Virus record (IMG/VR): IMGVR_UViG_3300033571_018869 | Location: 1-23,325 of that record | DNA from: a virus | Strand: one strand, 5' to 3' | DNA length: 23,325 nucleotides | Shown: one piece after another, positions 1 through 23,325 of the stretch | Numbering within the stretch: the stretch's first letter is position 1 | Layout of the letters: every line of letters begins with the position of its first letter | Notes under the pieces: generated by a model | What the model was told of the DNA's origin: nothing | What the model saw: the letters and a program-made list of their open reading frames with translations, nothing else | Database searches by the model: none | Translations under genes and position numbers: made by a program

Positions 1-23
1 ACCTGTATATTATAAATATAGGT
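1..23 (+). promoter_or_regulatory. Hairpin overlapping a late-promoter-like box, upstream of HNH gene
   Basis: Bases 1-8 can pair with 16-23 (8 bp, one G-U), leaving a 7-base loop at 9-15. The sequence TATAAATA, the T4-type late promoter -10 consensus, lies at 11-18 and so overlaps the loop and the 3' arm. The left arm touches the window edge, so the stem may be longer. The box is 22 bases upstream of the HNH gene's ATG at 41. The arrangement resembles the clearer hairpin at 9372-9415 in front of the other free-standing homing endonuclease. Confidence 0.4.
11..18 (+). promoter_or_regulatory. Late promoter-like box TATAAATA
   Basis: An exact match to the T4 late promoter consensus TATAAATA, recognised in T4 by the gp55/gp33-modified polymerase. 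It ends 22 bases before the HNH gene start at 41. Homing endonucleases of T4-like phages are commonly transcribed late. No mapping is available, so this is a sequence match plus position. Confidence 0.5.
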
Positions 24-40
24 AGTTATTTGGTAAAATA

Positions 41-439
41 ATGGGAACTGGAAATCCAAAAGGAACAAATAGGGGTGGTGGACCAAGAAAAAATGCTTGT
101 ATATACCATCCCAGACCAGATGGTACTGTGTGGGTGGAAAGAAAAAAGCATTGTAAACAAGTTGGATATAAACATCATAAGGGATATATGGTGTTTAATC
201 ACGGATCTAGAGGTCAAGTTGCTATTCACCGATACATAGCGGAAGCTTTTATACCAAATCCAGAAGGAAAAGAACAAGTTGACCATATTAATAGAGTAAG
301 ACACGATAATCGAGTTGAAAATCTTAGATGGGTAACTAGACAAGAAAATATGAGTAATATAGTTTGGGGAGGAACTGAACAAAACGCCATAGACTACTTA
401 ACTGGATTAGGTTATACTATAATTAAACCTGATAATTAA
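41..439 (+). CDS. HNH homing endonuclease
   Basis: A 132-residue free-standing HNH nuclease. The HNH_3-type core spans about residues 60-106: His63 in 'AIHRYIAEAF', then 'QVDHINRVRHDNRVENLRW' with Asp81-His82, Asn90, Asn94 and Trp97, followed by the usual 'RQENMSN' tail. The N-terminus is basic and Gly-rich, as expected for DNA contact. Such enzymes nick or cleave a specific site, often in a neighbouring gene, and spread by gene conversion; the target here is unknown. The start is the first ATG after the TATAAATA box at 11-18; no clear Shine-Dalgarno sequence precedes it. The stop falls inside a 13-bp tandem repeat, so the last few codons may have been altered by slippage. It could lie within an intron of a gene beyond the left edge, which cannot be judged here. 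Confidence 0.85.
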   Translation: MGTGNPKGTNRGGGPRKNACIYHPRPDGTVWVERKKHCKQVGYKHHKGYMVFNHGSRGQVAIHRYIAEAFIPNPEGKEQVDHINRVRHDNRVENLRWVTRQENMSNIVWGGTEQNAIDYLTGLGYTIIKPDN

Positions 440-453
440 ACCTGATAATTAAA
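421..453. repeat. 13-bp tandem repeat, about 2.5 copies
   Basis: The unit AATTAAACCTGAT occurs at 421-433 and 434-446 and is followed by a partial copy at 447-453. It spans the stop codon of the HNH gene (TAA at 437-439). Probably replication slippage; the repeat determines the HNH C-terminus. Confidence 0.8.
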
Positions 454-520
454 AATAAATCATTCTAATAATATGCTCGGAGCAATTTTCAATAATCTGT
501 CTGAAACCCATTAACTTTTA

Positions 521-544
521 GGGGCCACAAGGCCCCTTTCTTTC
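521..544 (+). terminator. Rho-independent terminator after HNH region
   Basis: GGGGCC (521-526), loop ACAA (527-530), GGCCCC (531-536), then the T-rich run TTTCTTTC. A 6-bp all-GC stem in AT-rich DNA followed by U-rich RNA is a typical intrinsic terminator. It closes whatever transcription unit reads through the HNH gene and insulates the next operon. Confidence 0.85.
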
Positions 545-550
545 TAAATA
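544..550 (+). promoter_or_regulatory. Late promoter-like box CTAAATA
   Basis: CTAAATA sits directly after the terminator and 20 bases upstream of the ATG at 571. The same heptamer precedes the starts at 2399 and 16660 at similar distances, and related boxes precede other starts in this window. It resembles the relaxed T4 late promoter consensus. Inferred from recurrence and position. Confidence 0.45.
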
Positions 551-570
551 AGACAACTAGATTAAAAATA

Positions 571-810
571 ATGGGTGGCTTCATTTCTGATTGTGGAAAT
601 TATGGGGTTTTTAAGTTTGGAAAGCAATGGATGGTTGTTTATCGTGGCCAACAGCTAGAAGTGTTCAAAACAATTCCTCAATGTAGAAAGTTTATCAAAG
701 ATCATCAGGACAGTTTAACGACTGTCACACAAGAAACCAAATCCCGGAATTCACCTGCTAAAATAAAACCAAGTTCCAAAAGAATCAAAAATAATATGAG
801 CCCAAACTAA
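571..810 (+). CDS. Hypothetical phage protein, 79 aa
   Basis: Not recognised. The N-terminal half looks compact (alternating hydrophobic segments, 'YGVFKFGKQWMVVYRGQQLEVF'-like, about residues 11-33). The C-terminal half, from about residue 45, is a basic Ser/Lys-rich tail. It is the first gene after the terminator at 521-544, 20 bases from the CTAAATA box at 544-550. Its stop (TAA) overlaps the ATG of the next gene (TAATG), which indicates translational coupling. Confidence 0.65.
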   Translation: MGGFISDCGNYGVFKFGKQWMVVYRGQQLEVFKTIPQCRKFIKDHQDSLTTVTQETKSRNSPAKIKPSSKRIKNNMSPN

Positions 811-1055
811 TGTTTATAAATTCTTATTACTTCAGTCTGTTTTTTATTTTTTGCATCTTGGCTGCAATGATGTTAATTGATAAAAATGTGGCAGATTATT
901 TTCTTTTGGTTCTTAAGGTAGTCAAATTAACTATCGACCGGTATATTTGGATGATTCGACTGCAACCTAAAAACCCAATTACTAACTTTATTATGAAAAG
1001 GAAATATGAAAAAATTTCAAAAGAACTCCACCAAAAACTAAACGATTCTAAATGA
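810..1055 (+). CDS. Small membrane-associated hypothetical protein, 81 aa
   Basis: Not recognised by family. Residues about 4-24 are strongly hydrophobic ('YYFSLFFIFCILAAMMLI'), a probable membrane span or signal anchor, followed by a second hydrophobic stretch (about 29-41) and a basic, charged C-terminus that would face the cytoplasm. Its start overlaps the previous stop (TAATG) and its stop overlaps the next start (ATGA at 1052-1055), so it sits in a coupled operon. Confidence 0.65.
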   Translation: MFINSYYFSLFFIFCILAAMMLIDKNVADYFLLVLKVVKLTIDRYIWMIRLQPKNPITNFIMKRKYEKISKELHQKLNDSK

Positions 1056-1645
1056 TTATGGATGACAAATTTGATCTATCTTCCTTGCAAACAAGGATTA
1101 ATGATATAAAAAAAGATGGTCAGGAGTCTGCTGATTTTACTATAGAATTTCTACAGTGTCTTATGGAAAGACATGATCTTGGAAAATCTATACCGGAAGA
1201 TTATGAACTGGACAATATTCCAGAAGCAATATTTGAATGTTTACGGAAAGGAGAAATTCCTAATAGAGACGAAATTATGTTGATGGATTCGGATACACAA
1301 AATTTCTTTTTATTTGAAATGATCTGGACCTGTGGCATGACTGCAGTAGCCTTTTATACTGCGGACGAAGAAAAGATTGATGATTTGCCCAATACGTTTG
1401 AGACTATTTTGGCAATGTCCAATGTCTCGCCGGGGCATTGGAGTGCGTGCTATTTAATTGCTGTCCTAACGCTACTCATGGCGCGAGTTCCAACAGAAGA
1501 AATGATTTCTAAAATGACAAATAACTTTTCAGGTGACCCAGATCAGATTCAGTCCAATTTAGATTATTTCATTGAATTTGCTTCTGCATTACTTTGGAGG
1601 CATGTAGAAGATTCGGTGTATCATTCTGATATTACTTGTGAATAG
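1052..1645 (+). CDS. Hypothetical phage protein, 197 aa
   Basis: No family recognised. The protein is acidic and mostly helical by appearance. A central hydrophobic stretch (about residues 131-147, 'HWSACYLIAVLTLLMARV') could be a buried helix or a weak membrane segment. The start at 1052 overlaps the upstream stop by four bases (ATGA); an in-frame ATG at 1058 is the alternative. The last eight bases overlap the small GTG-started gene at 1638. Confidence 0.7.
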   Translation: MIMDDKFDLSSLQTRINDIKKDGQESADFTIEFLQCLMERHDLGKSIPEDYELDNIPEAIFECLRKGEIPNRDEIMLMDSDTQNFFLFEMIWTCGMTAVAFYTADEEKIDDLPNTFETILAMSNVSPGHWSACYLIAVLTLLMARVPTEEMISKMTNNFSGDPDQIQSNLDYFIEFASALLWRHVEDSVYHSDITCE

Positions 1646-1784
1646 ACTAGATTCTACTACTCCATGGTATGAGTTTTTGAGTTACTGTGAATGTTGTTAT
1701 TCTTTAGGAGTAACTCCCTCTGTCACAAGATTTATTCGGTACAACGAATATTTTAAAAGTAATTTCAATGAAAAGAAAAACTAA
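1638..1784 (+). CDS. Small hypothetical protein, 48 aa, GTG start
   Basis: Read directly from the sequence: GTG at 1638-1640, TAA at 1782-1784. The product (MNRLDSTTPWYEFLSYCECC, then YSLGVTPSVTRFIRYNEYFK and a basic tail) looks like a real aromatic/Cys-rich small domain. It fills the otherwise empty 1646-1767 gap, overlapping the upstream gene by 8 bases and the downstream gene by 17. No strong Shine-Dalgarno sequence, so expression would depend on coupling to the upstream gene. Function unknown. Confidence 0.6.
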   Translation: MNRLDSTTPWYEFLSYCECCYSLGVTPSVTRFIRYNEYFKSNFNEKKN

Positions 1785-1989
1785 ACTCAAAGAGGAGGAA
1801 ATCAATTTAGATATTCCTCCATTTCATGAAATGTTTCCCATAACATTACTACATAATGATGGGGGAATTGAAAAAGTTTGTTATTTTATGTGTAAAGAAC
1901 ATTTACAAACATATATAACAAGAAACAAACTCAAGAAAAACCAAGTAAACATTCAAAAAACAGGAGAACGAAATAATGGCTCTAAGTGA
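1768..1989 (+). CDS. Hypothetical phage protein, 73 aa
   Basis: Not recognised. The core 'GGIEKVCYFMCKEHLQTYI' (about residues 32-50) contains two Cys separated by three residues. The ends are lysine-rich. It resembles the small proteins common in cyanophage operons that carry a 'CYF.CKEHLQ.YI' type segment, but no function is known to me. The start overlaps the preceding small gene; its 3' end overlaps the next start at 1976 by 14 bases. Confidence 0.65.
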   Translation: MKRKTKLKEEEINLDIPPFHEMFPITLLHNDGGIEKVCYFMCKEHLQTYITRNKLKKNQVNIQKTGERNNGSK

Positions 1990-2200
1990 AAAAGTTGAAG
2001 ACAAATTGAAGGAAGCCGAAGGAATTCTCAGGGATTCTTTGTACTGGGCCTCCAAAAATGAAAACCCCGGAACTCTCAATGCAATTTCTAAGATCATTTC
2101 TCAACTTGATTATTTGATTAAAGTGGATAAAATTAATGATCAGGTAGAAAATTTTATTAAAAAACAAGGCGGCAACGACATTTTTAGGGGTTTTTTTTGA
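1976..2200 (+). CDS. Hypothetical helical protein, 74 aa
   Basis: A predicted all-helical charged protein with heptad-like spacing (residues about 1-60). Not recognised. The start has a good ribosome site (CAGGAGAA about 10 bases upstream). The gene ends in a run of eight T's followed by TGA, which overlaps the ATG of the next gene (TGATG). See the finding on possible frameshifting at this run. Confidence 0.7.
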   Translation: MALSEKVEDKLKEAEGILRDSLYWASKNENPGTLNAISKIISQLDYLIKVDKINDQVENFIKKQGGNDIFRGFF

Positions 2201-2376
2201 TGAACAATTATCTTACCGATTCTGAGCAAAAAGAACTTACTGCCCTAAAGAGGGCCATTAACGACAACGTGTCATCCGTTCATTACAATAAAATGGAGCG
2301 TTTTTCGGAATTGCTTGTAAGAACTCTTTCCGGTAAAGGAGCCGGTGAGATATTTTTAGAGCCAACAAATTTCTAA
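2200..2376 (+). CDS. Small hypothetical protein, 58 aa
   Basis: Read directly: ATG at 2200-2202 and TAA at 2374-2376. The product begins MNNYLTDSEQKELTALKRAI and ends with 'GAGEIFLEPTNF'. It is a plausible soluble helical protein of unknown function. It fills the gap between the genes at 1976 and 2399 and is coupled to the upstream gene by a TGATG overlap. Confidence 0.65.
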   Translation: MNNYLTDSEQKELTALKRAINDNVSSVHYNKMERFSELLVRTLSGKGAGEIFLEPTNF

Positions 2377-2379
2377 ATA
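2373..2379 (+). promoter_or_regulatory. Late promoter-like box CTAAATA
   Basis: CTAAATA overlaps the stop codon of the preceding gene and lies 19 bases before the ATG at 2399, the same geometry as at 544-550. A candidate late promoter for the coiled-coil gene and glutaredoxin. Motif recurrence is the only support. Confidence 0.4.
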
Positions 2380-2398
2380 GTCAAAAATACTGTTAGAG

Positions 2399-2623
2399 AT
2401 GAAAACGTATAGCCAGTTTTTAGAACAAACTTCTAGTGTTTTAGATAGGCAGTTAGTGGCCAGAGAAAAGCAAAGGAAAGATTTGGAAGATAGAGCATTA
2501 AAAGCTAAACAAGAAAGAGAGGAACGTGCTGCTCAGCTAGAGCAAGAAAGAGTGGACCGAGAAAATGAGCGAAAAGAAAGGGAAGACGAGCAAAGATTAG
2601 GACGTTTAGAAGCAGGGAGGTAA
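2399..2623 (+). CDS. Charged coiled-coil protein, 74 aa
   Basis: After an N-terminal 'MKTYSQFLEQ' segment (a start type I associate with structural or assembly proteins of cyanophages), residues about 18-74 are almost entirely E, R, K, Q, A and L in heptad-compatible spacing, so a single long coiled coil is expected. Function unknown; a scaffold-like or oligomerisation role is possible but unproven. A CTAAATA box at 2373 lies just upstream. The stop is 8 bases before glutaredoxin. Confidence 0.7.
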   Translation: MKTYSQFLEQTSSVLDRQLVAREKQRKDLEDRALKAKQEREERAAQLEQERVDRENERKEREDEQRLGRLEAGR

Positions 2624-2631
2624 CAAAACGT

Positions 2632-2868
2632 ATGAAATTTACTATCTATTCTAAAACTGGTTGTCCATATTGTGAAAAAATTAAGGCAATTATGCACTCA
2701 TACAACTTTGAACATGTAGTGTATAATCTTGATGAGGATTTTACCAGACATCAATTTATTGAAGAATTTGGATTAGGAACTACTTTCCCCCAAGTTGTCC
2801 TTAACGATAAGCGACTAGGTGGATGCGTTGATACAGTGAAGTATTTAAGAGAAAATAAATTGGTTTAA
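2632..2868 (+). CDS. Glutaredoxin
   Basis: A 78-residue thioredoxin-fold redox protein. The active site Cys11-Pro-Tyr-Cys14 follows the first beta strand ('FTIYSKTGCPYC'); the cis-proline loop 'TTFPQVVLND' (about residues 49-58) and the 'GGCVDT' glutathione-binding segment are both present. Length and motif order match classical glutaredoxins. Such phage proteins reduce ribonucleotide reductase, as T4 NrdC does, and so support deoxynucleotide supply; thyX lies in the same operon. The ribosome site GGGAGG is at 2615-2620. The stop TAA overlaps the next ATG. Confidence 0.93.
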   Translation: MKFTIYSKTGCPYCEKIKAIMHSYNFEHVVYNLDEDFTRHQFIEEFGLGTTFPQVVLNDKRLGGCVDTVKYLRENKLV

Positions 2869-3218
2869 TGAATCAAGTTTTTTGTGATATTGAAATGGCC
2901 ATAGATATGGCCTTTAAAGAAAAAAGATTTGTCATGAACTTTTTTTCTTATCTTAAGACCATAAATGCAAGGCGAATTGATGCCCAAGAATTTAAGGCTA
3001 GTAATACAGCAATTAATATAAAAACTATTGCAGAAGATTTGAGATTGTATATTGAAGGCGGTCAGACTGATGAAGCCAAACAACTCAGAGAAGCATATGG
3101 ACATCTTTCAAAACCAGAAGCCAGAAAGATTATGAATTATATTCTTGGATTCATTTCAGACTGCGATGAATACATTAAAGAAAAGAATGCAAAAAAACGT
3201 AGACGCAAACCTAAATAA
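2868..3218 (+). CDS. Hypothetical phage protein, 116 aa
   Basis: Not recognised. It appears predominantly helical and ends in a very basic tail ('KKRRRKPK'), suggesting contact with nucleic acid or an acidic partner. Coupled to glutaredoxin by a TAATG overlap. The stop lies next to a CTAAATA heptamer (3211-3217), which may be chance because Pro-Lys-stop generates it. Confidence 0.7.
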   Translation: MNQVFCDIEMAIDMAFKEKRFVMNFFSYLKTINARRIDAQEFKASNTAINIKTIAEDLRLYIEGGQTDEAKQLREAYGHLSKPEARKIMNYILGFISDCDEYIKEKNAKKRRRKPK

Positions 3219-3405
3219 TACAAGCAATCAAGGATTCAATTGGATGCTTGATTCACAAAGAGATAATAACAAGGAGGAACAGATTTTTAATTTTAGTTTA
3301 CAGAAATCTGTTTCTTTGTTTTCTAAGAGATTTCAGTTTTCTGTAAGTTTAACCGGAACTAAATCTAAGGAGAACACAAATGTACGCGATAGCAATTTTC
3401 ATTAG
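3187..3405 (+). CDS. Hypothetical small protein (start uncertain), up to 72 aa
   Basis: An open frame covers the 3219-3379 gap. Its C-terminal part ('FNFSLQKSVSLFSKRFQFSV' then 'SLTGTKSKEN') looks like amphipathic beta strands of a real small protein. The start is unclear: ATG at 3145 would overlap the previous gene by 74 bases, ATG 3187 by 32, and ATG 3244 by none. An excellent Shine-Dalgarno AAGGAGG at 3271-3277 is followed, five bases on, only by an in-frame ATT. It overlaps the next gene's start by 26 bases. Function unknown. Confidence 0.45.
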   Translation: MQKNVDANLNNTSNQGFNWMLDSQRDNNKEEQIFNFSLQKSVSLFSKRFQFSVSLTGTKSKENTNVRDSNFH

Positions 3406-3649
3406 CGTAATTTTAGTATTATTGCTTTTTGTAGTCGGGGCGATTGTTGGGTGGATTGCCTCTTTTTATATTAATAAGAAAGAAGAAGAGCCACCATTCA
3501 TACATCCCGAATTTCTAGATAGTTCTGGTAATATTATTCCAGACGAAATTATTGCACTGAGATTTACACCTAAATTAAACATTGAGGAGGATTATTACGA
3601 TGACACAGACTGCGGTGAAGAATCCGAGGACTACGGCGAAACAAGTTGA
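3380..3649 (+). CDS. Small membrane protein, 89 aa
   Basis: One clear N-terminal membrane span (residues about 3-31, 'AIAIFISVILVLLLFVVGAI' then 'VGWIASFY'), followed by a Lys/Glu-rich stretch, a conserved-looking 'HPEFLDSSGNIIPDEIIALRF' section and a very acidic tail. Topology is probably N-out with a cytoplasmic acidic domain. The good ribosome site AGGAGA precedes the ATG. Similar short membrane proteins occur in cyanomyoviruses; function unknown. Its last 50 bases overlap the next gene. Confidence 0.75.
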   Translation: MYAIAIFISVILVLLLFVVGAIVGWIASFYINKKEEEPPFIHPEFLDSSGNIIPDEIIALRFTPKLNIEEDYYDDTDCGEESEDYGETS

Positions 3650-4160
3650 ATTACCACCTAACCCGTTTCAGCATGAAATTCTAGAGCTTGCGTGTTCCCA
3701 AAGAACCAATGCTAAAAAAATTGAAGTTCTTCAAAAGTATCAAAATGATGCTCTGATTAGTCTTTTTATCTGGAATTATGATGATTCAGTGATTACTATC
3801 ATCCCAGAAGGAGATGTTCCATATTCAAGTAATCCCGATATTGCACCGGGAAATGATTCCCTTTCAGAAGCGATTAAAAAACAGATTGACGATAAGATGG
3901 TTGATGCTGTTGGTGGCAATCTAAAAACAACACTTAGAAACGAATACACAAAGTTCCATTACTTCATTAAGGGTGGGGACAATACATTAAGTTCTATTCG
4001 TAGGGAAACTATTTTTATTCAAATGCTTGAGGGACTTCATCCCAAAGAAGCCGAAATTATGTGTCTTGTAAAAGACAAAAAACTCACTGATCGCTACAAA
4101 CTATCTTTTGATCTAATTAAAGAAGCATACCCATTTATTAGGTGGGGAGGTCGGTCGTGA
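3600..4160 (+). CDS. DUF6433-like conserved T4-like phage protein, 186 aa
   Basis: The start is the ATG at 3600, nine bases after a strong GAGGAGG (3584-3590). The sequence has the look of a widespread T4-like phage family of unknown function (I believe DUF6433): an N-terminal helix pair ('NAKKIEVLQKYQNDALISLF'), a beta segment with 'PEGDVPY', and a C-terminal helical part containing 'FIKGGDNTLSSIRRETIFIQ', 'LHPKEAEIMCLVKDKKL' and a final 'AYPF'. Function unknown; synteny with replication and nucleotide genes is usual. The stop overlaps the next start (TGATG). The family assignment is from memory of motifs. Confidence 0.75.
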   Translation: MTQTAVKNPRTTAKQVELPPNPFQHEILELACSQRTNAKKIEVLQKYQNDALISLFIWNYDDSVITIIPEGDVPYSSNPDIAPGNDSLSEAIKKQIDDKMVDAVGGNLKTTLRNEYTKFHYFIKGGDNTLSSIRRETIFIQMLEGLHPKEAEIMCLVKDKKLTDRYKLSFDLIKEAYPFIRWGGRS

Positions 4161-4465
4161 TGTGGTCTGAAGAAGAAAAATTATCTTTACCTAAACAATA
4201 TAATTGCCAGCTTCTTTTTTCTAACGCAACGATGGCCCAGGCTAAAGATAAAAGTCTTCCTAAAGATGCATATTTAGTCTTTTATGAGAATTCTGATGGA
4301 ATTGTTTCTATGGATGTATGTAGATGCAGTAAGCGTTCTAATTTATTTGATTTGTATTATGACAAATTCCGAAATGTAAAAGATATTCGTTTTGGTTATG
4401 GTAATGTTAACCCTAAATTATGGGGAGAACAGGACAAAAAAGAAAAGAAAAAGAGGAACTCCTGA
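4160..4465 (+). CDS. Conserved hypothetical phage protein, 101 aa
   Basis: Starts at ATG 4160, overlapping the preceding TGA, with GGGGAGG at 4144-4150 as ribosome site; an in-frame GTG at 4142 lies upstream of that site and is rejected. The sequence 'AKDKSLPKDAYLVFYENSDG' followed by 'MDVCRCSKRSNLFDLYYDKF' and 'FGYGNVNPKLWG' appears to be a compact conserved domain. I associate it with cyanophage genomes but know no function. The tail is lysine-rich. The stop overlaps the next ATG. Confidence 0.75.
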   Translation: MWSEEEKLSLPKQYNCQLLFSNATMAQAKDKSLPKDAYLVFYENSDGIVSMDVCRCSKRSNLFDLYYDKFRNVKDIRFGYGNVNPKLWGEQDKKEKKKRNS

Positions 4466-4662
4466 TGACAATAGGTTTTGGTGAAAGCGATAAATTTAGA
4501 CTCTCAATAAATAAACAAGAAATAAACAATATCATTAAAAAATATAAAAAAGCAAAAAAAATTATGAAATCAAATCTTTATCAGATTCAGGTCATGGATG
4601 AAACTGAGACATATATTACCAATCTAATTAAAGAAGCCGAGGCTGACCCTCCTGTTGAATGA
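4465..4662 (+). CDS. Hypothetical protein, 65 aa
   Basis: Start at ATG 4465, overlapping the upstream TGA, with GAGGAAC about eight bases before it. An earlier in-frame ATG at 4420 would lie inside the preceding gene with no ribosome site. The product is helical with a strongly basic centre (residues about 19-33) and an acidic end. Not recognised. The stop overlaps the speD start. Confidence 0.6.
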   Translation: MTIGFGESDKFRLSINKQEINNIIKKYKKAKKIMKSNLYQIQVMDETETYITNLIKEAEADPPVE

Positions 4663-4988
4663 TGGGAAAACACTACATTTTAAACCTGTATGGGTGCAAG
4701 TTTGAACTTCTAGATGATTTAGAGTTTCTTTTGGGATTGCTTACAGATTCGGCTCTTCTTTGTAATGCTACTATCTTACAAAAATCTTATCATAAATTTG
4801 AACCACAGGGAGTAACAATTATTTTACTTTTAGCCGAGTCACACATTTCAATTCATACTGTTCCTGAAAAGGGTGAAGCCTATGCGGATGTTTTTACATG
4901 TAGTGAGGTTGATCCAGTGATTGGATGCCATAAAATAATCCAGGAGTTGCATCCAGAAAGTTATAATTTGGAGTTTATCCCCCGATGA
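4659..4988 (+). CDS. speD: S-adenosylmethionine decarboxylase proenzyme
   Basis: A 109-residue bacterial/archaeal-type AdoMet decarboxylase. It makes decarboxylated AdoMet, the aminopropyl donor for spermidine. The segment 'LLAESHISIHTVPEKGEAYA' followed by 'DVFTC' is diagnostic: self-cleavage between Glu60 and Ser61 would generate the pyruvoyl cofactor, and His66 and Cys81 match the processing and catalytic residues with family spacing. Length is near the usual small-subunit size of about 120-130. Two adjacent ATGs (4659, 4662) are possible starts; both overlap the previous stop. The stop overlaps the next ATG. No spermidine synthase lies in the window, so the phage enzyme would feed the host pathway. 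Confidence 0.93.
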   Translation: MMGKHYILNLYGCKFELLDDLEFLLGLLTDSALLCNATILQKSYHKFEPQGVTIILLLAESHISIHTVPEKGEAYADVFTCSEVDPVIGCHKIIQELHPESYNLEFIPR

Positions 4989-5206
4989 AAAATGAAAGAA
5001 TAAAACTGATTATTAAAAATATAGAACTTCTTCTTGAGCAATTAAAATTAGAAGTTATTGATGAAGAAGTTTTACCGATTGAAAATAAAAATGTTATTGA
5101 TATTCGGGATCTTATAACCAAAGATGATTATGAAGAACCTGAGTATTATGAAGACCCTGATTATTTACCAAATGTTTCTGTAAAATGGAGAAATACCGAT
5201 GTATGA
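4985..5206 (+). CDS. Acidic hypothetical protein, 73 aa
   Basis: Not recognised. An N-terminal helix (residues about 5-30) is followed by an acidic, Tyr/Asp/Glu/Pro-rich region ('YEEPEYYEDPDYLP') that is probably disordered. It overlaps speD by four bases (ATGA) and the next small gene by eight, so it belongs to the same coupled operon. Confidence 0.6.
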   Translation: MKNERIKLIIKNIELLLEQLKLEVIDEEVLPIENKNVIDIRDLITKDDYEEPEYYEDPDYLPNVSVKWRNTDV

Positions 5207-5360
5207 TTTAACTGATTTTGAAAAAGGACTAGGAAACTTTTCTGATAGAGTAGAAATTATTGTTGGCCTAGAGATGGGTGATAAATTGTCGTCTGATGAG
5301 GCTTATAAAATGATTAAAGAAGAATTTAAAAAACTTAAAAAAATCCATAAGGAAATTTGA
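5199..5360 (+). CDS. Small hypothetical protein, 53 aa
   Basis: Read directly: ATG 5199-5201, TGA 5358-5360. The product MYDLTDFEKGLGNFSDRVEI continues as a charged helix ending in a Lys-rich tail ('KKLKKIHKEI'). It fills the space between the gene at 4985 and thyX, overlapping the former by 8 bases and ending 2 bases before the thyX ATG. It contains the thyX ribosome site. Function unknown. Confidence 0.65.
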   Translation: MYDLTDFEKGLGNFSDRVEIIVGLEMGDKLSSDEAYKMIKEEFKKLKKIHKEI

Positions 5361-5362
5361 TT

Positions 5363-7099
5363 ATGAGACCAGTAAAAGCAGCCGATCTTCTTGAATTAGA
5401 TCCACGTTTACAGACTGTGGTTCTTCAGTGCTATCCTATCCCTGAGCAGGTTATATACCAGGCAGCAAAGTGCGATTATTCTGAAACACCTATTCATGAG
5501 CAAGTAATTCCTTCTCCAACAAAGTGCGGGGAGTGGATTGTAGAAACTCTTTTGGCTAATGATAAAGGCCACTATGGATGCTACAGTGAAGACACTGAGG
5601 TTATGACAGAAAATGGATGGAAACTATGGCCCGAGGTGGGTTATAGTGATAAATTAGCCGCAGTGGATATAGAAACCGGATCTATTAAATTTGAATACCC
5701 AAAGGACCTGCAAAAGTATGATTTGCTACCCGGTGATAAACTTTATTCTATTGAATCCCAGAAAATTTCATTGGCGGTTACTCAAGACCACCGTATGGTA
5801 TATTCATCTAGAACGAATAAAAATTGGCGTTTTTCAACTGCGGCTTCACTAGCCGGTAAACCAGTAATCTACAGGTTGGCCGGGGATTTATGTGACGAAG
5901 ATAGAAAAATTCCAACTGACTGTCCCACCGACTATGATCTTGTGAATACATTCAAATTAGCCGGTTTCTTTTTTGGGGACGGAGTTCGTAGTAATAATAA
6001 ACAACCTAAGTGTTTACGGTTTAGACTAAGGAGACATAGAAAAATCTCATACCTAAAATCATTGGGTTTTGATGTAAGAGAAATGAAAGATGATAGATTT
6101 ACAGTTGATCTAGGTGAAACCGCTACTTGGATTTCCAAAAATTTCTCTAATACTGATGAAAAAGTTTGCCCTAACTTTATTCTTAAGTTACCGAAATATC
6201 TTTTTGATGCATTTTTAGATGGACTCAAAAATAGTGATGGGACTTTAAAAAGGAAAACTTGGGTATATGATTCAACAAACCTTGACGCTCTAGAATTAGT
6301 TCAGGCTGCCTGTCATCTTAATGGTATGTCGGCAACGGTAACTTTAAATCATCCAAATGTAGGAGTAGGACCCGAAAATCATAAACCTTGTTGGAGATTA
6401 CATATTTCAAGTTTATATCCAATTGCTAGATTTGAGGTTCATCAAAGAGGAAGAACTAAAGGAACAGAAAAATTAATTTCTTATACTGGAAAAGTTTATT
6501 GCGCTACGGTTAGCACCGGGGCATTGCTCGTAAGAAGAAATCGTAGGCCTATTATCTCTGGAAATTGTATAGAACATCCGGCAATCACACTTTCTGTTTC
6601 TGGTTATGTTCACAGTGTAATGGTGCAAGGAAGAACTCATCGTATTTCTTCTTGGGATTGTCAATCGAATCGTTATACGGGAGATCGAGTTGTTAAAGTT
6701 GCCAAAGGTGAACTTCCTGTTGAAGACGTTTTTTATGTGCGCCCTGCTGGGCATTATACAAATCGGCAAGGTAAAAAATATGATTGGACCGAAGAACATC
6801 GTCAACGTAAACTAGAACGTATTTTTGATGAGTGTATAGAATATGCCGATTATTATGGACAAGGAATGGCCGAAGAACATATCAGGGATTATCTTCCACA
6901 AGCAATTCGTCAAAACTTTGTAGTATCCTTTAACCTTAGGTCTGTTCTGCATTTTATGGATCTTAGGGCAAAGATGGACGCCCAACTAGAAATTCAGGCT
7001 CTTTGTGCTCAAATAGCACCTCTTCTTGAACAGTGGACTCCAAATGTTTGGAAATACTATGAAGAAAAACGCCTACATAAAGGTAAACTAGCTCCTTAA
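5363..7099 (+). CDS. thyX: Flavin-dependent thymidylate synthase with in-frame intein
   Basis: ThyX methylates dUMP to dTMP with FAD, NADPH and methylene-tetrahydrofolate. The 578-codon frame consists of a 72-residue N-extein, a 329-residue intein (residues 73-401) and a 177-residue C-extein; spliced ThyX would be 249 residues, normal for phage ThyX. Joining the exteins restores 'KGHYG' + 'CIEHPAITL', the conserved ThyX segment. Downstream, 'THRISSWDCQSNRYTG' fits the ThyX signature RHR-x7-S with Thr replacing the first Arg, a change I believe occurs in other phage ThyX. Start ATG 5363 is chosen over TTG 5357 because of AAGGA at 5352-5356 and length. The gene follows a tightly coupled operon with glutaredoxin, consistent with dNTP synthesis during infection. 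Activity requires intein splicing. Confidence 0.93.
   Translation: MRPVKAADLLELDPRLQTVVLQCYPIPEQVIYQAAKCDYSETPIHEQVIPSPTKCGEWIVETLLANDKGHYGCYSEDTEVMTENGWKLWPEVGYSDKLAAVDIETGSIKFEYPKDLQKYDLLPGDKLYSIESQKISLAVTQDHRMVYSSRTNKNWRFSTAASLAGKPVIYRLAGDLCDEDRKIPTDCPTDYDLVNTFKLAGFFFGDGVRSNNKQPKCLRFRLRRHRKISYLKSLGFDVREMKDDRFTVDLGETATWISKNFSNTDEKVCPNFILKLPKYLFDAFLDGLKNSDGTLKRKTWVYDSTNLDALELVQAACHLNGMSATVTLNHPNVGVGPENHKPCWRLHISSLYPIARFEVHQRGRTKGTEKLISYTGKVYCATVSTGALLVRRNRRPIISGNCIEHPAITLSVSGYVHSVMVQGRTHRISSWDCQSNRYTGDRVVKVAKGELPVEDVFYVRPAGHYTNRQGKKYDWTEEHRQRKLERIFDECIEYADYYGQGMAEEHIRDYLPQAIRQNFVVSFNLRSVLHFMDLRAKMDAQLEIQALCAQIAPLLEQWTPNVWKYYEEKRLHKGKLAP
5579..6565 (+). mobile_element. Class 1 intein with LAGLIDADG endonuclease in ThyX
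   Basis: The element begins with Cys1 of 'CYSEDTEVMTENGW' (block A). Block B is 'AVTQDHRMVY' with its Thr and His. Two dodecapeptide (LAGLIDADG-type) motifs are 'LAGFFFGDG' (ThyX residues 199-207) and 'FLDGLKNSDG' (284-293). The C-terminal end is 'VYCATVSTGALLVRRN' then 'RRPIISGN', followed by Cys as the +1 residue. The penultimate residue is Gly instead of the usual His; inteins ending in SGN are known, so splicing is still likely. Boundaries come from exact restoration of the ThyX sequence. The insertion point is a conserved active-site segment, typical of inteins. Confidence 0.93.
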
Positions 7100-7103
7100 T
7101 AGT

Positions 7104-7268
7104 ATGAAAAGCTATTGTCTTGTAGACAATTCAACTGGTAATATTTTTAAAATTCTTTTAACAGAAGAGGATTTTATAAGATTTTTGGCTGATAACCCAG
7201 AAATCGATAAATGTGTTAATTGCGTCGAGTGCGAAGACGCGCCAAGTATTACTCTAGAGAACAACTAA
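7104..7268 (+). CDS. Small Cys-containing hypothetical protein, 54 aa
   Basis: Read directly: ATG 7104-7106, TAA 7266-7268. The product starts MKSYCLVDNSTGNIFKILLT, continues with a helix ('EEDFIRFLADNPEID') and has a Cys cluster 'CVNCVEC' that could bind a metal. It fills the gap between thyX and the next gene. The stop overlaps the ATG at 7268 (TAATG). Not recognised. Confidence 0.65.
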   Translation: MKSYCLVDNSTGNIFKILLTEEDFIRFLADNPEIDKCVNCVECEDAPSITLENN

Positions 7269-7522
7269 TGCCGACATATCCGATTATTCATAAAGAAACA
7301 AAAGAGCAAAAAGAAATTACTCTTTCTATTGATGAATGGGAAGAATTTAAACAAGAAAATCCCCTGTGGGTACGAGATTGGTCTGACCCAACTACCGCTC
7401 CAAATGCAGCAGAACTTGGCGAATGGAGAGATCGCCTTAATAAGTCACATCCCTCATGGAATGAAGTCTTGAAAAAATCTAAAAAAGCCGGTGGAATGAA
7501 TTCACAAATGAAAACCCTATGA
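7268..7522 (+). CDS. Conserved small phage protein upstream of phoH, 84 aa
   Basis: Starts at ATG 7268, overlapping the previous stop; an upstream in-frame GTG/ATG-less extension is not needed. The N-terminus 'MPTYPIIHKETKEQKEITLS' and 'EWEEFKQENP' resemble the small 'MPTY..' proteins (FmdB-like, but without zinc-binding Cys) that often sit near phoH in marine T4-like phages. The C-terminus 'HPSWNEVLKKSKKAGGMNSQ' also fits that family's general pattern. Function unknown. The last four bases overlap phoH (ATGA), so the two are co-translated. Confidence 0.7.
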   Translation: MPTYPIIHKETKEQKEITLSIDEWEEFKQENPLWVRDWSDPTTAPNAAELGEWRDRLNKSHPSWNEVLKKSKKAGGMNSQMKTL

Positions 7523-9369
7523 CCAGATCAAGAGCGCAACGCAAGTCCCGACAACAGGCAAACATTCCGTTAAACAAGAAAAAACAGCAATCTCCTTTGG
7601 TTACTCTCGACAATCTTGTTGAACTTCAACCGTTAACTAAAAATCAAGAAAGACTTTTTGATGCTTACGATGATGGTAAAAATATCGTGGCTCATGGATA
7701 TCCTGGAACTGGCAAAGCCCAGCCATTATATTCAAAGATATTAACCCCGAATGGCTGGGTGTTAATGGGTGAACTAAAAGTTGGAGACGAAGTGATAGTC
7801 CCCAAAGGCGAAATTTCAACTGTAACTGGAATATTCCCACAGGGAGATAAGGAAATTTATGAAATTGTATTTCATGATGGATCCAAAACAAGAGCCTGTG
7901 GTGAACATTTATGGGACTGTTATTTTCCACGCGATAAAAATTATAGGCATGGTTCAGATAAAAAATTAGTCACAACTTTGGAAATTATTGAACATCTAGA
8001 CTATCAAAAAAATAAAAAATCTAAAGATTATGTTAATATTTCTATCGATTTAATCACACCAAGAGAAACTAAAGATATTGAACTTCCACTAAATCCTTAT
8101 TTATTGGGTGTTATTATTGGTGATGGATCTGTAGTAAATTTACCCGCGATGATCAGTAATGCTGATGACGAATTATTAGAAAAGGTTTCTAATATATTAA
8201 ATGAAGATTTTAATGGGTGTAATTTAAATAAAATTAAAAGTAATAAATATAACTACTCCATAAGTATAGATTCTTCAATCACTAAGCTAAATCCGGTTTC
8301 ACATATAATTAGAGAATTAAATTTGTATGGGAAAAAATCTTATGAAAAAGAAATTCCTCAAATTTATATGGATTCAGGCATCAATCAAAAATTAATGCTA
8401 CTACAGGGACTTTTGGATACTGATGGTACTGTTGGAAGTACTAGTAGTAATGGTAATGTTTTATTTACATCAACTAGTCATAAATTAGCCCAACAAGTGC
8501 AGGAATTAGTTTGGTCTATTGGCGGATTAGCGACCATTACGCAAAGAATTCCAATCTTCAATCATAAAGGAGAAAAAAAACAAGGTAGAGTTGCGTATAC
8601 TATACACATAAAAACCAGAGATAATAAAAAACTTTTTTATATTTCTAGAAAAAAAGATAGATGTAAAGACACTTATGATTCATTACAATATCGAAGAAGA
8701 ATTAAAGAGATTAATTATATCGGAGTGGAGCCTGCTCAATGTATCATGATTGATGATGTCGATCATCTTTATATTACTGATGATTATATCGTTACTCATA
8801 ACACCATCTGCCTGCTCTACAAGGCCCTGGAAGACGTTCTAGACCCTAAGACGCCATATAAGAAGGTCATCATGGTAAGATCCACTGTAGCCACCAGAGA
8901 CATTGGATTTCTGAAGGGTAGCGTAGAAGAAAAAATTGGTGAGTATGAAAAGCCATATAAGTATATGATTAAAAATCTTTTTGATTTTGATTCTGATGAA
9001 AAGTATGAGATGCTTTATGGGAACCTAAAGGCCCAGAAGAGTTTTTACTTTATGCCAACGAGTTTTATTCGTGGGATGACAATTGACGAGGCGGTTATAA
9101 TTGTTGATGAATTTTCTAATCTAAATTTTCATGAATTAGAAAGTATCATTACACGAGTAGGTGTAGACAGTAAGATTCATTTCAGTGGCGACATTGCCCA
9201 ATCGGATCTTATAAAAAAATCAGAAAAAGACGGAGCCGTATTGTTTTTGAAGATTCTTGGTCAAATGGAATCTTTTGAGACGATTAATTTTGGTATTGAT
9301 GACATTTGTAGGTCCTCTTTAGTTAAAGAATTTATAATCGCCAAAGAGTCGCTTGGTGCTTGTAATTAG
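7519..9369 (+). CDS. phoH: PhoH-like ATPase with in-frame intein
   Basis: A PhoH-family P-loop ATPase/NTPase; in bacteria PhoH belongs to the phosphate regulon, and phoH is a common auxiliary gene of marine phages, with its role in infection unsettled. The 616-codon frame holds a 66-residue N-extein, a 362-residue intein (residues 67-428) and a 188-residue C-extein; spliced PhoH is 254 residues, typical of the short phage form. Splicing joins 'GYPGTGK' to 'TICLL', recreating Walker A. Walker B is 'AVIIVDEFSN' (Asp530), and 'HFSGDIAQSD' is the sensor-like segment. The first four bases overlap the upstream gene. The C-extein just after the insertion is noticeably GC-richer than its surroundings. 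Without splicing the ATPase would be inactive. Confidence 0.94.
   Translation: MTRSRAQRKSRQQANIPLNKKKQQSPLVTLDNLVELQPLTKNQERLFDAYDDGKNIVAHGYPGTGKAQPLYSKILTPNGWVLMGELKVGDEVIVPKGEISTVTGIFPQGDKEIYEIVFHDGSKTRACGEHLWDCYFPRDKNYRHGSDKKLVTTLEIIEHLDYQKNKKSKDYVNISIDLITPRETKDIELPLNPYLLGVIIGDGSVVNLPAMISNADDELLEKVSNILNEDFNGCNLNKIKSNKYNYSISIDSSITKLNPVSHIIRELNLYGKKSYEKEIPQIYMDSGINQKLMLLQGLLDTDGTVGSTSSNGNVLFTSTSHKLAQQVQELVWSIGGLATITQRIPIFNHKGEKKQGRVAYTIHIKTRDNKKLFYISRKKDRCKDTYDSLQYRRRIKEINYIGVEPAQCIMIDDVDHLYITDDYIVTHNTICLLYKALEDVLDPKTPYKKVIMVRSTVATRDIGFLKGSVEEKIGEYEKPYKYMIKNLFDFDSDEKYEMLYGNLKAQKSFYFMPTSFIRGMTIDEAVIIVDEFSNLNFHELESIITRVGVDSKIHFSGDIAQSDLIKKSEKDGAVLFLKILGQMESFETINFGIDDICRSSLVKEFIIAKESLGACN
7717..8802 (+). 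mobile_element. Class 3-like (WCT) intein with LAGLIDADG endonuclease in PhoH Walker A
   Basis: Starts with Ala ('AQPLYSKILTPNGWVLMGEL'), not Cys or Ser, and ends 'YIVTHN' before a +1 Thr. The class 3 triad is visible: Trp132 two residues after His130 in block B ('GEHLWDC'), Cys408 in block F ('AQCIMID'), and Thr426 before His427-Asn428 in block G. Class 3 inteins use the block F Cys as first nucleophile and Ser/Thr at +1, which fits. Two LAGLIDADG-type motifs occur, 'LLGVIIGDG' (195-203) and 'LLQGLLDTDG' (295-304). The boundaries restore an intact Walker A. The coding sequence is much more AT-rich than the flanking C-extein. Confidence 0.92.
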
Positions 9370-9371
9370 GT

Positions 9372-9415
9372 AAGATCAGTGAAGGAATATAAATATTTAT
9401 TCTTTCACTGATCTT
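9372..9415 (+). promoter_or_regulatory. 18-bp hairpin with late-promoter box in its apex
   Basis: Bases 9372-9389 pair with 9398-9415 (18 bp, one G-U), with an 8-base loop at 9390-9397. TATAAATA lies at 9388-9395, at the apex. The stem ends 4 bases before the endonuclease ATG at 9420. On read-through (early) RNA it would fold and could both terminate phoH transcripts and block ribosome access. RNA started from the late box would lack the left arm and stay open. T4 I-TevI is controlled this way. There is no T-run after the stem, so a simple terminator is less likely. Confidence 0.75.
9388..9395 (+). promoter_or_regulatory. Late promoter box TATAAATA
   Basis: An exact T4 late consensus at the tip of the 9372-9415 hairpin, 24 bases before the endonuclease ATG. 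Predicted transcription start about 9400-9403, downstream of the hairpin's left arm. Confidence 0.6.
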
Positions 9416-9419
9416 GTTT

Positions 9420-10127
9420 ATGTATCACTTCATTTATAAAACATATTCCACATCAGGCTTATATTATTATGGTAGACATAGCACTGATGATATTGATGAT
9501 GGGTATTTAGGTAGTGGAAAGTGGATTAGATCTATTAAAGATAAATCTAAACTTAGAAGAGATATCGTATTATTTTGTGAAAATTTTGAAGAATTACTTA
9601 AAAGCGAAAAAGAATATATCTCCAACCATATAAATGATCCTAAATGCATGAATTTTAATGAAAATCCTGTTGGTTTTTCTAGTATTAATAATCCAAATAA
9701 ATTATTGAAAGGATCTAGTGTATTAAGCGAAAGACATAAAGGAGAAAAAAATGGCATGTATGGTAAAAAACATACTGAAGAATGTAAAAATCATTTAAGT
9801 GAAGTTATGTCTGGAGAAAATGGCCCCTTTTATGGGAAAAATTATACTGAGGAAGCTAAAGAAAAAATACGACAGAGAAGATTAGGAAGTAAATTTTCTC
9901 CAGATACTATTGAAAAATTGAAAAAAAGGTTTCCGGGAACAACTCATCCTAGAGCTAAATTAACTGAAGAGGAAATTTTGGAAATATATAAACTTTCTTG
10001 GGAAGGAAATTTGGCACAAAAGCAGATTGGTGAAATGTTTGGAATTGGACAAGGCCATGTAACTAACATTAAAAATGGAATTGTTTGGAACAAAATCACA
10101 AAACACAAAATAACCAATAATTTTTAA
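9420..10127 (+). CDS. GIY-YIG homing endonuclease with NUMOD3 repeats and C-terminal HTH
   Basis: A 235-residue free-standing homing endonuclease. The GIY-YIG nuclease domain is at residues about 3-70: 'FIYKTYSTSGLYYYGRHST' has the strand pair and the catalytic Arg19, and 'LLKSEKEYI' (about 60-68) supplies a candidate metal-binding Glu. Two NUMOD3-type DNA-binding repeats follow, 'GEKNGMYGKKHTEE' and 'GENGPFYGKNYTEEAKEKI' (about 107-152). A helix-turn-helix is at about 181-223 ('KLTEEEILEIY', 'AQKQIGEMFGIGQGHVTNIK'). This order matches Seg/I-TevI-type enzymes. Start ATG 9420 follows the regulatory hairpin; TTG 9414 would lie inside the stem. It directly follows phoH, whose sequence may be its target. 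Codon use is very AT-rich, like the inteins. Confidence 0.9.
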   Translation: MYHFIYKTYSTSGLYYYGRHSTDDIDDGYLGSGKWIRSIKDKSKLRRDIVLFCENFEELLKSEKEYISNHINDPKCMNFNENPVGFSSINNPNKLLKGSSVLSERHKGEKNGMYGKKHTEECKNHLSEVMSGENGPFYGKNYTEEAKEKIRQRRLGSKFSPDTIEKLKKRFPGTTHPRAKLTEEEILEIYKLSWEGNLAQKQIGEMFGIGQGHVTNIKNGIVWNKITKHKITNNF

Positions 10128-10303
10128 ACACAATTTAATGGGTAAAAAAAATTTTGGTGGAAAAGTAAATAAAATTACAAATTTATCTACACCTCTAACC
10201 GCATAAGAATTGAATAAACAGCTTTTAAACGGGCGCATAAGCCCTCAGACCACTTGACAAATCTAGGAGACCATGCCACAATATACCCAGGCTGAAGGAT
10301 AAA
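10128..10303 (+). promoter_or_regulatory. Intergenic region with candidate early promoter and 9-codon leader
   Basis: This 176-base gap holds no gene of normal size. TTGACA at 10254-10259 matches the sigma70 -35 consensus; weak -10 candidates (CAATAT at 10279, TATACC at 10282) lie at longer than ideal spacing. A well-placed ribosome site (CTAGGAGA, 10264-10270) precedes a 9-codon frame, ATG 10273 to TAA 10302 (MPQYTQAEG), ending one base before the next start. A 22-codon frame at 10138-10206 (MGKKNFGGKVNKITNLSTPL, then two residues) also exists. GGGC/GCCC (10231-10234/10241-10244) can form a weak 4-bp stem with no T-run. All are tentative. Confidence 0.35.
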
Positions 10304-10981
10304 ATGACTTTTACACATGTTGAGATAGATTTACCCAAATTAAAAAGAGAACACATAAATGGGGTTCGCTATTATACAATCAATGAAGAAAACAAAAAGC
10401 TAGTCTCCATAACTTCTGTTATTAGCAATTATAACAAAGAAAAATTCTCACTCTGGAGAAAAAAAGTCGGAGACGAAGAAGCCGATAGAATAGTAAAAAA
10501 TTCTACCAACAGGGGCACTGACACTCACACTCTTATTGAAAATTACCTCTTAAACAAAGATCTTCCTAAAGTACATCAAATTATTTCAAATTACTTATTT
10601 AATTTTGCCAAACCCGATTTAAATAGAATCAACAACATTTATGCGCTTGAAGGGGCTCTTTATAGTCTCACTTTAGGCGTGGCCGGAACCGTAGATTGCA
10701 TCGCAGAATTCGACGGTGAACTTTCAATCATTGATTTTAAGACATCGAAAACTCCTAAACCAGTAGGGTGGCTTGAGGGATACTTCACACAGACGATGTT
10801 TTATGGAATGGCCTTTTATGAAATGACTGGAATCAAAATTAAAAAATTAGTTATAATTATGACATGCGAAAATAGTGAATGTGTTGTTTATGAAGAAAGA
10901 GACCTTAAAAAGTACATGAAATTGGTTGTTAAATATATCGATAAATTTGTACAAGATATGTCAAAAACACTCTCCGATTAA
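10304..10981 (+). CDS. RecB/Cas4-like PD-(D/E)XK exonuclease
   Basis: A 225-residue nuclease of the PD-(D/E)XK superfamily (PDDEXK_1 type). The motifs are in the right order: 'NRGTDTHTLIE' with His75 and Glu79, Glu116, 'GVAGTVDCIAEFDGELSIID' with Asp131 and Asp144, 'DFKTSK' with Lys146, and the 'QTMFYGMAFYEM' Q-x3-Y motif (Gln163, Tyr167). RecB-family nucleases use Asp/Glu/Lys to bind Mg2+ and cut DNA ends. It leads the replication cluster gp33-gp59-gp32, suggesting a role in recombination-dependent replication or host DNA degradation. Cyanophages often carry such an exonuclease beside these genes. The start has AAGGA five bases upstream. No iron-sulphur Cys cluster is seen, unlike Cas4. Confidence 0.87.
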   Translation: MTFTHVEIDLPKLKREHINGVRYYTINEENKKLVSITSVISNYNKEKFSLWRKKVGDEEADRIVKNSTNRGTDTHTLIENYLLNKDLPKVHQIISNYLFNFAKPDLNRINNIYALEGALYSLTLGVAGTVDCIAEFDGELSIIDFKTSKTPKPVGWLEGYFTQTMFYGMAFYEMTGIKIKKLVIIMTCENSECVVYEERDLKKYMKLVVKYIDKFVQDMSKTLSD

Positions 10982-10988
10982 TAAGATC

Positions 10989-11261
10989 ATGAAAACATTT
11001 AACTATAAACAAGAATTAAAAAAAGAATTAGAAAAAAAATTTCATTCTCCTGAAAAATTTTCTCAAGAAATCGAGAACTTAATTGTCAAAAAGCCAGAAC
11101 TTAATTATATTACGGCTATTATAGAATACTGTGAAGAAAATGATATTGATGTGGAACTAGTTCCAAAATTAATTACAAAACCACTTAAAGAAAAACTTAA
11201 GTGGAATGCAACTGAATTAAACTTTTTGAAGAAAACTTCGCTGGGTAAATTACCGATTTAA
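10989..11261 (+). CDS. 33: Late-transcription coactivator gp33
   Basis: A 90-residue protein with the gp33 pattern: helix 'SQEIENLIVKKPELNYITAI' followed by 'IEYCEENDIDVELVPKLI', then 'KPLKEKLKWNATELNFLKK' and a C-terminal 'LGKLPI'. In T4, gp33 binds the RNA polymerase beta flap and links the gp45 sliding clamp and gp55 to late promoters; the short hydrophobic C-terminus is the clamp-binding end. T4 gp33 is 112 residues. Identity is supported by T4 gene order 33-59-32, kept here. The ATG at 10989 is preferred over 10926, which lies inside the nuclease gene. No strong ribosome site is seen. It should drive the TATAAATA/CTAAATA promoters in this window. Confidence 0.83.
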   Translation: MKTFNYKQELKKELEKKFHSPEKFSQEIENLIVKKPELNYITAIIEYCEENDIDVELVPKLITKPLKEKLKWNATELNFLKKTSLGKLPI

Positions 11262-11262
11262 A

Positions 11263-11844
11263 ATGTCTCCCTTTGAAGTTTATGAATTGTATCTGGCCAT
11301 AAAGATGCATTTCACTCAGCCTTCTTATGATTACTTTAAATATTCCGGTAAAGTAAAATCAAATATCGAGTCCTTTAATAAAAGAAAAGACCGATATTTC
11401 TTTGAAAAACTATCAAGAAAAAAAACTAAAAAAGATATCATCGAATACTTTGTTTCTAACTTTATAGAAACATCTGATCCAAATAAGATGTGGGTTGGTG
11501 AAATGAAGTCCTCTGGGGATGAAAATTATACAAAATGGAAAGGAAGGATTCAGTCTTTTACTTACTTATTTGAGCAAGACCTTAATTTATTGACTGATAA
11601 TTGTCATTTATTTGAGGCAATTATTTCAAAATCAGGACACCCTAAAAGCATAAAATCTTACTTAGCCGGAAAGATTTCATTAGAGACTTTAGTTGTTCTT
11701 GATGATCTAACTTCTTTTACTAGTAAGCTATCAGATTCTTATGATCCGGTTTTAAATTTAATTAAAACTAAGATACATAAGTATAGACAATTTTTTGACT
11801 ATAATAAGGATACTGCTATCCAAAAACTTAGACAAAAAATGTAA
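11263..11844 (+). CDS. 59: gp59 replicative helicase loader
   Basis: A 193-residue protein matching T4 gp59 (217 residues) in size, position and style: N-terminal 'MSPFEVYELYLAIKMHFTQP' and 'YDYFKYSGKV', then 'KRKDRYFFEKLSRK' and 'IEYFVSNFIE'. The C-terminal helices contain 'EAIISKSGHPKSIKSYLAGK'. gp59 binds fork DNA and gp32 and loads the gp41 helicase onto gp32-covered ssDNA. It lies between gp33 and gp32, exactly as in T4, separated from gp33 by one base. The protein is basic overall, as expected for fork binding. Confidence 0.88.
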   Translation: MSPFEVYELYLAIKMHFTQPSYDYFKYSGKVKSNIESFNKRKDRYFFEKLSRKKTKKDIIEYFVSNFIETSDPNKMWVGEMKSSGDENYTKWKGRIQSFTYLFEQDLNLLTDNCHLFEAIISKSGHPKSIKSYLAGKISLETLVVLDDLTSFTSKLSDSYDPVLNLIKTKIHKYRQFFDYNKDTAIQKLRQKM

Positions 11845-11850
11845 TTGTCT

Positions 11851-11868
11851 ATGGGTTGGTAAACCCAT
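11851..11868 (+). promoter_or_regulatory. Hairpin in gp32 leader, possible autoregulatory pseudoknot
   Basis: ATGGGTT (11851-11857) pairs with AACCCAT (11862-11868) around the loop GGTA. The loop is complementary to TACC at 11896-11899, 13 bases before the gp32 ATG, so a long-loop pseudoknot is possible. T4 gene 32 mRNA carries a pseudoknot upstream of its start through which gp32 represses its own translation. No Shine-Dalgarno sequence is visible before the gp32 ATG. The hairpin is seen; the regulatory role is inferred. Confidence 0.5.
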
Positions 11869-11912
11869 CAAAAAAGTTTCCAGTTTAACGTTATCTACCG
11901 TATTAAAACAAA

Positions 11913-12839
11913 ATGGATTTTAAACAACTTAAAAAACAATCTTCTCTAGGCAGCCTTACCGAAAAACTTCTTAAAGAAGCAGAAAAGATGGGTGGAAGTT
12001 CATCGATGAAAGATGATCGTATTTTCACTGTTGAGCGCGATAAATCTGGACTCGGACTTGCCGTTGTCCGTTTTCTACCGCCCCCTCCTGGTGAAGATAA
12101 GGCGTTTGTAAAACTTTATAATCATGGTTTCCAGGTTAATGGTAAATGGCTGATTGAAAATTGCCCAACAACTATTGGGGAGCAATGTCCTATTTGTAGT
12201 GCAAATAGTGTGCTTTATAATTCTGGAATTGATTCAAATAAAAAAATTGTAACACAGCGCAAACGTAAACTCAGCTTCTATAGCAATGTTTATGTTATCA
12301 AAAATCCTTCAAATCCTGAGTTAGAAGGAACCGTAATGCTTTATCGCTTCGGTCAAAAGATTTTTGATAAAATCAAAAGCGCAATGAAACCCGAGTTTGA
12401 GGGAGATGAGGCTATTGATCCGTTTGATCTCTGGACTGGTGCTAACTTTAAAATCAAAGTTAAGACTGTCAAAGAAGCAAGTGGTCAATCTTATCCTAAT
12501 TACGATGAAAGTCTTTTTGAGACCCCATCTGTACTACATGGTGACGATGAAGAGCTAGAAAAAATCTGGAGGCGGGCACACTCTCTTGATGAACTTATAT
12601 CTTCCGACAAGTTTAAGAGTGATGATGAACTTCAAAAGCGTCTTGATTTTGTCCTGGGTGCCAAGGTTCCTAGTAATACTCAAGAGCAAGAAGAAGAAAT
12701 TGAGCGTCAATATCCCTCTGAGGAAACTGACATGCTAAAGGAGCTAGAAGCCTCTTACAGCCGCTCTAAAGCATCCACAGAGGACGATGAGGACGATATG
12801 GATGATTCCCTTGCTCGGTTCCAAGAACTGGCTGGCTGA
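11913..12839 (+). CDS. 32: Single-stranded DNA-binding protein gp32
   Basis: 308 residues, against 301 in T4. gp32 coats ssDNA cooperatively in replication, recombination and repair. The N-terminal basic cooperativity domain ('MDFKQLKKQSSLGSLTEKLL') is followed by the OB-fold core with a zinc site, His71, Cys84, Cys92 and Cys95 in 'YNHGF', 'IENCP' and 'EQCPICSAN', the same residue types and near-identical spacing as T4 His64/Cys77/Cys87/Cys90. The core also has 'FYSNVYVIKNPSNPE' and 'FDLWTGANFKIKVKT'. The acidic C-terminal tail (residues about 290-308, 'STEDDEDDMDDSLARFQELA') is the partner-binding domain, used by gp59 among others. Codon use is more GC-rich than in the neighbours, in line with high expression. 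A strong terminator follows. Confidence 0.97.
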   Translation: MDFKQLKKQSSLGSLTEKLLKEAEKMGGSSSMKDDRIFTVERDKSGLGLAVVRFLPPPPGEDKAFVKLYNHGFQVNGKWLIENCPTTIGEQCPICSANSVLYNSGIDSNKKIVTQRKRKLSFYSNVYVIKNPSNPELEGTVMLYRFGQKIFDKIKSAMKPEFEGDEAIDPFDLWTGANFKIKVKTVKEASGQSYPNYDESLFETPSVLHGDDEELEKIWRRAHSLDELISSDKFKSDDELQKRLDFVLGAKVPSNTQEQEEEIERQYPSEETDMLKELEASYSRSKASTEDDEDDMDDSLARFQELAG

Positions 12840-12861
12840 TCTCTCTAACCCGCACTTACTG

Positions 12862-12884
12862 AGGCCCCGATAGGGGCCTTTTTT
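12862..12884 (+). terminator. Strong rho-independent terminator after gp32
   Basis: AGGCCCC (12862-12868), loop GATA, GGGGCCT (12873-12879), then six T's (12879-12884). It lies between the convergent gp32 and gp53 genes, and its T-run overlaps the gp53 stop codon. On the minus strand the stem lacks a T-run, so it mainly serves gp32. Confidence 0.92.
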
Positions 12885-13599
12885 AATATTCAAAAATTCT
12901 TATATTCTCGCCGCGTTTTAGTTTCCTGTTGATATATTGAGTTCCACCTTCCTTATAAGTCATAATTTCTTCAAGATTTTCAAACAATACATTCAAGTAT
13001 ATTGGTTTAAGAATAAAAATATCTCTTTTCTTTTCTTCTTTTCTGACTTCATATTGATAATTAGTTACTTCGGCAATAAAGTCAGTTGATGGAACTAAAA
13101 CGTCTTGTTGTATTCCACTATCATAAAACCCAAAATAATACACGCCATTATTTTCCACATAGTTTCCATTTGTACTCCACGTTGGACTTATTTGTTTGCC
13201 TGCTTCTAATAAAACTCTACCTATAGAATCTTTTATCTCTAGAGTTTCATAGTGATGAATACCACTGTAAAGCTCTTCATACGAACTATATTTCTGCAAC
13301 ATAATCTTATCAAATGTTTGCTGAGGCAGCGGCCATTCCTCTTGGACATTTATAATATTATTAGAAAGAAAAATAACCCAATCTAGTGTGGGATCCCCAT
13401 AAAACTTTGAGGCAATATTGTCCGCTCTTTCATTACCGATAATACTGTATTTTGTAAAAAATGCTAAATTATCGAATAATTCTTCAAATAATTTCCCTCT
13501 TCTAAAAAAGTTTTTTATTTGAGTATATTCGCCTATTTTAGCATTAGGGAGGCGGTTGACATATTCAAGATTTGGAACGTAGCTGAAATAATGTGCCAT
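12883..13599 (-). CDS. 53: Baseplate wedge subunit gp53
   Basis: 238 residues, against 196 in T4. gp53 is a structural protein of the baseplate wedge. The diagnostic N-terminal section is present: 'FFRRGKLFEELFDNLAFFTK' followed by 'YSIIGNERADNIASKFYGDP' and 'LDWVIFLSNNIIN', equivalent to the T4 segment in which 'P.ELA..IYG.P.LYWVLL..N' occurs. The rest is beta-rich ('HHYETLEIKDSIG'). Its ATG overlaps the gp48 stop by one base (TAATG), so the two baseplate proteins are co-translated. It is the last gene of the minus-strand late operon; the gene ends in the T-run of the convergent terminator. Confidence 0.88.
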   Translation of the reverse strand: MAHYFSYVPNLEYVNRLPNAKIGEYTQIKNFFRRGKLFEELFDNLAFFTKYSIIGNERADNIASKFYGDPTLDWVIFLSNNIINVQEEWPLPQQTFDKIMLQKYSSYEELYSGIHHYETLEIKDSIGRVLLEAGKQISPTWSTNGNYVENNGVYYFGFYDSGIQQDVLVPSTDFIAEVTNYQYEVRKEEKKRDIFILKPIYLNVLFENLEEIMTYKEGGTQYINRKLKRGENIRIFEY

Positions 13600-14870
13600 T
13601 AGTATCCTATTGGGTGAGTGCCTTCATAATCAGAAGCATAAATCGGAGTCAACTCTTTAAACTGCAATGTAATTCTATACATGACCATTGTTGCCTCTGA
13701 ATCCGACTTATCATTAAAAGTCATATAAGTTCCAAGCGGTGTATAATCTACAGTGCAACTTTGAAGAGCACACATTTTTATTTTCCCGATTGAGGGATGT
13801 TCTATGGAATTTTCCGGGCCAGTAATTTCTTTTGATTTATCATCTTTATTTCCTTTAATATATTTAACTCTAAACACATAGGGTGAATTTAAAAATACAC
13901 CCACAGAAGAAGTTTGTGGTTCTAACGTACTCTGTTGATTTTCAGTTGACAGGCCAAATTGACCGATATCCCCTATCGTATCTCTTACGGCCATATATGC
14001 CTTAAAAAAATAAATTATATCTTTAATAATTGTAGCTTCTTGTTTTCCTTTTGCGAATAAATCAAATGAAAAAGAAAATTGTCTTAATTGCGGACCATTA
14101 AAAAGCAACTCTAGGTTGGGGTTTAATGTACTACCCGTTGCACGAGTTAAAAGATTATTAACTTGTACCGCCTGCCCTGCAAGAAATGTTCGTATGAGAT
14201 TACCCGCCGGGGTTCCTGTGGCAAATCTAGTATAAGGATCAAAATTCCCGACTTCATTTTCAACCCCTTGCCTGTCACCAGACCCCAACGACACCCCTAA
14301 AGATATGTTAGCCAGCTGTCTTTGTAATTCATTAATCCGATCCTCTTGCCAATCAACTGAATTTGTATCAGCAACTTTATTAATAGGTAAATAAACGAAT
14401 CCAGCTGAGGTGACCCGATTATAGCCAGTTTCTGCAGTGGCTCTTCTTGTACTACCAAATGCAACAGCATCTGATACTGTTTTTTGTATTGTCCTATCTG
14501 CATATTGCCAAACACTAAATTCCATTCTATCTTGTTTTGGACTCATGTTTTTTGGATATACTTTTATTGTATTAAACGGGGTTGTTTTTTTTGTTTTTGG
14601 ATCTTGTACTCCCCGATAAACAATAGTCTCTTCAGTTGCAGTTGGTCCCGCGATTGCTTTTTTACCTTCTTTGACAAGGCTCTCAAAATTTTTTACCTCT
14701 TGTTCCGTGGCATCATTAGTTGGACTTAGCCCACCACCTGGGCTCATAGTGCCGATATTTACCCAATTTTCCCCAGATTTTCTTTCAATGATCGATCCTT
14801 CTTTTTTTACTCTGTATGTTTTGTTATTCAGTAAAAATTCTCGGGAATAACCTTCGTTGTTTTCGCCCAT
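13599..14870 (-). CDS. 48: Baseplate tail-tube junction/cap protein gp48
   Basis: 423 residues, against 364 in T4. gp48 sits on the baseplate hub, starts tail tube growth and has a tube-like domain. The C-terminal half carries the tube-fold pattern: 'LELLFNGPQLRQFSFSFDLF', 'KDIIYFFKAYMAVRD', 'LNSPYVFRVKYIKG', 'IGKIKMCALQSCTVDYTPLG' and 'MVMYRITLQFKELTPIY'. The first about 100 residues are a Thr/Asn-rich extension that resembles a fibre or wrapping region and accounts for the extra length. gp54 shares this fold, so a gp54 assignment is less likely but possible. It lies 18 bases after the upstream gene and overlaps gp53 by one base. Confidence 0.8.
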   Translation of the reverse strand: MGENNEGYSREFLLNNKTYRVKKEGSIIERKSGENWVNIGTMSPGGGLSPTNDATEQEVKNFESLVKEGKKAIAGPTATEETIVYRGVQDPKTKKTTPFNTIKVYPKNMSPKQDRMEFSVWQYADRTIQKTVSDAVAFGSTRRATAETGYNRVTSAGFVYLPINKVADTNSVDWQEDRINELQRQLANISLGVSLGSGDRQGVENEVGNFDPYTRFATGTPAGNLIRTFLAGQAVQVNNLLTRATGSTLNPNLELLFNGPQLRQFSFSFDLFAKGKQEATIIKDIIYFFKAYMAVRDTIGDIGQFGLSTENQQSTLEPQTSSVGVFLNSPYVFRVKYIKGNKDDKSKEITGPENSIEHPSIGKIKMCALQSCTVDYTPLGTYMTFNDKSDSEATMVMYRITLQFKELTPIYASDYEGTHPIGY

Positions 14871-14888
14871 TTATTTGTTATATTTTAA

Positions 14889-15467
14889 TTATTTATTTAC
14901 TTTAATCGGATAAAAAGTTGGAATTTTTAAAACATAATCTAGTTCATCTGGATTAATTTTGTAGAACTTTGATTGCACTCTGTCGAATCTATATTTTCTA
15001 AAAGGTGATTCAACATAAGAAGGCGCGTCTTTCCAATGGAAATTAACTCCCTCAAAATATAAACCACTAGCACTTGTGACCAAAACAACAGGATTTAGGT
15101 CATACCATTCTGGGGTTCTTCCAACATATTTAAATGTATAAATTTGATTTAACTGGAAAGATTGAGAAGTTCTGTTTAGAGTAGCTAGTACTGTAATTAA
15201 AGTTTTAAAATAATAATTTGGATCATATCCACTAGGAATATTTTCTGAAAGCTCCTTGAGCTTGTTTATTTTTTCTTTTTCCTGTCTTGCTGTTTTATAA
15301 TCTACAAATTCTTCTGGATCTCTTTTTTGCTGCTTTGCAAGAAAAACAATTCTCTGTTCATCGCTGTCAATTTTTCTTCTTTTTGCATCTGCTAAGCGAC
15401 CAAAATAAGTTAAAATTTTACCAACAGCACTCCAGGCCCTTGTTGCAATATTAGATAAAATTCCCAT
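14889..15467 (-). CDS. Conserved T4-like virion-associated protein of unknown role, 192 aa
   Basis: The N-terminus is helical with a basic charged middle ('KRRKIDSDEQRIVFLAKQQK', about residues 29-48). The C-terminal half is a compact beta domain: 'LNQIYTFKYVGRTPEWYDLN', 'PVVLVTSASGLYFEGVNFHW', then 'YRFDRVQSKFYKI'. I have seen the pattern 'Y.F.Y....P..YD..P.V......G..G.N.H' in T4-like and other large marine phages, but I cannot name it. It starts two bases after gp4 ends and precedes gp48. T4 has gene 2 (DNA end protector) next to 4 and 53, so a gp2-like or other completion role is possible. Unproven. Confidence 0.6.
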   Translation of the reverse strand: MGILSNIATRAWSAVGKILTYFGRLADAKRRKIDSDEQRIVFLAKQQKRDPEEFVDYKTARQEKEKINKLKELSENIPSGYDPNYYFKTLITVLATLNRTSQSFQLNQIYTFKYVGRTPEWYDLNPVVLVTSASGLYFEGVNFHWKDAPSYVESPFRKYRFDRVQSKFYKINPDELDYVLKIPTFYPIKVNK

Positions 15468-15468
15468 T

Positions 15469-15909
15469 TTAGATTCCTAATTGCTTTTCTGTTATTACCT
15501 TGAATAGTATATTATTTGATTCACAAAATTGCTTTGCTTGATTCCACTTAGAAATATTTTTTTCATACGTAGCAACTTCGTTTAAGTAAGTAGAAGTTCT
15601 CTTTTTTCCTCTTTTCGGTGGTATTGTTTGCTTTTCGGGTTTTATTTCTACAATATAAGATTCAATTACTCCTTCTTTGTTTTTTATTTTTAGAAATAAA
15701 TCAGGGAAATATCTTCTGACCTTATTGGTCGAATAATCAAAATATTTTATTGGAAATGGTTCGGATGACCATTCTAGGATGCTTTCAGTTTCATCAGCCC
15801 ATTTGAATGCTCTTAATTCCCATGAAGATCTAAATACAATTTGGTTTATATCGCCAATGTATTTTTGTGGATTTTTTGGTTTAAATAATCCCTGAAGATA
15901 ATTGGTCAA
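15469..15909 (-). CDS. 4: Head completion nuclease-like protein gp4
   Basis: 146 residues, against about 150 in T4 gp4 (gp50). It completes the packaged head before tail joining. The start is TTG at 15909-15907: in-frame stops lie just upstream with no ATG, and the product 'MTNYLQGLFKPKNPQKYIGD' lines up with the usual gp4 start. A TnsA-like PD-(D/E)XK fold is visible: Glu31 in 'FRSSWELRAFKWAD', Asp70 in 'RRYFPDLFLKI', and Glu88-x-Lys90 in 'YIVEIKPEKQ', so the catalytic residues appear intact. It heads the minus-strand late operon, 29 bases downstream of an exact TATAAATA on that strand, and diverges from the tail-tube gene. Confidence 0.87.
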   Translation of the reverse strand: MTNYLQGLFKPKNPQKYIGDINQIVFRSSWELRAFKWADETESILEWSSEPFPIKYFDYSTNKVRRYFPDLFLKIKNKEGVIESYIVEIKPEKQTIPPKRGKKRTSTYLNEVATYEKNISKWNQAKQFCESNNILFKVITEKQLGI

Positions 15910-15916
15910 ATGTATA

Positions 15917-15923
15917 ATAAATA
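15917..15923 (+). promoter_or_regulatory. Late promoter-like box ATAAATA for tail-tube gene
   Basis: ATAAATA in the context TATAATAAATA, 24 bases upstream of the ATG at 15948. It faces away from gp4 and interleaves with the opposite-strand box at 15939-15946. Seven of the eight late consensus positions match. Confidence 0.5.
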
Positions 15924-15938
15924 CTTATTAACAATAGT

Positions 15939-15946
15939 TATTTATA
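15939..15946 (-). promoter_or_regulatory. Late promoter box TATAAATA for gp4 operon
   Basis: An exact TATAAATA on the minus strand (TATTTATA on the plus strand), 29 bases upstream of the gp4 TTG start. It would drive gp4, the unnamed gene, gp48 and gp53. It ends one base before the ATG of the opposite-strand tail-tube gene. Confidence 0.6.
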
Positions 15947-15947
15947 A

Positions 15948-16607
15948 ATGGCCCCAAAAATTAGAACTTTATCGGAAATTAAATCTAAACTTTTGCGGCC
16001 TGCTACAACCAGCCATTTTGAATGCGTATTTACTCCACCAGGAGATGTAAAAAAATTCATTGAAGGCCGTAAACTTAATATAACACCAATTACCGAAGAA
16101 AAAATAAACATAAGTTGCTGTGATGCTTCTCTTCCAGGATCAACATTACAAACTGCCACTTTAACTGATTCTTATACTGGCGTCACTGAAAATTATGCAT
16201 ATAGAAGATCATATGATAACCGTGCAGACTTTTCTTTTTATGTAGATAATTCTGGAGCGGGAGCGGGAGATTACTATTCAGTTATTTTATTTTTTGAAAA
16301 TTGGATTTCTTATATCGTCGGGGAAGATAGTTTAAATGATCAAAGTACAACTAATTATTTCTACCGGGTTAATTTTCCTGAAAATTACATAGCAAAGGCT
16401 TTAACCATTTATAAATTTGAGAAAGATTATAACACAAGCCGAAAATATTTAAAATATGACTTTATTGGTGCGTTTCCTCTTTCAATTGCATCAACCCCAG
16501 TTTCTTATGAGTCTTCTCAATTGTTAAAATATACGGTATCTTTTTCTTATTTGAGATATGTTTTATCTACTGAGACTGGCCCACTTCAACCTACTTCTAG
16601 ACCATAA
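15948..16607 (+). CDS. Tail-tube-fold protein (gp19/gp54-like)
   Basis: 219 residues. The T4 tail-tube fold pattern is present: an entry strand 'TSHFECVFTPPGD', 'ISCCDASLPGSTLQTATLTD', 'YAYRRSYDNRADFSFYVDNS', the helix 'YYSVILFFENWISYIVGEDS' and the closing strands 'YDFIGAFPLSIASTPVSYES' and 'LLKYTVSFSYLRYVLS'. The T4 members are gp19 (163 residues, the tube itself) and gp54 (320 residues, tube initiator). Length and position beside 48 and 26 make gp54 as plausible as gp19, so no symbol is given. A late promoter-like box lies 24 bases upstream; no Shine-Dalgarno sequence is seen. Confidence 0.8.
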   Translation: MAPKIRTLSEIKSKLLRPATTSHFECVFTPPGDVKKFIEGRKLNITPITEEKINISCCDASLPGSTLQTATLTDSYTGVTENYAYRRSYDNRADFSFYVDNSGAGAGDYYSVILFFENWISYIVGEDSLNDQSTTNYFYRVNFPENYIAKALTIYKFEKDYNTSRKYLKYDFIGAFPLSIASTPVSYESSQLLKYTVSFSYLRYVLSTETGPLQPTSRP

Positions 16608-16622
16608 TCTAACGTATAGGCA

Positions 16623-16629
16623 CTAAATA
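16623..16629 (+). promoter_or_regulatory. Late promoter-like box CTAAATA
   Basis: CTAAATA lies in the 52-base gap between the tail-tube gene and gp26, 30 bases before the gp26 ATG. The same heptamer occurs before 571 and 2399. It would start a separate late transcript for gp26, gp51 and the large tail genes. Confidence 0.45.
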
Positions 16630-16659
16630 ATATCATAGTTATTCTTCATAATTTTTAAA

Positions 16660-17382
16660 ATGCCTCTTCCCGTTATTAATGCCCCTGAATATTTTCTTGA
16701 ACTTCCATCGAATGGAAAAAAAGTAAAGTATCGCCCGTTTGTTGTAAAAGAAGAAAAAGTTCTTCTTCTTGCTCTTGAATCTGAAGATGTTTCAGAAATG
16801 TCTAACGCGGTTAAAAATGTACTTTCTAGTTGTGTAAAAGGTGAAAATTTAGATATTGAAACTTTACCAACTTTTGATATTGAATATCTCTTTCTTAATA
16901 TTCGCGGTAAAGCCGTAGGCGAAGAAATTGAATTACAACTTCTTTGTCCAGATGATGGCGAAACATATGTAAAAACAAAGATCTTTATTGATGAAATTAA
17001 CATCAAAAAAGATCCAACCCACACAAACAAAATAAAGATTAATGATACACTAATGATGGAAATGAAATATCCATCTCTAGAGCAATTTATTAAGTCCAAC
17101 TTTAGTTTTGACGACAGAAAAAATCAGTTAGAACAATCTATTGAACTGATTGCTTCTTGCGTGGATACAATTTACAGTGAAGAAGAAGTTTGGACATCTG
17201 CTGATGTTACACTCAAAGAAATTGTGGATTTTATAGAAAATTTCAATTCAACCCAATTTGGTGAGATTGAAAAGTTCTTTGAAACTATGCCCAAGTTAGA
17301 GCATAAGATCAAGATTAAAAATCCAGAAACTAAAGTTGAAAGTGAAATTACTTTGGCAGGGTTATCAGATTTTTTCGGTTGA
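16660..17382 (+). CDS. 26: Baseplate hub subunit gp26
   Basis: 240 residues, against 208 in T4; T4_baseplate (gp26) family. The family's N-terminal signature is clear: 'MPLPVINAPEYFLELPSNGK' then 'VKYRPFVVKEEKVLLLALES', 'NVLSSCV', 'FDIEYLFLNIRGKAVGE' and 'LLCPDDGE', with the C-terminal helical part 'ASCVDTIYSEEEVWTSADVT' and 'FIENFNSTQFGEIEKFFETM'. In T4, gp26 is needed for hub assembly and is structurally placed like a tape-measure chaperone. The gene ends 'LSDFFG' on a T-TTT-TTC heptamer followed by a hairpin, the signal for a possible -1 frameshift into gp51. Without shifting, it stops at 17380-17382. Confidence 0.9.
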   Translation: MPLPVINAPEYFLELPSNGKKVKYRPFVVKEEKVLLLALESEDVSEMSNAVKNVLSSCVKGENLDIETLPTFDIEYLFLNIRGKAVGEEIELQLLCPDDGETYVKTKIFIDEINIKKDPTHTNKIKINDTLMMEMKYPSLEQFIKSNFSFDDRKNQLEQSIELIASCVDTIYSEEEVWTSADVTLKEIVDFIENFNSTQFGEIEKFFETMPKLEHKIKIKNPETKVESEITLAGLSDFFG

Positions 17383-17403
17383 GTTTAAGTCATATTGACT
17401 TAA
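17370..17403 (+). promoter_or_regulatory. Candidate -1 ribosomal frameshift signal gp26/gp51
   Basis: The heptamer T TTT TTC (17370-17376) is in the gp26 reading frame as X-XXY-YYZ, two codons before the stop. Eight bases later a hairpin forms: TTAAGTCA (17385-17392), loop TAT, TGACTTAA (17396-17403), 8 bp. A -1 shift would read CGG TTG AGT and enter the gp51 frame with no stop, giving a gp26-gp51 fusion of about 300 residues. Architecture seen in sequence; use is inferred. Confidence 0.6.
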
Positions 17404-17561
17404 TGAATTATTATAAAATTAATTTTAGCCTGGCCCAATTTCACAAATGGTCAATAGCCGAAATAGAAAATTTTATGCCTTTTGAACGCGAACTTTATGT
17501 AATAATGTTGAATCAACATATTGAAGAGGAAGAACAAAAACAAAAATCCTTATCACAATAA
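17379..17561 (+). CDS. 51: gp51-like baseplate hub assembly protein, 60 aa or less
   Basis: The core 'YYKINFSLAQFHKWSIAEIE', 'NFMPFERELYVIMLNQHIEE' matches the short C-terminal domain of T4 gp51 ('...I..MIPWER..Y...L...I.EE'); T4 gp51 is 249 residues, while marine T4-like phages carry this short form. T4 gp51 is a catalyst of hub assembly. Two starts are possible: TTG 17379, overlapping the gp26 stop, or ATG 17403 at the end of a hairpin (52 residues). No ribosome site is seen for either, which favours coupling or frameshifting from gp26. The gp26-gp51-tape-measure-like order mirrors the G-GT-tape measure order of siphophages. Confidence 0.75.
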   Translation: MSLSHIDLMNYYKINFSLAQFHKWSIAEIENFMPFERELYVIMLNQHIEEEEQKQKSLSQ

Positions 17562-20240
17562 ATGTCAGTTAAAAGCAAATTAGAATCACTAAGAAAAATA
17601 CTAGGGCCGGAGAATTTTTTTCTGGCCGAGGCTTTTATTGATAAGAATTTAAAACCATTAAAGATAAGAAAAAATTCTAATCTTTACGCTGCGGCTGTTG
17701 AATATGTTGGTACTTTATTTGAACAAGAAACTCAAATATTAACTGATAGAGAAGTTGAAACTTTAACCAAAGATAATTTAAAAAATAAAGTTGGTGTAGT
17801 ACACAAAAAATTAAAAAAAGAGTTCGATGATTTATTAAAATTAAACGAATTAATAGAAGGCGAGAAAAAAAATACTAGAACTCAAGCGGCTAGACCTCTA
17901 CCCGATCCAATCCCAGTCGCCGCAGCAAAAAAAAAACCACCAGAAGTAACTCTTGAAACAAATAAAAAAAGAGTTCAAAAAGGTGATTCCGCGACAGTAA
18001 CATGGAACTCTAAAAATGCAGTACGAATAGCCCGAACAAATATTCCAGGGGTAACTACAAGATCTTCTTTAAGTGGTTCAATAGAAGTAGAAGATATAAG
18101 AAGACGGAGAGATCTTTATATTGTTGTTGAATCTTTAACCGGACAAAAAGCAGAAGCAAAGACACAAATTCTGGTTGAAACTCAGCAATATCAAAGAAAG
18201 AGAGAAAGGGGAGTAATTGAAGATGATGAAGTTAGCCCCCCACCACCTCCACCAAGACCATCATTAACAACTCTAGTTAGTCCTTCTACCCGAGCGCAAC
18301 CACAAACTAGAACAAGACCGGGACCAACCGCAGAGTCTTCTAATATAAACAATAATATACTATTAAATATCAATAAGTCTCTTACAAATATAGCCAAGGT
18401 TCTTTCTTCACAGTTAAAACTGGGTCAACGAGTTTTTGATATGGATCGAAGATCCAATGAGTCGGCCACTCGCCTTAAGAAAGAGCAAGAAATGGAGGAG
18501 AAGGATAGTGGTATCCCAGGTGGAGCATTGATGAAAGCCGGTGCAGAGAAAATGCTCTCTCCATTTAAAACTATTATTGATAAAATTATTAACTTTATTG
18601 TTTACACATTTTTAGGTAGGGCCTTTACTGAAATTATTAAATGGGTAAATGATCCAAAAAATTCAGAAAAAGTTGATGCCTTAGGTAAATTCTTAAAAAT
18701 GGCCTGGCCGGCTATTCTGGGTCTTTCTTTGTTATTTTTGACTCCTTTGGGCGGGTTTATTTTAGGTACTGTTCAATTTTTAATTGGGACAGCTAAAACA
18801 TTAAGATCCTTAAAACTTCTTATTGATAAACTTATATTTAAGAAGGGTGCTAAACCTCCCACTACGGGATCACCAAAAAGTCCGGTAGGGGGTAGACCAA
18901 AGGTAACTGTTAGTGGAGAAACTCAGAGTAAAGTTCCATTCAGGAGAGGTCCTAAAATAACAGGTGACGTACAATCAAAAGGCTTTAAACTTCCTAAAGT
19001 TTCTCCTGGTGCTGTAATCCGAGGTATAACAAACGCAGGGATAGGACTTGCGGGTTCATTTGCTATTGATGCGTTGGGGGAGGCAATTCAGGGCGGGGCG
19101 TCCCAGAATATTGTTTCTCGTCTTCAGCAATTATCACCAGAGCAAAGAGAAGAAAAAATAAATCAATATAAACAAATAATTAAAACCGAAGAGGAGTATC
19201 AGAAATCCCCATTATTTTTAATTGATAAAATAAAAAATTTAGGTGGTGAAACAGAAAGCGAAAGAATTACAAGATTTTTTAAAAACATCCTAAAGAAATC
19301 AGATTCTTATTCTACCGGAGGACAAATTTTTTCTGGGTTAGTAACGGAAAAAGATGGGGTAAAAGTATCTGGCGCCGGGAAAGATACTCAAGCATTCCCG
19401 GTCATGGGTGGAGGGACTGCTGTTCTTCAGCCAGGAGAAGTTGTACTCAATAAGGCCGGTGTAAAAAATGCACTTTCCTTAGGAATAGATCCACTAAAGC
19501 TAAACACCGGACCTAATGCTAATAAACCGGTTAATATAACAACCGGAATAAAAGCAATGAAATCAGGTGGGGTTGTTGGGGGTATGCGCAACATGCCTTC
19601 AATGGCCGGCACTAGAAAAATGCCCTCAATGAATATTAATTCAATTAATAATATTACTAATAGATCAACTAATTTAAATATTAGTAATAATATGTCCATG
19701 AGACAGCCAACGCGGATGACGAGTAATATATCCAATATGTCTATGAGACAGCCAACGCGGATGAGAAGTAACATGCCTAATATGTCTATGAAATCACCAA
19801 TGTCGATTTCTAGTAGAAGTTTCCCTTCTATGGGCAGTTCATATAAGGCTCCTAGGTCTATGTCAATGGGGTCAATGAGTAAACCTTTTATTCCTCAAAT
19901 GAGGAGATATGAAAGTTCTGGTAAGTTCATAAGAAAAATAGACCAGACTTCATATAGTAAGCCTTATGATAGTTTAGCCAGATCTACTTCTACTGTTTAT
20001 CAGAGCCCCAATCAATTTCAAATATTAAGAGCTTCTCCTACACTTAATGCCCCGGAGCCTCTTTCCAGGGCAAGAAGAAAGGAGCCAATCATGTTGCCTC
20101 CAATTACAATGGGACAGGATACGATTGGCTCATCGGCAGGGCCTGGAACGCAGCTTCCAGTATTTGGGGCCACTTGCCCTAGTTCAAGTGCGGCATCCTC
20201 TAGAAAAATCTTGTGTGATATTTACGGGATAATTGTCTAA
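17562..20240 (+). CDS. Large tape-measure-like tail protein with Ig-like domain, 892 aa
   Basis: N-terminal charged coiled coil (about 1-110). An Ig-like beta-sandwich is at about 126-207 ('PEVTLETNKKRVQKGDSATV', 'TWNSKNAVRI', 'SGSIEVEDI'). A Pro-rich hinge (226-260) follows, then helices with 'FIVYTFLGRAFTEIIKWVND' (about 345-364) and a long hydrophobic segment 'WPAILGLSLLFLTPLGGFIL' (381-412), a probable membrane-inserting region. The C-terminal part has 'GGTAVLQPGEVVLNKAGVKN', a motif of phage tape-measure and hub proteins, then a Met/Ser/Arg/Asn-rich tail with 15-residue repeats. It is probably a gp29-like tape measure or ejected hub protein; T4 gp29 has 590 residues. It directly follows gp26/gp51, as tape measures follow their chaperones. 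No ribosome site; coupled by TAAATG. Confidence 0.7.
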   Translation: MSVKSKLESLRKILGPENFFLAEAFIDKNLKPLKIRKNSNLYAAAVEYVGTLFEQETQILTDREVETLTKDNLKNKVGVVHKKLKKEFDDLLKLNELIEGEKKNTRTQAARPLPDPIPVAAAKKKPPEVTLETNKKRVQKGDSATVTWNSKNAVRIARTNIPGVTTRSSLSGSIEVEDIRRRRDLYIVVESLTGQKAEAKTQILVETQQYQRKRERGVIEDDEVSPPPPPPRPSLTTLVSPSTRAQPQTRTRPGPTAESSNINNNILLNINKSLTNIAKVLSSQLKLGQRVFDMDRRSNESATRLKKEQEMEEKDSGIPGGALMKAGAEKMLSPFKTIIDKIINFIVYTFLGRAFTEIIKWVNDPKNSEKVDALGKFLKMAWPAILGLSLLFLTPLGGFILGTVQFLIGTAKTLRSLKLLIDKLIFKKGAKPPTTGSPKSPVGGRPKVTVSGETQSKVPFRRGPKITGDVQSKGFKLPKVSPGAVIRGITNAGIGLAGSFAIDALGEAIQGGASQNIVSRLQQLSPEQREEKINQYKQIIKTEEEYQKSPLFLIDKIKNLGGETESERITRFFKNILKKSDSYSTGGQIFSGLVTEKDGVKVSGAGKDTQAFPVMGGGTAVLQPGEVVLNKAGVKNALSLGIDPLKLNTGPNANKPVNITTGIKAMKSGGVVGGMRNMPSMAGTRKMPSMNINSINNITNRSTNLNISNNMSMRQPTRMTSNISNMSMRQPTRMRSNMPNMSMKSPMSISSRSFPSMGSSYKAPRSMSMGSMSKPFIPQMRRYESSGKFIRKIDQTSYSKPYDSLARSTSTVYQSPNQFQILRASPTLNAPEPLSRARRKEPIMLPPITMGQDTIGSSAGPGTQLPVFGATCPSSSAASSRKILCDIYGIIV
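19692..19826 (+). repeat. 45-bp in-frame tandem repeat, about 3 copies
   Basis: The 28-base core beginning ATGTC(C/T)ATGAGACAGCC occurs at 19692 and 19737 with one difference. A degenerate third copy begins at 19782. The period is 45 bases (15 codons): MSMRQPTRMTSNISN, MSMRQPTRMRSNMPN, MSMKSPMSISSRSFP. It lies in the low-complexity C-terminal region of the 892-residue tail protein. Confidence 0.85.
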
Positions 20241-23116
20241 TGGACCCATCTAAATTTTTTAACCGAAAGGTAAACATTAGAAATTCCAAGACTCCTTATA
20301 GTAAAGGGAAGTTTGTTGATGAATCGGCAAATTATTCTAATAGAATATCAACTAGAATAAACCAAAGCCCTCTAACCAAATCTCTATTTTCATTTAGGAA
20401 TAAAATATTCCAAATTGAAAATTTATTAACGGGTATCCTTAATTTAAATAAAAAAACCGAAGAACAAAAGAAAAAAATAAAGCCAACTGATACTGTAAAA
20501 AGAAAACCAAAAATAGAAGGGCCTAAAATTTTCGGTAATATTATAAACCTACCTCCAACTAATGCCTTAGATTTAATCAGGGATTTTGTAACCTTTACAT
20601 TTTTGGGGTGGCTTTTTACTCGACTACAACCTATAATGGGAGAGTTAACAAAAATACTCCCGTTAATAGAGGGGTTAATTGGCTTTGTTAGTGGAACTCT
20701 CAAAAATATGATTGATATATTTGCTACCTTTTTAAAGGTCAGTTTTGATGCTATAGATAAGTTTAATGAAATATCTTCAAGTATAAAGAAAAATGTTACT
20801 GGTGTAAATAAACAATTTGATGAAACTTTATCACTATTAAAGGGTGTATTTGGTGGAACCATTGAATTAGTAAATTCCTTTTTGGGGGTTTCAGTAGATA
20901 AAGATGAGTTGGATCGAGCCAAAACTGAGTTACCAAAAGATAAACCAGTTGATAATATCCCTCAAATGCCACCTCTACCTAAAGTAGATGATGCCCCGAA
21001 ACCTCCTGTACAAAAATTACAACCAACCCCTTCTTTATCAACATCAACAAATGTACAAGGAGTTTATACTGGGGGAGTCATTCGTGGGTTTAATGCTGGG
21101 GGTAATTTAAATCAAGAACGAATTGATCCACGGTCACCCGTAACTCGCGGAATTACTCCCCAGAAAAAAGAACCCCTAAAACAAAAACCAATTATAAGTC
21201 AGCAAAAAACAACGCCAGGTAAAGACGTAGGTGGTTTTAAACGGGTTAAAGAATTATATGATTCAAAGGGTGCTGGTCTTCTTGATTTTGTTCCATTAGT
21301 TTCCTTTTTTAGCCCTGATAAGAAGAGTGGTTTTGATGCTCTAGTGAGGACATCTGAGGAATATAAAAAACCAACGATGAATGACATTTTAGGTGTTGGT
21401 AATTTGATGGGCGCATCTGTTGATTCTGCATTGGGTCAGAAGATAGAAAAGAAATCTTATGCTCAATTTGCAGCCGGTATTAAGTATTTGGTCGATTACG
21501 GTAGAACTCAACCGGAAGAGTTTGCAAAAATTGATCTTGAAGATATGGTAAGGAAGATTGTCGAGCCAAAAGTAAATATGGCAATCAACCGAATTCAGGA
21601 AGAAATTAATAAAAAGTCTGCGGTCGAGGTTACTCCTGGCCCCGGCGAAGGAGGTGGTGGAGGTGGTCTTGACTTTGGTGGGGATGTTGGAGATTATGCT
21701 GATTTGATTGCATTAATAGTTGCTGAAGAAAGTGCTGGTCATGGCGGCTATGAAGCATTTAATACTGGTGGTTATGGTAGTGCGCCTAGTGGATCCGCAA
21801 ACTCCATTAACACTCCAGTTGGTGGAATTTTAAGACCTCTAACACAAAGGACAGTTAAAGATATTATGAATATGCATAATAGACGGCAAATACATGCTAC
21901 AGGAAGATATCAAATAATTGCAACTACTTTACGTGGATTAATTAGTGGTGCATATGGTCAAACTGGTGTAAATGAAAATGATTTATATGACGCTGCAACA
22001 CAAGATAAACTCGCTATTGCATTAATAAAAAATAGACTAAAAAATTCTACTCTTCAAAATTTTAGAGATGAATGGACTGGATTAAAAAAGGTTCCTGATA
22101 ATGTTTTGAAGGCTGCTATAGAAAAGGCAAAAATTGGTAGGTTATACAATGTAAGTGATATTCTTTCTAGTAATTTAAAAGGCCTAGTATTACATTCTGG
22201 GCCAGGCGGCCTCATTCAAGGTGGATCTGGAAGTAAGGGAGAATCTGATTATGCGGTCCACTTCCATCTTGACACTAAAACCCCAAATCCAACTAAAGAA
22301 GAATTAGCAAATGTAAGAGAAGTTGCGTTTAAGGCCGTGAAAATCATGCTTGCTAGGGGCTCTAAAGTATATTTTGGTAATCTAAAGGATTATGCGTCTA
22401 ACGATGACAATACACTTAGGAGGCAGATTGCAGAAGATCAGAGAAGACACGCTCAACGAAGCACTCCAGGTGTTGATATTCAAGAAATAAATCCCAATGT
22501 GGGACCAACTATTAAAGGGCTACCTGGTTCTAGAATCGCTTTTCCATTTGCAGTTGGTCGTGTTTATAGAAAGGGTGGTTATGGTAGGGAATCCGAAATT
22601 ATAGGTTCTGGGGGCGTGGTAGTCTCACATGGAGCAGCTGGTTCATCCGCGAGTATCGTACAGCGATCACAACAACCTCCCGGACCCACTCAACAGACTA
22701 AACCTCCAACACACCAACAACTTAACAACCGCATGGGCCTTAATATCCCAGAAGGGGAACCTTATATGATTAAAGGTAAAACGTATTATGTTGATTTTAA
22801 AGATAATAAAATACGAACCCTAGATGAAAAGGGGAATATAGTAGAAATACAAGTAGGAAGAGGAAAAAACGAATGGATATTAAAAGAAATTAGAGAAATA
22901 CAAAAAATAAGAAAAAATCAAAAAATTTCTTTTTCTAAAATTTCACCAACTTTACCCGACCAAAAATATGCGTCATATGAACAATTAGGATCTCAGGAAG
23001 GTGAAATAGCATTTCAACCATTAATATATCCCAAACCAATTCCAGTTCCTGTTTCATCTGATGTTGTTGCATATCCCATTCCGTCAATAAGTAATACTGA
23101 TATAAAATTAACCTAA
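20240..23116 (+). CDS. Large tape-measure-like tail protein with muramidase-like domain, 958 aa
   Basis: N-terminal basic region, then 'LIRDFVTFTFLGWLFTRLQP' (about 112-131) and hydrophobic helices to about 175, echoing the preceding protein. A Pro-rich linker and 'YTGGVIRGFNAGGN' follow (about 275-290). A Gly-rich hinge (about 471-482) leads to a muramidase/transglycosylase-like domain at about 485-640: candidate catalytic Glu496/Glu497 in 'IALIVAEESAGHGGYEAFNT', and 'HATGRYQIIATTLRG' (553-567), close to the 'AAGRYQ' motif of lambda-lysozyme-type enzymes. A further unnamed domain (about 660-830) contains 'HFHLDTKTPNP', 'VYFGNLKDYAS' and 'VGRVYRKGGYGRESEIIGSG'. It would open peptidoglycan during injection, a job done by gp5 in T4. 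Start ATG overlaps the previous stop. Confidence 0.75.
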   Translation: MDPSKFFNRKVNIRNSKTPYSKGKFVDESANYSNRISTRINQSPLTKSLFSFRNKIFQIENLLTGILNLNKKTEEQKKKIKPTDTVKRKPKIEGPKIFGNIINLPPTNALDLIRDFVTFTFLGWLFTRLQPIMGELTKILPLIEGLIGFVSGTLKNMIDIFATFLKVSFDAIDKFNEISSSIKKNVTGVNKQFDETLSLLKGVFGGTIELVNSFLGVSVDKDELDRAKTELPKDKPVDNIPQMPPLPKVDDAPKPPVQKLQPTPSLSTSTNVQGVYTGGVIRGFNAGGNLNQERIDPRSPVTRGITPQKKEPLKQKPIISQQKTTPGKDVGGFKRVKELYDSKGAGLLDFVPLVSFFSPDKKSGFDALVRTSEEYKKPTMNDILGVGNLMGASVDSALGQKIEKKSYAQFAAGIKYLVDYGRTQPEEFAKIDLEDMVRKIVEPKVNMAINRIQEEINKKSAVEVTPGPGEGGGGGGLDFGGDVGDYADLIALIVAEESAGHGGYEAFNTGGYGSAPSGSANSINTPVGGILRPLTQRTVKDIMNMHNRRQIHATGRYQIIATTLRGLISGAYGQTGVNENDLYDAATQDKLAIALIKNRLKNSTLQNFRDEWTGLKKVPDNVLKAAIEKAKIGRLYNVSDILSSNLKGLVLHSGPGGLIQGGSGSKGESDYAVHFHLDTKTPNPTKEELANVREVAFKAVKIMLARGSKVYFGNLKDYASNDDNTLRRQIAEDQRRHAQRSTPGVDIQEINPNVGPTIKGLPGSRIAFPFAVGRVYRKGGYGRESEIIGSGGVVVSHGAAGSSASIVQRSQQPPGPTQQTKPPTHQQLNNRMGLNIPEGEPYMIKGKTYYVDFKDNKIRTLDEKGNIVEIQVGRGKNEWILKEIREIQKIRKNQKISFSKISPTLPDQKYASYEQLGSQEGEIAFQPLIYPKPIPVPVSSDVVAYPIPSISNTDIKLT

Positions 23117-23325
23117 TGTCTAATTTAGCTGCTGCTGGCGGAAAAGGCCAGATAAAAGAACTAAAATTAATATCTAATTACTCAGGTGATCTTAATTTAA
23201 CTGATGGATTTCTTGGAATGATGCTCTATGAAAGTATTTTAGATTATTCAACCAGGGCAACCCTTTCTTTCGTAGATACCGGATACAGATCAAATAAATC
23301 TGGAACTGGGGCAATGGAAAAAGAT
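23116..23325 (+). CDS. Probable baseplate hub subunit (gp27-like), 5' part
   Basis: ATG 23116 overlaps the previous stop (TAATG) and the frame runs off the window after 70 codons. The product starts 'MSNLAAAGGKGQIKELKLIS' and continues 'TDGFLGMMLYESILDYSTRA', 'TLSFVDTGYRS'. The 'YES(I/V)LD.S..A.L...DTG' pattern is what I associate with the N-terminal tube domain of hub proteins (gp27-like) in cyanophages. Position after tape-measure-like genes fits. With only 70 residues, the name is tentative. Confidence 0.6.
   Translation, partial: MSNLAAAGGKGQIKELKLISNYSGDLNLTDGFLGMMLYESILDYSTRATLSFVDTGYRSNKSGTGAMEKD

Follow-up and report, generated by a model that had tools for sequence, protein, structure and literature searches.

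A covarying hairpin with an apical late promoter box before a phoH-linked homing endonuclease, a probable Shine-Dalgarno-independent variant of the I-TevI switch

Known endonuclease leaders and the phoH locus

The homing endonuclease I-TevI of phage T4 is silent early and expressed late, its late RNA lacking one arm of a hairpin that blocks the translation start (PMC2988022, PMC3014915), and the protein represses its own late promoter through an operator resembling its homing site (PMC2988022). A hairpin at the translation start combined with a late promoter is also described for two free-standing homing endonucleases, segB of T4 and mobE of phage Aeh1 (PMC2988022), while T4 gene e (lysozyme) and gene 49 apply a like switch logic to ordinary late genes contained in early transcripts (PMC3014915).

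The locus compared here with these systems lies in the window, the whole 23,325-base stretch of a virus record that was analysed, whose phoH and adjoining genes match those of T4-like cyanophages (Table 1). Like the td intron leader of I-TevI, it combines a GIY-YIG endonuclease with a late promoter so placed that late RNA would lose one arm. I-TevI is encoded within a group I intron, and a consensus Shine-Dalgarno sequence is masked by its hairpin, whereas the endonuclease in the window is free-standing and has no Shine-Dalgarno; the resemblance between the I-TevI operator and its homing site is weakly mirrored in the window. Compared with segB and mobE, the endonuclease belongs to a different subfamily or fold (mobE is an HNH enzyme), and its leader differs in sequence and geometry, with the box at the apex and both arms wholly upstream of the ATG. 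The leaders of T4 e and 49 do not belong to mobile elements, and in the published cases the Shine-Dalgarno, the AUG or both are masked. In seg43 of Aeromonas phage 25, as in the window, a stable hairpin stands immediately upstream of the start signals of a Seg endonuclease and not over them (PMC2988022); seg43 leaves its ribosome-binding site free below the stem, whereas the window has no ribosome-binding motif and carries a late box at the apex.

Set against the I-TevI/segB/mobE class, the window leader shares a start-closing hairpin (as computed), a late promoter placed so as to drop the 5′ arm, and compensatory pairing. A Shine-Dalgarno sequestered in the stem was looked for and is absent, and because of this the leader is filed as a Shine-Dalgarno-independent variant of the switch rather than as a plain member. 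The original prediction had proposed the I-TevI logic for a free-standing enzyme outside an intron; that logic fits but is not new, given the published segB and mobE cases (PMC2988022, PMC3014915). Its parallel with T4 stands as far as the late RNA is concerned, which would lack the left arm and has a start predicted to be open, but not for the Shine-Dalgarno, since here there is none to sequester. What sets the leader apart from the T4 and Aeh1 cases is the absence of a Shine-Dalgarno to mask, the apex-centred box, the wide spread, and a second, terminator-containing form.

Table 1. Features of the phoH-endonuclease locus (window positions) and of the second leader form (positions within the named loci)
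Feature	Position	Strand	Basis or remark
phoH	7519..9369	+	Pfam PhoH 1e-28; stop codon 9367-9369; gene 5′ of the hairpin and source of read-through RNA
LAGLIDADG intein in phoH	within 7519..9369	+	Pfam LAGLIDADG_3 1.4e-15
phoH 3′ coding segment (VKEF), candidate homing-site relative	9322..9335	+	best phoH match to the leader core; weak, post hoc
Hairpin left arm AAGATCAGTGAAGGAATA	9372..9389	+	only in read-through RNA; fold and covariation in 11 leaders
T4-type late promoter box TATAAATA at apex	9388..9395	+	equivalent place in 10/11 hairpin-bearing relatives
Hairpin right arm TATTCTTTCACTGATCTT	9398..9415	+	just 5′ of the start codon; without Shine-Dalgarno
Predicted late-transcript 5′ end	9401	+	inferred; about 6 nt after the box
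Free-standing GIY-YIG/NUMOD3 homing endonuclease	9420..10127	+	235 aa; C-terminal helix-turn-helix; NUMOD3 5e-14
PD-(D/E)XK exonuclease	10304..10981	+	Pfam PDDEXK_1 7e-6; directly after phoH in endonuclease-free relatives
Second form, S-SRM01 (six)	L320:8438-8538, 11252-11348, 15964-16059; L321:2411-2515; L318:17958-18056; L327:12426-12522
Second form, B23 (three)	L199:1184-1305; L195:19652-19760; L189:1450-1546
Second form, uncultivated contigs G003 (two) and G001 (one)	L184:6995-7085, L183:3379-3472, L178:10289-10389	-
Orphan second-form copy before a 22-codon ORF	L177:12785-12891 = contig G001 112785-112891	-	covariance model only

Sequence analysis bears out an 18-bp near-perfect stem, its placement four bases before the endonuclease ATG at 9420, and a late box at its apex, all three as predicted. 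The arms form 17 Watson-Crick pairs and one G-U pair around an 8-nt loop, the first two bases of TATAAATA lie in the stem, and as RNA the stem can be extended through wobble pairs to 9370-9417. The RNA fold of 9366-9422 reaches -27.2 kcal/mol (z = -9.0), a value attained by 0 of 200 shuffles. The box alone is at chance frequency, with three occurrences of TATAAATA in the window against 3.5 expected; what exceeds chance is its conserved apex position together with the covariation of the arms. An Rfam scan of the window returns nothing at E below 0.4.

The endonuclease matches PHROG 314 (homing endonuclease) at 4e-25, its family profile matches the DNA-binding domain of I-TevI (1i3j/1t2t, E 0.0026), and the GIY-YIG residues Y16, G18, R19, H20, E63 and N78 are invariant in an alignment of 15-16 relatives. 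Pfam GIY-YIG reports no match for the window protein, the only, sub-threshold match being in the relative L004, and a Foldseek search with its AlphaFold model (pLDDT 70) gives helix-turn-helix-type matches only and does not confirm the GIY-YIG fold; the N-terminal strand-strand-helix-strand-helix order of the model agrees with that fold. By its GIY-YIG residues and its NUMOD3/helix-turn-helix part, the protein is assigned to the free-standing Seg-like GIY-YIG type. Its start codon is likely ATG 9420 rather than TTG 9414, because relatives align from that Met.

A replication-gene operon, thyX-phoH-...-gp33-gp59-gp32, surrounds the endonuclease, and in phage B23 gp33 is encoded beside the corresponding locus. 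The cyanomyoviruses examined in an earlier study all carry gp55 and all use NATAAATA (PMC2984593). Both ThyX (5357-7099) and PhoH (7519-9369) apparently bear inteins; the LAGLIDADG intein of PhoH sits in the P-loop, and B23 PhoH has no intein. This puts three homing elements into one 5-kb span, two of them in or adjoining phoH. In addition, an HNH endonuclease ORF (41-439) opens the contig (window 1-439), preceded by TATAAATA at 11-18 within a small palindrome, ACCTGTATATTATAAATATAGGT, in a leader cut off by the contig end.

Conservation, covariation and the predicted switch

Searches of IMG/VR yield about two dozen loci in which a window-type endonuclease follows phoH, with 15 distinct leaders including that of the window. 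The box-tipped hairpin is kept, with diverged arms, in 11 of these leaders (window, L003, L015, L017, L097, L099, L100, L104, L107, L110 and L021), its apex box being TATAAATA in ten and TATATATA in L015. Two further leaders form other hairpins: L109 folds its start codon into a different stem, and the leader of L004/L005 is segB-like, its start codon paired in the stem and its loop carrying a Shine-Dalgarno. The hairpin is lost in the remaining two, L112, which has no clear hairpin, and L102/L103, which has lost the left arm. Relatives that keep the endonuclease and not the pairing, the counter-case named in the original prediction, thus account for two of the 15 leaders, and the outcome of this check favours the prediction. 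In the endonuclease protein tree, hairpin-bearing copies are spread across and exceptions are scattered. Since the stem ends 8-15 nt before the ATG in several relatives, occlusion there would be partial. An apical-core pattern scan of IMG/VR recovers, beyond the known relative L012 (= L003), chance matches only (L011, L013, L014).

Two of these loci show natural changes. In L102 (1184-1227) and L103, the left arm is deleted, the box overlaps the phoH stop codon, and the right arm is predicted to pair instead over 24 nt with the phoH coding sequence GGTTTAGTTAAGGAATATC. In L003 (3001-3706; = L012, L114), the endonuclease is frameshifted relative to that in L002 of a near-identical phage, and the hairpin is intact.

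The covariation check proposed for the two arms is positive: in 7 of 18 pairs both bases have changed while pairing is preserved (4.2 would be expected from shuffles), and the covariation score is 0.338 against 0.184 in shuffled data, with none of 500 shuffles reaching the observed value. Sliding the arms by 1-3 bases gives far lower covariation in every register. Left arms fit the right arm of their own leader better than the right arms of relatives (9 in 200,000 permutations); as sequences within a family are related, such permutation numbers fall short of strict probabilities. Among the internal wobbles with Watson-Crick pairs on either side, nine are G-U and none is A-C on the coding strand, and this one-sidedness points to a structure in coding-strand RNA rather than to a DNA palindrome.

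These data bear directly on a different reading, in which the palindrome is mainly a DNA operator where the endonuclease binds its own promoter, the leader core resembles a homing site in phoH, and the hairpin is incidental. Consistent with such an operator, conservation is higher in the left-arm core GTRAARGAR-TATAAATA than at the stem base, the best phoH match of the core falls on VKEY/VKEF codons near the phoH end, adjoining the insertion point, and one of the I-TevI DNA-binding domain entries matched by the family profile is 1t2t. Yet the basal arms differ among relatives while staying complementary, and wobbles confined to G-U are not explained by a protein-bound DNA palindrome. The phoH match ranks first of about 1,100 offsets in a pooled test but is not top in single-locus scans; it was noticed before it was tested, and it is weaker than the 15/20 of I-TevI. 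Identity of operator and homing site is rejected as a strong claim because the phoH site does not come first in the single-locus scans, and the resemblance of the leader core to a possible homing site at the phoH 3′ end is kept as a lead. An operator is thus an unlikely main explanation, and one that could coexist with an RNA switch.

Comparison with loci free of the endonuclease delimits the inserted segment. At 62 of the 67 endonuclease-free viral loci in which the next gene could be read, the exonuclease follows phoH directly, and at nearly all 62 the phoH stop and the exonuclease start overlap by 1 or 4 nt. The endonuclease is present or absent at this fixed phoH-exonuclease junction; where present, it comes with a leader of 48-65 nt (35 nt in L102/L103) and often re-creates the overlap with the exonuclease start. 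Because endonuclease-free phoH runs almost straight into the next gene, the hairpin came with the endonuclease, as part of a unit inserted into a tight operon junction, so that RNA of the phoH operon would read through both arms. The corresponding junction of phage B23 holds a different GIY-YIG endonuclease with its own leader, of the second kind described below. In Sinorhizobium phage phiM19 (L010:1497-1503), which belongs to a non-marine phage group, a 41% identical endonuclease lies directly after phoH without a leader, the phoH stop codon touching the ATG, and for this reason the site preference is wider than the leader.

The same comparison weighs against the hairpin as an intrinsic terminator or 3′-end stabiliser of phoH mRNA. 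A consensus scan does report a terminator-like site at 9370-9417, but only 5 of 20 pairs are G-C, the stem is followed by TTATGTATCA rather than a U-run, U-runs are not conserved in relatives, and endonuclease-free phoH loci, in which the phoH stop overlaps or almost reaches the following start, lack the hairpin. Given the scarcity of G-C pairs, the missing U-run and this absence, the intrinsic-terminator reading is rejected as unlikely, and the terminator-or-stabiliser explanation as a whole is very improbable. Just as improbable is a processing site, RNase III-like or RNase E, that would remove or mature read-through RNA: a double-strand RNase could plausibly act on a near-perfect RNA stem of 18-20 bp, and RNase E has been considered as a processing enzyme for T4 segB and segG (PMC2988022), but processing leaves unexplained the constant late box at the apex and its position relative to the ATG, and the alternative hairpins of L109 and L004 preserve occlusion of the start codon and not the stem itself.

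The I-TevI-like reading of hairpin and box, by comparison, is well supported by the sequences. The hairpin would act as a transcript-origin switch of the inserted homing-endonuclease unit: read-through RNA would hold both arms and form a stem of 18-20 bp that stops 2-4 nt short of the ATG, and the closed stem would keep the 30S subunit from loading. A gp55/gp33-type late promoter at the apex would start RNA near 9401, without the left arm, leaving an open leader of about 19 nt that permits translation late, with the endonuclease presumably silent early. With no Shine-Dalgarno in the leader, the block would operate by occluding the initiation region and not by masking a ribosome-binding motif.

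Computation agrees with the expectation that read-through RNA folds and late RNA is translatable. Specifically, opening positions -18 to +13 around the window ATG is predicted to cost 22.8 kcal/mol in read-through RNA versus 5.5 kcal/mol in late RNA, a closed versus an open start, where the late start at 9401 assumes T4 late-promoter spacing. The read-through cost exceeds the late cost in 15 of 15 loci, least in L097 and in the exceptions L102 and L112; over the narrower range -12 to +13, L100 and L097 give little or no predicted gain. A Shine-Dalgarno is absent from 13 of 14 leaders examined, the window included, and present only in L004; without it, late translation may be weak. Its core motif accompanies 22% of non-endonuclease late genes in these phages versus 70% in T4. 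Collectively, an I-TevI-like transcript-origin switch that forms part of the homing-endonuclease unit is the likely explanation, with transcript start, early silence and late translation as its inferred elements.

Comparable leaders in marine phages and a second form

The opening-cost scan extends the comparison to other genes. In its discovery part, it covers 76 genes, namely all those that follow a NATAAATA box in phage B23, the window and four related contigs. The nine highest-ranked are all homing endonucleases, comprising several GIY-YIG types and one LAGLIDADG-like type whose PHROG match carries the label HNH. A difference of 9 kcal/mol is reached by 9/16 endonucleases versus 0/60 other genes, the contrast persists without the phoH family (Mann-Whitney p = 1.3e-4), and the late-transcript opening cost is alike in both groups. 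Among T4 controls, e (lysozyme), 49, I-TevI and segB head the list; the mobE control in Aeh1 is not recovered by the opening-cost scan, few Aeh1 late boxes having met the start-distance rule. With the threshold fixed beforehand, the held-out set of S-PM2, P-SSM2, S-SRM01, S-SCSM2R, S-SKS1 and non-marine Aeh1 shows a difference of at least 9 in 8/23 endonucleases versus 8/160 others (Fisher p 1.2e-4, Mann-Whitney p 1.6e-6); these numbers are approximate, endonuclease labels being taken from Pfam/PHROG for the leading discovery genes and otherwise assigned by eye. For a simpler measure, the split-stem score, p is 1e-8 over all genomes and 2.6e-6 for the held-out ones. Accessibility and split-stem scores replaced a simple contiguous-hairpin scan, which was too narrow and misses long-loop forms, and whose box-permutation controls were few in number and uninformative. 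Taken over 11 marine records, leaders of a comparable kind show strong enrichment ahead of homing endonucleases from several families. With this enrichment in held-out genomes, the z of -9 and conservation with covariation, a chance palindrome around a chance A/T-rich box is refuted by the comparative data and its probability is practically nil, even though TATAAATA alone occurs at chance frequency in the AT-rich window. The open-access literature, to which the search was confined, holds no report of hairpin/late-promoter endonuclease leaders in marine phages.

Several individual loci show related arrangements. An endonuclease-VII-like endonuclease of S-SRM01 (126142; L324:6142) has a perfect 20-bp stem, ATTCATACCTTTTTCATTAC/GTAATGAAAAAGGTATGAAT, with a late box at the apex and a purine-rich AAAAAGG and the ATG inside the right arm, a window-type hairpin architecture on an unrelated nuclease. 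At the endonuclease genes S-PM2 136653, S-SRM01 209819 and B23 168276, a terminator-like hairpin with a T-run abuts the late box and there is no start-closing stem; the S-PM2 and S-SRM01 copies are alike and probably belong to the F-CphI family. In T4 (NC_000866), a Seg endonuclease, likely segE, and a divergent gene of 226 aa, likely inh, flank an imperfect palindrome at 112021/112042 that carries late boxes on both strands, and its fold closes both start codons.

A longer, second leader form is common to 12 endonuclease genes of different families (Table 1). It consists, in order, of a late-type box, a short stem P1, a left arm, an intrinsic terminator, a second late box and a right arm complementary to the left arm, followed after about 10 nt by the start codon. 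Its arms show compensatory changes at 10 of 12 pairs, and P1 covaries as well, the observed pairing being reached by 275 of 50,000 permutations. The upstream box is present at near-constant spacing in 13/13 second-form leaders, counting one orphan copy, against 0/94 background windows. A covariance model finds the 12 leaders and the orphan and nothing else strong in 1.67 Mb, and Rfam gives no match at or above the gathering score in the seven second-form stretches scanned. The orphan has the look of a leader whose endonuclease gene has been lost. In this form, the upstream box and the terminator could produce a small RNA of about 60-80 nt, an exposed segment of which would be complementary to the 5′ leader in the late mRNA of the endonuclease itself; this small-RNA reading is offered as a hypothesis only.

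Taken further, marine T4-like phages might share a late promoter within a covarying split stem that guards free-standing homing endonucleases of several unrelated families without Shine-Dalgarno masking, the second form adding a terminator and thereby uniting a read-through lock and antisense control in one cassette; this wider proposal is tentative, and the balance of judgement lies against it.

The signature of a late box within a split stem was of help in recognising endonucleases, some of them among proteins that had been mis-named or carried a hypothetical annotation. Very different selfish endonucleases of marine phages have like leaders, without the Shine-Dalgarno on which the T4 examples depend, which suggests that the T4 trick of silencing a homing endonuclease until late is not a coliphage curiosity. 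It thereby becomes testable why both phages and their endonuclease parasites restrict cutting so consistently to late infection.

Follow-up and report, generated by a model that had tools for sequence, protein, structure and literature searches.

The 3' end of gp26 in this phage raises a question of expression, namely whether the short gp51 reading frame that overlaps it is translated as a separate gene or is appended to gp26 by ribosomes that change frame. The window, by which we mean the whole stretch of 23,325 nucleotides analysed, is a 23.3-kb IMG/VR virus fragment (IMGVR_UViG_3300033571_018869) for which no near DNA matches were found in phage records. Its gp26 gene (16660..17382, + strand) encodes a 240-aa protein matching PF12322 T4_baseplate at 3.6e-69 (233 bits against a gathering cut-off of 24.5) and phrog_150 at 4.2e-71, and this protein shares 77.5% identity with its counterpart in Synechococcus phage B23. 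The source is a T4-like (Kyanoviridae-type), uncultivated, cyanophage-like phage. Directly 5' of gp26 lies a gene for a tail-tube-fold protein (15948..16607, + strand; Pfam Phage_TTP_2, 5.6e-13; phrog_45 tail tube, 3e-27), and two long open reading frames lie on its 3' side. The first (17562..20240, + strand, 892 aa) gave no match in a Pfam search; it contains a single hydrophobic stretch together with the motif PGEVVLNKAGV and is a candidate tape measure or tail-interior protein. The second (20240..23116, + strand, 958 aa) has weak phrog_90 and phrog_1200 endolysin matches (4e-5 to 1e-4) over residues ~488-627, a putative lysis-enzyme-like segment; S-SM2 carries a transglycosylase-domain protein at the equivalent position. 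Large tape-measure-like genes had been expected immediately after gp51. Frames of that size do follow, at 17562 and 20240, but neither has a family match to a tape measure.

The last codons of gp26 read GAT TTT TTC GGT TGA and contain the heptamer T_TTT_TTC (17370..17376, + strand) in the zero-frame phase X_XXY_YYZ. An 8-nt spacer (17377..17384, + strand) holding the gp26 stop codon (TGA, 17380-17382) separates the heptamer from a hairpin, TTAAGTCA-TAT-TGACTTAA (17385..17403, + strand), which is predicted as the minimum free energy structure (-6.3 kcal/mol), with the 8-bp stem formed by 17385-17392 and 17396-17403 around the loop TAT. Beginning 34 nt 5' of the gp26 stop, the -1 frame stays open through to 17558; it reads CGG TTG AGT TTA AGT CAT ATT GAC TTA ATG after the heptamer. 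The original prediction, which described a slippery heptamer in correct phase, an 8-base spacer and an 8-bp hairpin at the gp26 stop, was therefore borne out on base-by-base reading. We consider it very probable, at roughly 0.93, that a programmed -1 ribosomal frameshift at this site yields both a short chaperone and a 300-aa gp26-gp51 long form, a reading that is drawn from comparative sequence evidence. The window by itself carries little of this weight. It is AT-rich and contains 36 copies of TTTTTTC where 26 are expected, so that heptamer frequency was discarded as uninformative. The hairpin stands 8 nt from the heptamer, where a stimulatory structure would be expected at about 5-9 nt; its folding energy is not significant on its own (z -1.34, with 16 of 200 shuffles equally good) and was likewise set aside. 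Since heptamer and hairpin in the window alone are no better than chance, relatives were gathered as a test.

Relatives were selected by gp26 protein similarity only, irrespective of any slip site, from the 80 viral contigs nearest the window, contigs found with more distant queries, and annotated phages; a scan of the viral contigs with Vibrio K362 gp26 as the query returned no matches. The end of gp26 could be read in 305 loci, of which 232 are distinct, and 228 of these 232 have an in-phase TTTTTTN heptamer no more than 45 nt from the gp26 stop. The four without it belong to two Tevenvirinae-type and two Ackermannviridae-type phages. The heptamer mostly stands one codon before the stop, in some loci directly at the stop, and in 14 at a distance of 24 nt. 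In one group (L254, L269, L284, L292 and L296) the stop lies 24 nt past the heptamer, compared with 0-6 nt elsewhere, and the short form is therefore eight residues longer. In 230 of 230 decidable loci the -1 frame continues without a stop codon for 120 nt or more beyond the gp26 stop, whereas the +1 frame does so in two. The gp51 frame had been described as exactly -1 and open through the site; this holds throughout the decidable relatives, none of which places gp51 in another relative frame.

Within a non-redundant set of 77 loci (<80% nucleotide identity), the six T's of the heptamer are invariant despite the availability of synonymous codons, so that the second pattern named in advance as counter-evidence, synonymous breakage of the heptamer, is also absent. 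The first phenylalanine codon is TTT in all 77 against a background of 70% TTT, and the codon before it ends in T in all 77. This preceding codon differs among loci (AGT, GAT, TCT, AAT and others), and therefore the amino acid varies while the T is constant. Naive log10 probabilities, which ignore relatedness among the 77 loci, are about -12 for TTT and about -16 for the preceding T. Position seven of the heptamer is free to be C, T, A or G (second codon TTC, TTT, TTA or TTG), as X_XXY_YYZ permits. An invariant homopolymer of six to seven T's might also be expected if RNA polymerase stuttered on the run and produced mixed mRNAs encoding both forms. We regard such transcriptional slippage as extremely unlikely, because runs on which polymerases slip are usually longer than this one, all four bases occur directly behind it in exactly the manner allowed by X_XXY_YYZ, and a structure lies at a spacing typical of ribosomal shifting.

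Evidence that the -1 frame encodes protein comes from the region 3' of the gp26 stop, where pN/pS among the relatives is 0.44 for the -1 frame, compared with values of 1.28 and 1.25 for the remaining two frames. Protein-type variation in this frame begins close behind the slip site across the 77 loci, and the consensus FFRIxLSHxxLExYYKxNFALMQHHKYSLTEIENMMPWERE is recognisable in the -1 product nearly throughout the relatives. By these measures of sequence variation, selection acts on the protein encoded in the -1 frame. Read from the slip site, the extension in the window (17376..17561, + strand) matches phrog_634 at 1.2e-24 and would form the TAC-NC-like gp51 domain of the 300-aa fusion.

Separate translation of gp51 must be weighed against these results. 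Stop-start coupling or reinitiation could in principle begin at TTG 17379, which overlaps the gp26 TGA, or at ATG 17403, with the T run being a product of AT-rich coding. An ATG is present in the -1 frame of the window and of 41 of the 77 loci, and in nt-1, XG4 and Vibrio K362 it overlaps the gp26 stop as TAATG. Its position is not conserved, though, and neither ATG nor GTG occurs among the first 14 codons of the -1 frame in 35 of the 77 loci, so some loci lack a start codon. Protein-level conservation (FFRIxLSH) is already evident 5' of any start, and separate translation leaves unexplained both the in-phase invariance of NNT_TTT_TTN and the in-frame fusion of T4-type phages described below. 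The short gp51 had been said to lack a ribosome site and to begin at the foot of the stem, and both statements are correct: the ATG overlaps the last stem base, and no Shine-Dalgarno-like sequence was detected 5' of it in the window. Among the 77 loci, a Shine-Dalgarno-like 4-mer precedes a possible gp51 start in seven. Independent initiation as the explanation of this locus is thus very unlikely, and the product read from the first ATG (17403..17561, + strand) is probably not the main one. Three GenBank records, those of S-CAM1, S-H9-1 and Aeh1, leave gp51 unannotated while the -1 frame is intact (positions 2712-2896 of locus L094, 2712-2890 of L095 and 3715-3884 of L088); the missing annotation is consistent with the absence of a good start codon in these phages.

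The downstream hairpin is less uniform than the heptamer. Mean folding energy in 40-nt windows over the 77 loci reaches its minimum of -7.4 at 0-5 nt past the heptamer, the background being -3.9 (sd of means 0.7). Stems at a level reached by <1% of shuffles occur in 10-19% of the distinct sequences. Stem registers differ among relatives, and a hairpin is missing in some of them, for example L247, L134 and L170. Base-pair covariation over all relatives was examined and rejected as evidence: three registers were found, each with a few two-sided changes and none common to all. Because no register is shared and that of the window is one base off that of many relatives, covariation is not claimed. 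From these comparisons the hairpin is read as an auxiliary, common stimulator rather than a defining part of the site. The description of the site as a textbook one accordingly stands for the heptamer and its phase and must be relaxed for the hairpin.

Most Ackermannviridae examined retain the -1 frame with NTT_TTC or NTT_TTT at the site instead of T6. At these loci (L092, L314-L317, L319, L089 and L321-L339) ATT, GTT or CTT is followed by TTC or TTT, the -1 frame is open, and a gp51-like domain with MPWH or a similar motif is present. We tentatively suggest, as a possibility that we hold at less than even odds, that the route to the long form has changed repeatedly, so that cyanophage-like phages and several other groups use the canonical T_TTT_TTN, most Ackermannviridae have a degraded site, NTT_TTY, and the relatives of T4 carry a separate fused gene. 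If this were true, Ackermannviridae would shift with A-site re-pairing only or would express the extension in another way.

Comparison with T4-type gp51 links the extension to a known protein. Residues 1-201 of this 250-aa protein match the PF12322 gp26 family at 4.6e-59, the 40 residues at its C-terminus correspond to the -1 extension of the window, and an hhalign comparison with the conceptual gp26-gp51 fusion gave an E value of 7e-15 with an alignment that spans the junction. Judged by these alignments, T4-type gp51 naturally joins a gp26-like domain and the same C-terminal extension in one reading frame; T4 relatives therefore encode separately what frameshifting would make here. The two domains are the same in both systems, but in T4 and other Tevenvirinae gp26 and gp51 are two separate, opposite-strand genes without the heptamer, whereas in the window phage they overlap, with gp51 in the -1 frame relative to gp26. 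The frameshift layout provides for a short form and a C-terminally extended long form with a common N-terminal domain, and T4-type gp51 is the same fusion in a single reading frame.

The same arrangement is found in the lambda gpG/gpGT pair, with which the window shares a short form and a -1-frameshifted long form as well as a locus lying 3' of a tail-tube gene and 5' of a very long open reading frame. The slippery sequences differ, that of lambda being G_GGA_AAG and that of the window T_TTT_TTC. The AlphaFold2 model of gp26 (pLDDT 86) has HK97 tail assembly chaperone 2ob9 as its top two matches in a PDB structure search, at E values of 0.33-0.39 that are not significant. Against predicted viral structures, the model matched gp26-like proteins of other phages, and a PDB sequence search with a gp26 profile gave no significant match. 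The suggestion that gp26/gp51 is the T4-like counterpart of the lambda-type tail-assembly chaperones draws support from the gene layout and from the in-frame fusion seen in T4-type gp51. By analogy, gp26 (TAC-N-like) and the gp26-gp51 fusion would be the short and long members of such a pair.

The sequence, its phase and its conservation are established directly, as are the protein-coding character of the -1 frame and the homology between the fusion and T4-type gp51; we infer slipping, its efficiency and the chaperone role. Under the proposed frameshift, the majority of ribosomes would stop at TGA 17380 and release gp26, the short chaperone form. In a minority, tRNA-Phe paired with TTT and TTC would slip one base back onto TTT TTT, probably aided by the downstream hairpin in many members, and these ribosomes, now reading the -1 frame, would bypass the stop and append the gp51 domain. 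If lambda gpG/gpGT is a guide, the tape-measure protein would be coated by the short form, tail-tube or hub subunits would be recruited through the additional domain found only in the long form, and the ratio of short to long form would be set by slip efficiency.

Frameshifting of this kind has a precedent among T4-like phages. The abstract of a 2022 study by Vladimirov, Gautam and Davidson reportedly names genes 26 and 51. According to the accounts in PMC10885494 and PMC12846349, that study (Vladimirov, Gautam & Davidson 2022, Virology 566:9) describes poly-T slippery signals in the TAC-N genes of T4-like phages, and short and long forms encoded as two genes in some of them. Within what these accounts convey, we found no mechanistic difference between those gp26/gp51 chaperones and the window, which represents an uncultivated cyanophage-like member. 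The present result, with published frameshifting from 2022 described in those accounts, is therefore an independent confirmation with wide sampling and not a new system. At the TAC locus of the Vandenendeviridae phage Adele (PMC12846349), a -1 shift was likewise deduced because the -1 frame is open in every case and a T-rich motif does not vary, the motif there being GTTTTT as opposed to T_TTT_TTC in the window.

At the level of sequence, these comparisons support annotating gp51 in cyanophages, and in many other T4-like phages, as an extension that frameshifting adds to gp26, in place of the current alternatives, in which it appears as a separate gene of 45-60 aa or is omitted, as in several GenBank records. 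T4 gp51, the long-puzzling 'hub assembly catalyst', could then be understood simply as the long member of a chaperone pair, and such a reading would open the gp26/gp51 ratio, and what it does to tails, to direct testing.
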